Assembly (NCBI RefSeq): GCF_000321415.2
Contig: NC_019902.2
Coordinates: 3,038,001-3,102,000 of the forward strand
DNA length: 64,000 nt
Origin: Thioalkalivibrio nitratireducens DSM 14787
GTDB lineage: Bacteria; Pseudomonadota; Gammaproteobacteria; Ectothiorhodospirales; Ectothiorhodospiraceae
Direction: 5' to 3'
Shown: positions 1 through 64,000 of the stretch, in pieces
Position numbering within the stretch: the first letter of the stretch is position 1
Layout: the number at the start of each line of letters is the position of its first letter
Made by a program: the position numbers and the translations under genes
Notes under the pieces: generated by a model
What the model was told of the DNA's origin: nothing
Seen by the model: the letters and a program-made list of their open reading frames with translations, nothing else
The model's database searches: none

Positions 1-3000
1 GGCGGCGCTCTCGCCCCCGGCACGCCCCCCGCTGGCACTGCGCACCCGGTCGGACCCCGGCTGCGTGCGGGAGCGATCGTCCGCCGCTTCGGCACGATCA
101 CCGGATCCGTCGCGCTCGCCACTTTCAGCCTGACCCGTCTCCACACCCGATGGGGCGCCCCCCGCAGGGCCGCCACTGCCATCCGGCGGGGCCGCGGGGC
201 CGGTGGGACCGCCGCCGCCCGAAGGCGGACGGTCATCGCCGCCCACCAGGCGCAGGATCCAGCGCGCGAGAGCGCGCATCAACTGCACCACGCCTTCGAC
301 AAAACTGGCCGCGAGCGAGCGCAGGTAGAGACCGGCCAGCCCGATGAACTTCATCACGGGTCCGCCTGACGGATCGGTCATCTTCGTACTGGACGGGAAC
401 CGCGGGCCTTCGTGACCCGGATCACCGCCTGGCTCTGGTTGCACGGCACATGCGGCACCGCCGCCGGAGCCCCCGCCGGTCGCATTCTCCTCGAGGGTTC
501 GGCTGGCACTGATGCAGCCCAGGGGGATGACCAGCAGTGTCAGCAGCGTGGCGACGATCGTGCCGAACATCAGCGAAATCGCCATACCCTGGAAGATCGG
601 GTCGAACAGGATCACGCTCGAGCCCGCGAGCAGCGCGAACGCGGTGATCAGAATCGGGCGGGTGCGCGCCTGGCAGGCGTGGATCATCGCGTCCATCACC
701 GACTGCCCCTCCGCCACCGCATGGCGCGCGAAGTCCACCAGCAGGATCGAGTTGCGGACGATGATACCCGCAAGTGCGATGAAGCCGATCATCGACGTCG
801 CGGTGAACTCCGCCCCGAGCAACCAGTGTCCGGGAATGATGCCGATCAGCGTCAGCGGGATCGGCGCCATCACGATCGCCGGCAGCAGGAAGTTTCCGAA
901 CTCCCAGACGACCAGCATGTAGATCAGCACCAGCGCGATCGCGAACGCGATGCCCATGTCGCGGAAGGTCTCGTAGGTGACCGTCCACTCGCCCGCCCAT
1001 TCGAAGCCGACGGTGCCGTCGTTCGGAGGCGGCCCGACCCAGTGAGGATCGAGCTCACCCCCCCGTGGCAGCCGGTATTCCTTCAACTGCTCCTGGACCT
1101 CGAGCATGCCGTAGATCGGTGCCGCCAGACGGCCCACCGTCTCGGCGGTCACGTATTCGACCGGACGAAGGTTCTTGTGGAAGATCGGTTCATCCTGCGG
1201 CTGGCGTACAAACTCCCCCAGCTCCGACAGAGGCACCGAGCCACCGGCCATGGTCGGCACCGGGAGCAACAGCAGCCGCTGCAGATCCGAGCGCACGGCC
1301 ATCGGCAGGCGAATCTGGATCAGATGCGGCTCGACCAGCGACCGCGCCTTCACGTCCCCGACGATCTGGCCACCGATCGCGCTCTCCAACGTGCGGTTGA
1401 CCGCGTCGACCGTCACGCCCCGGCGCAGCGCCTTGTCACGTTCGACGATAAAGTGCCAGACGTCGTACTGCGCCTGCAGGAAGCTGTCGACGTCGTCGAG
1501 GTGCGGTGCGTTGTCGAACATGCGTTCGAGGTCGCGCGCAACCCTTCGGCGAATCTCGGGCTCCGGCCCATAGACCTCCGCCACTACCGACTGCAGCACC
1601 GGCGGGCCAGGCGGCATCTCGACGACCTGGATCCGCGCGCCGGCAGCGTCGGCCATCGGGGCGAGGAGCTCACGCGCCTCGACCGCGATCTGGTGGCTGG
1701 TCCGCTTGCGGTCGCCCTTGTCGACGAGCTGGACCTGGACATCGGCCTGCCAGGGCTCCTGACGCAGGTAGTAATGTCGCACCAGGCCGTTGAAGTTGAA
1801 CGGCGACGCGGTGCCGACATACGCCTGTACGGCGGTCACCTCGGGCAAATCGCGGAGCACCATCGCGAGTTCATGGGTGAGTGTCGCCGTTTGCGGAAGC
1901 GCAGTGCCTTCGGGGAAGTTGATCACCACGTTGAACTCGGGCTTGTTGTCCAGCGGCAGCATCTTCACCGACACATCCTTGGTGAAGAACAGCATCACGG
2001 TGAGGAAAAACACCACGACGATCCCGATCAGGAAACCCCAGCCGTAGACACGGTTATGCACAAGCCCCGGGATAGCCTTGGAGAAGAACTGCCCCATCAT
2101 CTCGTTCTGCTTGTGTTCCTTCTCCTCAGCACGCTGCAGATAGTCCATGGTCGGGCGCAGACGCCAGGCGAGCCAGGGCGTGAACAGGAACGCGGCCACC
2201 AGCGAGAACAGCATCGCGACCGAACCCAGTGCGGGGATTGGCTGCATGTACGGGCCCATCATGCCGGTCACGAAGCCCATCGGCAGCAGCGCCGCGATGA
2301 CGGTGAAGGTTGCGAGAATGGTCGGGTTGCCGACCTCAGCCACTGCGTCGACCGTGGTTTCGGTGTCGACCCCGCGTTTCATCAACCAGCGGCGGTAGAT
2401 GTTCTCCACCACCACGATGGCGTCGTCGACCAGAATGCCGATCGCGAAGATCAGCGCGAACAGACTGACCCGGTCTATGGTGTACCCCATCAACCAGGCG
2501 CTGAAGACAGTGAACAGCAGTACGACCGGGATCACGATCAGCACCACCAATGCCGCTCGCAGACCGAGGAAGATGAACACCAGCACCGTCACCGCCGCGG
2601 TCGCGATGAACAGCTTGAACATCAGTTCGTTCACCTTCGCGTTCGCGGTTTCACCATAGTTGCGGGTAACGGAAACCTCGACGTTGTCGGGAATCACCTG
2701 GCCCTTGAGCATCTCCAGCCGCTCGAGGATTCCGTTGGCCACGGCCACGCCGTTGCTGCCTTCCTTCTTCGCGATCGCGATCGTGACCGCGGCGGCACCT
2801 TCGGGCGCCTCGTCGGCATGGTGGCCCGCAACGCCGGTGTAGTAGCGCACGAAGCGATCGACCTCGCCGGGACCATAGATCACCTCGGCCACGTCGCGGA
2901 CGTAGACGGGGCGCCCCTCCTCGACGGTGACCAGAATGCGGCCGATGTCCTCGGCGTCCCGAAGGAACGCACCGGTATAAATCGGGGTGCTGGTCGCACC

Positions 3001-3723
3001 GATCTCTACGCTGCCGGCCGTGCGTTCGGAGTTTGCGGCCTGCAGCGCCTGGGCGATCTGGTCCATCGTCACGTTATGGCCGGCAAGACGTTCGGGCTGG
3101 ACCTCCACCCGCACCTTTTCCTCGCGTCCGCTGACGACAAAGCTCTGGGACGTGTTCGGCACCTCGTTGAGGTACTGCAGGGTATCCAGCGCAATCTGCC
3201 GGAGCAGCGCATCGTCGAGGTCATGCGACCAGAGGGTCAGGGTGACCGTCGGGACGTCATCGACACCCTTCGGCTTGACCATCGGCTCCGACACCCCGGG
3301 CGGCATCAGATCCCGGTTCGACATCAGCTTGTCGTGCACCTTCACGATCGAGGATTCCATCTCCTCGCCGACATCGAACTGCACCGTGACCATCGACTGA
3401 CCGCGGTGCGAGACCGAGTACACGTTGTCGACACCCGAGATCTCGCTCATCAGGCGTTCCAACGGGCGCGCGACCAGGCTGGCGACCTGCTCCGACGGAA
3501 CCCCCGGGTAGGACACGAAGATGTCCACCATCGGCACCGAGATCTGGGGATCCTCCTGGCGCGGGGTGATAATCAGGCCCAGGACACCGATGGCCAGCGT
3601 GGCCAGCAGGAGTAGCGGAGACAGCGGAGAGTGAATGAAGCTCTGGGCCATCCGGCCGGCAAGGCCGAGATCCTTTTCGGGCTCCTGGCCTTCGCCTGCC
3701 TGCTGAGTGTTGTGCTCGGACAT
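1..3723 (-). CDS. RND efflux permease (HAE1/AcrB-like), 3' end outside window
   Basis: Inner-membrane proton-driven efflux pump subunit of the RND superfamily. The minus-strand frame is open from an ATG at 3723 to the left edge (1241 codons, no stop), so the gene is partial. Visible features: N-terminal first membrane helix (about residues 36-52), a second helix block near residue 400-470 with the paired aspartates of the proton relay (GILVDDAIVVVENIY, near residue 430), and a C-terminal membrane block ending near residue 1070. Usual RND pumps stop at about 1030-1070 residues. This one continues into a Gly/Pro/Ser-rich tail containing a helical stretch starting at residue 1124 (MKFIGLAGLYLRSL). 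It lies downstream of its adaptor gene, separated by a small hairpin. Substrate unknown. Confidence 0.93.
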   Translation of the reverse strand, partial: MSEHNTQQAGEGQEPEKDLGLAGRMAQSFIHSPLSPLLLLATLAIGVLGLIITPRQEDPQISVPMVDIFVSYPGVPSEQVASLVARPLERLMSEISGVDNVYSVSHRGQSMVTVQFDVGEEMESSIVKVHDKLMSNRDLMPPGVSEPMVKPKGVDDVPTVTLTLWSHDLDDALLRQIALDTLQYLNEVPNTSQSFVVSGREEKVRVEVQPERLAGHNVTMDQIAQALQAANSERTAGSVEIGATSTPIYTGAFLRDAEDIGRILVTVEEGRPVYVRDVAEVIYGPGEVDRFVRYYTGVAGHHADEAPEGAAAVTIAIAKKEGSNGVAVANGILERLEMLKGQVIPDNVEVSVTRNYGETANAKVNELMFKLFIATAAVTVLVFIFLGLRAALVVLIVIPVVLLFTVFSAWLMGYTIDRVSLFALIFAIGILVDDAIVVVENIYRRWLMKRGVDTETTVDAVAEVGNPTILATFTVIAALLPMGFVTGMMGPYMQPIPALGSVAMLFSLVAAFLFTPWLAWRLRPTMDYLQRAEEKEHKQNEMMGQFFSKAIPGLVHNRVYGWGFLIGIVVVFFLTVMLFFTKDVSVKMLPLDNKPEFNVVINFPEGTALPQTATLTHELAMVLRDLPEVTAVQAYVGTASPFNFNGLVRHYYLRQEPWQADVQVQLVDKGDRKRTSHQIAVEARELLAPMADAAGARIQVVEMPPGPPVLQSVVAEVYGPEPEIRRRVARDLERMFDNAPHLDDVDSFLQAQYDVWHFIVERDKALRRGVTVDAVNRTLESAIGGQIVGDVKARSLVEPHLIQIRLPMAVRSDLQRLLLLPVPTMAGGSVPLSELGEFVRQPQDEPIFHKNLRPVEYVTAETVGRLAAPIYGMLEVQEQLKEYRLPRGGELDPHWVGPPPNDGTVGFEWAGEWTVTYETFRDMGIAFAIALVLIYMLVVWEFGNFLLPAIVMAPIPLTLIGIIPGHWLLGAEFTATSMIGFIALAGIIVRNSILLVDFARHAVAEGQSVMDAMIHACQARTRPILITAFALLAGSSVILFDPIFQGMAISLMFGTIVATLLTLLVIPLGCISASRTLEENATGGGSGGGAACAVQPEPGGDPGHEGPRFPSSTKMTDPSGGPVMKFIGLAGLYLRSLAASFVEGVVQLMRALARWILRLVGGDDRPPSGGGGPTGPAAPPDGSGGPAGGAPSGVETGQAESGERDGSGDRAEAADDRSRTQPGSDRVRSASGGRAGGESAA

Positions 3724-3756
3724 GGTCGTTATCGGTCTCTTTTTTCGTGTCCCTGT

Positions 3757-3774
3757 GCGGCCCGGAAGGGCCGC
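3757..3774 (-). other. Intercistronic hairpin between adaptor and RND permease genes
   Basis: A perfect 7-bp inverted repeat (GCGGCCC-loop TTCC-GGGCCGC on the minus strand) lies between the adaptor stop at 3817 and the permease start at 3723. No U-run follows in the transcribed direction (an A-run does), so a classical terminator is unlikely. An mRNA-stability or processing element is inferred. Confidence 0.4.
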
Positions 3775-3816
3775 AGGTCCTCCTGGAGGGTCGGATTGGA
3801 GCCCCGCTGCCGGGGC

Positions 3817-4998
3817 TTACCGGAAGCGGGGGCCTGTCGACCGCGGACTGGCGCCGGGTTCGATACGTTCACCGGAACGGATGTTGGCGTCGGGCGAGTC
3901 CAGCAGGCGCTCGCCTGCTTCCAGACCGGAAAGCACGGTGACCATGTCCCCCTGCACCGAGCCCAGTCGCACCATCCGCACTCGCGTCGTGCCGTCGGGT
4001 TCGACCACGGCCACTCTGGGAAGGGCTCCCCCCGGGACGATCGCCGACAGCGGAATCCGGACGACGCCAGGCGTGGCCTCGGTCCCCGGGATGTGCACGT
4101 CCGCATACATTCCCGGACCGCCCGGAACGCCGCGGGGCAGGTCGAATTTCACGGTAACGGTGTGCCGCTGCGGATCGGCGATCGGGAAGATCTGCGCCAC
4201 CCGCGCATCCACTTCGGTCTTGCCCACGTCGAGGGTCACACGCACCATGTCGCCCACGCGCAGACGCCCGACCAGCCGGGCCGGAATATCGGCTTCCACG
4301 CGCAGGAACTCGACATGACCGAAGGTCACGAGCGGGTGCCCGGGCTGGACCGTGTCTCCCTCCTCAACGTGCTTGTGCATGATCAGCCCGGAGAACGGGG
4401 TGACGGACCGAGTATCGCGAATCGCGGAGTCGACCTCCTCGAGGCGCGAGCGTGCCTGCTGCCAGCGCGAAGCGGCCTGGTCGATGCCGATATAGCGGGA
4501 ATAGAGGTCCGCCTGCCGCTCCACCGTCGGGTCGCCCATGCCCGCCATGGCCCCCATCGGTCGCGTGACCAACTGGTCGAACATCGACGGGATGCCCATA
4601 CCCGGCATCTGGCCGATGTCGCGGGCCCTCGGCGACGCAACCTCCCGACCGTACTGCATCTGCGCCTCGCGCATCGCAGCCTCGGCCGAGCGCAGTTCGG
4701 CCAACGCCTGCTGGCGCTGTGCAATCAGGCGCTCGTCGCTAATCGCGACCAGCACTTCGTCGCGGTCGAAGAAATCGCCCTCGGCACCGGCAACGAGCGT
4801 AACCCGCCCGCCAATCTGTGCCGTCAGGGTGACTTCCCGGAACGGCACCACCGTCCCACTGATCGTTTGCTCTCCCGCGGCCGCGGCCTCTGCCGTGATT
4901 ACCCGCCCGTACTGCGCCTGGACGACGCCCGCGAGCGCAAACGCGGCTGCAGCCAGGGCAGCGAGGAGTACTCTGCTTGGAGTCATATTCGTCTTCAT
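3817..4998 (-). CDS. RND efflux periplasmic adaptor (membrane fusion protein)
   Basis: Links the RND permease to an outer-membrane channel. The 393-residue protein starts at ATG 4998 (MKTNMTPSR), chosen because it gives a normal signal peptide (hydrophobic residues about 9-28 ending VQAQ); the same frame is open upstream to 5094. Order of parts: lipoyl/barrel-sandwich half (about 45-95), alpha-hairpin (about 95-225), second lipoyl half (VTPFSGLIMHKHVEEGDTV), beta-barrel and membrane-proximal domain. A Met-rich stretch (six Met in residues 131-154) lies in the hairpin region. Upstream partner of the permease in the same operon and divergent from a sigma54-type activator that may control it (inference). 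Confidence 0.9.
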   Translation of the reverse strand: MKTNMTPSRVLLAALAAAAFALAGVVQAQYGRVITAEAAAAGEQTISGTVVPFREVTLTAQIGGRVTLVAGAEGDFFDRDEVLVAISDERLIAQRQQALAELRSAEAAMREAQMQYGREVASPRARDIGQMPGMGIPSMFDQLVTRPMGAMAGMGDPTVERQADLYSRYIGIDQAASRWQQARSRLEEVDSAIRDTRSVTPFSGLIMHKHVEEGDTVQPGHPLVTFGHVEFLRVEADIPARLVGRLRVGDMVRVTLDVGKTEVDARVAQIFPIADPQRHTVTVKFDLPRGVPGGPGMYADVHIPGTEATPGVVRIPLSAIVPGGALPRVAVVEPDGTTRVRMVRLGSVQGDMVTVLSGLEAGERLLDSPDANIRSGERIEPGASPRSTGPRFR

Positions 4999-5382
4999 GT
5001 CGAAATCTTGAGTGTAGGCGCTGGCAAATCGGTCCGCAGGCTGAATTGCGGCCGGGTCGAGACATCCGGCCTGAAGGAAAGTCCTTTTTACCATAACCCA
5101 CCGCGCCCGTGTGCCGGATCGGTGCCTCGGCTAGAACACGCCGCCCGGATCGCTCGGAGCTTCCGCAGGGCCATCTGAATAAGTATACCCTAATATATAA
5201 ATTTGTGCGTAATTGATGGTCTACACTTTCAAGGCTGCAACCCACTGTTGCAACAGCGGCTGCACCACCGATGACGAGCTCCTGTCTTGCCCCTCCCGCA
5301 AGGCGTTCAGCCCCGTGAATCGGATTGCAGATGTTGCAGCCGCACTGGCAAACTGGCAACAGCCTGCAACGAGCCAAGCGCC
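4999..5382. promoter_or_regulatory. Divergent control region with TGTTGCAACA-type repeats
   Basis: This 384-bp gap separates the efflux operon from the activator gene. It has an AT-rich stretch (about 5177-5220) unlike the rest of the window, suited to a promoter. It also holds a perfect 12-bp palindrome CTGTTGCAACAG at 5245-5256, a TGTTGCAG at 5332-5339, a CTGGCAACAG at 5353-5362 and a CTGCAAC at 5364-5370. Repeated half-sites near a Fis-type HTH regulator suggest its operators (inference). I found no convincing -24/-12 promoter with the required GG-N10-GC spacing. Confidence 0.45.
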
Positions 5383-6777
5383 GTGTCCACCGATCCATAC
5401 CTCGCACTGATCCAGGGTTTCGTCGAGCAGTTCCGCGACGCCTCGCTGGTCATAGACGAACTCGGCCGCATTGTCACGCATAACCGGGCGCTGGCCGAAC
5501 TCCTTGGACAGCCGGCGGACAGCAAGTTCGACTCGACCCTGCGCCTGGGACCGGTCAACCTTCAGCAACTGCTGATCCGTGCGGCAATCGACGCCGGCGA
5601 GCATGACGCCGCTGGCAGACCCTCCTCGCGCGCGCTCGATTTTCACGCTGACCTCGTGGTCCGCGAACGGCCGGTGCGCGCGCGCATCGTCACCGCGAAC
5701 CTCGCGGATCCCCAGCGGCAACGCCAGCTAAGGCTGGTCCGGCTGCAGGTCGTCTCCGCGGGCGACCCAGAGGCCCCTCCAGGGGGCTACGCGCCCGATT
5801 CAGTGCTCGAATCGAGCGACCCGGATACCCGCGCTGCCTTGGACCTCGCCCGTCGTGCAGCAGGCGCCGGCAGACCGCTGCTGATCCTTGGTGAAAGCGG
5901 CACCGGCAAGACTGCGCTGGCGCGCGAACTGCACCGGATCGGTCCACGCCGCCATGCCCGACTGGAAGAGCTTCATGGCGCGACGATTGCCGACGCGGGC
6001 CTCGTGTCCGAATTGTTCGGCCACGTTCAGGGCGCGTATCCGGGTGCCGACGCGGAGCGCATCGGCCGCCTGGAATACGCGCACGGCGGCACCTTGCTGC
6101 TGGACGAAGTGGCCGCCATGTCGCCGCGCCTGCAGGCGGCGCTGTTGCGGGTATTGGATACCGGCCGGTTCGAACGCGCCGGCGAGAACCGGATCCGGCG
6201 GGCTGAATTCCACCTGATTGCGACCTCCAGCGCCGACCTGTCCGCAGGATCCCGGTCCGGCCCTGCATTTCGTACCGACCTCTACCACCGTCTGGCCGGC
6301 ATCACCATCCGCCTGCCGCCGCTACGCGAACGCCTGGCCGACCTCGCCAGTTGTCTGGACCGCTGGTCATCCCATCACGGGCTCAAACCAGACCCGGCCC
6401 TTCGCGAACGCCTCGCGCAGCATCACTGGCCCGGCAATTTCCGGGAACTCGGACACGTGCTGGAATGGCTGCGCCTGCAGGCGGATTCCAGCGGACATAT
6501 CGCCAGCCACGCCCTGGCAGGGGTGCTGCCATCGATCGACGCTCCGGCCGCAACCCCCGACGCAGGTGAGGCAACGGAGGGTCTGTCGTTCTCGGCAAAG
6601 GAGCGGAAAGAGCGCGAGATGCTGGAGGCGGCGCTGACCGCGCACAACGGCAACCGGACGCTGGCCGCGCGCAGCCTGGGAATCGACCGCACCACGCTCT
6701 GGCGCAAGTTGCACCGGCTGAGGCTGATCCCGGAGGCAACCCGCAAACCTCTTGAGAAACAAACTACCACGCTATAG
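5383..6777 (+). CDS. Sigma54-dependent-type transcriptional activator (PAS, AAA+, Fis HTH)
   Basis: Bacterial enhancer-binding protein, 464 residues from GTG 5383. A TTG at 5287 is in frame and would add 32 residues with no recognisable domain. Order: N-terminal PAS-like sensor (about 10-125), AAA+ domain with Walker A GESGTGKT (170-177) and Walker B LLLDEVAAM (about 238-246), and a C-terminal Fis-type HTH (NRTLAARSLGIDRTTLWRKL). The loop that normally reads GAFTGA and contacts sigma54 reads GAYPGA here (217-222), so the key Thr is replaced by Pro. It may therefore act without sigma54 or with altered coupling (inference). Divergent from the efflux operon, which is the most likely target. Confidence 0.85.
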   Translation: MSTDPYLALIQGFVEQFRDASLVIDELGRIVTHNRALAELLGQPADSKFDSTLRLGPVNLQQLLIRAAIDAGEHDAAGRPSSRALDFHADLVVRERPVRARIVTANLADPQRQRQLRLVRLQVVSAGDPEAPPGGYAPDSVLESSDPDTRAALDLARRAAGAGRPLLILGESGTGKTALARELHRIGPRRHARLEELHGATIADAGLVSELFGHVQGAYPGADAERIGRLEYAHGGTLLLDEVAAMSPRLQAALLRVLDTGRFERAGENRIRRAEFHLIATSSADLSAGSRSGPAFRTDLYHRLAGITIRLPPLRERLADLASCLDRWSSHHGLKPDPALRERLAQHHWPGNFRELGHVLEWLRLQADSSGHIASHALAGVLPSIDAPAATPDAGEATEGLSFSAKERKEREMLEAALTAHNGNRTLAARSLGIDRTTLWRKLHRLRLIPEATRKPLEKQTTTL

Positions 6778-6890
6778 TGAAATCGGCGATCTACCAGAGC
6801 GCCAACGTACCGCGCCGCAGTTCCGTTTCTCAAAAGGCACGGGATAGGCGCCGGAGCACGACGACTCGCGCAGGAATCCCGGGCTGCAGG

Positions 6891-8033
6891 TCAGCCCATG
6901 TTGTCCAGAATCGTCCGGGTCACCGCATCCAGTTCCGCCGCAACCTTCAGCGGCGCGGAACCGGCCTGGGAGATCGCGGTATCGGGATCCTTCAGGCCGT
7001 GTCCGGTCAGCGTGCAGACGACACTGGATCCCTCGGGAATGCGGCCCGTCCGGATGTCGCGCAACGCACCGGCAACCGAGGCTGCAGACGCGGGCTCGCA
7101 GAACACGCCCTCCTTCTCCGTCAGCAACTTCTGCGCCGCCAGGATCTCTTGGTCGGTGCATTCGTCGAACCACCCGCCCGATTCCTGTTGCACCTTCCAG
7201 GCGACGTTCCAGGACTGCGGGTGCCCGATCCGGATCGCGGTCGCGACCGTCTCGGGATTATCGACCATCGCCCCGCGCAGGAAGGGTGCGCTGCCGCTCG
7301 CCTGGTAGCCAACCATCGTCGGACGCTGCCCGGCGACGCCACCGCCGGCGAAACGGCAGTGCCCCTTGCAGAAGGTACAGGCCTCGGTCACGTGCTCGCC
7401 CGAACTGGCCGACAGCTCGCAATAGCCGATCCAGTGCGCGGTGATATTGCCTGCATTGCCGACCGGCAGACAGTGGTAATCCGGGGCGCGGCCCAGTTCC
7501 TCCACGATCTCGAAGGCCGCGGTCTTCTGCCCCTGGAGCCGGAACGGATTCACCGAGTTCACCAGCGTGGCCGGGGCGGACTCGGCGACCTGCTTCACCA
7601 GGCGCATGCCGTCGTCGAAGTTGCCCTCGATCTGGATCACCACCGATCCGTGCATCATCGCCTGCGCCAGCTTGCCCATCGCGATCTTGCCGTCGGGGAT
7701 CACCACGAACGCGGTGATCCCCGCTCGCGCCGCGTAGGCCGCCGCGGACGCCGAGGTGTTGCCGGTCGACGCGCAAATGATCGCTTTCGAGCCCTCCTCC
7801 ACCGCCTTGGTCACCGCCATGGTCATGCCGCGGTCCTTGAACGAGCCGGTCGGGTTCAGGCCCTCGAACTTCACGTAGAGTTCCACATCCCGGCCGATGT
7901 GACGCGGGACATTGTTCAACCGGATCAGCGGTGTATTGCCCTCGCCCAGCGAGATGATCCGGGTGTCGTCGTGCACCGGCAGGCGGTCGCGGTAACGCTC
8001 GATCAGGCCGGTATAGCGGTGTCCGAAAGCCAT
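6891..8033 (-). CDS. thrC: Threonine synthase
   Basis: Converts O-phosphohomoserine to threonine with pyridoxal phosphate, the last step of threonine synthesis in the cytosol. 380 residues. The PLP lysine is K66 in [10 protein letters not shown], followed by the STGNTSAS phosphate-binding loop. Starts at ATG 8033, 31 bp after the hom stop, so hom-thrC is an operon, with alaC upstream. Odd point: residues about 205-235 carry an insertion with Cys at 219, 222 and 226 (CTFCKGHC) where thrC proteins I know usually have a short basic loop before the GYQASG segment. Confidence 0.96.
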
Positions 8034-8064
8034 GGCGAAACAAGTCCTCAGATGGTGGGCGGGA

Positions 8065-9378
8065 TCAGCGGCCGAGAGGCTCCATGCGGATGCGGGTAAC
8101 CGGCGAGGTCAGGTGCTCCAGCGCCTCGAGTTCGGCGATTGCAGCATGCATGTCGCCCTCGCGGACCCGGTGGGTCAAGATGATGATCGTGGCCTCGCCC
8201 CGGTCGGGATCGGGTTCGCGCTGCAAAAGCGCCTCGATGCTGATCGAGTGCCGCCCCAGCACGCGCGCGATGTCGGCGAGCACCCCCGGCCGGTCGCAGG
8301 CACGCAGGCGCAGGTAGAACGATGTCCGCACCTCGGACATCGGCAGGACCGGCTGATCGGACAGCGCGTCGGGCTGGAACGCCAGGTGCGGCACCCGGTT
8401 CTCCGGGTCGGCGGTCAGCGCGCGCACCACGTCGACCAGGTCGGCCACCACCGCGGAAGCGGTGGCCTCGGCACCCGCGCCAGCGCCGTAGTACAGCGTC
8501 GGACCCACCGCGTCGCCCTTCACCAGCACCGCATTCATCACGCCATCGACGTTCGCGATCAGGCGCCGCTCCGGGATCAGGGTCGGGTGCACGCGCAGTT
8601 CGAACCCGCCTTCCGCGCGCCGGGCGATCCCGAGATGCTTGATCCGGTAGCCCAACTCGCCGGCATAGGTCACGTCTTCCCGGGTGATCCGGCTGATGCC
8701 CTCGACATGGACGCGGTCGAACTGCAGCGGGATGCCAAACGCGATCGCCGCCAGGATGCAAAGCTTGTGGGCCGCGTCGATCCCCTCGACATCGAAAGTC
8801 GGATCGGCCTCCGCGTAGCCCAGACGCTGCGCCTCCGCCAGCACGTCGGCGAAGTCGCGCCCGTGGTCGCGCATCTCGGTGAGGATAAAGTTGCCGGTGC
8901 CGTTGATGATGCCGGCGACCCACTCGATGCGGTTCCCCGCCAGACCTTCGCGCAGCGCCTTGATGATCGGGATACCACCGGCCACCGCAGCCTCGAAGGC
9001 CACCATCACGCCCCGCTCGTGGGCGCGGGCGAAGATCTCGTTGCCGTGCAGCGCAATCAGCGCCTTGTTCGCGGTGACGACGTGCTTGCCCGCGGCGATC
9101 GCACGCAGCACCAGCTCTCGGGCCGGCTCAGTGCCGCCCATCAGTTCGACCACCACCTCGACCTCGGGATCGTCGACCACGACCATCGGGTCGCCGGTCA
9201 GGCGGACCCCCTCGAGCGTGCAGCCGCGCGGCCGCGCGAGGTCGCGCACCGCGGCCGCCACCACGGTGATCCCGCGACCCGCCCGGCGGGCGATCTCGCC
9301 GGCGTTGCGGTCGAGCACTTCAACCGTGCCGCAGCCGACCGTACCCAGGCCGAGCAATCCGATCTTCACGGGCTTCAT
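8065..9378 (-). CDS. hom: Homoserine dehydrogenase
   Basis: Reduces aspartate semialdehyde to homoserine with NAD(P)H, the branch point to threonine and methionine. 437 residues; start taken at ATG 9378 ([15 protein letters not shown]) because AAGGA lies 9 nt upstream. An ATG at 9387 has that same AAGGA directly abutting it. N-terminal Rossmann fold with GLGTVG, a central catalytic domain with TANKALI and the [10 protein letters not shown] signature, and a C-terminal ACT domain (about residue 350 on) for threonine feedback. This is the monofunctional form, with no aspartokinase domain. Sits between alaC and thrC on the same strand. Confidence 0.96.
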
Positions 9379-9428
9379 AGCTTGCATTCCTTATCTTGAT
9401 TCGCCCGGTACGGGCCGGAGCAGGGGAA

Positions 9429-10661
9429 TCAGGTGGCCGCGCGGCCGGGTTCCGGCTCGTCCGCGCGCGCACTGGCCAGAATCGAGTCGGCCCGGAACAT
9501 CGCCTTGATCCCGCGCAGCGCCTGGCGCGTGCGCTGCTCGTTCTCGATCAGGCTGAAACGCACGTGTGAGTCGCCGTAGTTACCGAACCCGACCCCCGGG
9601 GAGACCGCGACCTTGGCGTCGCGCAGCAGCTTCTTGGAAAACTCGAGCGACCCCAGCTCGCGGTAGGCGGAAGGAATCGGTGCCCAGACGAACATCGTCG
9701 CCTTCGGCTTCTCGACCCGCCAGCCGAGCGCGTTCAGCCCGTCGCAGAGGACATCGCGGCGGACACGATAGGTCTCGCAGATCTCCTGCACGCACTCCTG
9801 CGGGCCTTCCAGCGCCGCGATGGCCGCGACCTGGATCGGCGTGAACGTGCCGTAGTCGAGATAGGACTTCATCCGTGCCAATGCCGCGACCAGCATCGGG
9901 TTGCCGCACATGAATCCGATGCGCCAGCCCGGCATGTTGTAGGTCTTCGACAGCGTGTAGAACTCGACCGCGATCTCCTTGGCCCCCGGAACCTGGAGTA
10001 CCGACGGCGCCTTGTAGCCGTCGAACACGATCTCGGCATAGGCGAGGTCGTGCACCAGCCAGATGTGCTGTTCCCGGCAGATCCTGACCACGCGCTCGAA
10101 GAAATCAAGATCGACGCACTGGGTGCTCGGATTAGCCGGAAAGTTCAGGATCAGCATCTTCGGGCGCGGCCACGAGTCCTGGATCGCGCGGTGCAATTCG
10201 GCGAAGAAATCCACGTCCGGCGTCAGGGGCACATGACGGACGTCGGCCCCGGCGATCACGCAGCCGTAGGGGTGGATCGGATAGGCGGGATTCGGCACCA
10301 GCACGGCATCGCCAGGGCCCAGCGTCGCCAGCGCCAGGTGCGCGAGACCCTCCTTGGATCCGATGGTCACGATCGCCTCGGTCTCGGGATCCAGATCGAC
10401 GTCGTAGCGCGACTTGTACCAGCGCGTGATCGCACGGCGTAGGCGCGGAATGCCCTTCGACACCGAATACCGGTGGGTATCACCCCGCTGCGCGACCTCG
10501 ACGAGTTTGTCGACGATGTGTTGCGGCGTCGGCTGATCGGGGTTGCCCATGCCGAAATCGATGATGTCCTCGCCCCGGGCTCGTGCCTCGGCCTTCAACT
10601 GGTTCACGATGTTGAAGACATAGGGTGGAAGGCGCTCGATGCGGGGAAACACGTCGGTCAC
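9429..10661 (-). CDS. alaC: Alanine transaminase / AlaC-type aminotransferase
   Basis: Class I PLP aminotransferase making alanine from pyruvate and glutamate. 410 residues from GTG 10661, which has AGGA 8 nt upstream and begins [16 protein letters not shown], the usual N-terminus. The open frame upstream to 10931 lacks family sequence. PLP lysine is K239 in [12 protein letters not shown]. Other family motifs are NFPANPS and the substrate-binding arginine in the [16 protein letters not shown] segment. The tail after FRADS is Ala/Glu-rich. Lies 50 bp upstream of hom, an arrangement common in gammaproteobacteria. Confidence 0.94.
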
Positions 10662-10844
10662 GGAAGGGTTCCTGGTTCGGTAGTTGCGGCAGGTCGGGCA
10701 CGGGCGACCCCGGCACCAACCGAAACGGGACAAAGTATAACCCGCCCCTGCCCCTGTCAAACACCTGTGAACCTGCGTCGCAGAAAACCGTCGCGCCAGT
10801 GGTAGGACCTTGCCGCCCGCGGGCAATGCCTTTACCTTCGCGCC

Positions 10845-11243
10845 ATGCAGTTCACCCAGATCACCGCAGACGATCGCAACCTGATCACCGGCTATGCGCC
10901 CGATCACGTGGCGGTCAACGGGGTACGCCACACCGCTAGCCTGATCCTGCGTCCGAACCGCCTACTGACCGAATGGCCGGTTACCGGACTCGAGGCCCTG
11001 ACACCGGCGTCACTCGAATGGCTACACCCGGATCCACCCGAAATCCTGCTGATCGGCACCGGAACCTGCCAGGCGTTTCCGGAGCCCGCGCTCTGGACCC
11101 TGCTCCGTGAGCCGGGATGGGGGCTGGAGTTCATGGACACGGCCGCCGCCTGCCGCACCTATAACCTGATCATGGCCGAGGGCCGGACGGTTGCAGCCGC
11201 CCTGATCGTCGAATCAGGGGCGCGGGAGCAGCACGTCCTCTGA
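10845..11243 (+). CDS. Mth938/DUF498 domain protein
   Basis: Small soluble protein (132 residues) of the DUF498/Mth938 family, related to mitochondrial complex I assembly factor NDUFAF3. The bacterial role is not established. The core strand ILLIGTG and the preceding PEILL are typical, as is the end of the domain, [11 protein letters not shown]. Divergent from alaC and convergent with rpoS; its last 30 bp overlap the 3' end of rpoS on the opposite strand. Confidence 0.85.
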
Positions 11244-12245
11244 CAGGCCCCGCGTCTTCAACAGGCGCCGCAGGCGCTTGAGCGCCTCCATCTGGATCTG
11301 GCGCACGCGCTCGCGGGTGACGCCGATCTCGGCCCCGACCTGTTCCAGCGTGCAGCGTTCGAAGCCGTGCAACCCGAAGCGCCGTACCAGCACCTCGCGC
11401 TGCTTCTGGTCGAGCTCTTCCAGCCACGCCGCAACCAGGTTGCGGATGTCCTCGTCCTCGAGCAGTGCCGACGGGCCTGCGGAATTCTCGTCGGGAAGAA
11501 TCTCGGTCAGCGAACGGTCGCCGTCGGGGCCGACCGCGATGTCGATCGATGTGGACGGTTCGGACATGGCCCTCAGGCGCTGAATCTCGGCTACCGGCTT
11601 GCCGAGCCGTGTCGCCAGTTCATCCTCGGTGGGCTCGCGCCCCAGCTCCTGCATCAACCCTCTGGCCACCTTGTTCTGCGCCCGGAGTTCCTTGCTCACA
11701 TGGACCGGGATCCGGATGGTGCGCCCCTGGTTCATCAGCGCTCGTTCGATGGTCTGACGAATCCACCAGGTCGCATAGGTCGAGAAGCGGAAACCGCGCT
11801 CGGGGTCGAACTTCTCCACCGCGTGCATCAGACCGAGATTCCCCTCCTCGATCAGGTCGAGCAGCGCGAGGCCGCGATTCATATAGCGGCGTGCGATCTT
11901 GACCACCAGGCGCAGATTGCATTCGATCATCCGCTGGCGGCCGGTCGGATCCCCGGCGCGCGCGAGGCGCGCGTAGTACACCTCTTCCTCGGGCGTAAGC
12001 AACGGGCGGAACTCGATATCGCGCAGGTAGAGCTGGATCGCGTCCAGCTCGGCGGGGCCCGCATCGTGCTGCCGCCGAACTCCTGTTTCCACGACGACCG
12101 GATCCAGCTCGATCCCCTCGGCTTCCTCGATGCTTTCAACCTCGGGGTCGACGGGGTCGGCCTCTTCCGCCTCCTGCAAGGCGTCCAGTTCCGGGTCTGT
12201 CAGATCGATGGAGGCTTGCTTCAGGAAGCGGTTCTGTGGGGGCAT
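11214..12245 (-). CDS. rpoS: RNA polymerase sigma factor RpoS
   Basis: Stationary-phase and general stress sigma factor, 343 residues. Acidic N-terminal stretch (1-60), then region 1.2 ([20 protein letters not shown]), region 2 with the core-binding and -10 helix ([19 protein letters not shown]), region 3 and a region 4 HTH ([19 protein letters not shown]). The spacing from nlpD (stop at 12278) and the gene order are as in other gammaproteobacteria, where an rpoS promoter often lies inside nlpD. I could not locate one with confidence here. Its 3' end overlaps a convergent gene by 30 bp, so the two transcripts can pair. Confidence 0.97.
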
Positions 12246-12277
12246 GGTTCAGACTTTCTCCAGCTGGATGCCAGCTT

Positions 12278-13093
12278 CTACCGCCGCGGCAAGAAACGTA
12301 TCGGGTCGACAGGAGTGCCGTCGACCCGGATTTCGAAATGCAGCATGGGACGTTCCGCCCCGGAGTCGCCGAGGCGTGCAATCCTGTCACCGCGTTGCAC
12401 CCGGTCGCCCTCGCGCACCAGCAGTTCCTCGTTGTGCCCGTAGGCACTGATGAAGCGGGCGTCGTGCTTGATGATGATAAGCCGGCCGTATCCGACCAGT
12501 CCACTGCCGGCGTATACGACCTCTCCACCGTTGGCGGCCCGAATCTCGTCACCACGTTCCCCGCCGATCGCAATCCCCCGGCGGCTCGCGGAACTGTTGG
12601 AGAACGCGCGCAGCACCGGGCCATCGGCCGGCCACTGCCACTGTGGCGATGTCACCGCTGCAGGCGTGGCGGAACGAGGCGGGGATTCGGGCGCAGCCGG
12701 AGTAGCCGCGCGCCGCTGCGACGGCTCGGGCGTGGGCGGCGGATCGGGGGTTCGGGATGCGGGCGCGGCCGATGGCTCGGAGTCCCGGGATGCGGGCGGG
12801 GGCGGGCTCGCCGCACGCGCCGGTTCCGGCCTGCTCGCCAGTGGGGCAGCACCGGCCAGCCGCAGGCGCTGCCCGGGGTAGATCAGGTACGGCGGCCCGA
12901 TTCCGTTGCGGCGGGCCACGTCCCGCCAGTCGAGTCCGTTCCGGGTGGAGATCCGGTACAGCGTTTCGCCGCGCTGGACCACGTGGGTATCGGCTGCAGG
13001 GGTCCGCGGTTCAGGCGCACGCGCTGCACACCCGGCCAGCCACGCGGCCAGAACACCGATTACGATCCCCCGGGTGACAGATCCGGTGCGCAT
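12278..13093 (-). CDS. nlpD: NlpD-like murein hydrolase activator lipoprotein
   Basis: Outer-membrane lipoprotein that activates an amidase in cell separation. 271 residues from ATG 13093 (MRTGSVTRG). Lipobox LAGC around residue 20, LysM domain (HVVQRGETLYRISTRNGLDW, about 36-80), a long Pro/Ala/Ser-rich linker, and a C-terminal M23/LytM domain. That domain lacks the zinc ligands of active M23 peptidases at the first positions (AIGGERGDEIRA), as in NlpD activators. The TGA of the upstream yqaA overlaps its ATG by one base (TGATG), which suggests translational coupling. Confidence 0.92.
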   Translation of the reverse strand: MRTGSVTRGIVIGVLAAWLAGCAARAPEPRTPAADTHVVQRGETLYRISTRNGLDWRDVARRNGIGPPYLIYPGQRLRLAGAAPLASRPEPARAASPPPPASRDSEPSAAPASRTPDPPPTPEPSQRRAATPAAPESPPRSATPAAVTSPQWQWPADGPVLRAFSNSSASRRGIAIGGERGDEIRAANGGEVVYAGSGLVGYGRLIIIKHDARFISAYGHNEELLVREGDRVQRGDRIARLGDSGAERPMLHFEIRVDGTPVDPIRFLPRR

Positions 13094-13677
13094 CAGTCCA
13101 TGAAGGTCAGGTAGGCCATGATCGCCACAAGTACGAAGACCGAAAACCAGCCCAGGCGTTCCATGTAGGGGCGGAGATGGCGGTCTGCGTGCGGTCCGAG
13201 CCAGGCCATCAGCAGGCTCACCGCGAAGAACCGGGAACCCCGACCGATCAACGATGCGAGCAGAAAGGGCAACAGCGGCATCGCCAGCGCTCCGGCGGTG
13301 ATGGTGAACAGCTTGTACGGGATGGGCGAGAAGCCCGCGATCAGCACGATCCAGACGCCCCAGACCGCGAACCATTCCTTGGCCAGCGCCATGCGCTCGC
13401 CGTAGCCGGCCTCCACGATCCAGGGCGAGACCAGTTCGTACGCCAGCGCGCCAATCAGGTAGCCCAGCACACCACCGAGCACCGAAAACAGCGTGGTCAG
13501 GGCCGCGAGCCGCATCCCTTCGCGGGGACGCGCGGCGGCCATCGGCGCCAGCATCACGTCGGGCGGAACCGGAAAGAACGACGACTCGGCAAACGACAGC
13601 GCAGCGAGATAGCGCGGCGCATGGCGGTGCCGCGACCAGCCCATCACCCGGTCATACAGGGGCTCGAAAATCTTCAT
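13093..13677 (-). CDS. yqaA: YqaA family (DedA-like) inner-membrane protein
   Basis: 194-residue membrane protein of the SNARE-associated/DedA-related YqaA family, with about four hydrophobic segments (near residues 25-45, 60-85, 105-135 and 170-190). The conserved motif [14 protein letters not shown] and the N-terminal [15 protein letters not shown] loop are clear. The family may move or flip lipids; the exact substrate is unknown. Overlaps pcm by 4 nt (ATGA) and nlpD by 1 nt, so it is inside the surE-to-rpoS operon. Confidence 0.9.
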
Positions 13678-14339
13678 GACTCGGCACCCGACAGCATCGG
13701 TACGAAACAGACCGTGTCGAGCAGGTCGCGTACATAGGCCTCCTCGGTATGCGTGTAGCGCACCAGCTGCTGGCGCCCGTCCGGCCCCTCGACCGGTGCC
13801 ACCAGCCGCCCTCCGGGCGCCAGCTGGGTCAGCAACTCGTGAGGGATATCACGCGGGGCAGCCGTGAGCAGGATACCGTCGAATGGCCCCCGGGCCGGCC
13901 AGCCTTCACCACCGTCGCCATGACGCAGGCTGACATTGTTGATCTTCAACCGGCTGAGCAGTTCCCGCGCGCTGCGGCTCAAGGCCAGGATCCGTTCCAC
14001 CGAATACACGCGCTCGCAAAGTTGCGCCAGCACCGCAGCCTGGTAGCCAGAGCCGGTTCCGACCTCGAGCACGGTACGCAGGGGGCCGTATTCGAGCAGG
14101 GCCTCGGTCATCCGGGCAACGATGTAGGGCTGGGAAACGGTCTGCCGGTACCCGATCGGCAGCGCGATGTTCTCGTAGGCTCGATGCACCAGCGCCTCCT
14201 CGACGAACAGGTGCCGCGGTACGGCGCGAACGGCCTCGAGCACTGCCGGATCACGGATTCCCAGTTGCGAGAGTTGTGCGATCAGGCGATCGCGCGCACG
14301 CTGCGAGGTCAGACCCGCGCCGGCGACATCAAGACCCAC
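13674..14339 (-). CDS. pcm: Protein-L-isoaspartate O-methyltransferase
   Basis: Repairs age-damaged proteins by methylating isoaspartyl residues with S-adenosylmethionine. 221 residues. Family motif [23 protein letters not shown]-binding motif [17 protein letters not shown] and post-motif [11 protein letters not shown] are present. Its first 11 bp overlap the end of surE and its last 4 bp overlap yqaA. Pairing with surE and rpoS fits a stationary-phase survival operon. Confidence 0.97.
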
Positions 14340-15087
14340 GCGCGTTCCCCTCCAGCCAGCGGCCCACGGTATCGATCGCCTCGAACTGCGTCAGGTCGAC
14401 TTGGATCGGCGTGACCGATACGAACCCCTCGCGAACCGCGAAGAAATCGGTCCCGGGCCCTGCGTCCTGTTCCGGACCGGACGGCCCGACCCAGTAGATC
14501 GGCCGCCCGCGCGGATCCTGGGCCTGCACCACGGGCTCCGATTTGTGCCGGTGCCCCAGGCGCGTTGCGTGTACCCCCCGGATCTTCTCATGTGGCAGGT
14601 CGGGCACGTTCACGTTCAGGATCGTGGCCGCCGGAAGCGGCACCAGGCGCAACCGGTCGAGCAGTTCCAGCACGACTCGGGCAGCGGCCTCGTAATGTTG
14701 CATCCGGGGGCCTACCAGGGATACCGCGATCGCGGGCAACCCCAGGAACCGCCCCTCCATTGCCGCGGCCACGGTTCCCGAATAGAGCACGTCGTCACCC
14801 ATGTTCGCGCCGGCATTGATTCCCGATATCACCAGGTCCGGCTCCTGATCGAGCAGCCCGGTGATGGCGAGATGGACGCAGTCCGTGGGTGTGCCATCGA
14901 CCGCGATGTCGCCATTCTCGAACTCCTGGATGCGCAGCGGATGAACCAGCGTCAGACTGTTGCTGGCGCCGCTTCGGTCCCGGTCGGGTGCCACCACGCG
15001 CACCTCCGCAACCTGGCGCAGATACCGAGCCAGGCACTGGATACCGGGTGCATAGATACCATCGTCATTACTGACCAGGATGCGCAT
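14329..15087 (-). CDS. surE: 5'/3'-nucleotidase SurE
   Basis: Metal-dependent nucleoside monophosphatase that also acts on short polyphosphate. 252 residues from ATG 15087 ([15 protein letters not shown]), whose ND-D metal motif is the family N-terminus. The frame is open nine codons further upstream to a GTG. Other conserved parts are [17 protein letters not shown] and [10 protein letters not shown]. First gene of the surE-pcm-yqaA-nlpD-rpoS run. A TATATT on the minus strand about 35 bp upstream (15122-15117) could be its -10 element. Confidence 0.97.
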
Positions 15088-15301
15088 GGGCGAACAAATG
15101 CGGGAGCGGGGCACCTAATATACTGGAAACGGCCGCGCCTGCGCCCACCGCTACGCCATGCGCCAACGCCGGCCGGCCCACGACCGACTCACCGGACCGT
15201 AGGCACCGACGCTGCCCGGACCGGCATCGGCAATCGACCGGCGGACGCCGGCCCACGCACGCGACCCTGGATTCCCGGCGGTTGCAGGCCAGGAACACAG
15301 G

Positions 15302-15847
15302 ATGACCTCGGAAGAAGACCCCAACGACATCGGGCACTTTCTGCGCGCCATCGGAGACGTGCGACGCCTGGATCATGATCGCGCGGAGATTCGGCGCCCT
15401 GTGCCGCGCAGCGTCGCCCGCAAGCGCCGGGAAGACGAGGCGGCGGTGATGCACGACCTGCTCAGCGACCCGGTAAACGCCACGGACCTGCAGCCCGGCG
15501 ACGAACTGCGGTTCGTACGCCCCGGGGTCGGCCGCCGCGTGTTCCGCAATTTGCGGCGCGGGCACTACCGGATCCAGGACGAGCTGGATCTGCACGGTCT
15601 GTTCGCGAGTGAAGCACGGCGCACGGTCGCGGCATTCCTCGCCGAGGCCCGAACACACCACCGCCTCTGTGTCCGGATCGTGCACGGCAAGGGCCTGAGA
15701 TCACGGCAGCAGGGCCCGGTCCTGAAGGGGCTGCTCGATCACTGGCTGCGCCAGCGCGATGATGTGCTGGCATTCTGTTCAGCCCTGCCCGCAGACGGCG
15801 GCACCGGGGCGGTCTACGTGCTCATCCGGCGCCCGCCAAGGCCCTGA
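15302..15847 (+). CDS. Smr-domain protein (YdaL/SmrA-like)
   Basis: 181-residue cytosolic protein. The N-terminal third is basic and without a known domain. The C-terminal Smr domain (about 95-180) has the LDLHG start, the HGKGLRS motif and the GTGAVYVLI end. Smr domains in this family nick or cut nucleic acid; stand-alone forms have endonuclease activity, and some act on RNA at stalled ribosomes. Divergent from surE; the target here is unknown. Confidence 0.88.
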   Translation: MTSEEDPNDIGHFLRAIGDVRRLDHDRAEIRRPVPRSVARKRREDEAAVMHDLLSDPVNATDLQPGDELRFVRPGVGRRVFRNLRRGHYRIQDELDLHGLFASEARRTVAAFLAEARTHHRLCVRIVHGKGLRSRQQGPVLKGLLDHWLRQRDDVLAFCSALPADGGTGAVYVLIRRPPRP

Positions 15848-15957
15848 TGCCGCACCCTGCGACCCCGCGCGCAGTTTCCGCGGGCGCGCTCGGCGATCAT
15901 TGCACCATGTTCCGGATCCCCTTAGTGTAGTGGTGCCCGCGACGGCGAGGCCCGAGT

Positions 15958-15971
15958 CCGGCGAAAGCCGG
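15958..15971 (+). other. GNRA-type hairpin in the leader of the haem-protein gene
   Basis: A 5-bp GC stem closed by a GAAA tetraloop (CCGGC-GAAA-GCCGG) lies about 95 bp upstream of the next gene, in a 216-bp gap. The surrounding sequence can pair further (CGAC near 15940 with GTCG near 15984). I compared it by eye with GEMM, fluoride and cobalamin riboswitch cores and found no match. Confidence 0.25.
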
Positions 15972-16063
15972 GGGGAAGCACTCGTCGGCGCAAGGATTTT
16001 CGACGCAGCTTTGCTGGAAACGGATACAGTACCAACGGATTCAGACGACCAAGGGCGAACCTT

Positions 16064-16642
16064 ATGAACACCGATCGCAGCAGATGGACTCTCGCGCCCC
16101 TGGCGCTTGCATTCGCCGTGGCCACCTCCGCACACGCCGGCCAGGACATCGAGGATCGTATCCAGGCGAGCCAGGCCGCGATCCAGACCTTTGCGGCCGC
16201 CCTGCAGGGCGAACTCATGGCCGGGATGGAGGCAGGCGGCCCGGTGGCGGCGATCGATGTCTGCCGCCAGCGGGCACCCGAAATCGCAGCCGAGATTTCC
16301 GCCGAGACCGGCTGGGACGTGGGACGCACCAGCCTGAAACTGCGCAACCCCGACAATGCGCCCGACGATTGGGAACGCGCGGTACTGGAAGACTTCGACA
16401 GCCGCCGCGCCGAGGGCACTCCGGCAGCCGAACTGTATCGCCACGAGGTCGTCGAAGACGGCGACGAGAAGGCGTTCCGGTTCATGCGTGCGATTCCGAC
16501 CGCCGGCCTCTGCCTCACCTGCCACGGCGAAGTCGGAGGCGACATCCAGCACGCACTGGAACGGCTGTATCCGGAGGATCAGGCAACGGGTTACGCAGAG
16601 GGCGACGTCAGGGGCGCCTTCACCGTCATCCAGCGCATGTGA
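16064..16642 (+). CDS. Secreted DUF3365 (Tll0287-like) haem protein
   Basis: 192-residue periplasmic protein with a signal peptide (about 1-25, ending SAHA). It has the DUF3365 fold: an N-terminal helix pair with a conserved Cys (AIDVCRQRAPEIA), the LRNPDNAPDDWE motif, and one haem-binding CLTCHG near the C-terminus. Tll0287-like proteins bind a c-type haem with an unusual cysteine ligand and are thought to sense redox state or gas. No partner gene is fused; the neighbouring LOV gene is on the same strand 170 bp downstream. Confidence 0.85.
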   Translation: MNTDRSRWTLAPLALAFAVATSAHAGQDIEDRIQASQAAIQTFAAALQGELMAGMEAGGPVAAIDVCRQRAPEIAAEISAETGWDVGRTSLKLRNPDNAPDDWERAVLEDFDSRRAEGTPAAELYRHEVVEDGDEKAFRFMRAIPTAGLCLTCHGEVGGDIQHALERLYPEDQATGYAEGDVRGAFTVIQRM

Positions 16643-16812
16643 TGCACAGCCCGGACGGCAGCAGGGTCTTTCCGGGGCCGCGGTTCCCGCGGCCCTGACC
16701 GTTCGTACCGCGTCGCATGCACGGCCTGTTCCGGATGGCCCACTCGTGACCCGAAGCCTGTCGACGGAAGCAACGTGCCGACTCCGGCCACAGGCCGGGA
16801 GCACCGCGTAAC

Positions 16813-17265
16813 ATGACCCGGACCATCGATGCCGAATTGCTTGCGCTGGCCGTCGACGTCTCGAACGACGGCATCGTGATCGCCGAGCAGGAAGGCCACG
16901 ACAATATCCTGATCTACGTGAACCGGGCGTTCGAGGAACTGACCGGCTACGGCCGCGACGAGATCCTGTACCGCGACTGCCGCTTCCTGCAGGGGACCGA
17001 CACCGACCAGGAAGGCGTGCGCGAGATCCGCGCGGCCCTCGACGCGGGAAGGCCCTGCCGCGTGGTGCTGCGCAACTACCGCAAGGACGGCTCGATGTTC
17101 TGGAACGAGTTGTCGATCACGCCCGTGTATAACGACGACGATCAACTCACCTACTACATCGGGATTCAGAAGGACATCACCGGCCGGATCGCCGCCGAGC
17201 AACGCGCAGACCGCGCGGAGCAGGCGCTGGCTGCCACCCGCGGCGAGGCCGGCACCCAGGACTGA
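16813..17265 (+). CDS. Short LOV blue-light photoreceptor
   Basis: 150-residue cytosolic flavin-binding PAS/LOV domain without an output domain. The photoactive motif reads YRDCRFLQ, with the adduct-forming cysteine at C56. Further flavin-contacting motifs LRNYRKDGSMFWNELSITP and YYIGIQKDIT are complete, and a C-terminal helix (about 125-148) follows. It closely resembles, from memory, the stand-alone LOV proteins of Pseudomonas putida (PpSB1-LOV type), which also have Asp before the cysteine rather than Asn. Signalling probably runs through dimer rearrangement of the terminal helices to an unknown partner. The ribosome-binding site is weak. Confidence 0.9.
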   Translation: MTRTIDAELLALAVDVSNDGIVIAEQEGHDNILIYVNRAFEELTGYGRDEILYRDCRFLQGTDTDQEGVREIRAALDAGRPCRVVLRNYRKDGSMFWNELSITPVYNDDDQLTYYIGIQKDITGRIAAEQRADRAEQALAATRGEAGTQD

Positions 17266-17464
17266 CACCCGGCGACGAGCGGTCCCGTAGCCGACCCCCT
17301 CCGCGACCGGTGACTCCCCCGCGACAACGTTTCGCCCTGCCCGCGTGACCTGCCGCCCCCGGGGCGTGCACCGGGAAAGCGCCGACCTGACCAGGCTTGA
17401 TCAAAGAACCTGGGCGAATCCCGTGAGCACTGCGGCGATTGCTCGAGCGATTATTGCTCGCGGA

Positions 17465-18514
17465 TTACGCAGACGGGTCGGAGCGGGCGGTCTCGGCGAG
17501 ATGGGCGATCGCTTCGGCGACGCCGGTCGCGTATTCGCCGGGGCCCAGCTCGATTTCCAACTGCAGCATGTCGGGTTCAAGCCAGGCCCAGGCAAGGTTT
17601 CGGGGTCGAAGCCGCAGTGGCCGCCGGGCCGGGTCCAGGCCCTCGCGTTCAAGGCCGTCGGCGAGGTCCCGGAGTGCGCCGGCCACCTCGCGTTCCAGAG
17701 CCAGCGCCTCGCCATCGCTGCCCGGCCCGCCCCGACCCCAGAGAGGCCCGGTCGGGTGGATCTCAAGCCGAGCGCAGCGTGCCTCCAGTTCCGCGTCGAC
17801 CACCGGCACCGGGAACACGCTCCCCCGCCCGTCCAGATTGGCCAGGTCGCCGGCCAGCAGCCGGTCCCAAGTTCCTTCGCGGACCCGCCGGCCCAGCACT
17901 TCGTTGAAGATCGCCGCCCGGGCCGCCGAAAGATACAGGCCGCGCTGGTTGCGACTGCGCGGACGGGTCCGGCCGGCGAACCAGGCCCGCGCGCGTTCCA
18001 GGTTGGCATGCCCGAAGCGCTGTTCGCCGAAATAGGCCGGCAGCCCCCGCTCGCGGATCCGTCCGAGCAGTGCGTCCGCGGCCTGCCGGTCGCCCCGGAC
18101 TGCGCGCAGCCGCAGCCGGAAGCGGTTGCCCCGCAGATGGCCGGTCTTCAGCTTGCGGGCATGGCGCCGGCGATCGAGGATTTCCACCCCGTCCGGAACC
18201 GTGCCGTTCCAGTCCGGCTCCTGCCGCCCGGCCAAGTCGACGCTGAACCACTGGGTGGTAACCGCAAGGCGGTCCTTGCGCCCGGCATAGCCGACCGCAA
18301 CGCGCGCCACGCCTGCGGCACGCGCAAGCCATTCGGCCACGTCCTCGGTGTTCCGGCCCACCTTGCGTATCTGCAGCCAGACATGCGTGCCCTCGCCGGA
18401 GGGCTGCGTCGCCGGGATCTCGTCAACCACGAAATCCTCCGGGCACGCCTTGATGCGCGCCAGCAGCGGCAGGCCCCAGGGATACACGCGTCCATCCGAC
18501 TCGGCCCCGCTCAT
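17465..18514 (-). CDS. truD: tRNA pseudouridine(13) synthase TruD
   Basis: Isomerises U13 in tRNA. 349 residues from ATG 18514 (MSGAESDGR). Catalytic aspartate D81 in GYAGRKDRLAVTTQWF, the N-terminal motif EDFVVDEIP and the RGNRFRLRLR segment are all present. Last gene of the mrcB-to-truD run; its ATG overlaps the tsaB stop (ATGA). In many gammaproteobacteria truD sits beside surE; here it lies 2.4 kb away in another operon. Convergent with the LOV gene. Confidence 0.95.
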   Translation of the reverse strand: MSGAESDGRVYPWGLPLLARIKACPEDFVVDEIPATQPSGEGTHVWLQIRKVGRNTEDVAEWLARAAGVARVAVGYAGRKDRLAVTTQWFSVDLAGRQEPDWNGTVPDGVEILDRRRHARKLKTGHLRGNRFRLRLRAVRGDRQAADALLGRIRERGLPAYFGEQRFGHANLERARAWFAGRTRPRSRNQRGLYLSAARAAIFNEVLGRRVREGTWDRLLAGDLANLDGRGSVFPVPVVDAELEARCARLEIHPTGPLWGRGGPGSDGEALALEREVAGALRDLADGLEREGLDPARRPLRLRPRNLAWAWLEPDMLQLEIELGPGEYATGVAEAIAHLAETARSDPSA

Positions 18515-19221
18515 CCGCGGAATTCCGTACCGCCAGCTGCGCTGGCGGTCTTTGGCTCCGCGACCCGGTCGCGCAGGTAGACGGGCTGCGCACGTTCCGC
18601 GCTCACGGCTCCGCCCCGGGCATACGCTGCCGCGCCCAGCAACGCGACCTCCCGGGCACAGGGCAGTGCCGCGGGGTCGACGTCGGCATCCGCGAGCCCC
18701 AGATCCCGCAGCACCTCGGTACACAATGCCGCGCCACTACCCAGCGCCATGCGCCGCGGCCGGCTCCAGGAGACCCGGACCCGGTCGGGCGCACTAATCC
18801 GTTCCTCGCCCGACACCACCAGGCCGTCCGGACCGACCTCCAGCAGCGCCCAGTAGACTTCCGCCATCCGCGCATCCAGCAGCGCCAGGATCTCCTCCGC
18901 TCCGCGGTCGGCGCCCTGCTGGGCCAAGGCGGCCAGGGTGGATACCGGCACCACCGGCCGATCGATCGCGAAGGCGAGCCCCTGTGCGACCCCGAGGCCC
19001 AGCCGCACCCCGGTAAAGGCTCCGGGCCCACGGCCCACAGCGACCGCATCGAGCTGTGTCGGCGCCAGGCCCGCCTCGGCCAGCAGCCGGTCGACCTGGT
19101 TCAGGATCAGCTCCCCGTGGCGCCGTGCGGCGCTTCGCTCCAGCAGCCAGCGCAGATCGCCGTCGAGCCACAGGGCCGCCGAACACGCCTCGGTGGCCGT
19201 CTCCAGCGCGATCAGGCGCAT
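18511..19221 (-). CDS. tsaB: tRNA threonylcarbamoyladenosine biosynthesis protein TsaB
   Basis: Partner of TsaD in transferring the threonylcarbamoyl group to A37 of ANN-decoding tRNAs. 236 residues from ATG 19221 (MRLIALETATEACSAAL). The actin-like ATPase-fold motifs GRGPGAFTGVRLG and RRHGELIL are clear. Overlaps the helicase gene by 10 bp upstream and truD by 4 bp downstream, so two tRNA modification genes are translationally coupled. Confidence 0.94.
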   Translation of the reverse strand: MRLIALETATEACSAALWLDGDLRWLLERSAARRHGELILNQVDRLLAEAGLAPTQLDAVAVGRGPGAFTGVRLGLGVAQGLAFAIDRPVVPVSTLAALAQQGADRGAEEILALLDARMAEVYWALLEVGPDGLVVSGEERISAPDRVRVSWSRPRRMALGSGAALCTEVLRDLGLADADVDPAALPCAREVALLGAAAYARGGAVSAERAQPVYLRDRVAEPKTASAAGGTEFRG

Positions 19222-21161
19222 GTGACCGGCTCCCTGCGTTCCCGCGCGCCGCGCAGGAACGCCAGCGCCTGCTGCGGATCCCGGGTCTGGTGGAACGCCG
19301 GAAGCCCGTCGAAGAAACGGCGGCCATAGGGCTTCTGGAGGATACGCGGATCGCACAGCGCCAAGATCCCGGAATCCTGCGCGTCGCGGATCAGCCGCCC
19401 CGCACCCTGTTTCAGTGCCAGCACGGCCTGGGGCAACTGGAAATCCATGAACGCAGTCCCCCCCGCCGCCTCGATCGCTGCAGCCCGGGCCTGCAGCACC
19501 GGGTCGTTCGGCGCCGCGAAAGGCAGCCGGTCGATGATGACCGTCGACAATGCGTCGCCGCGGATATCGACTCCCTCCCAGAAACTCTGCGCACCGAGCA
19601 GCCAGGCCTGACCGGACGCTCGGAAACGCACCAGCAGTTCGGCCCGCGGCTGCTCGCCCTGCACCAGCAGCGGATGTCCGGGCGGCAGCCGGTCACGGAG
19701 CAAGCCAGCCGCCTCCTGCAGCGCGCGATGGCTGGTGAACAGGAAGAAACCGCCGCCCGGGCTGCCCTCGACCAGCGGCCAGGCCCAGTCGATGCAGGCC
19801 CGGGTATACCCAGGGCTGTTCGGATTTGGCAACGGCCGCTCCGGCAGCACCAGGCAGGCCTGGCGGGAGAAGTCGAAGGGGCTGTCCAGACGCTCGGTGC
19901 GCACGTCCGCCGGCAACCCCAGGCGTCGGGCCGCATGCCCGAAGTCGTCTCCGATCGCGAGCGTCGCAGAGGTGAACACCCAGCTGGCCGGGCAGGCCGC
20001 GCGCCGCTTCGCCAGAGGCCGCGCGGCGTCCAGGGGTGTCCGGTGCAGGATCAGGCTCTGTCGGAACCGTTCCACCCAGGCAACGGTTTCGGTGTCCTCC
20101 GCGAGCCATTCGTGCAGACGGGATCGCAGGGTCAGGCACCGCACCCGCGCCTGGTCGAGGCCGGGCGTACGCCCCGCGACCTCGGCGAGATCGTTCCCGA
20201 GCCGATCCAGGGCCTCGTCGAGCCGTGACAGCGCCGCCTCCACTTCGGGGCCGCCGGACACCTCGCTCCAGGCCGCCCGTGCCGGCCAGTCCCCGGAGCA
20301 TTCAAGCAGGCCCGCGACCGCCTCCTGCAGCGACGCCACCGGTTCGCGCAGATCGGCCAGCTCCGGTGCCTCGCGCTCGAAGTCGCGAACGATGTCCCGG
20401 CCCAGGTCGCGCAGCGCCCGCGTACCCAGCGCCAGTCCGAAAAAGGCCCCGGCGATTTCCGGCAGCTGATGCGCCTCGTCCACGATCACGGCATCGACCT
20501 GCGGCAGCAACTCCCCGAAGCCCTCGTCCTTCAGCGCCATGTCCGCCAGCAGCAGGTGATGGTTCACCACGATCACGTCGGCATCCTGCGCGCGCCGCCG
20601 CGCGCGCAGGACGAAGCACTCGTTCAGTTGCGGACACTCGTGCCCCAAGCAATTGTCGACCGTCGACGTCACCTGGGACCATAGCGGGGCATTCTCGGCC
20701 AGGATGTCGGCCTGGGTCAGGTCGCCGTCGGGCGAGCGGCGCGCATAGCGCCGCAGCGCCTCGAGAGTCAGCGCGTGCCGGCCGCCAGCGCCGTCGCCGG
20801 CCGCCGCGTCGAGGCGATAGTGGCACAGGTAGTTCGAACGTCCTTTCAGAAGGGCGGTCTTCGGGTGGCGGCCCAGCGCCTGGCAGACGACCGGCAGATC
20901 CTTGTCGTACAGCTGGTCCTGCAGGGTCTTGGTACCCGTGGAGATCAGGATCCGCCGCTGCGATAGCAGCGCCGCTACCAGATAGGCGTAGGTCTTGCCC
21001 ACGCCCGTGGCTGCCTCGACCAGCAGCGCGGACGGGGCCTGTTCCAGCACCTCCGCGACGACCGCGGCCATGACCTGCTGCTGCGCCCGCGGCTGGAAAC
21101 CAGGGACGGCGCGGGCCAGGATGCCCTCGGGCCGCAGCGCGTCGCGCGCCCGTTCGGGCAT
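19212..21161 (-). CDS. ATP-dependent DNA helicase, DinG/YoaA (XPD-like) family
   Basis: 5'-3' superfamily 2 iron-sulfur helicase involved in DNA repair. 649 residues from ATG 21161 (MPERARDALRPEG), which starts just after the TPR lipoprotein stop; the frame is open further upstream but overlaps that gene. Walker A ATGVGKT (51-57), four cysteines C113, C171, C176 and C182 spaced as the XPD-type 4Fe-4S site, DEAH box at 228-231, and the C-terminal motif GAGRLIRDAQD. The length and iron-sulfur site fit YoaA better than the larger DinG. Overlaps tsaB by 10 bp. Confidence 0.92.
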   Translation of the reverse strand: MPERARDALRPEGILARAVPGFQPRAQQQVMAAVVAEVLEQAPSALLVEAATGVGKTYAYLVAALLSQRRILISTGTKTLQDQLYDKDLPVVCQALGRHPKTALLKGRSNYLCHYRLDAAAGDGAGGRHALTLEALRRYARRSPDGDLTQADILAENAPLWSQVTSTVDNCLGHECPQLNECFVLRARRRAQDADVIVVNHHLLLADMALKDEGFGELLPQVDAVIVDEAHQLPEIAGAFFGLALGTRALRDLGRDIVRDFEREAPELADLREPVASLQEAVAGLLECSGDWPARAAWSEVSGGPEVEAALSRLDEALDRLGNDLAEVAGRTPGLDQARVRCLTLRSRLHEWLAEDTETVAWVERFRQSLILHRTPLDAARPLAKRRAACPASWVFTSATLAIGDDFGHAARRLGLPADVRTERLDSPFDFSRQACLVLPERPLPNPNSPGYTRACIDWAWPLVEGSPGGGFFLFTSHRALQEAAGLLRDRLPPGHPLLVQGEQPRAELLVRFRASGQAWLLGAQSFWEGVDIRGDALSTVIIDRLPFAAPNDPVLQARAAAIEAAGGTAFMDFQLPQAVLALKQGAGRLIRDAQDSGILALCDPRILQKPYGRRFFDGLPAFHQTRDPQQALAFLRGARERREPVTCA

Positions 21162-21171
21162 CCCCCCGGGG

Positions 21172-21729
21172 TCAGCCAATCCCCGACTCCAGGCGGCGCA
21201 CCTCGTCGATCGCCCGGCGAGCACCCTCGGTATCGCCCATGCCCTCGCGGGCATCGACGATGATGCGCCAGTTTGCCAGGGCCAGCGCGCGGTCCCCGGA
21301 ACCGAGCTGCAGGGACCGTTGCGCCATCCGCTCGGCCTGCACGAATTCGCCCTGCTCCAACCGCACCCGTGCCAGCCGGCTCCAGAGTTCCGGATCGCGC
21401 GGGGCGATCCGCAGCGCGCGCTCCAGCCGCAGGTCGGCGAGCCGCAGATCGCCTGCCGCACGCGCCTGGTCCGACTGGGCTGCGAGCGCCAATGCCGCGG
21501 GCGCGGTGGGGGGTGGTTGCGGCGCCGCAGGTTCGGGCACGACCTCCGGTTCCGGCGGCTGCACTTCCTCGAGCACGACAGGCGGCGGCGCCGGCATCGG
21601 CACGGACGGCGGCGGACCGGTGCGCGGCGCCGGAACCGCACAGGCGCCGAGCAGCAGTGCGGGCAGCAGCCACAGGATTCGGCCGGCAATGCCGGAGGTT
21701 CGACCGCTGCGTCGCTGCCATTGCGTCAT
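21172..21729 (-). CDS. Tetratricopeptide-repeat lipoprotein
   Basis: 185-residue lipoprotein from ATG 21729 (MTQWQRRSG). Signal peptide with lipobox LLLGAC near residue 31, then a Pro-rich linker (about 37-80) and two to three TPR-like helical pairs (DLRLADLRLERALRIAPRDPE and following). Its ATG overlaps the mrcB stop (ATGA), so it is probably made together with PBP1b. A role as an envelope-synthesis accessory, comparable in position to CpoB- or LpoB-like partners, is inference from context and not from homology. Confidence 0.8.
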   Translation of the reverse strand: MTQWQRRSGRTSGIAGRILWLLPALLLGACAVPAPRTGPPPSVPMPAPPPVVLEEVQPPEPEVVPEPAAPQPPPTAPAALALAAQSDQARAAGDLRLADLRLERALRIAPRDPELWSRLARVRLEQGEFVQAERMAQRSLQLGSGDRALALANWRIIVDAREGMGDTEGARRAIDEVRRLESGIG

Positions 21730-24053
21730 TGCGTCCACCCCTGGCGCCATCCGGACGCCCCGTCGTTATAGGAATCGCGCTCCAGGTCACAGCTCGCCCG
21801 CGTCCGGGGCGCGGAATCGCGCCAGAACGGCAGCCGGATCCGGTCGGGACAGGCTGCAGTCTCCGTGCGCAGTCCGGAGCGCCGATCCACCTCCTTCAGC
21901 CGGATCTCGGGGTGGTATCCCAAGCTCAGCGAACCACCAGGCATTCCCGACATGGTACGTATCCACAGGGGTACCGCGCCAGTCGCGCCGGTCAGGCCTG
22001 TTGGCCGATTGTCGTCCAGCCCCAGCCAGACCACCAGCAGATGCCGGTCGTCGAACCCCGCGAACCAGCTGTCCCGAAGGTCGCTCGAGCTACCGGTCTT
22101 GCCGGCCAGCACCCGGCCGGGCAGGCGCTGACCGATCCGCCGGCCGGTGCCGCGGGTGGTGACGTCGTGCAACGCATGGTTGACGAGTTGCACGGCACCG
22201 TCCGGAACCGCCCCGCGCAACTCCAGGCTGTAATGGGAGAGTTCCTGATTGCCGGCATCGAGGACGTCGCGAATCGCCCGGCTACGGGTCGCATAACCGC
22301 CGTTGGCCAGTGCCTGGTACAGCGTCGCCACCTCCAGCGGCGACAGGTCGAGTGCACCAAGCGCCAGCGACGGCAACGGCGCCGGGCTGCGTTCGAGGCC
22401 CAGTGTCTGCAGCAGCCGGATGACCTGGGGAATCCCGATCTGCTGACCCAGGCGTACGGACGCGACATTGTACGAGTGGACCAGGGCCTCCCAAGCCGTC
22501 ACCTGGCCATGGAACCGGCGGTTGAAATTCTGCGGCGACCAGGGTTCGCCATGGGGCAGCTGCAGCGTCAGCGGGCTGTCGTCCAGCAGCGTCGCCAGGG
22601 TATAGCGCTGGGGATCCGAGAGTGCCGCCAGGTAGACGAATGGCTTCACCAGCGAGCCGATCGGCCGCTTCGCGTCCACCGCGCGGTTGAACCCGGGGAA
22701 GCGTGGATCGCGGTCCCCGACCAGCGCCAGTACCTCCCCGGCCAGCGGGTCGGTCAGCACCGCCGCCACCTGCAGCGGTTCGGTAATGCCACGGTCCGCG
22801 ACCACCTGCTCCAGCCCGTCTACGATCTGCCGTTCCAGCGTGAGCTGCGCGCCCGGATCCAGCGTCGTGAAGATTCGCAGGCCCTCGCTGCGCAGATCTT
22901 CTTCGCGGTATTCGTCGCGCAGCTGGCGGCGCACCAGGTCGACGAAGGCCGGGAACCGGCTGTCGCCGCGCGGAACCCTGGGCGACACTCCGAGCGGCCG
23001 GGCACGCGCTTCCTGAACCTGTGCCGCCGGGGCCAGCCGCTCGCGCTGCATCCGGTCGAGCACGCCGTTGCGGCGGGCCAGTGCCCGGTCCGGGAACCGG
23101 CGCGGGTCGTAATAGCTGGCGCCGCGTGCGAGGCCCACCAGCAACGCGAGCTGGTCGAGTTCGAGCTCGCGCAGCGGGCGCTGGAAGTAGAACTCTGCGG
23201 CCAGGCCGAAACCGTGGATCGCGCGGGCGCCCGACTGGCCCAGGAACACCTCGTTCAGGTAGGCCTCGAGGATCTCCTCCTTCGAATAGCGGTATTCCAG
23301 CAGTACCGCCATCACTGCCTCGACCACCTTGCGGCGCAGACTCTGCTCGTGGGTGAGGTAGAAGTTCTTCACCAGCTGCTGGGTGAGCGTGCTGCCGCCC
23401 TGCACGGTGCGACCCGCGCGCAGGTTTGCCCAGGCGGCCCGCGCGATCCCGATCGGGTCCACTCCCCGGTGGGCCAGGAAGCGCCGGTCTTCGGTCGCCA
23501 GCAGCGCGGCAACCAGCCCGGGCGGAACCTCATCCAGCGTGACCAGGACGCGGTCCTCGCCGTGGGTCGGATAGATGCTGCCGATCAGCATCGGCTCAAC
23601 CCGCATCAGGTCCACGGTTCCGCCGGTCTGCCGGTCCCGCACTTCCGTAATCATGTCGCCGCCGATGCGCATCCGGACTGAACGTGCCGGTTCGCGCCCG
23701 TCGCTGAACACGAAAGGCCGGGTCGTCAGCGTCACCGTGTCGCCGTCGAACGCGAAGCTCCCGGGACCACTGCCACCTTCCCGATAGTGCAGCGCCTCGA
23801 GCTCCAGGAGCAGCAGATCCGGGGTCAACGGCCGCCCCGCGTAGAGTTCCAGCGGGCGCGCGAACACGCGTGCCGGAAGCGCCCAGCGCTTGCCCTCGAA
23901 GCGCGCCTGGATCTCCCGATCGAGCTGCTGCACGTACCACGTGCCGATGGCCCCGAGAACCAGCAGTAGCCCAAGGCTGAACCAGAAAATGGCCCCAAGC
24001 GCCCGGCGGATGCGCGAGCGGGATGCGGGACGGGAGCGGCGTCTGCGCGTCAT
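21726..24053 (-). CDS. mrcB: Bifunctional penicillin-binding protein 1B
   Basis: Class A PBP that polymerises and crosslinks peptidoglycan. 775 residues from ATG 24053; a TTG six codons upstream is also possible. Basic cytosolic tail, one membrane helix (about 21-42), UB2H-like domain (about 65-150), GT51 glycosyltransferase with E188 (ATEDRRF) and GGSTLTQQLVKNFYLT, and a transpeptidase with SxxK at S467-K470 (IGSLVKP), SYN at 527-529 and KTGSSS at 652. The second catalytic glutamate region ILEAYLNEVFLG is present. Heads the mrcB, TPR lipoprotein, helicase, tsaB, truD run. Confidence 0.96.
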   Translation of the reverse strand: MTRRRRSRPASRSRIRRALGAIFWFSLGLLLVLGAIGTWYVQQLDREIQARFEGKRWALPARVFARPLELYAGRPLTPDLLLLELEALHYREGGSGPGSFAFDGDTVTLTTRPFVFSDGREPARSVRMRIGGDMITEVRDRQTGGTVDLMRVEPMLIGSIYPTHGEDRVLVTLDEVPPGLVAALLATEDRRFLAHRGVDPIGIARAAWANLRAGRTVQGGSTLTQQLVKNFYLTHEQSLRRKVVEAVMAVLLEYRYSKEEILEAYLNEVFLGQSGARAIHGFGLAAEFYFQRPLRELELDQLALLVGLARGASYYDPRRFPDRALARRNGVLDRMQRERLAPAAQVQEARARPLGVSPRVPRGDSRFPAFVDLVRRQLRDEYREEDLRSEGLRIFTTLDPGAQLTLERQIVDGLEQVVADRGITEPLQVAAVLTDPLAGEVLALVGDRDPRFPGFNRAVDAKRPIGSLVKPFVYLAALSDPQRYTLATLLDDSPLTLQLPHGEPWSPQNFNRRFHGQVTAWEALVHSYNVASVRLGQQIGIPQVIRLLQTLGLERSPAPLPSLALGALDLSPLEVATLYQALANGGYATRSRAIRDVLDAGNQELSHYSLELRGAVPDGAVQLVNHALHDVTTRGTGRRIGQRLPGRVLAGKTGSSSDLRDSWFAGFDDRHLLVVWLGLDDNRPTGLTGATGAVPLWIRTMSGMPGGSLSLGYHPEIRLKEVDRRSGLRTETAACPDRIRLPFWRDSAPRTRASCDLERDSYNDGASGWRQGWTQ

Positions 24054-24154
24054 GGCGTTCGATTCGGACAAAGCTCAATGGTAACCTGAGTGACACGCTG
24101 CATTCAGGCGTCACTTCGCAATTCTGCCTTTCCGGCATCCCAGCCGAGGTTCCG

Positions 24155-25753
24155 ATGGATCCCCTCGAACGCCAGCGGCACATGCTCGAGATCCTGTCCG
24201 AGCCCGCCCGTTTTCCCCATCCCGCCGACTCTGTCGAGCGCATCGAGACCCATATCTCGACGGTGCTGCTGGCCGGCGAGCACGCCTACAAGATCAAGAA
24301 GCCGCTGAATCTGGGTTTTCTCGATTTCACCGACCTGCGGGCGCGCAGGCGCTACTGCCTGGCCGAACTCGAGATCAACCGCGTGCTGGCGCCGGGGATC
24401 TACCTGGATCTCGCGGAGATCCGCGGCACCCCGGATTCGCCGGCGATCGGGGGCGAAGGCCCGACCCTCGAATACGCGGTGCACATGCGCCGTTTCGACC
24501 GTGACCGGCAACTCGACCGACTGCTGGACGCGGGACGGCTCCCGGTGTCGGCCATGGACGAACTGGCGCGCAAGGTCGCCCGGTTCCACGAATCGGCCGA
24601 CCGCGCCGAGGCCTTTGCGGAATACGGAGCGCCGGAGCAGGTGCTGGCCCCGATGCTGGCCAACTTCGCTGCCCTGCGTCCTTCCGCCACCGACCGGCCG
24701 GAACGGGCCGAACGCCTGCGCGGGCTCGAGGCCTGGACGCGTGAAACCGCGGCGCGGCACGAGGTGCTGCTCCGTGCGCGGCGGCAGCAGGGGTTCATTC
24801 GTGCCTGCCACGGTGACATGCATCTGGGCAACATGGTGTACGCGCAGGACGACACCGGGCGCGAGCGCCTGGCCATCTTCGATGCGATCGAGTTCAGCCC
24901 GTCCCTGCGCTGGATCGACGTGGTCTCGGAACTCGCGTTCCTGACCATGGACCTGCACGCACGCGACGCGCCCGCCCATGCGCATCAGGCGCTGAACGTC
25001 TACCTCGAACACCGGGACGATTTCGGCGGACTGGCGCTGCTTCCGTTCTATCAGGTCTACCGGGCGCTGGTTCGGGCCAAGGTGCACGCAATCCACGCGC
25101 GCGAGGACGACTTGCCGGAGGACGAACGCCGGCATTACGACCGCGAGGTGGAGCGATACCTGGCGCTCGCGGATCACCTGCGCAGTCCGGGCCGCCCTGC
25201 CCTGATCCTGATGCACGGGGTATCGGGCAGCGGCAAGACCCGCGTCAGCACCGAGATCCTGCAGCGGCTGGGGGCAATCCGCCTGCGCAGCGACATCGAG
25301 CGCAGACGAATGATCGGCGTCTCCGAAGATGTACGGCCGAGTGCGGAACAGCAGGCGGCGCTCTACACGCCGGAAGGAATCCGCCGAGTCTATGAGCACC
25401 TGCGCCGGCAGGCCGACCTGCTGTTGGGACAGGGCCAGACGGTGATCGTCGACGCCACCTTCCTGACCCGCGCCCAGCGGGCCCCGTTCGAAGAGCTTGC
25501 CCGGGCAAGGGGTATCCCGAGCGCCGTCGTCGCCTGCCAGGCCGATGCGGAAACACTGCGCCGGCGCCTGGCCGCCCGGCAGCGGGCCGCGCGCGACGCC
25601 TCCGACGCTGGCATCGCAGTGATGGAACGACAACTCGTCGAGGTCGAACCTCCGGACTCGCCGGAACCCACCGTCGTGAGTTCCCCGGAACAGGAACTGG
25701 ACTGGAGCGGCCTGAAGCGCCTGCTCGGGCGTAACGGCGCCGCCGCGGGGTGA
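24155..25753 (+). CDS. Aminoglycoside phosphotransferase-like / P-loop kinase fusion protein
   Basis: 532 residues from ATG 24155, preceded by GAGG with good spacing. The N-terminal half (about 1-330) is an APH/choline-kinase-like fold with the catalytic CHGDMHLGNMVY and the metal aspartate in IFDAIEFSP. The C-terminal half (about 350-500) is a P-loop kinase of the AAA/zeta-toxin type with Walker A HGVSGSGKTRVS and a later DATFLTR motif. Such fusions are widespread, and the substrate is unknown. Despite the APH label there is no reason to infer antibiotic resistance. Divergent from mrcB. Confidence 0.85.
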   Translation: MDPLERQRHMLEILSEPARFPHPADSVERIETHISTVLLAGEHAYKIKKPLNLGFLDFTDLRARRRYCLAELEINRVLAPGIYLDLAEIRGTPDSPAIGGEGPTLEYAVHMRRFDRDRQLDRLLDAGRLPVSAMDELARKVARFHESADRAEAFAEYGAPEQVLAPMLANFAALRPSATDRPERAERLRGLEAWTRETAARHEVLLRARRQQGFIRACHGDMHLGNMVYAQDDTGRERLAIFDAIEFSPSLRWIDVVSELAFLTMDLHARDAPAHAHQALNVYLEHRDDFGGLALLPFYQVYRALVRAKVHAIHAREDDLPEDERRHYDREVERYLALADHLRSPGRPALILMHGVSGSGKTRVSTEILQRLGAIRLRSDIERRRMIGVSEDVRPSAEQQAALYTPEGIRRVYEHLRRQADLLLGQGQTVIVDATFLTRAQRAPFEELARARGIPSAVVACQADAETLRRRLAARQRAARDASDAGIAVMERQLVEVEPPDSPEPTVVSSPEQELDWSGLKRLLGRNGAAAG

Positions 25754-25893
25754 CAACCGCCGGCCCGGGATCTAAGCTCGAAGAAGTGACCGGATCCGGG
25801 CGGGGTTGCGAAGCTGCGGGGGCCGGCCGGAACCACGCAGGGCCGCGGAGCCTGAGTGTCGAACCCGCCCACGTGCCCCACGGAGTGCCGTCG

Positions 25894-26670
25894 ATGTTGC
25901 CACGCCCATTTCTCACCGCTGCTCTGGGTCTCCTGCTCGTCTGCATTCCCGGGATCGCGTCTGCGGACGCGGTGCTCCGCTTCGTGGACAGCCACGGCGA
26001 GCATTCGCAGATGCTGGTAAAGGCCCCGTACGCGCGCATGGATATCGTAAACGGTGGCAGCGGCCACACCGGCTACATGCTGTTCTATGCCGAAGACCGC
26101 TCCCTGTATGTGGTCGACGACGGCAGCGGCACCTACATGCCACTGAACGAGGACGTCATCGATGCGCAGAAGCGGGCGATGGACGAGATGATCGACGGCA
26201 TGCGTTCCCGGATCCAGCAACTGCCGCCCGAGGCGCGCGCCGAGATGGAACGTCAGTTCGGCATCGGCGTGGACGCCGGCCCAGTCGAGGTTTCGGCCCA
26301 ACCGACCGGGCGTGAGCAGGATCTGAACGGCCTGCGCTGCCAGGAGAAGGAGATCCTGGTCGCGGGCCGGGTGCAGCACGTCGCCTGCGTCGCGGACGCG
26401 GAAACACTCGGCCTCTCCCCTGTGGACTTCGAGACGATCAGCGCGCTGATGGAACGACTCTTCGACTTGTCCAAGCGCGCCCTGGATGCCGGCGGCCCGA
26501 TCGCGATGGCCATGGGCTCGAACGTGATCCCGCGGCTCGACGGGGTACCGCTGACGGTGCGCGATGTCCGCGACGGCGTGACCACCCGGCTGACCGGGAT
26601 CTCGACCGACCCGATCAGCCCGGAACTCTTCCGCGTTCCGGCGAGCTACCGGGAGCAGGCACCGTTCTAA
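25894..26670 (+). CDS. Secreted protein, DUF4412-like
   Basis: 258 residues from ATG 25894 (MLPRPFLTAALG), with a signal peptide ending IASA. The mature part alternates beta-strands (KAPYARMDIVNG, TGYMLFYAEDRSLYVVDDG) in the way of outer-envelope DUF4412 proteins. A helical middle (DAQKRAMDEMIDGMRSRI) and a pair of cysteines (LRCQEKE and HVACV) follow. Function unknown. An NlpC/P60 lipoprotein gene follows after 3 bp, so they are co-transcribed. Confidence 0.6.
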   Translation: MLPRPFLTAALGLLLVCIPGIASADAVLRFVDSHGEHSQMLVKAPYARMDIVNGGSGHTGYMLFYAEDRSLYVVDDGSGTYMPLNEDVIDAQKRAMDEMIDGMRSRIQQLPPEARAEMERQFGIGVDAGPVEVSAQPTGREQDLNGLRCQEKEILVAGRVQHVACVADAETLGLSPVDFETISALMERLFDLSKRALDAGGPIAMAMGSNVIPRLDGVPLTVRDVRDGVTTRLTGISTDPISPELFRVPASYREQAPF

Positions 26671-26673
26671 GCC

Positions 26674-27168
26674 ATGGCCGCCACCGGGCCGATGGGTACG
26701 CTTCTACTGTCCCTGGGCCTGCTCGCGGCCTGTGTCGGCAGTCCCGCACCCGGGCCCGCGGACGGCGCAGGCACCCCGTCGACGGACACCGGCCTGGCCC
26801 GCTCGGAGGTCGTTCTCGCAGCGCTCGGACACCTGGATGCACCGTACCGCTACGGCGGCCTGGACGCGAGCGGGCTCGACTGCTCCGCGCTGGTGCAGCG
26901 CGTCTACCGGCAGGCCGGCGTCGAGCATGTCCCCCGAACGACCTCGGAACAGGCACGTTCCGCCCGCCGAATCCCGCCGGCTCGGGCGCAGCCCGGCGAC
27001 GTGTTGTTTTTCGCCACGCGCGGGAATCGAATCGACCACGTCGGAGTCTTTATCGGCGAGGGGCGCTTCATCCATGCACCTTCGTCCCGCGGACAGGTGC
27101 GGATCGAGCCGCTGGCCTCGAGTTACTGGCAACCCCGCCTGCGCAAGGCGGGGCACTTCTTCGAATGA
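26674..27168 (+). CDS. NlpC/P60 family lipoprotein peptidase
   Basis: 164-residue cell-wall peptidase of the NlpC/P60 family, cutting gamma-D-glutamyl-diaminopimelate type bonds in peptidoglycan. Signal peptide with lipobox LLAAC (about residue 20). Catalytic cysteine in GLDCSALVQ and histidine in RIDHVGVFIG are both present, with the third polar residue in FIHAPSS. The preceding gene ends 3 bp upstream. Its stop overlaps an in-frame ATG of the next gene. Confidence 0.9.
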   Translation: MAATGPMGTLLLSLGLLAACVGSPAPGPADGAGTPSTDTGLARSEVVLAALGHLDAPYRYGGLDASGLDCSALVQRVYRQAGVEHVPRTTSEQARSARRIPPARAQPGDVLFFATRGNRIDHVGVFIGEGRFIHAPSSRGQVRIEPLASSYWQPRLRKAGHFFE

Positions 27169-27191
27169 TCCACCACTACAAGGGTGCCACC

Positions 27192-27686
27192 ATGTCACTT
27201 CTCCGCTTCGCCATTCCCGCCCTGCTCGGCCTGACCCTAGGCCTGCCGTCCGCGTTCGCCCAGAACCTCGTGATGGAGACCGACGATCGCCACATCTATG
27301 CAACCGAGGGGGAATTCTCCTTCTATCGCGAGATGGTCGAGTCGGCGATCACCGACGAGGGCATGGTAATCAACTACGTCGGGCATATCGCCTCGATGCT
27401 GGACCGCACCGGGGGCGACCTCGGCACCGGTGAGAGCCTGTACCTGAACGGCGAGTCACTGGAGTTCTGCAGCGCGGTGTACTCACGGCGCATGATGGAG
27501 GCCGACCCGCACAGTATCGTGTACTGCCCGTACGTGATCGCGATCTACGAGCTGGCCGCAGAGCCCGGGACGATTTACGTCGGCTATCAGCGCCTGCCGC
27601 AGGGCGATGACGAGGCCTCGCAGCAGGCGTTGCAGGACGTCGAGGAACTGATCGACCGTATCGTCAACAACGCACTCGCATTCTGA
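27192..27686 (+). CDS. Secreted DUF302-like protein
   Basis: 164 residues from ATG 27192 (MSLLRFAIPALL), which has AAGGG upstream. An ATG at 27165 that overlaps the previous stop is an alternative adding nine residues. Signal peptide ends AFAQ. The mature domain has the two-part DUF302 pattern (INYVGHIASMLDRTG, EFCSAVYSRRMMEADPHSIVYCPYVIAIYE) with two cysteines that could form a disulfide. Function unknown. Third of three consecutive exported proteins. Confidence 0.7.
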   Translation: MSLLRFAIPALLGLTLGLPSAFAQNLVMETDDRHIYATEGEFSFYREMVESAITDEGMVINYVGHIASMLDRTGGDLGTGESLYLNGESLEFCSAVYSRRMMEADPHSIVYCPYVIAIYELAAEPGTIYVGYQRLPQGDDEASQQALQDVEELIDRIVNNALAF

Positions 27687-27701
27687 CGCAGTACACCGCG
27701 G

Positions 27702-28256
27702 TCAGCCCGGCCGGCGCGCATGCGCTGGCCGGAATGCAGCCACGCGTGCAGGATCCGTCTCCAGGTAGGGGCCGCCGATCAGGTCCACGCAGTACGGGAT
27801 CGCAGGGAACACCGCGTCCAGGCACTCCGCGATCGCCGACGGCTTGCCTGGCAGGTTCAGAATCAGCGTGGAAGCCCGGATGCCCGCGGTCTGCCGCGAC
27901 AGGATCGCGGTGGGCACGTGGCGCAGCGACACCGCCCGCATCTGCTCGCCGAACCCCGGAAGCAGCTTGGCGCAGACGGCCTCGGTCGCCTCCGGCGTCA
28001 CGTCTCTGGGCGCGGGCCCGGTGCCGCCGGTGGTCACGACCAGGCAGCAGCCGGCCGTGTCGGCGAGTTCCGCCAGCGTCTCTTCCACCCGGGCACACTC
28101 ATCGGGGATCACGCGCGCGACCGGTTCCCAGGCGGATACGAGCGCCGATTCGAGCCAGGACCGGATCGCCGGCCCTCCCTGGTCCTCGTACTCGCCGCGG
28201 CTCGCGCGGTCGGATACGGTCACAATGCCGATCCGGACCGTTACCGACTGCTCCAT
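27702..28256 (-). CDS. mogA: Molybdopterin adenylyltransferase (MogA/MoaB family)
   Basis: Activates molybdopterin by adenylation before molybdate insertion. 184 residues. Conserved motifs: GIVTVSDRASRGEYEDQGGP, the catalytic TTGGTGPAPRDVTPEAT and LNLPGKPSA. Single gene with no other molybdenum cofactor genes beside it, convergent with the DUF302 gene (15 bp between stops). Confidence 0.93.
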   Translation of the reverse strand: MEQSVTVRIGIVTVSDRASRGEYEDQGGPAIRSWLESALVSAWEPVARVIPDECARVEETLAELADTAGCCLVVTTGGTGPAPRDVTPEATEAVCAKLLPGFGEQMRAVSLRHVPTAILSRQTAGIRASTLILNLPGKPSAIAECLDAVFPAIPYCVDLIGGPYLETDPARVAAFRPAHARRPG

Positions 28257-28514
28257 ACGTTAGCTCCTCCGGGAATCCGGTCGCCACCACGATGACGCAC
28301 AGTATAGGAGAGTTGCACGATTCGGTCCTGGGCAGGCGGAACGCCGGAACAAGCGGTTCTTGAGGCACCGGCCGCGTCGCCGGCGGAGCGGCCCGGGGCC
28401 GAGGCCGAACTCCGCATCGCCGCTGCCCCCATCTTGACCCCGGGGGAGGTGGTTACTAGGGTCAGGGGAGAATCCCGCTTTCCATCCCGAGCCATGGCCC
28501 AGGAGGAGCGCATC

Positions 28515-29432
28515 ATGTCCGTTCGTGAGAGCCCCTACACTGAAGTGACCGTCGATACCACCGCCCATGCCGTCGAGGGCGCCGACACGTGGTATGTGAT
28601 CGGACTCTCGGGCATTCCCAGTTCCGACAACCAGGGCCATACCTCGAACGCCGGGTTCGTGACCACCGGCGAGGGCGTGGTCGTTTACGATGCGCTCGGC
28701 ACCCCGGCTCTCGGCTTCGAACTGATCCGGCGGATCCGCGAGGTAACCGACGAACCGATCCGGTACGTGATCGCTGGCCATTACCACGCCGACCACATCT
28801 ACGGCCTGCAGGCATTCGCCGATCATACGGATGCCCACATCATCGCGCAGCGTCGGGCCGAGGATTATCTCGACAGCGAGACCGCGCGGCAGCGCCTCGC
28901 CCAGCGCCGGGACGTGCTGTTCCCCTGGATCGACGAGGACACCCGCGTGATCCATCCCGACACGTATTTCGATGCCGAGCACCGGTTCAGCCTCGGCAAC
29001 AAGACCTTCCGGCTGCTACACGCCGGTCCCGCACACTCCCCCGACGACGTGATCATGGTGGTCGAGGAGACCGGCGTCGTGTTCGCGGGCGACATCGTCT
29101 TCGACGGGCGCCTGCCGTTCCTGGGCGACGAGGACGTGAACACGGTCAACTGGATCCAGCGGCTGGACATGGTCCAGGAGATGCGTCCGTCGTTCCTCAT
29201 TCCCGGCCACGGAGAGGCCACCGCGCAGGCCGCCCGCGCGGTCAGCTTCACGCGCGGCTACCTGCAGGATCTGCGTGACCAGATGGGAGCCGCGGTGCAG
29301 GATTTCCTGTCGTTCGACGAGGCCTTCGACGGCGCCGACTGGTCCCAGTACCGGGGACTGCCGGCGTTCGACGAGACCCACCGGCGCAATGCCAATGCGG
29401 TATTCCTGGAGATCGAGAGCGAGATGTTCTGA
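28515..29432 (+). CDS. Metallo-beta-lactamase-fold hydrolase (SoxH / quinoprotein-relay-like)
   Basis: 305 residues from ATG 28515, chosen for the strong AGGAGGAG upstream; an ATG at 28494 is in frame. The metal motif is GHYHADHIYG, with further ligands HAGPAHSPDD, the aspartate in FAGDIVFDG and IPGHG. The sequence resembles SoxH and the zinc hydrolases encoded near quinoprotein systems, some of which act on thiol esters. No signal peptide is visible from this start. No sox or PQQ genes lie beside it, so the substrate is open. Confidence 0.85.
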   Translation: MSVRESPYTEVTVDTTAHAVEGADTWYVIGLSGIPSSDNQGHTSNAGFVTTGEGVVVYDALGTPALGFELIRRIREVTDEPIRYVIAGHYHADHIYGLQAFADHTDAHIIAQRRAEDYLDSETARQRLAQRRDVLFPWIDEDTRVIHPDTYFDAEHRFSLGNKTFRLLHAGPAHSPDDVIMVVEETGVVFAGDIVFDGRLPFLGDEDVNTVNWIQRLDMVQEMRPSFLIPGHGEATAQAARAVSFTRGYLQDLRDQMGAAVQDFLSFDEAFDGADWSQYRGLPAFDETHRRNANAVFLEIESEMF

Positions 29433-29532
29433 TCATGCGGGCCAGAACGGCAGGGGCGGGGATGGATCGGGGCCCGACGTTCACGCCTCGCTCCGACCTG
29501 TGCGGCCGGGCCGCCGCAGACAGCGCAGCGCC

Positions 29533-30471
29533 GTGAATGCGCCGCCCCCCGGCAGGGACTGGCCCCGCCGCCGATTCCTCGGCGGCCTGGCTGCAGCGGC
29601 CGCGGCAACGGCGCCGCCGGCGATCGCCGCAGCGCCGGATTCCGAGCCCCTGCGCAAGCCCATCCCCCGGAGCGGGGAACATATTCCCGTGATCGGCATG
29701 GGCACCTGGATCACCTTCAACGTCGGCCCGGCTCCCGAACTGCGCGCGGCACGCACCGAGGTGCTGAGGACGTTTCTCGCCCGCGGGGGTGGCGTGCTCG
29801 ATTCGTCGCCAATGTACGGCAGCGCGGAAGTGGTGATCGGACACGCGCTGGAGCGAATCGGCGACCCGGGCGGTCTGTTCTCGGCCACCAAGGTCTGGAC
29901 CCGGCGCGCGGGACAGGGGCCGGAACAGGTGGCGCGTTCGCGCTCGCTCTGGGGGCTGGAACGCTTCGACCTGCTGCAGGTCCATAACCTGGTGGCCTGG
30001 CCGGAGCACCTGCGGACATTGCAGGACGAACGTGAACGCGGCCGCGTGCGCTACCTCGGCGTGACCACTTCCCACGGCCGGCGGCATGACGAACTGGCCC
30101 GGATCCTGCGCAACGAACCGATCGATTTCGTCCAACTGACCTACAACATTCTGGACCGTGAATCGGAACAGCGGCTGCTGCCGCTCGCGGCCGACCGCGG
30201 CATCGCAGTGATCACCAATCGGCCGTTCCGGCAAAAGGCGCTGATCACCCGTTTCGAGCATCACCCGCTGCCCGATTGGGCCGGCGAAATCGCCTGCGTC
30301 AACTGGCCGCAGTTCCTGCTCAAGTTCATCGTCTCGCACCCGGCGGTGACCTGCGCGATCCCGGCGACCACCCGGGTGGATCACGTCGAACACAACATGG
30401 GGGCGATGTCGGGGCCGATGCCGGACGCGGCCATGCGCCGGGAGATGGCCGCGTACGTCCGCGGTCTGTGA
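29533..30471 (+). CDS. Aldo/keto reductase with Tat signal
   Basis: 312 residues from GTG 29533. The N-terminus carries a twin-arginine signal (WPRRRFLGGLAAAAAATAPP), so the protein is exported folded. TIM-barrel AKR motifs: GMGTWITF, GVLDSSPMYGSAE with the catalytic Tyr, KVWTRR with the Lys, and LLQVHN with the His. No NADPH supply is expected in the periplasm, so the cofactor may be loaded before export or the activity may differ (inference). A membrane protein gene follows after 10 bp. Confidence 0.85.
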   Translation: MNAPPPGRDWPRRRFLGGLAAAAAATAPPAIAAAPDSEPLRKPIPRSGEHIPVIGMGTWITFNVGPAPELRAARTEVLRTFLARGGGVLDSSPMYGSAEVVIGHALERIGDPGGLFSATKVWTRRAGQGPEQVARSRSLWGLERFDLLQVHNLVAWPEHLRTLQDERERGRVRYLGVTTSHGRRHDELARILRNEPIDFVQLTYNILDRESEQRLLPLAADRGIAVITNRPFRQKALITRFEHHPLPDWAGEIACVNWPQFLLKFIVSHPAVTCAIPATTRVDHVEHNMGAMSGPMPDAAMRREMAAYVRGL

Positions 30472-30481
30472 ACCGACGCCG

Positions 30482-31138
30482 ATGCTGCCCTACTCGGCCG
30501 AGGTTCTGCATGCCCTCTGGGGCCAGTACAACCATGCGCTCTGGCCGCTGCAGATCCCGTTGCTCGTGTTCACCATCGCGGCCATCGCGCTCGCGCGCCG
30601 GCGCGGCGGCGAGCGGGCGTCCCGCGCCATCGGCTGGGTCCTGGTTCTGGGCTGGTCGTGGACTGCGATCGGCTATCACTGGCTCTACTTCACGCAGATC
30701 CACTTCGCCGCTCCGACCTACGCAGTGCTGTTCGCGGTCCAGGCGCTGCTACTCGGCTGGTCACTCGCGCTGCGCGGGGGCTGTCGTTTCCGGCTCAGGG
30801 CGGATCTCTCCGGGATCGGGGCGCTGGCCCTGGTCGCTTGGGCCATCATCGGCTACCCGACCGCCGACCTGCTGGCCGCCGCTTCATGGCCCGAGTTCCG
30901 CCTCGTGGTAGCGGCGCCCGGACCCACCGCCCTGTTCACACTGGGCCTGCTGCTCCTGGTCGAACCACGGATCCCGTTTCACTTGGTCGTGATTCCACTC
31001 CTGTGGCTCGCGGTCGACGCACTATCCGGTTGGGCCCTGGGGATACCCTGGGACAGCCTGCCGATGGCCGCAGGTCTGCTCGCAGTCGCACTGATGGTGT
31101 TGAAGAACCGCGCCACGCTCGCGGCCCGGAAGACCTGA
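30482..31138 (+). CDS. Multi-pass membrane protein (DUF6064-like)
   Basis: 218 residues with six or seven hydrophobic helices (about 20-38, 50-68, 75-95, 108-128, 140-160, 165-180, 190-208). The start MLPYSAEVLHALWGQYN and the GYHWLYFTQIH segment match my memory of the DUF6064 family. No catalytic residues recognised and function unknown. 10 bp after the aldo/keto reductase gene, probably the same transcript. Confidence 0.7.
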   Translation: MLPYSAEVLHALWGQYNHALWPLQIPLLVFTIAAIALARRRGGERASRAIGWVLVLGWSWTAIGYHWLYFTQIHFAAPTYAVLFAVQALLLGWSLALRGGCRFRLRADLSGIGALALVAWAIIGYPTADLLAAASWPEFRLVVAAPGPTALFTLGLLLLVEPRIPFHLVVIPLLWLAVDALSGWALGIPWDSLPMAAGLLAVALMVLKNRATLAARKT

Positions 31139-31289
31139 TTCTGCTGCCGACGACGGTCGCCCGCCACCCCTGGGCCGGCCCCGGCAGGCCCGCTCCACGG
31201 AAAAACATTATGCAATTGATGTCGTTGCCCCCGCGCTCAGGCGGCTTGCTACCATCTTCCCGGCAATACCCATTACTACGGGCTGACCA

Positions 31290-31718
31290 ATGATGACTCT
31301 GGACGAAGTGGTCGAAACCTTCGAACTGCTTGGCGACTGGGACCAGCGCTACCAATACCTGGTGGAACTCGGCCAGAGACTGCCGCCGTTGCCCGAGAAC
31401 GCGAGGCTCGAGGAAAATCGCGTGAAGGGCTGCATGAGCCAGGTATGGGTGAAGGCCTACCGCGACCCGGACCAAGAGGGCCGCATCCGCTACCATGGCG
31501 ACTGCGACACGTCCATCATCAAGGGCGTGCTGACGCTATTGATCCAGATCGCGGATGGACGCCGCGTCGAGGCGATCGAGGAACTCGACGTCGACGAATT
31601 CTTCGAACGCCTGCGGCTCGGCGATCACCTGTCACCGAACCGGCATGTCGGCGTCTATGCCATCGTGGACCTGATGAAAACCCAGGCACGCGCGCTGGTA
31701 CAGCAGGCATCGGCCTGA
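31290..31718 (+). CDS. sufE: SufE family Fe-S assembly sulfur acceptor
   Basis: 142 residues. Accepts persulfide sulfur from a cysteine desulfurase. The active cysteine lies in NRVKGCMSQVWV, followed by HGDCDTSIIKGVLTLLI. It could be SufE or the CsdE paralogue. No sufS or csdA gene is adjacent; the genes around it are unrelated. Preceded by a 151-bp gap with no clear promoter. Confidence 0.92.
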   Translation: MMTLDEVVETFELLGDWDQRYQYLVELGQRLPPLPENARLEENRVKGCMSQVWVKAYRDPDQEGRIRYHGDCDTSIIKGVLTLLIQIADGRRVEAIEELDVDEFFERLRLGDHLSPNRHVGVYAIVDLMKTQARALVQQASA

Positions 31719-31934
31719 GCCTGCTCCGGATCCCGCCCACTTGCCGAAGCCCGATTCGAATTCGTGCGCCGCAGCGCTTCCGTGCGGCGCGTCTGCGCAC
31801 CCGGGGAACGAACGCGAGCCTGCGCTACCGGCAACGGATACCGGAGGCGGCCTGACGCACCCAGCGGGAAGAGGAATCGTGAGGGTCCAGTCCGCGGGGA
31901 TGCCCCAGCTGCGGATCCCGGGTACCCTTGCGGC

Positions 31935-32516
31935 ATGAACTCGCGGGATACGCACACCACCCTGCACCTGCCCCAGCCCGGCTGGCTCCCCGGCTGGCTG
32001 GCGCAGCCGCCGCCTGCCCCGGACGACCGTGCCCGCATGACGGAGGTCGTGGCCATCGCGCGCGAGAACGTGGAACGCGGCAGCGGCGGGCCGTTCGCGG
32101 CTGCCGTCTATCGGCTGGACGGCACCCAGCGCATCAGTGCAGCGGTAAACACCACCATCGCCAGCCACTGCGCGGCGGCACACGCGGAACTCCAGGCCCT
32201 GGCGCTGGCCCAGCAGCGTCTCGGCCGCCATACCCTCGAGCCCCTGCCCTGCGTGCTGTTCAGTTCCAGCGCTCCCTGCACCATGTGTCTCGGGGCGATC
32301 GCATGGAGCGGGGTACGCCGGTTCGTGTTCGCGACCGACCGCTGCGATGTCGAGGCGGTCGGCTTCGACGAGGGACCGCCGACGCCCCGCTGGCGCGCCG
32401 AACTCGCGCGTCGGGGCATCGAGGTCCGGGGGCCACTGCTCCGCGCCGACGGCCTGGTCGTGCTCCGGCGGTATGTCGAGCGCGGGGGCCCGATCTACAA
32501 CGGCCAGCCCGGATAG
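31935..32516 (+). CDS. Nucleoside/guanine deaminase (CDA fold)
   Basis: 193 residues from ATG 31935. Zinc-dependent deaminase with the HAELQAL first ligand and catalytic Glu, and the PCTMCLGAI second and third ligands. The GGPFAAAVY start and the GVRRFVFATDRCDVEAVGFDEG segment resemble guanine deaminases of the cytidine-deaminase fold rather than TadA. The substrate is inferred from this resemblance only. Confidence 0.8.
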   Translation: MNSRDTHTTLHLPQPGWLPGWLAQPPPAPDDRARMTEVVAIARENVERGSGGPFAAAVYRLDGTQRISAAVNTTIASHCAAAHAELQALALAQQRLGRHTLEPLPCVLFSSSAPCTMCLGAIAWSGVRRFVFATDRCDVEAVGFDEGPPTPRWRAELARRGIEVRGPLLRADGLVVLRRYVERGGPIYNGQPG

Positions 32517-32677
32517 CTGCCGCGATAGCGGCGCCCGCGCAGGGCAGCGCCCCTCCATCAATGCCCCGGTTCTCGGCATCGGGCGATAAACGGGTTCAGC
32601 GTTCGCAACGTGCCGGCACCCCGATCACGACGGCCTGACCCGGCCGGGGACGGCCTCCGCCACCATGGCGGTCATCG

Positions 32678-33721
32678 TCAGGAACCTGCGCTCTTGCGTG
32701 CCGGCAGCCGCTCACCTGTGTCCAGCAACAGCTGCAACCCTGGCCACAGCGACTCCATGCGGGTGCGGATCCTCGGCTCGCTGGCGATCGCGAACTCCAG
32801 GAAGGTGCGGGCCACCAGCGAAAGCTCCTTGCCCTTCGGGTAGACGAGATACCATTGACGCATCGTGGGGAAGCCCTCGACGTCCAGCACCGCCACGGGC
32901 CCGTTGGTGCCCTCCAGAGTCAAACTGTGCAGCGAGAGCACCGAAAGCCCCAGCCCGCCGACGACCGCGTGCTTGATCGCCTCGTTGCTGCCGAGCTCCA
33001 TCCGCACCTTGGGGCGCAGCCCATGGGCATCGAACGCCTTCAGCGTCGCATCACGGATCCCAGAGCCAGGCTCGCGCAGCAGAAACGGTTCCTCGGCGAT
33101 ACGGGAAAACGGGATCCGCTTCTGCCCGACCAATGGATGATCACGGGGCGCCATCACCACCAGCGGATTGGGCGCCACCGGAAATTCCTCGACTTCGATC
33201 TCCTCGCAGGGCGCCTGCCCCATGATGTAGAGATCGTCCTCGTTCGCCAGCATCCCGTCGACGATCCGATCCCGGTTGGTGACCTTCAACGCCACCTCGA
33301 TGCCCGGATACATGCGGCAGAACTCGCCCAAGATCTCGGAGGCGAAGTACTTGGCGGTCGTGATCACCCCCAGCCGCAGCCGCCCCCGGCGCATCCCCTT
33401 CAGGTCCGCCATCTTCATCTCGAGGTTCGCCAGGGTCTCGAACATCCGTCGGCAGGCATCGTAGAGTTCGACGCCGGCCTCGGTGGGCTTCACGTTCCGC
33501 CCCACGTGTTCGAACAGCGGCAGACCCATCGCCTCCGACATCTTGCGGATGTGCATGGACACGGTCGGCTGCGTCAGGAACAGTTCCTCGGCCGCACGCG
33601 TGAAACTTCCCAGGCGAACGATGGCCTCGAACACCTGGAGTTGCCGGAGCGTGGCATGCCGGATCAGGTAAACCGGCATCGCGCTCGGGGGAATGAGGTG
33701 GGGGTCGTTCGGCGGCGGCAT
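32678..33721 (-). CDS. cbbR: LysR-type regulator, CbbR-like
   Basis: 347 residues; regulator of CO2-fixation genes. Winged HTH at the N-terminus (LRQLQVFEAIVRLGSFTRAA, TQPTVSMHIRKM) and a periplasmic-binding-fold effector domain (about 100-330). CbbR-typical pieces include GVITTAKYFASEILGEFC and EAIKHAVVGGLGLSVLS. Start at ATG 33721, with AAGAG upstream; ATG 33679 (MPVYLIRHATLRQL) is nearly as good. Unlike most cbb loci, where cbbR is divergent from cbbL, it lies at the far 3' end of the carboxysome run, on the same strand, 113 bp after sbtB. Confidence 0.9.
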   Translation of the reverse strand: MPPPNDPHLIPPSAMPVYLIRHATLRQLQVFEAIVRLGSFTRAAEELFLTQPTVSMHIRKMSEAMGLPLFEHVGRNVKPTEAGVELYDACRRMFETLANLEMKMADLKGMRRGRLRLGVITTAKYFASEILGEFCRMYPGIEVALKVTNRDRIVDGMLANEDDLYIMGQAPCEEIEVEEFPVAPNPLVVMAPRDHPLVGQKRIPFSRIAEEPFLLREPGSGIRDATLKAFDAHGLRPKVRMELGSNEAIKHAVVGGLGLSVLSLHSLTLEGTNGPVAVLDVEGFPTMRQWYLVYPKGKELSLVARTFLEFAIASEPRIRTRMESLWPGLQLLLDTGERLPARKSAGS

Positions 33722-33834
33722 GGCCGCTCTTATATCGCCCGCGCGCGATCTTGTCCAGATTCCGGCGCCAATCCCTGTGCGCGGGCCCGAAAACCGGCCC
33801 CGGGACGCCGGTCAGCCTGTCGGCCGCGGAGGAG

Positions 33835-34155
33835 TCACTCCAGCGGCCGCTCGTACTTCTCCGGATGCAGCACCGAGACCTCGGAAACGAACACCGTCAG
33901 GTGGTGGCCTTTCTTCATCATGCACTCCAGACCCTCAAGCATTCCCGCCAGCCGCTCCTCGGGCAGGATCACGTGGAACTTGATGTTGGTATCGACATCA
34001 AGCATGCTCGACTGCTCGCCACTGGACCCGGCACCACGCGCCCGCACCACGGTATACCCGCTTGCGCCGCGCTTGCGCACGATTTTCGCCAGCCACGCCT
34101 CGAGCACATCGGTGGTGATGATGGTGACCAGTTTCTCCGGGTAGAGCGATGGCAT
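33835..34155 (-). CDS. sbtB: PII-like protein SbtB
   Basis: 106-residue PII-like trimeric signalling protein, partner of the bicarbonate permease SbtA. Start at ATG 34155, which has GGAGG 6 nt upstream; a GTG precedes it directly. The PII-like beta-alpha-beta pattern (KLVTIITTDVLEAWLAKIV, KFHVILPEERLAGMLEGL) and a T-loop region (residues about 40-58, rich in Gly/Ser) are visible. The redox CGPxGC end of many cyanobacterial SbtB proteins is absent. In cyanobacteria SbtB binds adenine nucleotides and inhibits SbtA; the same role is inferred. 15 bp downstream of sbtA. Confidence 0.85.
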   Translation of the reverse strand: MPSLYPEKLVTIITTDVLEAWLAKIVRKRGASGYTVVRARGAGSSGEQSSMLDVDTNIKFHVILPEERLAGMLEGLECMMKKGHHLTVFVSEVSVLHPEKYERPLE

Positions 34156-34170
34156 CACAGGCCTCCAGGT

Positions 34171-35178
34171 TTACGCCGCCCCAACGAGTCGGGCCAGATT
34201 AAGGTAGAGCGGGATACCGATGATCACATTGAACGGGAAGGTGATGCCCAGTGCCAGGGTCAGGTACAGCGACGGGTTGGCCTCGGGAACCGCCAGCCGC
34301 ATCGCCGGCGGCACTGCGATATAGGACGCACTGGCGCCGAGCACCGCCACCAGCGTGGTACCACCCAGACCGAACCCGAGCGCCCAGTGCCCGATCACCA
34401 CGCCGACGACCCCGCCGATCAGGGGCATCACCAGCCCGAACCCGACCATGATCACGCCGACCTTGCGAAACTCCCGGATGCGCCTTGCCGCCTCCATGCC
34501 CATTTCCAGCAGGAACAGGCACAGCACTCCCATGAAGATCTCGTTGATGAACGGGAACAGGCTGTCCATCGAACCCGGCGCGGCCACCGCGCCGATCAGC
34601 AGCGAGCCGAGCAGCAGCATCACACTGCCGTTGGTCAGCGCCTCGTGCAGCAGCGAGGACATCCCCCCCCGGCCAACCGGATCCTCCGGCGCCGGCTCCG
34701 CGGCGTCCTTGCGCCCCATGCGCCGGCGCGTCCACGCCGCCAGCAGCAGGCCGACGATGATCGCGGGCGACTCCATCACCGCCAGCATGATCACCGGGTA
34801 ACTCTCATAGGCGATGCCGGCGGCATCCAGATAGGCCACGGCGGCCAGAAAGGTTCCCGCGCTGACCGAGCCGTAATGGGCGGCTACCGCGGCGGCGTCC
34901 AGCGCACTCACCCTGCGCGTCGCCACCAGCAGGAGGTACCCGATGATCGGCAGCGTGAAGCCCATCACCAGCGCCCAGACTACCGCCTGCATCGCGACGC
35001 CGAGATCCGCTCTCCCCAGTTCGTATCCGCCGTGCAGGCCGATCGCGACCAGCAGGTAGATCGACAGCATTTTCGCCATATCCTGCGGGAAGCGCAGGTC
35101 CGACTTCACCACCCGGGCAAGAAAGCCCAGAGCGAAAAAGAGTACAGCGGGGATCAGCAGGTTGCTCAGTGCGCCCAT
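34171..35178 (-). CDS. sbtA: Sodium-dependent bicarbonate permease SbtA
   Basis: 335-residue inner-membrane protein with about ten helices in two inverted halves, the usual SbtA size. Family features include the N-terminal IPAVLFFALGFLARVVKSDL, AAHYGSVSAGTFLAAVAYL near the start of the first core repeat, a charged cytosolic loop (about 145-170), and GGTTLVAVLGASASYIAVPP in the second half. Imports bicarbonate coupled to sodium, feeding the carboxysome. It lies between the McdB-like gene and sbtB on the carboxysome strand. In a salty, alkaline habitat a sodium-driven carbon pump would make sense (inference). Confidence 0.92.
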   Translation of the reverse strand: MGALSNLLIPAVLFFALGFLARVVKSDLRFPQDMAKMLSIYLLVAIGLHGGYELGRADLGVAMQAVVWALVMGFTLPIIGYLLLVATRRVSALDAAAVAAHYGSVSAGTFLAAVAYLDAAGIAYESYPVIMLAVMESPAIIVGLLLAAWTRRRMGRKDAAEPAPEDPVGRGGMSSLLHEALTNGSVMLLLGSLLIGAVAAPGSMDSLFPFINEIFMGVLCLFLLEMGMEAARRIREFRKVGVIMVGFGLVMPLIGGVVGVVIGHWALGFGLGGTTLVAVLGASASYIAVPPAMRLAVPEANPSLYLTLALGITFPFNVIIGIPLYLNLARLVGAA

Positions 35179-35285
35179 GGGAATCTACCAGAGGTATCGT
35201 GTGGCCGCGGGACCGCGCGCTGCCGCGCCGCCCGTGCCCGGGGTTCCGCTTCGACCGAACGCCGAACCGACAGCCGCGTGCGTTC

Positions 35286-35612
35286 TCAATCCGGCCAGAC
35301 GCGGCGCCCGGCCTGATAGGGGTCCCCCGAACCGGCGCCCGTCTCTGCAGCCGCATCCTTTCCGGACCGTCCGCGAGTTCCAGCGGCCCGCTTCGCCGTT
35401 CCGGTGGTCTTCGAACCCTTGCCAGTACCGGACGCCGTTTTGGTCCCTGCCGGCCTCGAATCACCGCCTGCCGGCTGGCCGGTCTCCGCGGAGCCCGCTT
35501 TTGCGGACGCCGGTCGAGCACCGGTGCCCGCCGCCTCTGACGCGCCACTGGCGACCCGCGTCGTCTGCGTCGCTGGACCCAACGGATCCTTGGTCTTGTC
35601 GGCTTCTGCCAT
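35286..35612 (-). CDS. Probable alpha-carboxysome positioning protein McdB (no McdA beside it)
   Basis: 108 residues, almost wholly low-complexity (Ala, Gly, Thr, Lys, Ser), predicted disordered. It ends GDPYQAGRRVWPD. The ATG at 35612 has GAGGTG 7 nt upstream, supporting a real gene. McdB proteins are small and disordered, lie near cso operons and carry an invariant Trp close to the C-terminus; this protein fits all of these. They normally work with the ParA-type ATPase McdA, usually the gene just upstream. Here the upstream gene is acRAF, and no ParA-type gene is in the window. Identification is by context and composition, not by alignment. Confidence 0.55.
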   Translation of the reverse strand: MAEADKTKDPLGPATQTTRVASGASEAAGTGARPASAKAGSAETGQPAGGDSRPAGTKTASGTGKGSKTTGTAKRAAGTRGRSGKDAAAETGAGSGDPYQAGRRVWPD

Positions 35613-35710
35613 GCTTGCACCTCGCTTGAGCCCTGGGCGCTGCGACCGTGACCCGGGGAATCGGTCTCCGACAACCCGGGCGCTCGCGCCACCCCACGGG
35701 CACTCATGTC

Positions 35711-35974
35711 CTACATCGGGCGTGCCGCCGCGGGCAACAGCGCGTCCATGCGCTCCGCGAAGCGGCGCTGCCGCTCACCGAGTTGCGCTGCGTCCTCGTC
35801 GGCATGAATGGTGACATTCAGGTAGGTACGGCCGAATCCCATGTCCGGATACAGCCCCTCCTGCTCCGACAGCTCCGCCACGCGGTCCAGAAACTCGCGC
35901 AGCGTTTCGTAATCCGGAAACTCGTAGCGTCGCTCGAGCCGGGCCGGTCGGGCGCGTTCCTTCCATTCACTCAT
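35711..35974 (-). CDS. acRAF: pterin-carbinolamine-dehydratase-like Rubisco assembly factor
   Basis: 87 residues. The fold is like pterin-4a-carbinolamine dehydratase (RRYEFPDYETLREFLDRVAELSEQEGLYPDMGFGRTYLNVTIH), but the catalytic EHHP-type motif is replaced, as in the alpha-carboxysomal acRAF proteins that help Rubisco fold. Its ATG overlaps the stop of the ferritin-like gene by 4 nt. Found at this place in many cso operons. Confidence 0.85.
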   Translation of the reverse strand: MSEWKERARPARLERRYEFPDYETLREFLDRVAELSEQEGLYPDMGFGRTYLNVTIHADEDAAQLGERQRRFAERMDALLPAAARPM

Positions 35975-36456
35975 CGCAACCCCCCGGTTCGTTCACCCGC
36001 CACGGCCTGCGCCGAAGAACCTTCCAGTTCCTCGATCCAGCGTGCGAGCGCCGTTCCGTGCGCACGCTCCTCCTCCAGGAGGGTCTCGAAGAACATCCGG
36101 TTGTCATGGTCCCCCATCCGCGCGCAATGGCGGGTGGCATCGCTGTAGAGCTGGACCAGGGCCAGTTCCAGCTCCTCGTCGTGGAGCAGAAGCTCCCGCA
36201 GGCTCCCGCCGAGCCGAACCGGCCTCAGCTGTGACGCATTCGGGGCGACCCCAAGCGCGAGCATGCGACCGATGATCCGGCTGGCATGCTCGGTCTCCTC
36301 GGTCGCCTCGGCCTGCAACCGCTCGGACGCCGCCGCAAGCCCCCAGGACGCGGCGAGGCGCGCCTGGGTTGCGTACTGCTGCACCGCCGAGAACTCGAGA
36401 CTGAGCGCACGGCCCAGATACCCGAGCACCCTAGGGTCCGCGTTAGCGAAAAACAT
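35971..36456 (-). CDS. Carboxysome-operon bacterioferritin-like protein
   Basis: 161-residue four-helix ferritin-like protein of the kind found at the end of many cso operons. The di-iron ligands appear complete: Glu in LEFSAVQQY, EETEH in helix B, Glu in DEELELALVQLY and EEERAH in helix D. No haem-binding methionine is obvious. Function in the carboxysome context is not settled. Follows the last csoS1 gene by 51 bp and overlaps acRAF by 4 nt. Confidence 0.85.
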   Translation of the reverse strand: MFFANADPRVLGYLGRALSLEFSAVQQYATQARLAASWGLAAASERLQAEATEETEHASRIIGRMLALGVAPNASQLRPVRLGGSLRELLLHDEELELALVQLYSDATRHCARMGDHDNRMFFETLLEEERAHGTALARWIEELEGSSAQAVAGERTGGLR

Positions 36457-36507
36457 GACGACGGATCAGTCCGTGCATGGCGCGTCGGTGGAAGCGTTCC
36501 GCGTCCA

Positions 36508-36831
36508 TCAGCTCCGCTGCGGCTGGTTACCGGCCAGGGCGCCTTCCCCGCCGAGCACCGGCTCCACTTCCCGATGCGGACGGGCAATGATATGTGCCGC
36601 GACCAGCCCGTCGCCCACACGCTCGCAGGCATCGGCGCCGGCTCTTACCGCCGCATTCACTGCGCCGGTTTCCCCGCGCACGAGGACTGTGACGTACCCG
36701 CCCCCGACGAACTCCCGGGCGATCAGCCGAACCTCGGCGGCCTTGGTCATCGCGTCCGCGGCCTCGATAGCGGGCACCAGGCCCCGGGTCTCGATCATTC
36801 CCAGCGCGATGCCGTAGGTTTCGTTGGCCAT
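36508..36831 (-). CDS. csoS1: Carboxysome shell protein CsoS1 (BMC-H), third copy
   Basis: 107-residue hexameric shell facet protein. The single BMC domain begins GIALGMIETRGLVPAIEAAD and contains the pore loop FVGGGYV. It differs from its two neighbours by Ala for Gly in LIAREF and by a longer C-terminal tail (GGEGALAGNQPQRS), resembling the longer CsoS1B of Halothiobacillus. The DNA also diverges more than between the other two copies. Last of three shell genes in a row. Confidence 0.94.
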   Translation of the reverse strand: MANETYGIALGMIETRGLVPAIEAADAMTKAAEVRLIAREFVGGGYVTVLVRGETGAVNAAVRAGADACERVGDGLVAAHIIARPHREVEPVLGGEGALAGNQPQRS

Positions 36832-36873
36832 GGTGTGATTCTCCTTGCAGATAAAGTGTTCGGGCCCAGGGTA

Positions 36874-37182
36874 TTACTTGTCGCTCGACGGGCCACCGGT
36901 GGGCAGCACGGGCTCCACCTCGCGGTGCGGACGGGCGATGATGTGCGCTGCAACCAGCCCGTCGCCGACGCGCTCGCAGGCGTCCGCGCCGGCACGCACC
37001 GCGGCGTTCACCGCACCCGTCTCGCCGCGGACCAGCACGGTCACGTAGCCGCCACCGACGAACTCGCGCCCGATCAGCCGCACCTCGGCGGCCTTGGTCA
37101 TGGCGTCCGCCGCCTCAATGGCAGGCACCAGCCCACGCGTTTCGATCATGCCCAGTGCGATACCGTAACTTTCGTTTGCCAT
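36874..37182 (-). CDS. csoS1: Carboxysome shell protein CsoS1 (BMC-H), second copy
   Basis: 102-residue BMC-H shell protein with the same domain as its neighbours, pore loop FVGGGYV, ending VLPTGGPSSDK. Protein and DNA are nearly identical to the upstream copy (37248-37538) over the whole domain, showing a recent or gene-converted duplication. Forms hexameric tiles with a small central pore thought to pass bicarbonate and phosphoesters. Confidence 0.95.
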   Translation of the reverse strand: MANESYGIALGMIETRGLVPAIEAADAMTKAAEVRLIGREFVGGGYVTVLVRGETGAVNAAVRAGADACERVGDGLVAAHIIARPHREVEPVLPTGGPSSDK

Positions 37183-37247
37183 TACCCAATCTCCGTCGTC
37201 AGATGTGTCATCTCAATTGCATTCCCGTGGGCCCGATAGCCCCCGGG

Positions 37248-37538
37248 TCAGGGATTACCCAGAATCGGTTCCAGTTCGCGGTGCGGGCGGGCGATGATGT
37301 GTGCCGCCACCAGCCCGTCGCCCACGCGCTCGCAGGCGTCCGCGCCGGCACGGACCGCGGCGTTCACCGCGCCCGTCTCGCCGCGGACCAGCACGGTCAC
37401 GTAGCCGCCACCCACAAACTCGCGCCCGATCAGGCGCACCTCGGCGGCCTTGGTCATGGCGTCCGCCGCCTCGATGGCGGGCACCAGCCCCCGGGTCTCG
37501 ATCATCCCCAGCGCGATGCCGTGGGTCTCGTTTGCCAT
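37248..37538 (-). CDS. csoS1: Carboxysome shell protein CsoS1 (BMC-H), first copy
   Basis: 96-residue BMC-H shell protein, the shortest of the three, ending ELEPILGNP. Same pore loop FVGGGYV. Preceded by 58 bp after csoS4B with a purine-rich AGGAG-type site (CAGGAGAAACAGAC before the ATG), so it should be translated well, as expected for the main shell component. Confidence 0.95.
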   Translation of the reverse strand: MANETHGIALGMIETRGLVPAIEAADAMTKAAEVRLIGREFVGGGYVTVLVRGETGAVNAAVRAGADACERVGDGLVAAHIIARPHRELEPILGNP

Positions 37539-37596
37539 GTCTGTTTCTCCTGCTGATATCGCTGCTTGTTGAACCCAATGAAACCCGCTGCTTTGC

Positions 37597-37866
37597 CTAC
37601 CCCTGCGACCCGTTGTGCGCGGGCGGCTCCCAGCGGTCGATGATTCCGCCGATGGTCAGATCGGTCAGAATCTCGAAATCGCCCGCCGCGTACCGTGCTG
37701 CCGAGCCGCTGACGGTAAACACCCAGTTCCCCGCGCGGGCGCCGACCGGGTCGACCGCCACATGCCGGCCCCCTCCGTTGTCGCGCAGCACCCGCAGGGC
37801 CATCTGCTTCAGGCCGTCCACCCTGCGCGTGCAGACGAGTGAACCCTCGACCCGAAGGATGTCCAT
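37597..37866 (-). CDS. csoS4B: Carboxysome vertex protein CsoS4B (BMC-P)
   Basis: 89-residue pentameric vertex protein of the EutN/CcmL/CsoS4 family from ATG 37866 (MDILRVEGSLVCTRRV). Conserved pieces: VDPVGARAGNWVFTVSGSAAR and DLTIGGIIDRWE. Its ATG overlaps the csoS4A stop by one base (TGATG), so the two vertex proteins are translationally coupled at presumably low levels. Confidence 0.94.
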   Translation of the reverse strand: MDILRVEGSLVCTRRVDGLKQMALRVLRDNGGGRHVAVDPVGARAGNWVFTVSGSAARYAAGDFEILTDLTIGGIIDRWEPPAHNGSQG

Positions 37867-38129
37867 CAGCCCTTCTCCTCCGTATCCGGCGGCGGCCAGC
37901 GATCGATGATCCCGACGATCGTCAGATCGCTCGGGTACTCCTTGCTGCCGGCGGCCTCCCGGGCCGCGGAGCTGCCGACACAAAGCACCCAGTCGCCGGG
38001 AATGCAGCCCACCGCGTCGACCGCAACCAACAGCGACCGGCCGTCACGTACGACCTGCAGGTGCTTGTGTTCGAGGCCCGCGATCCGATTCGTGGACACC
38101 AGCGGCCGCTCTACTTGGCAAATCTTCAT
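37866..38129 (-). CDS. csoS4A: Carboxysome vertex protein CsoS4A (BMC-P)
   Basis: 87-residue pentamer-forming shell vertex protein from ATG 38129 (MKICQVERPLVSTNRI). Conserved VDAVGCIPGDWVLCVGSSAAR and DLTIVGIIDRWPP. Start overlaps the csoSCA stop by one base (TGATG) and its own stop overlaps csoS4B in the same way, giving a three-gene coupled chain. Confidence 0.94.
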   Translation of the reverse strand: MKICQVERPLVSTNRIAGLEHKHLQVVRDGRSLLVAVDAVGCIPGDWVLCVGSSAAREAAGSKEYPSDLTIVGIIDRWPPPDTEEKG

Positions 38130-39643
38130 CAGTGGCCTCCCTGCGGCGTACCGCGCACGGAGCAGGCGAGCGCCTCGATCGGGCCGCGCGCATTGCAGTC
38201 GCGCACGATCTGCAAAGTGTGCAGCAAACCGCGCGCCGACAGATCCTGGTAACGGCTGTGCAGTGCACGGTCCACCCGTTCGCAATGCGCCACCGCGCGC
38301 TCGCGCGAGCCCGGTACCTGGCCGTGATAGTCGTAGCGCACGACCACCGGCACCGGCAGACCATGGGCCACATTGAGCCGCGAGCCGATCTTCACTCCAA
38401 CGTCGAGATCGGGGGCCGCTTCCTCGACCGTGTCCATGTAGGCGAAATAGGTCAGGTTGCGCAGCTGGATCTCCTCGAAACCGATTCCGACGCCGATGAA
38501 GCGCTCGGCGTGACCGACGTCGGCGTAGCGCCCGTCGTGGTAGCTGCGCACGTAGTCGATCTGCGACAGATTGTTCGCAATCAGCCGTGCCGCCAGCCGC
38601 GCCATCCCGTCGGCGACGCCCGGCGCGGACGCCTTCACGCGCTCCAGGATCCGGGCTTCCGCCTCGACGGCCGGCAGGCGCACGGTGTCGGCATACAACG
38701 CCTGCGCCTCCACGCCCGTCTGCGGGTCGACGCGTCCATCCGCACCGGGCACATGCACACGGATCGCGTCGGTATCGGTATCCATGCCGATCAGCAGCAA
38801 ATCGATCGATGCGCCACAGCAGAAGCTGTTCTGCACCGCCTGCTGGAATCCAAGCAGGCGTTCCAACCCCGCCTGCGCCGCCTTTTGCTCGTCCGATCCG
38901 TGCGCCGCGCAGCCCTCATGCTCCGGGTCGCTCGAGCTGTAGTGGTACACCACCGCCTTCAGGTACCGGGTGGGCGCATCCGCCGTATTCGGGCGCCCTT
39001 CCCGAAACCGCAGCATCTCCGTCTCGACCCATTTCTGCAGACTGTCCTCGATATCGAACAGCGCGCCCGCGTAGGACTTGCGTCGAACCGCGCGGTAGGG
39101 GAGCCGGAGCACGTAGCGGATCACATGGGCCAGCCGCCCGTCCGCGCAGGGCGACACGTCCAGGGTATGGAAACCACAGTCCTGCAGGAACGCCTGGAAC
39201 GCATCCTCGTCGCCGGACCCCAGCGGATCATCAGTAAAGAACTCGTCGCAGAACCGGCGATACGTCTCGAACACGCACCACGCGAACAGCCGCCGCATGT
39301 CGAGCTGTGTCACCCAGGCGTCCCCGAGAATCTCGGGCGGCAGCTCGAACCCGAGTTGCTCGCGCGCGATCGCCTGGGCCCGCATCTCGAAGTTCTCCTC
39401 GTGCTGCAGACCGGACAGGCGCTTCAGCACCGGCACGATCGTGTCGAAGGAGTCCTTTACACGTCGCTCGTACGCGAACAGATAGGCGTTCTCGTCCCCC
39501 TGCGTCAGCGGGTGCAATCCCCGCGTCACTCCACCTCCGACGGACGGGCGGGCTGAACGTCGCGGGGCCACCGGGGCGGGCGCGGACGCCGGTCCCTGGG
39601 ACCAGAACAGCGGGCGTGTCGATTGACGGCGGCCAGGAAGCAT
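38129..39643 (-). CDS. csoSCA: Carboxysomal carbonic anhydrase CsoSCA
   Basis: 504 residues, the usual length for this beta-type carbonic anhydrase (CsoS3). Converts bicarbonate to CO2 inside the carboxysome. The zinc ligands line up as C166, H234 and C245, with D168 and R170 in SPCADGR as the Asp-Arg dyad. The 11-residue spacing of the His and second Cys equals that of the Halothiobacillus enzyme. N-terminal about 45 residues are basic and Pro/Arg-rich, the part that binds Rubisco in related enzymes. Starts 18 bp after csoS2 with a GGAG site. Confidence 0.96.
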   Translation of the reverse strand: MLPGRRQSTRPLFWSQGPASAPAPVAPRRSARPSVGGGVTRGLHPLTQGDENAYLFAYERRVKDSFDTIVPVLKRLSGLQHEENFEMRAQAIAREQLGFELPPEILGDAWVTQLDMRRLFAWCVFETYRRFCDEFFTDDPLGSGDEDAFQAFLQDCGFHTLDVSPCADGRLAHVIRYVLRLPYRAVRRKSYAGALFDIEDSLQKWVETEMLRFREGRPNTADAPTRYLKAVVYHYSSSDPEHEGCAAHGSDEQKAAQAGLERLLGFQQAVQNSFCCGASIDLLLIGMDTDTDAIRVHVPGADGRVDPQTGVEAQALYADTVRLPAVEAEARILERVKASAPGVADGMARLAARLIANNLSQIDYVRSYHDGRYADVGHAERFIGVGIGFEEIQLRNLTYFAYMDTVEEAAPDLDVGVKIGSRLNVAHGLPVPVVVRYDYHGQVPGSRERAVAHCERVDRALHSRYQDLSARGLLHTLQIVRDCNARGPIEALACSVRGTPQGGH

Positions 39644-39661
39644 GTCGGTTCTCCCCGGGGA

Positions 39662-42016
39662 TCAACCCCGGGCCCCTCCCGAGTAAGTCACCAGCGCGCC
39701 CCGTTCCGTGTTGCCACTGCCACCGGTCACCTTGCCGACGGGCGGAGGAATGTCCTCGTTGCGCTTCGGCACCGGCTCCGGCGGCATCGCACTCATCGGG
39801 CCTCCCCGACGCGTCGGATTGCGCCGCATCGCCGAGGCCCCTTCGGTACCGGTCACGCGGTCGCCGCGATCCCAGTCGTCGCCAGTGATCCGGACACCGC
39901 CATCCATGCCCTCGCCGGTCACCCGGGACTTCACTCGGCCCCCGACGGTCTCGGCGGTCGCTGGGATGGCGTTGGCGTCCGCGTTCGCATTCGTCGGAGA
40001 CGACATAACGCCGCGTCCGAAGCGAAATTCCTCGGTGCCGGTAACCTTTCCCGTGGCCATGCCGAACGGACCGGTGATCTGGCCCTGTTCATAGCGGGTG
40101 CCGGTCACGGCGCCGGTGATCTGGGGCGCAACGGCGGCATGCGACGGCGCTATCACGCTGAACTGCTCCCAGGGCTCCCTTTGCCCCGCGACCGGCTGTG
40201 GAAAATCCGGGCTGCCGGGCTCGGCCGGCGTCGCCGGGCAGACTTCAGCGAACTGGTCCGCACCCACGTACGGCGTGCCGCTGACCGGTTCGCAGGCGCC
40301 CTTGGCTGCGCCCGTGATCGGGCCGCCGATCCCGGGCTGGATGCCGGTGAGCGCGGGACCTGGCGTCGCACGCTGAGGCCGTGTGCGCGCCTGGCTCGTT
40401 TTGGTCTCGCCCGGCTCGCAATAGCCGCGATACTGCTCGACCCCGGCGTAGGGCGTACCGGTAATGGCGTTGCAGGTACCCGGTTCATCACCGGTGACCT
40501 TCCCGGAGCGCCCCGTCAGGGTTCCGGTGACGGCCATGCCCTTGAACGTCTGCGACAGACCGACCTTCTCGTCCTCCGGCGCGGGTACCGATTCGCAGAA
40601 ACTCTCGAAATGCTCGCTGCCCAGGTATGCATCACCAGTCACATTACGACAGCTTCCGGGTTCGTCGCCGGTGACACGCTCGGAACGGCCGACCATGGTG
40701 CCGGTCACCGCCCCCCCCCTGAAGGTGGTTGTCGTCCCGACCTTCGCGGGCGCCTGGCCATTCCCCTGCTGCATGTACTGCGTGCCGGTCAGTGCCCGGT
40801 TAGCACCAACCTCGTCACCCGTGACGCGTTCCGAACGGCCAACATTGCTGCCGGTCACGCTCTTGCCTTTCTGGCTCTGGGCCACCGTGATCTTGCCGGC
40901 GGCCGGCTCCGGGCGAACCCCGCAAAAGGCATCGATCTTGTCGGCACCGAGATACTCGGTGCCGGTGACGCGCGCACAGGTGCCGGGCTCGTCGCCGGTA
41001 ACCCGGGTACTCCGACCCACCTCGTTGCCGGAAACCCGGTTGCCGTGAGAGGTCGGGCTCACCCCGACTTTCCGCGGCGCCGTCGTCGGTTCCGTCTGAC
41101 AGAAGTCGCGAAAGATTTCGGCACCCATGTACTCGGTGCCGGTCACCGGATTGCAGGAACCCGGTTCGTCCCCGGTGACGCTGCGGCTGCGCCCGACCAT
41201 CGTGCCGGTCAGGTGCTGCCCGTACGCGGTCTCGCTGGCACCCACTTTCGGGGGCGCGTCCTTCCGGCTCTTCTGCGGACGCACGCGCCCGCAGGGCTCA
41301 GCTTTTTTTTGGCCGGCATTGCCGGTGCGGCTGCGCTGCTCGCGCAGCGCCCGGGCCAGCTCGCGCCCGGACAGACCCGGGTTCGTCGCCCGGGCGGTCT
41401 GCGCAGTCGTCATGCCGCGGGGGCTCAGGCCGGCCTTGCCGCGCGCCGACTGTGCCTGCCTGCGGGCCAGCGCCACCGCCCGGCTGGTATTCGCCACCAC
41501 CGGTTTCTTGCCATTGGGGCGGACCTTGGTCCGCGCCGCAGACCGCGCACGCACCGCAGGTGCGCTCTCGCGAGCAGAACGCGCTTCCGGCGCTGTGTCC
41601 TTCTCACCCTTGCAGCCGCAGCCACAGCCGGAACGCCCGTCATCCTTCGGGTTCGCCGGACCCGCCGGCGGCTGTACGTCAGCCGCCGTCCGAGTGCGGT
41701 CCGCCTGCGAGAGGCCTGCCTTGCCGCGATTGGACATCGCCTCGCGTCGCGCCCGGGACGCCGCACGTGCCGCGGGCATCATCGGCTGCACGGAACGGCC
41801 CGAAGCGACCGAGCGGGACGTGCCGGCGCCGGCAGTGCTCGCGGCACTGGCAGCCGGACGGGCCGCGGGCGCACTGGGGCTGGGACGGGGGTGCGCGGGG
41901 GCCCCGCCGCTGTGCGTGGGTGTCTTCGTCAGTGCGGCCTTTCCGGCTTCGGAAAGGGCGCGCCGCCGGGCCATGGATGCCGCCCGTGCGCTGCTGCTGT
42001 GTGAAGGTCCTGCCAT
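39662..42016 (-). CDS. csoS2: Carboxysome assembly scaffold CsoS2
   Basis: 784-residue disordered scaffold joining Rubisco to shell. Start at ATG 42016 (MAGPSHSSSARAAS); an in-frame GTG at 42064 lies inside the 30-bp palindrome and is less likely. N-terminal region has four Rubisco-binding repeats (about 15-29, 88-102, 182-197 and 215-231; core RRxAxSxxGKAGL). The middle region has about six repeats with VTGDEPGxC and VTGTxYxG motifs and paired cysteines. The C-terminal region ends GKVTGGSGNTERGALVTYSG, the conserved shell-anchoring end. A Cys triad (131, 133, 135) sits between N-repeats 2 and 3. A run of eight A at codons 236-238 with a downstream hairpin is described separately. Confidence 0.96.
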   Translation of the reverse strand: MAGPSHSSSARAASMARRRALSEAGKAALTKTPTHSGGAPAHPRPSPSAPAARPAASAASTAGAGTSRSVASGRSVQPMMPAARAASRARREAMSNRGKAGLSQADRTRTAADVQPPAGPANPKDDGRSGCGCGCKGEKDTAPEARSARESAPAVRARSAARTKVRPNGKKPVVANTSRAVALARRQAQSARGKAGLSPRGMTTAQTARATNPGLSGRELARALREQRSRTGNAGQKKAEPCGRVRPQKSRKDAPPKVGASETAYGQHLTGTMVGRSRSVTGDEPGSCNPVTGTEYMGAEIFRDFCQTEPTTAPRKVGVSPTSHGNRVSGNEVGRSTRVTGDEPGTCARVTGTEYLGADKIDAFCGVRPEPAAGKITVAQSQKGKSVTGSNVGRSERVTGDEVGANRALTGTQYMQQGNGQAPAKVGTTTTFRGGAVTGTMVGRSERVTGDEPGSCRNVTGDAYLGSEHFESFCESVPAPEDEKVGLSQTFKGMAVTGTLTGRSGKVTGDEPGTCNAITGTPYAGVEQYRGYCEPGETKTSQARTRPQRATPGPALTGIQPGIGGPITGAAKGACEPVSGTPYVGADQFAEVCPATPAEPGSPDFPQPVAGQREPWEQFSVIAPSHAAVAPQITGAVTGTRYEQGQITGPFGMATGKVTGTEEFRFGRGVMSSPTNANADANAIPATAETVGGRVKSRVTGEGMDGGVRITGDDWDRGDRVTGTEGASAMRRNPTRRGGPMSAMPPEPVPKRNEDIPPPVGKVTGGSGNTERGALVTYSGGARG
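41273..41310 (-). promoter_or_regulatory. Candidate programmed -1 frameshift element in csoS2
   Basis: On the coding strand, eight consecutive A (41310-41303) read CAA AAA AAA GCT in frame, giving an A AAA AAA slippery heptamer. Eight bases later begins a 9-bp stem with a CGTG tetraloop (arms 41294-41286 and 41281-41273; one G-U pair). A -1 slip would read AGC TGA, a stop after one extra residue, making a 239-residue N-terminal product. The layout parallels dnaX. Transcriptional slippage on A8 is an alternative. Confidence 0.5.
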
Positions 42017-42056
42017 TTCAAACCCCGTCGCGTGGTTGCTCGAGTCCCGTTGCACC

Positions 42057-42086
42057 GCGGTCACTGTCCGATCGGACAGTGACCGC
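42057..42086 (-). repeat. Perfect 30-bp palindrome between cbbS and csoS2
   Basis: Two 15-nt arms (GCGGTCACTGTCCGA and its exact complement) lie 11 bp after the cbbS stop and 40 bp before csoS2. In RNA it forms a stem of about 13 bp with a tiny loop. No U-run follows, so it is not a standard terminator. An RNase-blocking or partial-terminator role that sets cbbLS above the shell genes is inferred. Confidence 0.65.
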
Positions 42087-42097
42087 GTCCCGTGCCG

Positions 42098-42442
42098 TCA
42101 GCCGCGGCCTTCGTAAACCACGAAAGACGCGCCCTGGGTCTGGGCGTAGGCGTCGTAGCCCAGCAGCCGGATGTGGTGATCCGGATAGGCGCGGCGGCAG
42201 GCCTCGAGTTCGGCGACCACGTGGCCGAGGTCGGTATCGCCGAAGAACGGCAGCTTCCACATCGGCCAGTAGTGATTGAACGCCTTGCTCGGATGCTCAT
42301 GCTCGATCGCCGGGGTCCAGCCCTGGGCGATGATGTAGGCGATCTGCTCATGCACTTCGTCCTGTGAGAGCTTGGGCAGGAAGCCGAAGGTTTCGAGCGT
42401 CTGGGCAGTCTGGTAGTCGCCCATTTCGTACATGGTTGCCAT
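42098..42442 (-). CDS. cbbS: Rubisco small subunit, form IA
   Basis: 114 residues. Small subunit of the carboxysomal Rubisco L8S8 enzyme. Family features: [40 protein letters not shown] and the [21 protein letters not shown] end. Starts at ATG 42442 with AGGA upstream (a second ATG three codons in). 55 bp after cbbL. Confidence 0.97.
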
Positions 42443-42497
42443 GTTCGTTTTCCTCGTTTCGATTCGGTTACAAGTTCAGTGTGGGACAGGCACGGGC

Positions 42498-43913
42498 TCA
42501 GCCGACGTCCAGCTTGTCCACGGTCTCGAACTCGAACTTGATCTCTTTCCAGGTTTCCATCGCGATCGCGAGTTCCGGGCTGTGGCGGGCGGCATCGGTC
42601 AGGATCTCGCGCGCCTCGCGCTCGAGCTCACGACCCTCGTTGCGCGCCTTCACGCAGGCCTCGAGCGCGACGCGGTTGGCGGCGGCACCCGCGGCGTTGC
42701 CCCAGGGATGGCCCTGCGTGCCGCCACCGAACTGCAGCACCGAATCATCGCCGAAGATCGCAACCAGTGCCGGCATGTGCCAGACGTGGATACCGCCAGA
42801 CGCCACCGCGAACACACCAGGCATCGAGCCCCAGTCCTGGTCGAAGAACACGCCGCGGGCGCGGTCTTCCGGCACGAATGCTTCGCGAAGCTGGTCGACG
42901 AAACCCAGCGTGGAATTGCGGTCGCCCTCGAGCTTGCCGACCACGGTTCCGGTGTGCAGGTGGTCACCGCCGGACAGGCGCAGGCACTTGGCCAGCACGC
43001 GGAAATGGATGCCGTGCTTCGGATGACGGTCGATAACCGCGTGCATCGCGCGGTGGATGTGCAGCAGAATGCCGTTCTTGCGGCACCACTTGGCCAGACC
43101 GGTGTTTGCGGTGAACCCCCCGGTCAGGAAGTCGTGCATGACGATCGGCATGCCCAGTTCCTTCGCGAACTCGGCGCGTTCGTACATCTGCTCGGGGTCC
43201 GGGGCGGTCACGTTCAGATAGTGGCCCTTGCGCTCGCCGGTCTCGGCCTGCGCCTTCATCACCGCCTCGGCGACAAACTCGAAACGGTTCTGCCAGCGCA
43301 TGAACGGCTGCGAGTTGACGTTCTCGTCGTCCTTGGTCAGGTCGAGACCGCCGCGCAGACACTCGTACACCGCACGGCCGTAGTTCTTCGCGGACAGACC
43401 GAGCTTCGGCTTGATCGTCGCGCCGAGCATCGGGCGGCCGTACTTGTTCAGCTTGTCACGCTCGACCTGGATGCCGCTGGGCGGGCCCATGCAGGTCTTG
43501 ATGTAGGCGATCGGGAAGCGGATGTCTTCCAGACGCAGGTGCTTCAGCGCCTTGAAGCCGAAGACGTTGCCGACCAGCGAGGTCAGCACGTTCACGATCG
43601 AGCCTTCCTCGAACAGATCGAGCGGGTAGGCCACGAACGCGTAGAACGATTCCTTGTCGCCAGGCACGTCCTCGATGCGGTAGGCACGGCCCTTGTAGTA
43701 TTCGAGGTCGGTCAGCAGCTCGGACCACACGGTGCTCCAGGTGCCGGTCGAGCTTTCCGCGGCCACGGCTGCGGCCACCTCTTCGCGGGGGACACCGGGC
43801 TGACCGGTGACCTTGAAACAGGCCAGCAGGTCAGTGTCGAGCGGGACATAGTCCGGGGTCCAATACTTTTCCCGGTATTCCTTGACACCGGCTTCATAGG
43901 TCTTAACTGCCAT
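42498..43913 (-). CDS. cbbL: Rubisco large subunit, form IA (carboxysomal)
   Basis: 471 residues from ATG 43913, with CAGGAG upstream. Carboxylates ribulose-1,5-bisphosphate. The catalytic GATIKPK (164-170), the carbamylated lysine K194 in [11 protein letters not shown], loop 6 [10 protein letters not shown] and GGGTQGHP are all intact. The gene order with cbbS and csoS2 makes it the carboxysomal form IA enzyme. First gene of the carboxysome operon, preceded by a 326-bp control region. Confidence 0.98.
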
Positions 43914-43968
43914 GGTCGACTCCTGCTTCAATTACTGGATGGAAGTGCCGATCGAACCTGCGCGAAGT

Positions 43969-44033
43969 CTATGGACGCAACGCATAGTATTCCAATCGGT
44001 CTTTTCTTCAGATCGCATAGACTTGAGCCTATG
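43969..44033 (-). promoter_or_regulatory. cbbL promoter with paired CATAG/CTATG elements (likely CbbR operator)
   Basis: Four copies of CATAG or its complement occur at 43969-43973, 43983-43987, 44016-44020 and 44029-44033, forming two inverted pairs; the longer AAGTCTATG recurs inverted as CATAGACTT. On the transcribed strand a TCTGAA (44012-44007), 17 bp and TACTAT (43989-43984) make a plausible -35/-10. The upstream pair then sits just before -35, where a LysR activator binds. Binding by CbbR is inferred. Confidence 0.5.
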
Positions 44034-44239
44034 TAATGACCGCGTGGAACCTGAGGAGATTACTGCGGCCCAGTGCATTCGCCAAGGGCGCACGGAATTC
44101 GGCGTTCCCCAGCAACCGGTCGCCGGGACAATGGCTTGGCCCGGCATCCCGGAAGGGTGGCTTGTGGCGATGCCGGGGAGCATTGCGGGCCGGGTCTATA
44201 CTCTAGTGGCGGCAGGAACGGGACCATGGAGGTGCCACC

Positions 44240-44710
44240 ATGAATCTGGCGAACAGGCTGAAAACCTTTCTCGACAGTCGCGGTGTGCAGTATGAAATCG
44301 TCGGACATCCGCACACCACCTCGGCCAATCGGTCCGCGGAAGCGGCACACGTACCGGGCGACGCGCTGGCCAAGGGCGTCGTGGTCGAGGACGCGGGTCA
44401 GTACCTGCTCGTGGTTCTGCCCGCGACTCACCGCCTGAAACTCGGGCGCCTGCACCACGCGCTCGGCGCCCATGTGGGGCTTGCCACCGAGCCGGAGGTC
44501 GCTGAGCTGTTCGCGGACTGCGAGGCCGGGGCAGTGCCGGCGCTGGGCCCTGCCTACGGGCTGGAGACCGTCCTAGACGACTCGATGGCCGTGCAGGACG
44601 AGGTCTTCATCGAGGGCGGGGACCACGAATCGCTGGTACGGCTGCGGGGCGAGACCTTCCGTTCCCTGCTGGGAAATGTACGCCAGGGCGATTTCAGCGT
44701 GCATATCTGA
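44240..44710 (+). CDS. YbaK/EbsC-family aminoacyl-tRNA deacylase
   Basis: 156 residues. YbaK/ProX-like editing domain that clears mischarged tRNAs. Features: the N-terminal EIVGHPHTTSANRSAEAAHV, the catalytic lysine in LAKGVVVE, LGPAYGLETVLDDS and FIEGGDHESLVRL. The start has GGAGGTGCCACC upstream. The substrate specificity (Cys, Ala or Pro mischarging) cannot be read from the sequence. Divergent from cbbL. Confidence 0.85.
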   Translation: MNLANRLKTFLDSRGVQYEIVGHPHTTSANRSAEAAHVPGDALAKGVVVEDAGQYLLVVLPATHRLKLGRLHHALGAHVGLATEPEVAELFADCEAGAVPALGPAYGLETVLDDSMAVQDEVFIEGGDHESLVRLRGETFRSLLGNVRQGDFSVHI

Positions 44711-44848
44711 GCGGGAAACCGGTCGCGACGCCCGTGCCGCAGGCGGGCCCGGACACGCGTGCCCGCCGGGCCTTCGGTCAATGGCTCGCCGAGCGCGAAT
44801 CGGTTCCACCTTTGCCTTTGCCCGGCGTTTGTGTAATAAAGGCGCAAC

Positions 44849-44894
44849 GCTACCGGAAACCCCGGCGCAGGTAGCACGAATCCGATCGACACGG
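44849..44894 (+). promoter_or_regulatory. Leader hairpin upstream of rnk (attenuator candidate)
   Basis: GCTACC (44849-44854) pairs with GGTAGC (44870-44875), with a GGAAACCCC loop region, and is followed after 19 nt by an intrinsic terminator. A TGTAAT (44832-44837) just upstream could be a -10. Conserved leader/attenuator RNAs upstream of rnk have been described in gammaproteobacteria; whether this belongs to them is untested. Confidence 0.4.
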
Positions 44895-44923
44895 CGGCCC
44901 GCGCTTGCGTGGGCCGTTTTTTT
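44895..44923 (+). terminator. Intrinsic terminator before rnk
   Basis: A 9-bp GC stem (CGGCCCGCG with CGTGGGCCG, one G-U pair) with loop CTTG is followed directly by seven T (44917-44923), then the rnk start 32 bp later. Its place in the rnk leader suggests attenuation; it could also end the upstream YbaK-type transcript. Confidence 0.8.
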
Positions 44924-44955
44924 GTTCGTCCCGAACTTCTTGAGGCCACCCCGAC

Positions 44956-45369
44956 ATGACCGAGCGACCGACGCTGACCCTCTCGTCCCTGGATCTGCAC
45001 CGCATCGAGCAGCTGCTGGATGCCCTGTCGCACGACGCGCTGAAGGCGCACGCATCCCTGCTGGAAGAACTCGAAAGGGCCAACGTGGTAGAACCTGGCG
45101 ACGTGCCATCCACCGTGGTCACGATGAATTCCACCGTTCGTTTCCGAACCGAACCGGACGGCAAGGAGTTCGAGCGCACGCTGGTCTACCCCGCGGGGTT
45201 CGACGGCAGTCCGGAAAAGGTGTCAGTGCTGGCCCCCATCGGCAGCGCGATGCTGGGGCTCTCGGTCGGCGACAGCATCGAGTGGCCGGCGCCACGCGGC
45301 GGCACGATGACTGTGCGAATCATGGAGATCCTCTACCAGCCCGAGTCCTCGGGCGAGTTCCACCGCTGA
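44956..45369 (+). CDS. rnk: Regulator of nucleoside diphosphate kinase (GreA/B-like)
   Basis: 137 residues. Rnk has an N-terminal coiled coil (LDLHRIEQLLDALSHDALKA, about 10-45) and a C-terminal GreA/GreB-type domain (VVTMNSTVRFRTEPDGKEF, SVLAPIGSAMLGLSVGDSIEW). It binds RNA polymerase near the secondary channel and lacks the acidic tip of Gre factors. Weak GAGG about 12 nt upstream of the ATG. Apparently governed by the leader terminator just upstream. Confidence 0.92.
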   Translation: MTERPTLTLSSLDLHRIEQLLDALSHDALKAHASLLEELERANVVEPGDVPSTVVTMNSTVRFRTEPDGKEFERTLVYPAGFDGSPEKVSVLAPIGSAMLGLSVGDSIEWPAPRGGTMTVRIMEILYQPESSGEFHR

Positions 45370-45489
45370 CGCCCCCCGGGGCCAGACGTCAGTCCGGCGG
45401 GATCTGCATCGGGCCTCGATGGACCTCCCGCAGGTACCGGACACGGGCGCCCCCCGGGACTGCAATCGTCGGGAACCGACGGCCCGCCG

Positions 45490-46518
45490 TCAGAAGCGCA
45501 TCTCGGTAGCCAGCCCCAGCGCCCAGGCCTCGCGCCGGTCTGGATCGTCGTCTTCACGCGGCCAGAAGTAACCGAGGATCACCTCGCCCAGCAGCCAGTC
45601 GCGGTAGACCGGCCGCCGGTAGATCCCACGAACCCCGTACTCCCGCACGCTCACATCGTAGTCCGTCTCGCCGTTCGCCAGCACGTCAAGGGACAACTCC
45701 CGCTGTTTGGGAAACGTCTTCAGCGTGCCCAGGGCCGTGGCCCAGGCGACACCATCCGTCTCGGTGCTGAAAGTGGCCGAGTTGCGCCATCGAAAGCCGA
45801 AATCGTCGGCAAACGCATAGCCATAGTCCAGGGCGGTGGTCGAACCCAGACCGTCACGGACTGCCAGGAAGATCGTCTCGGTGAACTCCAACCTCGACTG
45901 CTCGGTCGGCCACCAGTCCTTCTGGTACCGGGCCTGGCTGTACAACTTGTAACCACCGCGAACCCCCGCCCGCAGACTGACGTTGTCGCGCAGGAAATAG
46001 CCGATCCCGGCAAAGAACGTGGAGTCGTCCGTGCGACTCTCCGGCAACAGCAGCTGCGCGCGCCGGAAGGTATCCGGCTGGTCGGTCACCAGCTCGGCCT
46101 CGTTGTCGCGCCCAAGGAACACGAAGGCACGCTCGTTGACATTGGGCATCGTGACGTCGAGCCGAAAACGCACCCGGGCCTTGAAGCCTTCGTCCTCACG
46201 CTGCAGCCCCCGAACGTAGACGCTACCGCTGACCTCCCCCCCGGATTCATCGAAAGGCTTGTCACCGAACCAGCCGTCGACCCCCCGCACCAGCCAGTTC
46301 GCGGTCGTATCGACGCCGCGACGGGTCGTCTCCAGCCATTCCAGCCGAGGCCCGTCGCCCTCCGCTCGCCGAGGCTCCACGACTTCGGAATCCGCCATCG
46401 GCTCGACACTGTTCGCCGCGCTCTCGTCGGTGTCATCGTCGGGGGTATCACCCAGTACCGGCGCGGCCAGGAACAGGCCAATCGCCATACCCAAGACCCA
46501 CTTCTGCATGCTCAGCAT
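45490..46518 (-). CDS. Putative outer-membrane beta-barrel protein
   Basis: 342 residues from ATG 46518, with GAGGG upstream; an ATG three codons in is possible. Signal peptide (about 4-27, ending PVLG), a short acidic linker, then many alternating amphipathic strands (SGSVYVRGLQREDEGFKARV, SLRAGVRGGYKLYSQARY) ending in a terminal strand TEMRF, with the C-terminal Phe typical of Omp85-inserted barrels. I do not recognise a family or substrate. Convergent with rnk. Confidence 0.7.
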   Translation of the reverse strand: MLSMQKWVLGMAIGLFLAAPVLGDTPDDDTDESAANSVEPMADSEVVEPRRAEGDGPRLEWLETTRRGVDTTANWLVRGVDGWFGDKPFDESGGEVSGSVYVRGLQREDEGFKARVRFRLDVTMPNVNERAFVFLGRDNEAELVTDQPDTFRRAQLLLPESRTDDSTFFAGIGYFLRDNVSLRAGVRGGYKLYSQARYQKDWWPTEQSRLEFTETIFLAVRDGLGSTTALDYGYAFADDFGFRWRNSATFSTETDGVAWATALGTLKTFPKQRELSLDVLANGETDYDVSVREYGVRGIYRRPVYRDWLLGEVILGYFWPREDDDPDRREAWALGLATEMRF

Positions 46519-47032
46519 CCACCGCCCTCGTTCAGAACCACGCCGCTCCATTCATCATCGCGTGGAGCGAAGCCTTCAGCCGCGCGCACAATACAGCGGG
46601 ACGTGGCGACCCATAGGGCATTGATCCACCGCACTGAATCTGGACTACTCGCTGCGCTCGCCCTATGCGGGCCAGCCTGCGCCTGTTCAACGCGCCACGC
46701 GCGTTAGTCGCGCTGCGCTCGCAATGACAGGAACCCTTGGTCGACGTGTCTCTGGGGACGGCACACGGTACACAGCGAACGCCTGCGGGTCGGGTGTCCC
46801 CGGGTTTCGCGGGCCTGCAAACACTCACCTCTTGAGAAACACTCATGGCTGTCCGCGTTCCGGCTCGAGCGCTATTCTGACCCACGCCGCCCCTCGAGCG
46901 ATAGTCTCGCCCCCGCAAACGGCATGTCAGCCTGAACCGGGCACATGGTTCGTCCCAACCCGATCTCCGCTTGAACGCCGACCGTCGGGACTGGCAGCAG
47001 CACTACGTTCGCCATCGCCGTTCCTGCGCCCT
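46519..47032. other. Non-coding interval with REP-like palindromic fragments
   Basis: 514 bp without a believable gene. It contains a perfect AACGCGC-CAC-GCGCGTT hairpin near 46689-46705. Next to it (46708-46730) is GTCGCGCTGCGCTCGCAATG, like the dispersed TCATTGCGAGC repeats of many genomes. A related CTCGCTGCGCTCG occurs at 46648-46660. The remainder, up to 47032, shows nothing I can name. Confidence 0.4.
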
Positions 47033-50000
47033 TCATCCCGACTCCGGAGGCGGCGGATAGCAGCGGTCGAACGCCTGCACCGGCAACGGCTCCGAGAACA
47101 GGAATCCCTGCATCCACCGGCAGCCATGGGCGATCAGAAACTCGCGCTGCCCCGGGGTCTCGACGCCCTCTGCGATCACCTGCATGCCCAGGTCACGGGC
47201 CACCGAGATGGCTGCCAGCGCGATCGCCGCATCGTCCGGGTCGTCCGGAAGATCCCGGACGAAAGAACGGTCGAGCTTGAGGCGGTCGAGCGGCAGCCGC
47301 TTCAGGTAGGCGAGGCTTGAGTAGCCGGTACCGAAATCATCCAGCGCCAGCTTCAGGCCCATCCCCGTCAGCGTCTGCAGCCGCCGGCTCAGCGACGGCG
47401 AACCGTCCATCAGCGCACTCTCGGTGATCTCGAGTTCGATCCGGGAGGGATCGGCACCGGTCTCGGCGATGATCCGTGCGACCTTGTCGGCGAAATCGGG
47501 CCGTGCAAACTGCAGCGCCGAGATGTTGACCGCCACGGACAGGTGCCGGTGACCCTGCTCACGCCAGCGCGCCTGCTGCTTGAATACCGTGCGCATGACC
47601 CAGTCGCCGATCGGGATGATGAGCCCCGATTCCTCGGCGACCGGGATGAACTCGCCCGGCAGCATCGAACCGTGTTCCGGATGTTGCCAGCGCAGCAATG
47701 CCTCGACACCAACCAGAACCAGGGTCTCGGCATCGAACTGCGGCTGAAAGTGCATCGTAAACTCGTTGCGGTCGAGCGCCCGCCGCAGCCCGCTCCCCAC
47801 CCGCAGGCGTCTCAGCACCCGCACGTTCATCTCCTGCACGAAGAACTGGAAGGTGTTGCGCCCGGCGTCCTTGGCACTGTACATCGCCGTGTCGGCGTGT
47901 TGCAGCAGGGTATCGACATCCGCGCCGTCGGCCGGGTGGACCGCAATACCGACACTGGCCGACAGCGTCAGTTCGTGGCCGTCCACGACCATTGGGCGCG
48001 CCAGCACATCCAGCATCTTGCGGGCGACCGTACCGGCGTCGTGGGGTCGTGCAAGCCGCGGCAACAAGGCCACGAACTCGTCTCCCCCGAGCCGAGCCAG
48101 CAGATCCTCTTTACGCATGCACGACTGCAGACGATGTCCTGTCTCGGCCAGCAGTCCGTCGCCGACGCGATGACCCAGCGAATCGTTCACCGTCTTGAAC
48201 TGGTCGAGGTCCAGGAACAGCACCGCCAGGCAATCGCCGTGGCGTTGCGCGATATCCAGCGCCGAGCGTGCACGCATTGCCCAGAGGTTTCGATTCAGCA
48301 AACCGGTCAGCCCGTCGTAATGGGCCAGTCGCTGAATGTCCGTTTCGGCGCGTCGAGCCTCCGTTACATCCTGTGCGGTACCCAGCACCCGCTGCAGACG
48401 CCCGCCCTTCCACTCACCCTCGACGACGACATGAACGATCGACGACGCACCCGGATTCCGCAGTCCACAATCCAGCTCGACCGCGTCAGGGGTCGTGTGC
48501 AGTCGTTCGATCGCTTCCTTCAGGCGCCTCGCATCGCCGGGTTCGAATGCAGCCAGCAGATGCCGCAGTTCGAAGCGTTCCATGTCCGGCAGCGGGACCA
48601 GCGCCCGCAATCCGTCCGAGCACCGCAGCAATCCATCCTCCGCCTCCTGTTCCCAGCTGCCGAGATGGGCGATCCGCTGGGCTCGTGCCAACGCATCCTG
48701 CTGATCCCTAAGGCTCCACGTGGTTCTGGCCAGTTCGGCGGTGCGCTGCTCTACCAGCGTCCCGATCCTCCGTGCCTGGCCGGAGGTCATCAGCAGAAAG
48801 GCTCCGAGCAGGCCGGTGGAAAACAGGCCAAAGGTCAAAGTGGCATAGGCAACCCATGTGCGTCGTTCCCGGAGAAACGCATCGTCGGCCACCACGCGCA
48901 GTTCCCACTGCCGTCCCGCAAACGCAATCGGGAACGTCGACGAGAGCGGGCCAGTCTCGGGCGCTTCGGCGCCGCAGATGTCCGGTCCCGTGAGGCGCCG
49001 GTTGCCGGGGGCGGCATCGCGATCCATCAGGCACGCCCGGAGACTTCGCGCGAGCGAATCCCCGATCACCGCATCCATCAGGTCATCCATCCGGAAGGCT
49101 CCGCTCACCAGTCCGGGTTGACCACCGGCGACCCCGGAGACGGCGTGGTAGATCACCACGCCCCGCTGAGCCGCGCGCTCCTGCGTCAGCAGGAACGGCT
49201 CACTTGCGATCGGGCGGCCCTCCGTCAGCGCGGCGGCGATTGCTTCGCGCGCGGGCGAAAACGACGCCGGATTCAGCCCGAGCACGCCGCGATTGCCTTC
49301 ACGCGGCTCCACATGCAGGATCGGAAAATACACCTCTGCTTCCGCGGCGGGCGCAACGCGCACCGCGGCATCTGTCAGGCGGTCCAGCACGCGGTACCCC
49401 GGGATCGATTGCGACACCGCCCGTTCGAACTCCGCACGTTCATCCGCACGCACGCTCGGGTTCCACGTGAAGTTCTGGGTACCCGGGTGGCGATCGAGCA
49501 TCGGCAGGACAAACCGCCGGAACTCAGCGGCGGTGTGTGCGGGATCGTGGCCGACGAGGCGCTCGATCGCGACGATCATGTCGATCTGGGCATCGAGCCG
49601 TTTGGCCGTCAGAGTGGCGACACCCTCGGCCTCGCGCCCGAACTGCTGCTCGATGCGGCGCTGCTCCGAGTCCCGAATCCCCTGGAACGCGAACATCGTC
49701 AGGGCCAGGGTGACCAGCAGCGGCAGGGCCACCGTGAACAGCCGGGGCCGCCACACCGGCCGCGGCCGCCCGAACAGCACGAACATCAGCGGAGCGGCGA
49801 CCATCACGCCCAGGCTGTCTCCGAGCCACCAATTCCACCAACTGAAGAACGCATCCGGCAAGCCGATCACGCCACTGAACATCAGCGCCGGCACCGCCAC
49901 CGACGCACTAACCAGGCAGCTCACGGGCGCGACCACCAGCAGAAACAGCGTGATGCTGCGGCCGGCATCGAGAGGGTTCGGGAAACCGATCAGGCGCTGG

Positions 50001-50293
50001 GCCAGCCAGTACCCGAACAGCGCCTGCGCGGTCGCGCCAACCGGAGCGGCCGCAAGGATCGCCAAGCTGTGCACCCCGGCATCCTCGCTGGCCAGCAGCT
50101 GCACCATCGCGGCCCCGGCGGCCCCCCCCGGCCACACGCCCGTCCCAAAGATCAGCATGGCCGACAGTGCAATTCCGGCAGGCGGAAACACCTGCGACAC
50201 CGAATAGGGCGGCACCGCGACCTGGAGTGCGACCCATCCCGCAATCGCATACGCCGCCGCCAACGCGATCGAGCCGGAAACCGAGACGCGCAT
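47033..50293 (-). CDS. MASE1-CHASE-PAS-GGDEF-EAL cyclic-di-GMP protein
   Basis: 1086 residues from ATG 50293 (MRVSVSGSIALAAAY). Eight or so N-terminal helices form a MASE1 sensor (about 1-290). A periplasmic CHASE domain follows (about 300-520) and is closed by a membrane helix near residue 550. Then come a PAS segment ending VLGTAQDVTE, a GGDEF domain and an EAL domain. The active-site RLGGDEF and the inhibitory I-site RKED five residues before it are intact. The EAL domain has VEALLRW, EITESALMD, DDFGTGYSS and EGVET, so both making and breaking cyclic di-GMP look possible. Single gene. Confidence 0.93.
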   Translation of the reverse strand: MRVSVSGSIALAAAYAIAGWVALQVAVPPYSVSQVFPPAGIALSAMLIFGTGVWPGGAAGAAMVQLLASEDAGVHSLAILAAAPVGATAQALFGYWLAQRLIGFPNPLDAGRSITLFLLVVAPVSCLVSASVAVPALMFSGVIGLPDAFFSWWNWWLGDSLGVMVAAPLMFVLFGRPRPVWRPRLFTVALPLLVTLALTMFAFQGIRDSEQRRIEQQFGREAEGVATLTAKRLDAQIDMIVAIERLVGHDPAHTAAEFRRFVLPMLDRHPGTQNFTWNPSVRADERAEFERAVSQSIPGYRVLDRLTDAAVRVAPAAEAEVYFPILHVEPREGNRGVLGLNPASFSPAREAIAAALTEGRPIASEPFLLTQERAAQRGVVIYHAVSGVAGGQPGLVSGAFRMDDLMDAVIGDSLARSLRACLMDRDAAPGNRRLTGPDICGAEAPETGPLSSTFPIAFAGRQWELRVVADDAFLRERRTWVAYATLTFGLFSTGLLGAFLLMTSGQARRIGTLVEQRTAELARTTWSLRDQQDALARAQRIAHLGSWEQEAEDGLLRCSDGLRALVPLPDMERFELRHLLAAFEPGDARRLKEAIERLHTTPDAVELDCGLRNPGASSIVHVVVEGEWKGGRLQRVLGTAQDVTEARRAETDIQRLAHYDGLTGLLNRNLWAMRARSALDIAQRHGDCLAVLFLDLDQFKTVNDSLGHRVGDGLLAETGHRLQSCMRKEDLLARLGGDEFVALLPRLARPHDAGTVARKMLDVLARPMVVDGHELTLSASVGIAVHPADGADVDTLLQHADTAMYSAKDAGRNTFQFFVQEMNVRVLRRLRVGSGLRRALDRNEFTMHFQPQFDAETLVLVGVEALLRWQHPEHGSMLPGEFIPVAEESGLIIPIGDWVMRTVFKQQARWREQGHRHLSVAVNISALQFARPDFADKVARIIAETGADPSRIELEITESALMDGSPSLSRRLQTLTGMGLKLALDDFGTGYSSLAYLKRLPLDRLKLDRSFVRDLPDDPDDAAIALAAISVARDLGMQVIAEGVETPGQREFLIAHGCRWMQGFLFSEPLPVQAFDRCYPPPPESG

Positions 50294-50411
50294 CAGTGGA
50301 TTATGGCCGCATCGGCGCGGCAAGCGTAAGCTGCAGCCCAGCGGCCATCGCCGATTCCGGTCCTTCGGAACGCAGGGTGCCGGTTCCCTGGCAGGCTGCC
50401 CGGGCCGCGTT

Positions 50412-50750
50412 TCACCCGCCTGCTGCCCGGCCACCCCCGGGCCCGCCGCTGCCCGGTGGCACCCAGACGTTGCGCAGCGGCTGGTGAGCGCGTTCCGGCA
50501 AATCGCGGGAAAAGCGCAGTTCAATGCCGCCCGCAGTGCGTACCCCGACGATCCTCCCCCGGCGGACCCGGTACAGCCGCGCGACGTCGCTGCAGCCGCG
50601 CACGAACGCGGACGGCGGATCCCCGCGCAGCACGCGCGCCCGCCCGTCGTTCAGGTCGATCACGAAGCGTACGCGCACGTGCATCAGGAACACCGCGAAC
50701 ACCGCCGCCATCGCCAGCAGCACCCCGATCAGCGCAAGTAACGCGGTCAC
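50412..50750 (-). CDS. Small membrane-anchored protein, DUF3634-like
   Basis: 112 residues from GTG 50750. One N-terminal membrane helix (about 2-24), then a domain with DLNDGRARVLRGDPPSAFVRGC and ELRFSRDLPERAHQPLRNVW, which matches my memory of DUF3634. Gly/Pro-rich tail. Function unknown. No strong ribosome-binding site is visible, so the start is uncertain. Confidence 0.65.
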   Translation of the reverse strand: MTALLALIGVLLAMAAVFAVFLMHVRVRFVIDLNDGRARVLRGDPPSAFVRGCSDVARLYRVRRGRIVGVRTAGGIELRFSRDLPERAHQPLRNVWVPPGSGGPGGGRAAGG

Positions 50751-50799
50751 GAGGCGCCAGCCCTGCGGAGCTGGGAAATTCGGCGGCGGGAACGAGCCA

Positions 50800-51867
50800 T
50801 CAACGGACTTCGCCGCTGGCCGCCGGCTGCGCGCAGCGGAGCACCTCGCGCAGCCTGCCGAACTTGCGCCGGTACTGGGAAGGGGTCAACTTCACCGCGC
50901 GCTTGAACAGACGGATGAAGAAACTGGCGTCTTCGTATCCAAGATCCTGGGCGATCGCCTCCACCGGAGCCCGGGTCGCTTCGAGCATCTGCTTGGCCTC
51001 CTCGATGCGGACAGCATGCACGTACTGGATCGGCGTCATCCCGGTCGCCTTCTGAAATCGCCGCACCAGCGAGCGTTCGGACAGCCCGGCGATGCGCGCC
51101 ATGGCCGCGACCGGCGCCGGCGCATTGTAATGCGTCGCCGCCCAGACCTGGCACTTGGCGACCACGGCATCCTCCGTCTGCCGGCTCGCCGAGAGCCGCG
51201 CGAACGGCTGCTGGCCGACATGGTGCCAGTCAATCAGGTAGATCCGCGCGAGTTGCATCGCCGCATCAACCCCGGCGACCCGGGCGATCAGGAACAGGCC
51301 GAGATCGAGCCATGACGATCCCCCACCCGCCATGATCAGGCGCTGCCCCTCGCCCGCTGCCACCAGCGAGCGCTGACGCTGTACACGCACCTCGGGGAAG
51401 CGCGTCGCCAGCGCATCGCAATACGCCCAGTGGGTGGTGGCATCCTCGCCGTCCAGCAACCCCGCCTCGGCCAGCAACAGCGCACCGGAGCAGGCAGCGG
51501 CGAGAATCGAGCCCTGGCGGTAACACGCCCTGAGCCAGTCGATCTCCCGATCGAACCGCCCGGCGAGTGAAGTCGTCGGGGCCACGAGAATCTCGGGGAT
51601 GCAGACGAGATCCGGGGCGGACGTCTCGCCCAGCACCGCATCCGGCACCACGGTCACACCGTTCGCAACGCCGAATGGCTCGTTTCGTGCGGCCACGATC
51701 CGCGGCATAACCAGCGCCGCGCCGGGTGTGCCGCTGACGATCATCCCCCAGTCCCGCCCCGCCGAGTGAAACAGGTCGTTCAGGCCGTACATCACCGACG
51801 CCGTGGCCTCGGGGAACGCGAGGATCGCCGCGGTGACGGGCGTAGAGGCCTCGGGCGCGGCACTCAT
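50800..51867 (-). CDS. GlxA-type transcriptional regulator (DJ-1/PfpI plus AraC)
   Basis: 355 residues from ATG 51867. N-terminal DJ-1/PfpI-like domain (about 10-185) with the cysteine elbow AACSGALLLAEAG, then an AraC DNA-binding domain with two HTH motifs (about 255-340; ARIAGLSERSLVRRFQKATG and AIAQDLGYEDASFFIRLFK). Divergent from the TPR gene with a 210-bp intergenic region, the likely target (inference). Effector unknown. Confidence 0.9.
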   Translation of the reverse strand: MSAAPEASTPVTAAILAFPEATASVMYGLNDLFHSAGRDWGMIVSGTPGAALVMPRIVAARNEPFGVANGVTVVPDAVLGETSAPDLVCIPEILVAPTTSLAGRFDREIDWLRACYRQGSILAAACSGALLLAEAGLLDGEDATTHWAYCDALATRFPEVRVQRQRSLVAAGEGQRLIMAGGGSSWLDLGLFLIARVAGVDAAMQLARIYLIDWHHVGQQPFARLSASRQTEDAVVAKCQVWAATHYNAPAPVAAMARIAGLSERSLVRRFQKATGMTPIQYVHAVRIEEAKQMLEATRAPVEAIAQDLGYEDASFFIRLFKRAVKLTPSQYRRKFGRLREVLRCAQPAASGEVR

Positions 51868-52077
51868 GGCGGAAACGTCCTGCTCCTGTCCGAATTGGCC
51901 ACTGGGATTCGCCCCTACCCCCGCTACGATGGATTCCACGGCCATTCTCGATCGTGTGGGAAACCGGCCGACCCGCGGATCTGGCGGGAAACGGAAGCGG
52001 GCCGCAGCCAGCACACCCCACACCACGGTCTCCACACGATCGCCGCTGCCGGCCGGCGCCGGCCTGGAGAAACCACC

Positions 52078-53406
52078 ATGAAACAGACCGACCTGCTTGG
52101 CAACCCTGCCACTGGGACCACCGACGCAGCCCTGCTGCACTACACGCAAGCACTGCACGAGCTGCATTGCTGGCGCGCCGACCCGGTCGCGACCATCGAA
52201 ACGGCGATCGCGGAGGCCCCGGAGTTCGCGATGGCGCAGCTGCTGCACGCCTGGCTGCACCTGCTCAGCACCGAGCCCGACGGCGTCGCGGTGGCGCGCG
52301 CCGACCTCGAACGAGTGCAGCAGTTGCCGCTGAACCACCGCGAGCGTGGCCATGCCGAGGCGGTCGCCGCGTTCGCGTCTGGCCACTGGCAGTGGGCCAC
52401 ACGCATCCTGGAAGACGTGTCGATCGACTACCCGCGCGACGCGCTGGCGCTGCAGGTGGGTCACCTCGGCGACTATCTGCGCGGCGACTCGCGCATGCTC
52501 CGGGACCGTGTCGCCCGGGTATTCGGCCGGTGGGGCAGCCGCGACCCGGGCTACCATGCGCTGCTGGCCATGTTCGCGTTCGGCTGCGAAGAAAACGGCG
52601 ACTACCGGCGCGCCGAGGACTTCGGCCGCCGTGCGCTGGACCTGGAGCCGGAGGATGCCTGGGCGCACCATGCGGTGGCCCACACGTTCGAGATGGAGGG
52701 CCGTGCCCGCATGGGCATCGAGTGGATGCGCGAACGCGAACGCTTCTGGGCCAACGACAACTTCCTCGCCATCCACAACTGGTGGCATCTGGCGCTGTTC
52801 CATCTCGACTTGAACGATGTCGACACAGCGCTGGCGTTGTTCGACGGCCCGATCCACGGCACCCACTCCAGGATCGCGGTCGACCTGATCGACGCCTCGG
52901 CCCTGCTTTGGCGACTGCAGCTACGCGGTGTGGACGTGCACAGCCGTTGGCAATCGCTGGCCGCAGCCTGGCGCGAGGTCGCGCACCCGGGCCTGTACGC
53001 GTTCAACGACTTCCACGCGATGATGGCGTGGGTCGGCAGCGGCGACGGCGAGCGAGCCGCGCGCTGGACCGCGGCCCAATCGACGCAGGATCGCGACCCG
53101 GCGGGTGAGCAAGCAAGCGATAACGCTGCAATCGCGGCATCGCTGGGCAAGCCGCTGCTCGAAGCGCTCGCGGCGTTCGGCCGCGGCGAATATGCGGCCG
53201 CGGCTGGATTGCTGCGCGACCTGCGGCCGGCTGCCCATCGCCTCGGTGGGAGCCACGCCCAGCGCGACGTGATCGACCTGACGCTGGTCGAGGCGGCCCG
53301 CACCGCCGGGCAGTTCCCGCTGGCCCGGGCACTGGTGGCCGAGCGCATCCACCTGAAACCCGACAGCGGCTGGAACCGGGATCTGGAACAGCGCATCGCC
53401 GCCTGA
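52078..53406 (+). CDS. TTC38-like tetratricopeptide protein
   Basis: 442 residues from ATG 52078 with GGAGAAACC upstream. Helical-repeat protein with TPR-like units along its length (for example GDYRRAEDFGRRALDLEPED and MAQLLHAWLHLLSTEPDG). The AHHAVAHTFEMEGRARMGIEWM and NWWHLALFHLD segments are typical of the family named after human TTC38. No catalytic residues are known. Divergent from a GlxA-type regulator, a pairing that suggests regulated expression. Confidence 0.8.
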   Translation: MKQTDLLGNPATGTTDAALLHYTQALHELHCWRADPVATIETAIAEAPEFAMAQLLHAWLHLLSTEPDGVAVARADLERVQQLPLNHRERGHAEAVAAFASGHWQWATRILEDVSIDYPRDALALQVGHLGDYLRGDSRMLRDRVARVFGRWGSRDPGYHALLAMFAFGCEENGDYRRAEDFGRRALDLEPEDAWAHHAVAHTFEMEGRARMGIEWMRERERFWANDNFLAIHNWWHLALFHLDLNDVDTALALFDGPIHGTHSRIAVDLIDASALLWRLQLRGVDVHSRWQSLAAAWREVAHPGLYAFNDFHAMMAWVGSGDGERAARWTAAQSTQDRDPAGEQASDNAAIAASLGKPLLEALAAFGRGEYAAAAGLLRDLRPAAHRLGGSHAQRDVIDLTLVEAARTAGQFPLARALVAERIHLKPDSGWNRDLEQRIAA

Positions 53407-53511
53407 ACGCGGTACCACGCGAGGGGTCCGTGCGGCCCCTCGTTGCCATTCCAGCGCCGGCGACGGGCCGGGATGCCGGGTCCACGGTAGACCGGAAGCC
53501 GCCCAGCGGCA

Positions 53512-54057
53512 TCAGGCTCCCGGCCGCAGCAGCGCCTCCAGTGCGACCTCGACGGTGCGATCCCCACAGGTGACCCAGGCGATTCCTTCCTGAATCGTGC
53601 ACTGAACGTTCATGTTCCTGGACGCCAGCGCGGCCAGGGTCTCGCCGGCCTCCTGGGACACCCGCAGCACCGTGAGGTTGCGCTGCCCGGACAGCAACAC
53701 GCCATGCTGGCGCCACCAGACGCCCACGGTACGGCCGTAGGCCAGCACCGTGACCTGCCGCGCCTGCCCGCAGGCCTTGCGGATGTCGCGCGCGTCCGGC
53801 GTTCCGACATCGACCCAGTGCGCGATCGAGCCGGTCGGGTCCGGGTCGAACAGGTCGGCCTCGTCTTCGGTGGACAATCCCCGGCCAAAGCGCAGGCTGT
53901 CGCTCGCGTACAGACAGAAGGCCAGCAGCCGCATCATCAGGCGCTCGTCGGTCTCGGACGGATGGCGTGCCAATGTCAGCACATGGCTGCCGTAATGCGA
54001 CCGGTCCATGTCGGCGACCTGGAGATCCACCTTGAAGATCGTCGCTTTCAGGGCCAT
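53512..54057 (-). CDS. yaeQ: YaeQ family protein
   Basis: 181 residues from ATG 54057 (MALKATIFKVDLQVADMD), the usual N-terminus. The open frame continues upstream to 54429 but without family sequence. PD-(D/E)XK-like fold with RHPSETDERLMMRLLAFCLYA and DPTGSIAHWVDVGTPDAR. Once proposed to suppress loss of RfaH; the function remains uncertain. Confidence 0.93.
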   Translation of the reverse strand: MALKATIFKVDLQVADMDRSHYGSHVLTLARHPSETDERLMMRLLAFCLYASDSLRFGRGLSTEDEADLFDPDPTGSIAHWVDVGTPDARDIRKACGQARQVTVLAYGRTVGVWWRQHGVLLSGQRNLTVLRVSQEAGETLAALASRNMNVQCTIQEGIAWVTCGDRTVEVALEALLRPGA

Positions 54058-54473
54058 GGGCTCGGGTCGCGGACTGGATCCATTGAGACGTGGGTGTCGA
54101 TCCGTAATGAAGGCCCGAAGTGTAACGCGAACAAGCAGCCACGGAAGAACACGTACATCCCGGAGAATGAAGTGACCGTGGGCGCCATGGATTGCATCCC
54201 AATCCATGAAAAATTCGGGATCGGCCAATATCTGCGCCAAGAAAACGCCATTTGGCACAACAGTTGCCATGCAATCCCTAGAGGGGCGGAAGAGCGCAGC
54301 GTCATGCGGCGTTCGGCGTTGGCGCTGCCCCGGTGCTCGCGGCAACCCCAGTGCCGGATGGCGGCCTTCGGCCTCGTCCGCCCTTCGCTTGGTGACGGTC
54401 GCGGATGCCCGCACCGGGGCCGGATCCACCTACGAATTGGCCCGGCGCATGCGCGCCTCGACGCGCGCGGCGG
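54058..54473. other. 416-bp interval without a supported gene
   Basis: The minus-strand frame in line with yaeQ stays open to 54429, but the extra sequence has no recognised domain, its candidate starts lack ribosome-binding sites, and yaeQ proteins normally begin at 54057. Nothing else recognised. Confidence 0.5.
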
Positions 54474-55301
54474 TCAGCAGCCGATGGTCGACCACTTCGG
54501 GATACAGGGCAAAAACCGCTCGATTTCGAACACGTGTTCACGGGCAGCCCGTTCCAGACGTTGACGCACGGGACGCGGCAGGCTTCGACACATCAACAGC
54601 CGCGGCGCGAGCCTGCGGACGTAGCGATCGCAAAGCACCTGTTGCGGCTCGTCCTGCCAGTCTTCCCGGATCAGACAGGGCGGGAAATCGCCCCCAGCCG
54701 GATCCCCGCGCTCGAACCAGGCTGCCCGCGGTCTTGCGCCCGCACGCTCGGCGACCATTCTCTCCAGGCGATAGTTCACGGGAGGCACATAGAACGCCTG
54801 CGGGGGTTCCGGGGCCTGCACCTTCAGTTCCGAAGCGGGCATCGCCTGCCATTCGACCTGCGGGGGCGGCAACGCCGGTTCCTGCTCGTCCACGCTGGTG
54901 TACAGCAACGCGAGTGGCATCTCGTCCCGGGCATCCAACAGCCAGTACTCGAACCGATCTGCCGCGTCAAAGGGCAGGCGCGCGGCGTTCACCGCCTCGA
55001 AGAGACGCTTGCTGGCGGACCGGACTTCATCGACATCCAGGGCCGGATGCACGGGATGGCTCTCCAGCCGGTGCTGCCTGACGGTGCCGACCGCGGCGTA
55101 GTTGTACCCGACGATGCGGGTGTAGGTCGCCGCCGGATCGGCCCTTGGCCTGCCCGACTGCGCCCGCGGGCTTGCCGGCAGCCTGTACTGAATCGACCAG
55201 TAGTCGCCGTCCATGCTCAGCGCCCGCGCCCTGCCCATCTCGGCGATCTGGACCACGCCCACGAACGGAAGCAACAGTCGCCTGGAGTACAGTTTGATCA
55301 C
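54474..55301 (-). CDS. Unrecognised protein, possible conserved hypothetical
   Basis: 275 residues from GTG 55301, chosen because GGGGGAGG lies 8 nt upstream. I do not recognise a family. It starts MIKLYSRRLLLPFVGVVQIA (GTG read as Met), with no clear signal peptide. It contains aromatic-rich parts (DGDYWSIQYRLP, RFEYWLLDARDEMPLALLY), a Pro-rich middle (PALPPPQVEW, PEPPQAFYVPPVNYRLERM) and a basic C-terminal half with four cysteines. The frame reads as real protein across its length and the antisense frames do not. It stands between yaeQ and metR with gaps on both sides. Confidence 0.6.
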   Translation of the reverse strand: MIKLYSRRLLLPFVGVVQIAEMGRARALSMDGDYWSIQYRLPASPRAQSGRPRADPAATYTRIVGYNYAAVGTVRQHRLESHPVHPALDVDEVRSASKRLFEAVNAARLPFDAADRFEYWLLDARDEMPLALLYTSVDEQEPALPPPQVEWQAMPASELKVQAPEPPQAFYVPPVNYRLERMVAERAGARPRAAWFERGDPAGGDFPPCLIREDWQDEPQQVLCDRYVRRLAPRLLMCRSLPRPVRQRLERAAREHVFEIERFLPCIPKWSTIGC

Positions 55302-55604
55302 GTTGAAGCCTCCCCCCGCTGAACCGATTGTTGGACCAGGGCCCGGCCGGGATGCTGCGCAGGTCTCCAATACCAAGAGGCCCGGGCTGATAGAGACCTG
55401 TGATTCCGAACCGCGCCGGGCGATACTCTACGATCCAGCCCTCGAATCTTGTTCGGACATCAAACTGCATGTTCGTTCGACTCCGTTTGCCGTCGGGGTT
55501 TCCCGATTCTTGCGCCGCAGCGGGTCCCAGCCATCAGAGACCGGGCCACTGCAACTGGCTGACAAGCTCGATACGGCATCGGGAAGTCGCATGCCATCAG
55601 CCGC
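55302..55604. other. 303-bp interval without a supported gene
   Basis: Holds the promoter side of the unrecognised gene at 54474-55301 and the 3' flank of metR. Short frames on both strands have no domain or start signal. No hairpin with a T-run was seen. Confidence 0.4.
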
Positions 55605-56483
55605 TCAGCCTCGCACCGCGTCGAGGAAACCGGCCATGTGGGGCAAAGGCGCGTCGGCGGCCCGCACCGCTGCGTACAGGGTTCCGGCCAGGCCCGCGGC
55701 CCCCAGCGCTGCGGTCTGTACCCGGCCATCGGCCACGGCATGGGCGCAGGCCCAGTCCGGCAATGCCACGATCCCCTGGCCCAAAGCCGCGAGTTCGATC
55801 AGCATGGTGGTGCTCTCGACGACCCGAACCCGTCGTGGCTCGACGCCGGCCGGCCACAGAAAACCCACGAAGACGTCCAGCCGAGCCCGCGAAACCGGGT
55901 AGGTAAGCAGAGTCTCGCCTGCCAGGTCGGCGGGCAACACGTGGCGACGCGCGGCCAGTGGATGCCCGGCCGCCATCGCCAGCCTCGTTTCGTAGGCAAA
56001 CAGCGGCATCCACGTCAGGCCCGGCAGATCGCGCCGGTCGGGGCTCAGCACCACGTCCAGGCTTCCTTCCAGGAGTCGTGGCAGCGGGTCCAGGCTGGCG
56101 GACAGCACCACGTCGAGTTCGACGCCGGGGAACCGGTCCCGGTAGACACGCAGGCGCGGCAAGAGCCATTCCAGGCAACTGTGACACTCGCCCGCGATAT
56201 ACAGGCGCCCGCGCTCCCCGCGCACCAGTTCCGAGAGCCCGGCGAGCGTCTCGTCCACCTGCGGAATCACGCGATCCGCCAGGGACAGAAGCGCCCGGCC
56301 CGCCTGCGTCGGTCGCAGCGGCCGGGTGGAACGGTCCACCAGCACCACACCCAGCCGGTCCTCCAGCTCCTTCAGCTGATGCGACAGCGCCGACTGGGTC
56401 AGGTGCAGCCTGCCGGCGGCCGCGGTCAGACTGCCGGCGTCGGACAGGGCCGACAGCGTCCTCAGGTGGCGCAATTCGATCAT
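55605..56483 (-). CDS. metR: LysR-type regulator MetR
   Basis: 292 residues. Activator of methionine synthesis that responds to homocysteine. N-terminal HTH (MIELRHLRTLSALSDAGSLT, LTQSALSHQLKELEDRLG), effector domain with IAGECHSCLEWLLPRL, typical of MetR, and TMLIELAALGQGIVALPDW. Divergent from metE with two MetR-like boxes in the 93-bp gap, one overlapping its own start, which fits autorepression. Confidence 0.95.
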   Translation of the reverse strand: MIELRHLRTLSALSDAGSLTAAAGRLHLTQSALSHQLKELEDRLGVVLVDRSTRPLRPTQAGRALLSLADRVIPQVDETLAGLSELVRGERGRLYIAGECHSCLEWLLPRLRVYRDRFPGVELDVVLSASLDPLPRLLEGSLDVVLSPDRRDLPGLTWMPLFAYETRLAMAAGHPLAARRHVLPADLAGETLLTYPVSRARLDVFVGFLWPAGVEPRRVRVVESTTMLIELAALGQGIVALPDWACAHAVADGRVQTAALGAAGLAGTLYAAVRAADAPLPHMAGFLDAVRG

Positions 56484-56516
56484 GTAAATATCTCATAGTA
56501 CGGTGAAAATGTTTCG
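56483..56516. promoter_or_regulatory. Two MetR-like boxes in the metR-metE gap
   Basis: The MetR consensus is TGAA-N5-TTCA. TGAAAATGTTTCG at 56504-56516 differs at one position and TGTAAATATCTCA at 56483-56495 at two. They are 21 bp apart centre to centre, two helical turns, as expected for cooperative binding. Confidence 0.6.
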
Positions 56517-56576
56517 CTTGTGCTCATCATATCAACCCGGGACACTGCAGACTTCACGTCACGAGAGGCTACGACC

Positions 56577-58904
56577 ATGACCATCCTGCATACCCTGGGC
56601 ATGCCGCGCATCGGCGCAAACCGCGAACTCAAGTGGGCACTCGAGGACTACTGGAAAGGATCGGGTAACGCCGACGCGCTGCTGGGCGTCGCGCGCGAGC
56701 TGCGTGCCCGTCACTGGGCCCTGCAGGCCGACGCGGGTTGCCGCTATGTTGCGGTAGGCGACTTTTCCCTGTACGACCACGTGCTGGACATGAGCACCCG
56801 CCTGGGTGTCGTCCCGGCCCGGTTCGCAGCCACGAACGATGCCGTGGAGCTCGACACCGTGTTCCGGATGGCCAGAGGACGGGCACCGTCCGGCAGACCC
56901 GCCTTTGCCTGCGAGATGACGAAGTGGTTCGACACCAACTACCACTATATCGTGCCGGAACTGGTACCGGACCAGCGCTTCGCACTGTCGCGCGCGGACC
57001 TGTTCGAACACGTCGAGGAAGCGAAAAGTCTGGGCTATCGCCCAAAGGCCGTGCTGACGGGTCCGCTGACCTGGCTCTGGCTGGCCAAGGCCCGCGCCGG
57101 GCTGGACAAGCTCGGCCTGCTCGATGCCCTGGTCCAGGCCTATGGGGCGATGCTGGCCCGCCTCTACGCGCTGCAGGTGGAATGGGTACAGCTCGATGAA
57201 CCGATCCTGGCCCTGGACCTGCCGGCGGCCTGGCGCGTTGCATTCGAACGCGCCTACCACGGCCTGCAGCGAACGCACCCGCGCATCCTGGTGGCCAGTT
57301 ACTTCGGCGGCCTGGGGGACAACCTGGTGACTGCCGCCCGGCTACCCATTGCCGGCCTGCATGTCGACGGTGTCAGCGCCCCGGACGAACTAGCGCAGGT
57401 TGCGGACTGGCTGCCCCGGCACAAGGTGCTTTCCGCGGGCTGCGTGGACGGAAGGAACGTCTGGCGCAGCGATCTCGGCGCCGTGCTGAACCGCCTGGAG
57501 CCGCTGCAGGCCCGGCTTGGCGACCGGCTCTGGCTCGCACCTTCCTGCTCGCTGCTGCACGTGCCCCTGGACCTGGCCACCGAATCCGAACTCGATCCCG
57601 AGCTCCGTTCCTGGCTGGCGTTCGGCCGGCAGAAAATCGAGGAGCTGAGCCTGCTGGGCCGGGCGCTCGAGCGCGGGCGCGAAACGGTGGCCGAGGCCCT
57701 CGCCGGCAACCACAGCGCGCTGGCGACACGCCGGGCATCGGCACGCGTCGTCCGGCCGGAGGTGCGGGCGCGGCTGGCCGCCATCGACCCCGGCGATGCA
57801 CGGCGACCTTCCCCCTATCCGCAGCGCGCCCGCGTCCAGCAGACATGGCTGCAGCTGCCGGCCTACCCTACCACGACGATCGGCTCCTTCCCCCAGACCG
57901 CGGCGATCCGCAACGCCCGCCGGGACTTCCGTTCCGGCCGCCTGAGCCGGGAGGGCTACGAGACGCGCATGCGCGCCGAGATCGCCGATGCCGTGGCCGC
58001 ACAGGAACGGCTGGGCCTGGACGTGCTGGTACACGGCGAGCCGGAGCGCAACGACATGGTCGAGTATTTCGGCGAGCAACTGTCCGGATACGCGATTACT
58101 CGGGGTGGCTGGGTACAGTCCTATGGTTCCCGTTGCGTGAAACCCCCGATCATCTACGGCGACGTGGCCCGCCCATCGCCGATGACGGTGGCCTGGAGCC
58201 GCTTCGCCCAGTCGCTCACCAAACGGCCCGTAAAGGGCATGCTCACGGGTCCAATCACGATGCTGAAATGGTCGTTCGTGCGCGACGACCAGCCACGGTT
58301 CGTGACCGCCCGCCAGATCGCACTGGCGCTGCGCGACGAGATCGCCGATCTGGAAGCCGCGGGCATCGGGATCATCCAGGTCGACGAACCGGCGTTCCGG
58401 GAGGCGCTGCCGCTGCGCGCAGGCGATCGCGACCGGTACCTCGAAGAGGCGGTGACCGCGTTCCGGCTGGCCACCGCGGTCGCCTCCGACCGCACGCAGA
58501 TCCACACGCACATGTGCTATTCGGAGTTCAACGACATCATTACCGCCATAGCGGCCCTGGACGCGGATGTGATCACCATCGAGACCGCACGCTCTGACAT
58601 GGAACTTCTCGGTGCGTTCGCCGAGTTCGAGTACCCGAACGGGATCGGTCCCGGCGTATACGACATCCATTCGCCCAACGTACCCGAGGTCGACGCGATG
58701 GTGGGGTTGATGCAGAAGGCCGCGGCGCGGATCCCCGCGCAACGTCTCTGGGTGAACCCCGACTGCGGTCTGAAGACGCGAGCCTGGCCGGAGGTCGAGG
58801 CAGCGCTGGCCGGGATGGTGGAAGCGGCGCACAGGCTGCGTTCATCGGGCCGGGTGGAACCCATTGCCATGGGTACTGCCGCGGCCTCCGCTGCGATCCG
58901 GTAG
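56577..58904 (+). CDS. metE: Cobalamin-independent methionine synthase
   Basis: Transfers the methyl group of methyltetrahydrofolate polyglutamate to homocysteine. 775 residues from ATG 56577 (MTILHTLGMPRIGANRELKW). Two (beta/alpha)8 halves; zinc ligands H645 and C647 in HTHMCYSEFND and C730 in NPDCGLKTR match the E. coli ligands with an offset of four. AYPTTTIGSFPQT starts the C-terminal half. Activated by the divergent metR product, judging by the boxes in the gap. Confidence 0.97.
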   Translation: MTILHTLGMPRIGANRELKWALEDYWKGSGNADALLGVARELRARHWALQADAGCRYVAVGDFSLYDHVLDMSTRLGVVPARFAATNDAVELDTVFRMARGRAPSGRPAFACEMTKWFDTNYHYIVPELVPDQRFALSRADLFEHVEEAKSLGYRPKAVLTGPLTWLWLAKARAGLDKLGLLDALVQAYGAMLARLYALQVEWVQLDEPILALDLPAAWRVAFERAYHGLQRTHPRILVASYFGGLGDNLVTAARLPIAGLHVDGVSAPDELAQVADWLPRHKVLSAGCVDGRNVWRSDLGAVLNRLEPLQARLGDRLWLAPSCSLLHVPLDLATESELDPELRSWLAFGRQKIEELSLLGRALERGRETVAEALAGNHSALATRRASARVVRPEVRARLAAIDPGDARRPSPYPQRARVQQTWLQLPAYPTTTIGSFPQTAAIRNARRDFRSGRLSREGYETRMRAEIADAVAAQERLGLDVLVHGEPERNDMVEYFGEQLSGYAITRGGWVQSYGSRCVKPPIIYGDVARPSPMTVAWSRFAQSLTKRPVKGMLTGPITMLKWSFVRDDQPRFVTARQIALALRDEIADLEAAGIGIIQVDEPAFREALPLRAGDRDRYLEEAVTAFRLATAVASDRTQIHTHMCYSEFNDIITAIAALDADVITIETARSDMELLGAFAEFEYPNGIGPGVYDIHSPNVPEVDAMVGLMQKAAARIPAQRLWVNPDCGLKTRAWPEVEAALAGMVEAAHRLRSSGRVEPIAMGTAAASAAIR

Positions 58905-59291
58905 CACGGCAGCGGAAGCTGCCCGCACGGTGGCCTCACGGCGGGTCTAGGATCGTATCTAGAGGGGCCTGTGTCGGGCCATCCGTATCGACGAGGGCAG
59001 CGGTCTTCCCTCGCCCGGGCCGGTCATGCCCGGCCGCCACGCCTTGCGCCACATGATGGCGGCAGTTCCGGCGGATCCTGCTGCCCAATGGCGCAGGGGT
59101 CTGAATCCGGCACGGCCCGTCGGTGCGGGTGGGGTCGGGGCATGGGCCGCGGTACCGTGACGAAAGGCAGGAGCCGGGCCAGGATACGGCCTCATCGAAC
59201 GGGCCCAGGCGCGCTTCGGCCGCAATCACGGATAAGCGCTGGGAGATGCGTTCGGTGTCACCTGGCGCAGTGACGGGAACGGGAGGACGCG
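58905..59291. other. 387-bp interval; inverted repeat after metE
   Basis: Contains GGCCGG-N6-CCGGCC at 59018-59035, able to form a hairpin but without a T-run. No gene could be supported: frames here lack start signals and domains. The last 60 bp before 59292 should hold the start signals of the next gene (GGGAGGACGCG before its ATG). Confidence 0.4.
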
Positions 59292-59975
59292 ATGTACCGA
59301 TGGCTGGTTGCTATGCTCATGATGTGGGCACCCTTGCAAACCCAGGGCGACATGGAACCCGGAACGAATCCTGCGGTCGACCTTCCCGAACCCCGGTTGG
59401 CGGGCACGGTCAGCATCGAACAGACACTGGCCGAGCGCCGGTCGGTACGCAGCTTCGCGCCCGCAGCGCTGGACCTGGACCAGGTCTCGCAACTCGCCTG
59501 GGCGGCGCAGGGCGTCACCCGGCGCGCGGACGGCTTCCGTACGGCGCCGTCGGCCGGGGCGACGTACCCGCTCGAGATCGACCTGCTGGTCTCGGGGATG
59601 GCGGAGATCCCGGACGGGGTTTATCGCTACGATCCCGGTCGGCACCGCCTGGAGCACCGGATCACGGGCGACCTACGCCGCGCCCTCCACGATGCGGCAT
59701 TGCGCCAGTCGCCCATTCTCGCGGCCCCGGTCGTGATGGTCATTTCGGGCCAGGTCTCGCGCACCGCCCGGCGCTACGGCGCCCGGGCCACGCGGTACGT
59801 GTTCATGGAGGCGGGGCACGCGGCACAGAACGTCTACCTGCAGGGGGTCGCGCTGGACATCGGCACCGTCGTGATCGGCGCCTTTCACGACCGCGAGGTC
59901 ACGGCCGTGCTTGAACTCCGCGAGGGCGAGCAGCCGCTGTACATCCTGCCGCTGGGGAGAACGACCGACCGCTGA
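59292..59975 (+). CDS. SagB/ThcOx-type nitroreductase-fold oxidoreductase
   Basis: 227 residues from ATG 59292 with GGAGG upstream. The first about 20 residues are hydrophobic and may be a signal or anchor. FMN-binding nitroreductase fold: SIEQTLAERRSVRSFAPAAL, the SagB-type RTAPSAGATYPLEIDLLV, and EAGHAAQNVYLQGVALDIGT. Members of this group oxidise azolines in peptide natural products, but many stand-alone ones have unknown substrates. No precursor peptide or cyclodehydratase gene was seen nearby. Convergent with the CocE/NonD hydrolase gene. Confidence 0.85.
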   Translation: MYRWLVAMLMMWAPLQTQGDMEPGTNPAVDLPEPRLAGTVSIEQTLAERRSVRSFAPAALDLDQVSQLAWAAQGVTRRADGFRTAPSAGATYPLEIDLLVSGMAEIPDGVYRYDPGRHRLEHRITGDLRRALHDAALRQSPILAAPVVMVISGQVSRTARRYGARATRYVFMEAGHAAQNVYLQGVALDIGTVVIGAFHDREVTAVLELREGEQPLYILPLGRTTDR

Positions 59976-60031
59976 CCGCCTCGCCGGAACGCAAGTCGCT
60001 GCCCCGCTAGCAGCCCAAGTCCGACAGGCTG

Positions 60032-62059
60032 CTAGACCAGATCGCGCGGTATCCGTGCGTCCCAGTTGCGCGAGTACACGCGGCGCTCGCCCTCGTAGGC
60101 GTCGAGCTGGGCATGCAGCAGGAACTCGGTCGGCGTCGACGTGAGTACGGTGCGCGTCACGGTACGCACGGACCAGTCCCCCCGCCGGAAACCCCGTTCC
60201 CAGAGCGTCTCGCCGCGGATGGAGTTGAAGTCATCACCTTCGTAGCTATACCACTCCAGGGCCTTGCGCTGCATCTCGAGATCGAGGGCTTCCAGCAGCA
60301 CGGTCCCCTGATCGTTGACCACCTCGAGTGTCGACCGATCTTCCGCGAGGTCGCGGGTCACCCGCCAGTGGTGTGCCTGAGGCGTCAGCTGGCGAACCGG
60401 GGTCGAGGCAGGGCCGCCCTGCGGCTCCGGAAAACCGATGGCGGCGTCGTCCGCGTCGCGGGGCGGACGCACCGGTAACAACAGGTGGCTGGTACCGGCG
60501 GTCACCCGCAGGCAGACCGGCTCTGGAGCCGGCCAGGCCAGCGGCCAGTACGAAGTCGACAGCGAAAGCCGCAACCGGTGCCCGGCCGGAAAGTGCTGCG
60601 CCACGTCGTTGAATTTGATGCGCACCTGGTACACCCGGCCCGGCTCCAGCGGCGCCGGAGACTCTGAACTGTCGCGGTGGGTCAGATTGAGCAGACCGTA
60701 GGTAACGCGGGTCGTCTTGTCGTCGGGGGCCACATCGGAGAGGCGCGCGGCGACCATGGCCACCGGCCGGTCCACGGTCAGCTGCAGATCCAGCTTCGCG
60801 GCACCGAGGATCTCCAGCGGTTCGTCCAGCGGTGCGCTGGTGAAGACCATCGCGCCGCCGTCCTCCTCGCGCTGGTCGTGGGGCAGATCCGGGGTCGCGG
60901 CATACGAGCACCATTTGCCCGCGAACAGGCCCACGCTGAGCGGCGAACGCAGCGTCATCACGCGCTCCGGGACTGCCTCGGACTCCGGCTCCAGGGTGCC
61001 CGGCCAAGCCAGCGTGAAGAACTGCCGGTGCACCTGTGGCGATGGCCATCCGGGCTCGCCGACCCACCAGCCCGGGCGCTCGTCGTAATACGTCGTCGGA
61101 GGCACGCTGTCCTGCATCCATACCCGCAGCATCGGTTCGTTCATGATCCCGGTCTCGCGCCCCTTCAGCCAGCGATCCCACCAGCGCAGGCACTCCTGCA
61201 GGAAACCGATGGCCGGCCCGGGAACGCCCTGGTGCGGATACTTGTGGCTCCAGGGGCCCACCAGCCCCAGCCGCGGCACCTGCAGGTTGGCCAGCAACCG
61301 GAAGACCGCGTTGGAATAGCCGTCGGCCCAGCCGCTGACCGCCATCACCGGGCACTGCACCGCGGACCAGTCTTCACAGATCGAGCCATGCTGCCAGTAG
61401 TCGTCGCGCCGCTGGTGACGCAGCCACTGCTCCAGCCAGAAGCCGCTGCCCTCGAGACGCTGGAACCAGAGGTCACGCCATTGCGGACCGACGATTTCGG
61501 GGTCCGGCGGAAGCGAGTTGTACGCGAACATCGTCGAGGCCCAGGAGAGATTGTCCCCGAGCAGACAGCCGCCCATGTGATGCACATCGTCCGCGTAGCG
61601 GTCGTCGGTGGAACAGACGCTGACCACCGCCTTGAGTGCGGGCGGCCGCATTGCGGCGATCTGCAGGCCGTTGAACCCGCCCCAGGAAATCCCGATCATC
61701 CCGACGCCCCCGCTGCACCACGGCTGCTCGCTGATCCAGCGGATCACCTCGACGCCGTCGTCGAGTTCCTGCTGCAGATACTCGTCCTGCAGCACGCCCT
61801 CCGAGTCGCCGCTGCCGCGCAGATCCACGCGCACGCAGGCGTAGCCGTGGCCGGCGAAATAGCGGTGGATCACATCGTCGCGGATACGCGTGGAGTCGCG
61901 CCGGCGATAGGGAATGTACTCCAGGATCGCCGGCACCGGGTGCGCTTGTGCATCGTCCGGATGCCAGATCCGGGCGGCCAGCTGCACCCCGTCGGACATC
62001 GGGACCCAGACATGCTCCTGTTCCCGGACCTGAACGGGGAGATCGGCAACCACCCTCAT
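60032..62059 (-). CDS. CocE/NonD family alpha/beta hydrolase (X-Pro dipeptidyl-peptidase-like)
   Basis: 675 residues. N-terminal alpha/beta hydrolase with the nucleophile S125 in GISWGG, preceded by VRVDLRGSGDSEG, a helical cap (about 140-245), the catalytic His region WSHKYPH, and a C-terminal jelly-roll domain (about 370-570; AAKLDLQLTVDRPVAMVAARL, GHRLRLSLSTSYWPLAWPAP). About 100 extra residues follow. The family cleaves esters or X-Pro peptide bonds. No signal peptide. Its ATG overlaps the stop of the ATP-grasp gene (ATGA), so the two are coupled. Confidence 0.9.
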   Translation of the reverse strand: MRVVADLPVQVREQEHVWVPMSDGVQLAARIWHPDDAQAHPVPAILEYIPYRRRDSTRIRDDVIHRYFAGHGYACVRVDLRGSGDSEGVLQDEYLQQELDDGVEVIRWISEQPWCSGGVGMIGISWGGFNGLQIAAMRPPALKAVVSVCSTDDRYADDVHHMGGCLLGDNLSWASTMFAYNSLPPDPEIVGPQWRDLWFQRLEGSGFWLEQWLRHQRRDDYWQHGSICEDWSAVQCPVMAVSGWADGYSNAVFRLLANLQVPRLGLVGPWSHKYPHQGVPGPAIGFLQECLRWWDRWLKGRETGIMNEPMLRVWMQDSVPPTTYYDERPGWWVGEPGWPSPQVHRQFFTLAWPGTLEPESEAVPERVMTLRSPLSVGLFAGKWCSYAATPDLPHDQREEDGGAMVFTSAPLDEPLEILGAAKLDLQLTVDRPVAMVAARLSDVAPDDKTTRVTYGLLNLTHRDSSESPAPLEPGRVYQVRIKFNDVAQHFPAGHRLRLSLSTSYWPLAWPAPEPVCLRVTAGTSHLLLPVRPPRDADDAAIGFPEPQGGPASTPVRQLTPQAHHWRVTRDLAEDRSTLEVVNDQGTVLLEALDLEMQRKALEWYSYEGDDFNSIRGETLWERGFRRGDWSVRTVTRTVLTSTPTEFLLHAQLDAYEGERRVYSRNWDARIPRDLV

Positions 62060-63402
62060 GCGTTTTCCTCCGCCTCCGCGCGGGCCTCGGATTCATTCAC
62101 CGCGGCGAACTGCAACGGCAGACGTGCGAGCACCTGCCGATAGATCGGCTCCAGTGCCGCATGGCCTTCGGCACCCACGAAGACCACAGCCACCTCGTAG
62201 CTGTAGCTGTCCTGGAAGCGCAGTTCGGCGAGCCGCATCCCCTCGGTCACCTCGATCTCGATCACCACACCGGGGAACGCCGACTCGATGGCCTCGATCT
62301 CGACGTCGGTGGGGACACGCACCACCCGGGCATCTTCGTGGCGCCGCACCATGAATTTCGCGGCACAGGCGAAGCGTCCCTGCCTGCTCGGCATCCGCGG
62401 GCGCCGGCCGAGCCCCAGATCGATCATGACCTGATGGTGGTAACAGCCGTCGACCATCTGAAACAGCGGCGCATGTGATTTCGAGATCCGGCAGTTGATC
62501 TCCAGCAACCAGATCCGGTCGGTATCCTCGTCCCAGTAGAATTCGATATTGAACGGAGCATCATCGTAGTCGACCTGCCGGATCACTCGGGCCGCGATCT
62601 CCGCCATGCGCCGCTGGACCGGCTCGGGCAGCGTCGATGGATACTCGTAGCGGGAGAACGAGGACCCCGCCCGGCCCTCGCGCAGGGAATCGACGGTGCC
62701 GTAGATCAGCACGTCCCCGTGCCACGAATAGCCCTCCAGCGTGCACTGCCGGCCGGTCGAGATCAGCGACTCGGCGATGCAGTGGTTGCCACCGATCGAT
62801 CGAATCTCGGGCGGCAGCGTCGCGTGGTCGAGCACCTCGTTGAAGGGGTCGCCGAAGCGCCGGATCCCGGACCGAATGCGCCCGATCGCAGCCCGGAACT
62901 CATCGGCATCGCGGACCAGAAAACCGAGGTGCGAAAGCACCGACTTCACGGGTTTGATCCAGAACGGAAAATCCAGCGTCACCTGGGAGAGCGGCTGGGG
63001 CGCAAACGGATCCACTGCACAGAAGGCCGGGATATGCCCGGGCACCACCCGCGCCTGTTCCAGGCGGCTCCAGTACTTGTGTTCGCACTTCAGCACCGAC
63101 TCCAGCGTGGGGCCGGGCAACCCCAGTGCGTCGCGCAGGATCGGCAGCACGGTGCTGACCGGGAAATCCCAGTAGCCGACGACCGCGTCCACCCGGCCGG
63201 GGAATTCCCGCAGTCGGCGACGTCCCCTATCCAGCAGTTCCCGGACGGGAAACCGCTCGCCGCACTTGAGCTGCCGATGCGTGAACAGCGGATGGAACGC
63301 GTACCCGTTGGCACCGGGAAGGTTGCACAACTGTCCCAGGTGAAACTCGTCGAGACCCACCACGAAGATGTGGAGCGGGTCCGGGCTGTCGGAAACGGAC
63401 AT
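62056..63402 (-). CDS. ATP-grasp ligase of unknown substrate
   Basis: 448 residues from ATG 63402 with AGGGTGA upstream. N-terminal pre-ATP-grasp domain (HIFVVGLDEFHLGQLCNLPG), central ATP-binding region (LKCEHKYWSRLEQARVVPGH, FPFWIKPVKSVLSHLGF) and the metal-binding end FNIEFYWDEDTDRIWLLEIN with the Glu and Asn ligands. A C-terminal domain (about 370-448) resembles the small domain of carboxylate-amine ligases. Such enzymes join an acyl phosphate to an amine or thiol. The tight pairing with a CocE/NonD hydrolase suggests making and breaking, or trimming, the same amide or ester (inference). Confidence 0.85.
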   Translation of the reverse strand: MSVSDSPDPLHIFVVGLDEFHLGQLCNLPGANGYAFHPLFTHRQLKCGERFPVRELLDRGRRRLREFPGRVDAVVGYWDFPVSTVLPILRDALGLPGPTLESVLKCEHKYWSRLEQARVVPGHIPAFCAVDPFAPQPLSQVTLDFPFWIKPVKSVLSHLGFLVRDADEFRAAIGRIRSGIRRFGDPFNEVLDHATLPPEIRSIGGNHCIAESLISTGRQCTLEGYSWHGDVLIYGTVDSLREGRAGSSFSRYEYPSTLPEPVQRRMAEIAARVIRQVDYDDAPFNIEFYWDEDTDRIWLLEINCRISKSHAPLFQMVDGCYHHQVMIDLGLGRRPRMPSRQGRFACAAKFMVRRHEDARVVRVPTDVEIEAIESAFPGVVIEIEVTEGMRLAELRFQDSYSYEVAVVFVGAEGHAALEPIYRQVLARLPLQFAAVNESEARAEAEENA

Positions 63403-63779
63403 CGCAATTCACCCTGGTTCACCGGTAGCTTCAGGTCAGCCGCCGGCACCGCGAGTGACCCGCGAATCGCGATTGACCGGCGCCACGCGCCCTCGTTTTT
63501 GACTGCATATACTTTCAAAGTGTAGTGGATTCTTCAGGTCCCAGCCGGCGGACAGCCGGGCGTCTCCCGCCATCTGAACCGTTCTGCCCACGGGTGTCTG
63601 GCACGCCAGGGAAAACCGGATTTCGCGGACAGGCATCGTGTGCTTCGTGCGAGCGGCCTCCGCCGCGCCAGCCCCCAGCCCCTGCGAACCAACCCGCGCC
63701 GACGCGGTCTTCTGCTGAGAACCGAGCCCCGGCCGTCTGCCGGGCGCTCGCCCCCCATTCCATCGAAACGGGAAGGCCT
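63403..63779. other. 377-bp divergent interval upstream of the ATP-grasp gene
   Basis: Carries a small perfect palindrome ACTTT-C-AAAGT at about 63510-63520, in an AT-richer stretch (63496-63530) that may hold the ATP-grasp operon promoter. The remaining bases up to the GTG at 63780 show no gene I can support. Confidence 0.35.
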
Positions 63780-64000
63780 GTGACCGAACCCACCATTCAG
63801 CGCGGCACCCTCTGGTTCTGGATGATTCTCAGCCTCGGGGTCGCAGTCGCGATCATCGCACTCGGGCTGGGCCTTGAGCCCCATGGTGCGGCAGTGCTGC
63901 GAGCCCCACTCAGTGCACCGGCAGCCGGTGCATTCGGCTTCGGGATGCTGATGGTCTGGGCGGCCTACGCCTACGCGCTTTCGGCCGGCCGCGCCGCCGG
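63780..64000 (+). CDS. Membrane protein, 3' end outside window
   Basis: Begins at GTG 63780 with GGGAAGG just upstream and stays open to the right edge (73 full codons). Two hydrophobic segments are visible (about residues 11-31 and 45-66; WFWMILSLGVAVAIIALGLG and FGFGMLMVWAAYAYALS). The family is not recognisable from this fragment. Divergent from the ATP-grasp operon. Confidence 0.6.
   Translation, partial: MTEPTIQRGTLWFWMILSLGVAVAIIALGLGLEPHGAAVLRAPLSAPAAGAFGFGMLMVWAAYAYALSAGRAA

Follow-up and report, generated by a model that had tools for sequence, protein, structure and literature searches.

Programmed -1 frameshifting of csoS2, the gene for the carboxysome scaffold, has been described in Halothiobacillus neapolitanus (CsoS2A/CsoS2B), where a slippery heptamer and a 3' structure, with no 5' Shine-Dalgarno sequence, give rise to a full-length and a C-truncated product. 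The cut is reported to fall late, as the original prediction had stated, at residue 570 of 869 in repeat 6, and the last 3 amino acids of the short form come from the -1 frame (PMC5009743, PMC11365436). The short form is reported to be made at about 1:1 with the long form and not to be essential (PMC11365436), and frameshifting was predicted for csoS2 in 79 of 162 species by Chaijarasphong et al. 2016, as cited in PMC5009743. In E. coli dnaX (gamma/tau) the heptamer A AAA AAG is combined with a 5' Shine-Dalgarno sequence, a 3' stem-loop and a single codon before the stop, and frameshifting is reported at ~50% (PMC5009743); A AAA AAA is reported to be less slippery than A AAA AAG in E. coli (PMC5009743). 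In Thermus thermophilus dnaX the slippage is transcriptional and occurs at a nine-base A/T homopolymer (PMC5009743), with both other frames stopped soon after the run.

Here, a candidate -1 frameshift signal is described in a csoS2 gene of Thioalkalivibrio that lies, flanked by Rubisco and CsoSCA genes, in the window, i.e. the whole 64-kb stretch of DNA analysed (Table 1). Residues 178-593 of the product match Pfam CsoS2_M (E 4e-171). Codons 236-239 read CAA AAA AAA GCT (Q236 K237 K238 A239), an A8 run in which the X XXY YYZ heptamer of codons 236-238 is A AAA AAA in frame; the hairpin, 9 bp closed by a tetraloop, stands 8 nt 3' of the run (arms CUGCGGGCG/CGUCCGCAG, one G-U pair, loop CGUG), and a -1 slip leads to one codon (Ser) and then TGA, all as originally predicted. 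In dnaX-type frameshifting the stimulatory 3' structure is expected about 5-9 nt downstream. The proposed likeness to dnaX stands for the layout, A-rich heptamer, potential 3' stem-loop and one codon before the stop, but not for two features of the E. coli gene: upstream of the A-run, where the sequence is CACCGGCAATGCCGGCC, no AGGAG-like Shine-Dalgarno stretch was seen by eye, and the heptamer is the less slippery A AAA AAA rather than A AAA AAG.

Table 1. Positions of csoS2, its neighbours and the sequence elements discussed (window coordinates unless a locus is named).
Feature	Position	Strand	Remarks
csoS2, 784 aa, carboxysome scaffold	39662..42016	minus	ATG at 42016
Rubisco large subunit gene	42501-43931		flanks csoS2
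Rubisco small subunit gene	42101-42442		flanks csoS2
CsoSCA gene	38132-39643		flanks csoS2
Short-product coding part, residues 1-238 + Ser, -1 frame stop included	41298..42016	minus	predicted
A8 run	41303..41310	minus	in-frame heptamer A AAA AAA at 41303-41309
-1 frame codons AGC TGA (Ser, stop)	41298..41303	minus	kept in L103
Spacer GCTGAGCC, 8 nt, heptamer to stem	41295..41302	minus	one L103 change, GAG to GAA
9-bp stem, CGUG tetraloop	41273..41294	minus	arms 41286-41294 and 41273-41281; L103 nucleotides identical
Small 5' hairpin CCGGC-AAT-GCCGG, directly upstream of A-run	41313..41325	minus	seen in 141-nt fold; lost in L103
G9 tract, AGG GGG GGG, second in-frame homopolymer of csoS2	40711..40719	minus	-1 extension 22 codons
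C CCA AAA element	L108, L112, L115, L119, L122, L124-L127		e.g. L108:1646-1735
G GGA AAG element	L104-L107, L109-L111, L113, L114, L116-L118, L120, L121, L123		e.g. L105:1151-1240 minus

The short CsoS2 predicted from a -1 slip has 239 residues, a mass of 24.2 kDa and a pI of 12, and the domain layout of csoS2 bears out the earlier placing of the predicted cut, after the N-terminal repeats and before the M-repeats. The gene, the -1 direction, the slippery heptamer with a potential 3' structure and the missing 5' Shine-Dalgarno sequence are shared with H. neapolitanus, as would be the pair of full-length and C-truncated products, the short form being only predicted in the window species. The heptamer differs, however, the structure is a simple hairpin, and the predicted cut precedes all M-repeats, whereas the H. 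neapolitanus short form, cut in repeat 6, keeps most of them. No report of a short CsoS2 product was met for the lineage of the window and its sister in the literature searched.

The A8 run in csoS2 exceeds chance. It is the sole A8 in the 64-kb window, and 9 of 100 dinucleotide shuffles contain one. Given QKK, the probability of CAA AAA AAA is 0.0025 on the codon usage of 37 window ORFs and ~0.009 on that of 253 ORFs sampled over 400 kb of this genome; in this sample AAA AAA encodes 1 of 53 KK pairs against 3.3 expected. A/T runs in the sample comprise one of 9, one of 11 and none of 8, with a single A/T run of at least 7 inside its ORFs. Among 249 in-frame X XXY YYZ heptamers in those 253 ORFs, 6 meet a -1 stop within one codon, and none of the 6 has a hairpin as stable as that of csoS2; equally stable hairpins occur at 2.1% of random in-frame positions in the sample. 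The genome's own dnaX, checked as a yardstick, has no A-run or dnaX-type signal.

The hairpin alone is weaker evidence. Folded by itself, the 34-nt hairpin reaches -16.7 kcal/mol (z -2.0, 9 of 200 shuffles equal or better), and other folds are preferred in pieces of 64 nt (z -1.5, 16/200 shuffles as good) and 141 nt (z -0.6, 53/200); in longer context the 9-bp hairpin yields to alternative folds in both window and sister. Equal stability is found in 10% of window recodings at 36 nt, 2.3% at 54 nt and 8.4% at 81 nt, and in 17%, 40% and 57% of those of the sister at the same lengths. For calibration, the homologue of the Halothiobacillus element, tested in 4 of the 9 genus loci, is likewise modest: its stability is matched by 0.9 to 4.6% of recodings at 54 nt and is not unusual at 36 and 81 nt. 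A serious rival is that the element is incidental: CAA AAA AAA would have been fixed in a conserved QKK by drift in an ancestor shared by the two sisters, the GC-rich coding of PCGRVRPQ would fold unaided, and any slippage would be low, unprogrammed noise. Consistent with this, hairpins as stable as that of csoS2 arise in 8.4% of synonymous recodings (n = 5000).

The sister, locus L103 of genome G011, is the single close relative compared, and the whole signal is carried by these two sequences only. L103 keeps the A-run, the spacing, the -1 stop and every stem base; since no base has changed, the stem is without covariation. Gene-wide, 263 of 674 conserved degenerate codons (39%) differ synonymously between the two, with rates of 0.48 in the 33 codons before the element and 0.22 in the 46 after it. 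Within codons 236-249 there is one synonymous change in 14 against 5.7 expected (P(<=1) 0.0034, codon-type rates from the rest of the gene), namely the spacer change listed in Table 1, with which the TGA is retained. The test is a fair one because the region had been fixed beforehand by the original prediction. For an incidental origin it counts that csoS2 has other stretches just as conserved, such as codons 287-303: 19 of 661 14-codon windows equal it and 4341 of 5000 shuffles contain at least one, so the element was rejected as the gene's best-conserved window, being one of about five such stretches. In noisily matched ORFs of the region (60 pairs, shadow frames included), AAA was kept in 27 of 43 AAA/AAG pairs and CAA in 41 of 70 CAA/CAG pairs, and the chance of keeping all three codons by descent is therefore ~0.2. 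Against an incidental origin, the genome uses AAA AAA sparingly, and yet it was kept here together with the stem. A sequencing slip in the length of the run is unlikely, since two separate genomes have A8 and the frame stays open on either side of it.

More distant relatives lack the full signal, which again fits an incidental origin. In the best 80 of 247 csoS2 loci, KK stands at the site in 22, encoded by AAG AAG in 8, AAG AAA in 7, AAA AAG in 2 and AAA AAA in 5; one or both Lys codons are thus AAG in 17 of the 22. A AAA AAR occurs at or beside the site in 3 of the 80. The first, L007, is the only one of the five AAA AAA loci with A8 (GAA AAA AAA), an occurrence of the run alone in a distant locus that also speaks for coincidence; L007 has a -1 extension of 13 codons, and its hairpin is weak, at -6.7 over 34 nt. 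The second, L023, has A AAA AAG, a -1 extension of 152 codons and a 34-nt fold of -8.5, and the third, L068 (Prochlorococcus), has A AAA AAA one codon off, a -1 extension of 1 codon and a fold of -5.7. None of 7 family loci (order search, 47 genomes) has KK at the site, nor the A8 signal. In a class search 20 of 369 genomes gave a match, counting that of the window, and A8 is absent from the 10 motif-bearing loci among the 11 fetched, two of which may share their genomes with L003 and L004; L150 and L153 have CAG AAA AAA at the site. The family, class and 80-locus comparisons reject a family-wide A-run. The expectation that run, spacing and stem would be kept while codons drift accordingly holds in the sole close relative and fails beyond it, and the A8 element, if a signal, would be young or lost in other lineages. 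The early -1 stop is in part explained by the conserved [A/S]-E dipeptide, and so comes partly free under drift; xxT GAR is found at the site without an A-run in L010, L014, L016, L150, L152, L153 and L157. Two csoS2 copies, L004 and L006, are present in one metagenome bin (JASJBY), and genomes G386 and G285 have two csoS2 matches each.

Slippage could also occur in RNA polymerase at A8, as in Thermus dnaX, which seems improbable here. One added A would give a product of 239 residues and one lost A a product of 268, and both other frames do close soon past the run, at these lengths in the window and at 246 and 275 residues in the sister. The window also has a small hairpin 5' of the run, and a 5' nascent-RNA hairpin is reported to stimulate slippage at a Roseiflexus element (PMC5009743). 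This hairpin, however, is lost in the sister, and the conserved part of the element lies 3' of the run, which better fits ribosomal stimulation. High levels of transcriptional slippage have been reported at 9-base runs (PMC5009743), and one study reports no detectable slippage by E. coli RNA polymerase with fewer than 8 A (PMC6260861), which places A8 at the threshold for this enzyme. The window run, of eight bases, falls short of the 9 or more A/T expected for homopolymer slippage, and it lacks the conserved 5' hairpin expected with a shorter run. Ribosomal slippage is favoured over transcriptional slippage because the conserved part is 3', the 5' hairpin is not kept and A8 is at the polymerase limit.

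A neighbouring homopolymer, equally odd in the window, is not kept, which counts in favour of the A8 signal. The G9 tract is the longest G/C run in the 64-kb window, and unlike the A8 element it is lost in the sister, where the codons are CGT GGT GGC and 8 of 12 surrounding degenerate codons differ; it is absent from the sister and 39 proteobacterial relatives alike. It was rejected as a true CsoS2A-like site and is possibly a mutable or slippage-prone stretch.

The csoS2 A8 element can tentatively be regarded as a retained, lineage-restricted -1 ribosomal frameshift signal, and this reading and incidental drift are nearly equal in probability. It is partly supported by the rare codons, the conservation in the sister, the known csoS2 frameshifting in Halothiobacillus and the retention of other known or candidate slip sites within clades of the genus. 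A ribosome on CAA AAA AAA GCT would meet A AAA AAA in frame with a potential hairpin 8 nt on, and the tandem tRNA-Lys would slip by -1 as the hairpin slows the ribosome. Some ribosomes would then stop at residue 239 and the rest would make full-length CsoS2. The share of short product would probably be modest, since in E. coli A AAA AAA is a weak site when no 5' Shine-Dalgarno sequence accompanies it. The released product would be a very basic N-terminal domain carrying the Rubisco-binding repeats without the shell-contacting M- and C-regions, and such a free domain could bind Rubisco untethered to the shell and so tune packing.

Other csoS2 genes of the genus carry different slip sites. A search of 30 genomes, the window's included, matched 26, these being the window, G011 and 24 others. 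The csoS2 of the 24 is of a different, Halothiobacillus-like type, and in a tree of 56 sequences these loci form two clades, one of 9 and one of 15, separate from window and sister. In the same tree the csoS2 of window and sister is nearer to genes from other Gammaproteobacteria and from cyanobacteria than to those of its own genus, which suggests that the gene or operon was replaced or transferred. A Halothiobacillus-type site was not found in the window csoS2, from which C CCA AAA is absent; the heptamer is also absent from 39 proteobacterial relatives. Nine of the 24 other genus loci have C CCA AAA with a 3-codon -1 extension, in all cases as AAC CCA AAA ATG, in agreement with the published Halothiobacillus facts. 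A synonymous-suppression scan of these 9 genes places the best window exactly at C CCA AAA (p 0.001), and in the folded alignment 3 of 20 predicted pairs have both partners changed. Two of these compensatory pairs lie in the stem adjoining the site, and one of the two is broken in 2 of the 9 loci. This result provides the method with a positive control.

The remaining 15 of the 24 loci are without C CCA AAA. In all of them xxG GGA AAG lies between repeats 3 and 4, and the -1 frame past it runs for 17 codons in 13 loci and for 1 codon in 2. An 8-bp stem, GGAGCGCC/GGCGCUCC, with further helices inside, is found 6 nt past the heptamer. In the suppression scan of the 15 loci, 0 of 2000 permutations were as low as codons 538-549, where the distal arm is located; two other scan windows reached <=0.0005, both at the gene start. 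The scans treat sequences as unrelated, ignoring kinship, and cover genus ORFs up to the ends of the fetched loci, where they were cut, so that the last part of these genes lies outside the scan. Covariation was rejected as support, since a single pair has both partners changed, a number attained in 286 of 500 shuffles; being uninformative, it leaves the 15-locus structure to rest on synonymous suppression. At 81 nt, 5 of 9 loci tested fold better than 95% of recodings and 4 do not, and at 36 or 54 nt none of the 9 does. G GGA AAG and its stem are likely, on this comparison, to be a second kind of csoS2 frameshift element, and they form a better supported candidate than the A8 signal of the window. 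A literature search, which did not cover Chaijarasphong et al. 2016, found no paper on csoS2 frameshifting in Thioalkalivibrio.

In a separate part of the gene, at the TGPF motif in the C-terminal domain, mainly of cyanobacterial loci such as L034, L038 and L060, the heptamer C CCU UUY is present. It occurs in 26 of the 81 loci aligned, 20 of them cyanobacterial and 6 Thiocapsa-like, and in 17 the -1 frame meets TGA at once. Among the 41 TGPFD loci, Phe is encoded by TTT in 31 against 15.5 expected from own-gene usage, kinship being ignored.

A bolder proposal, and a doubtful one, is that one genus holds three unrelated -1 elements at three places in csoS2, C CCA AAA in repeat 6, G GGA AAG between repeats 3 and 4 and A AAA AAA at the N/M border, each kept within its clade, and that frameshifting is mobile in evolution. 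If true, the M-repeats of the short isoform would number five to six, about three or none according to lineage, and how many contacts the short scaffold makes with the shell would be an evolving setting. For the role of the short CsoS2 isoform, lineages with different short forms would be natural experiments. Were the short form the Rubisco-binding domain only, as predicted for the window lineage, or one that stops after three M-repeats, as predicted for the 15-locus lineage, Rubisco binding would be separable from shell binding, and whether the isoform ratio controls packing, size or shape could be seen. This is of relevance to the transfer of carboxysomes into other hosts, where the isoform ratio may count.
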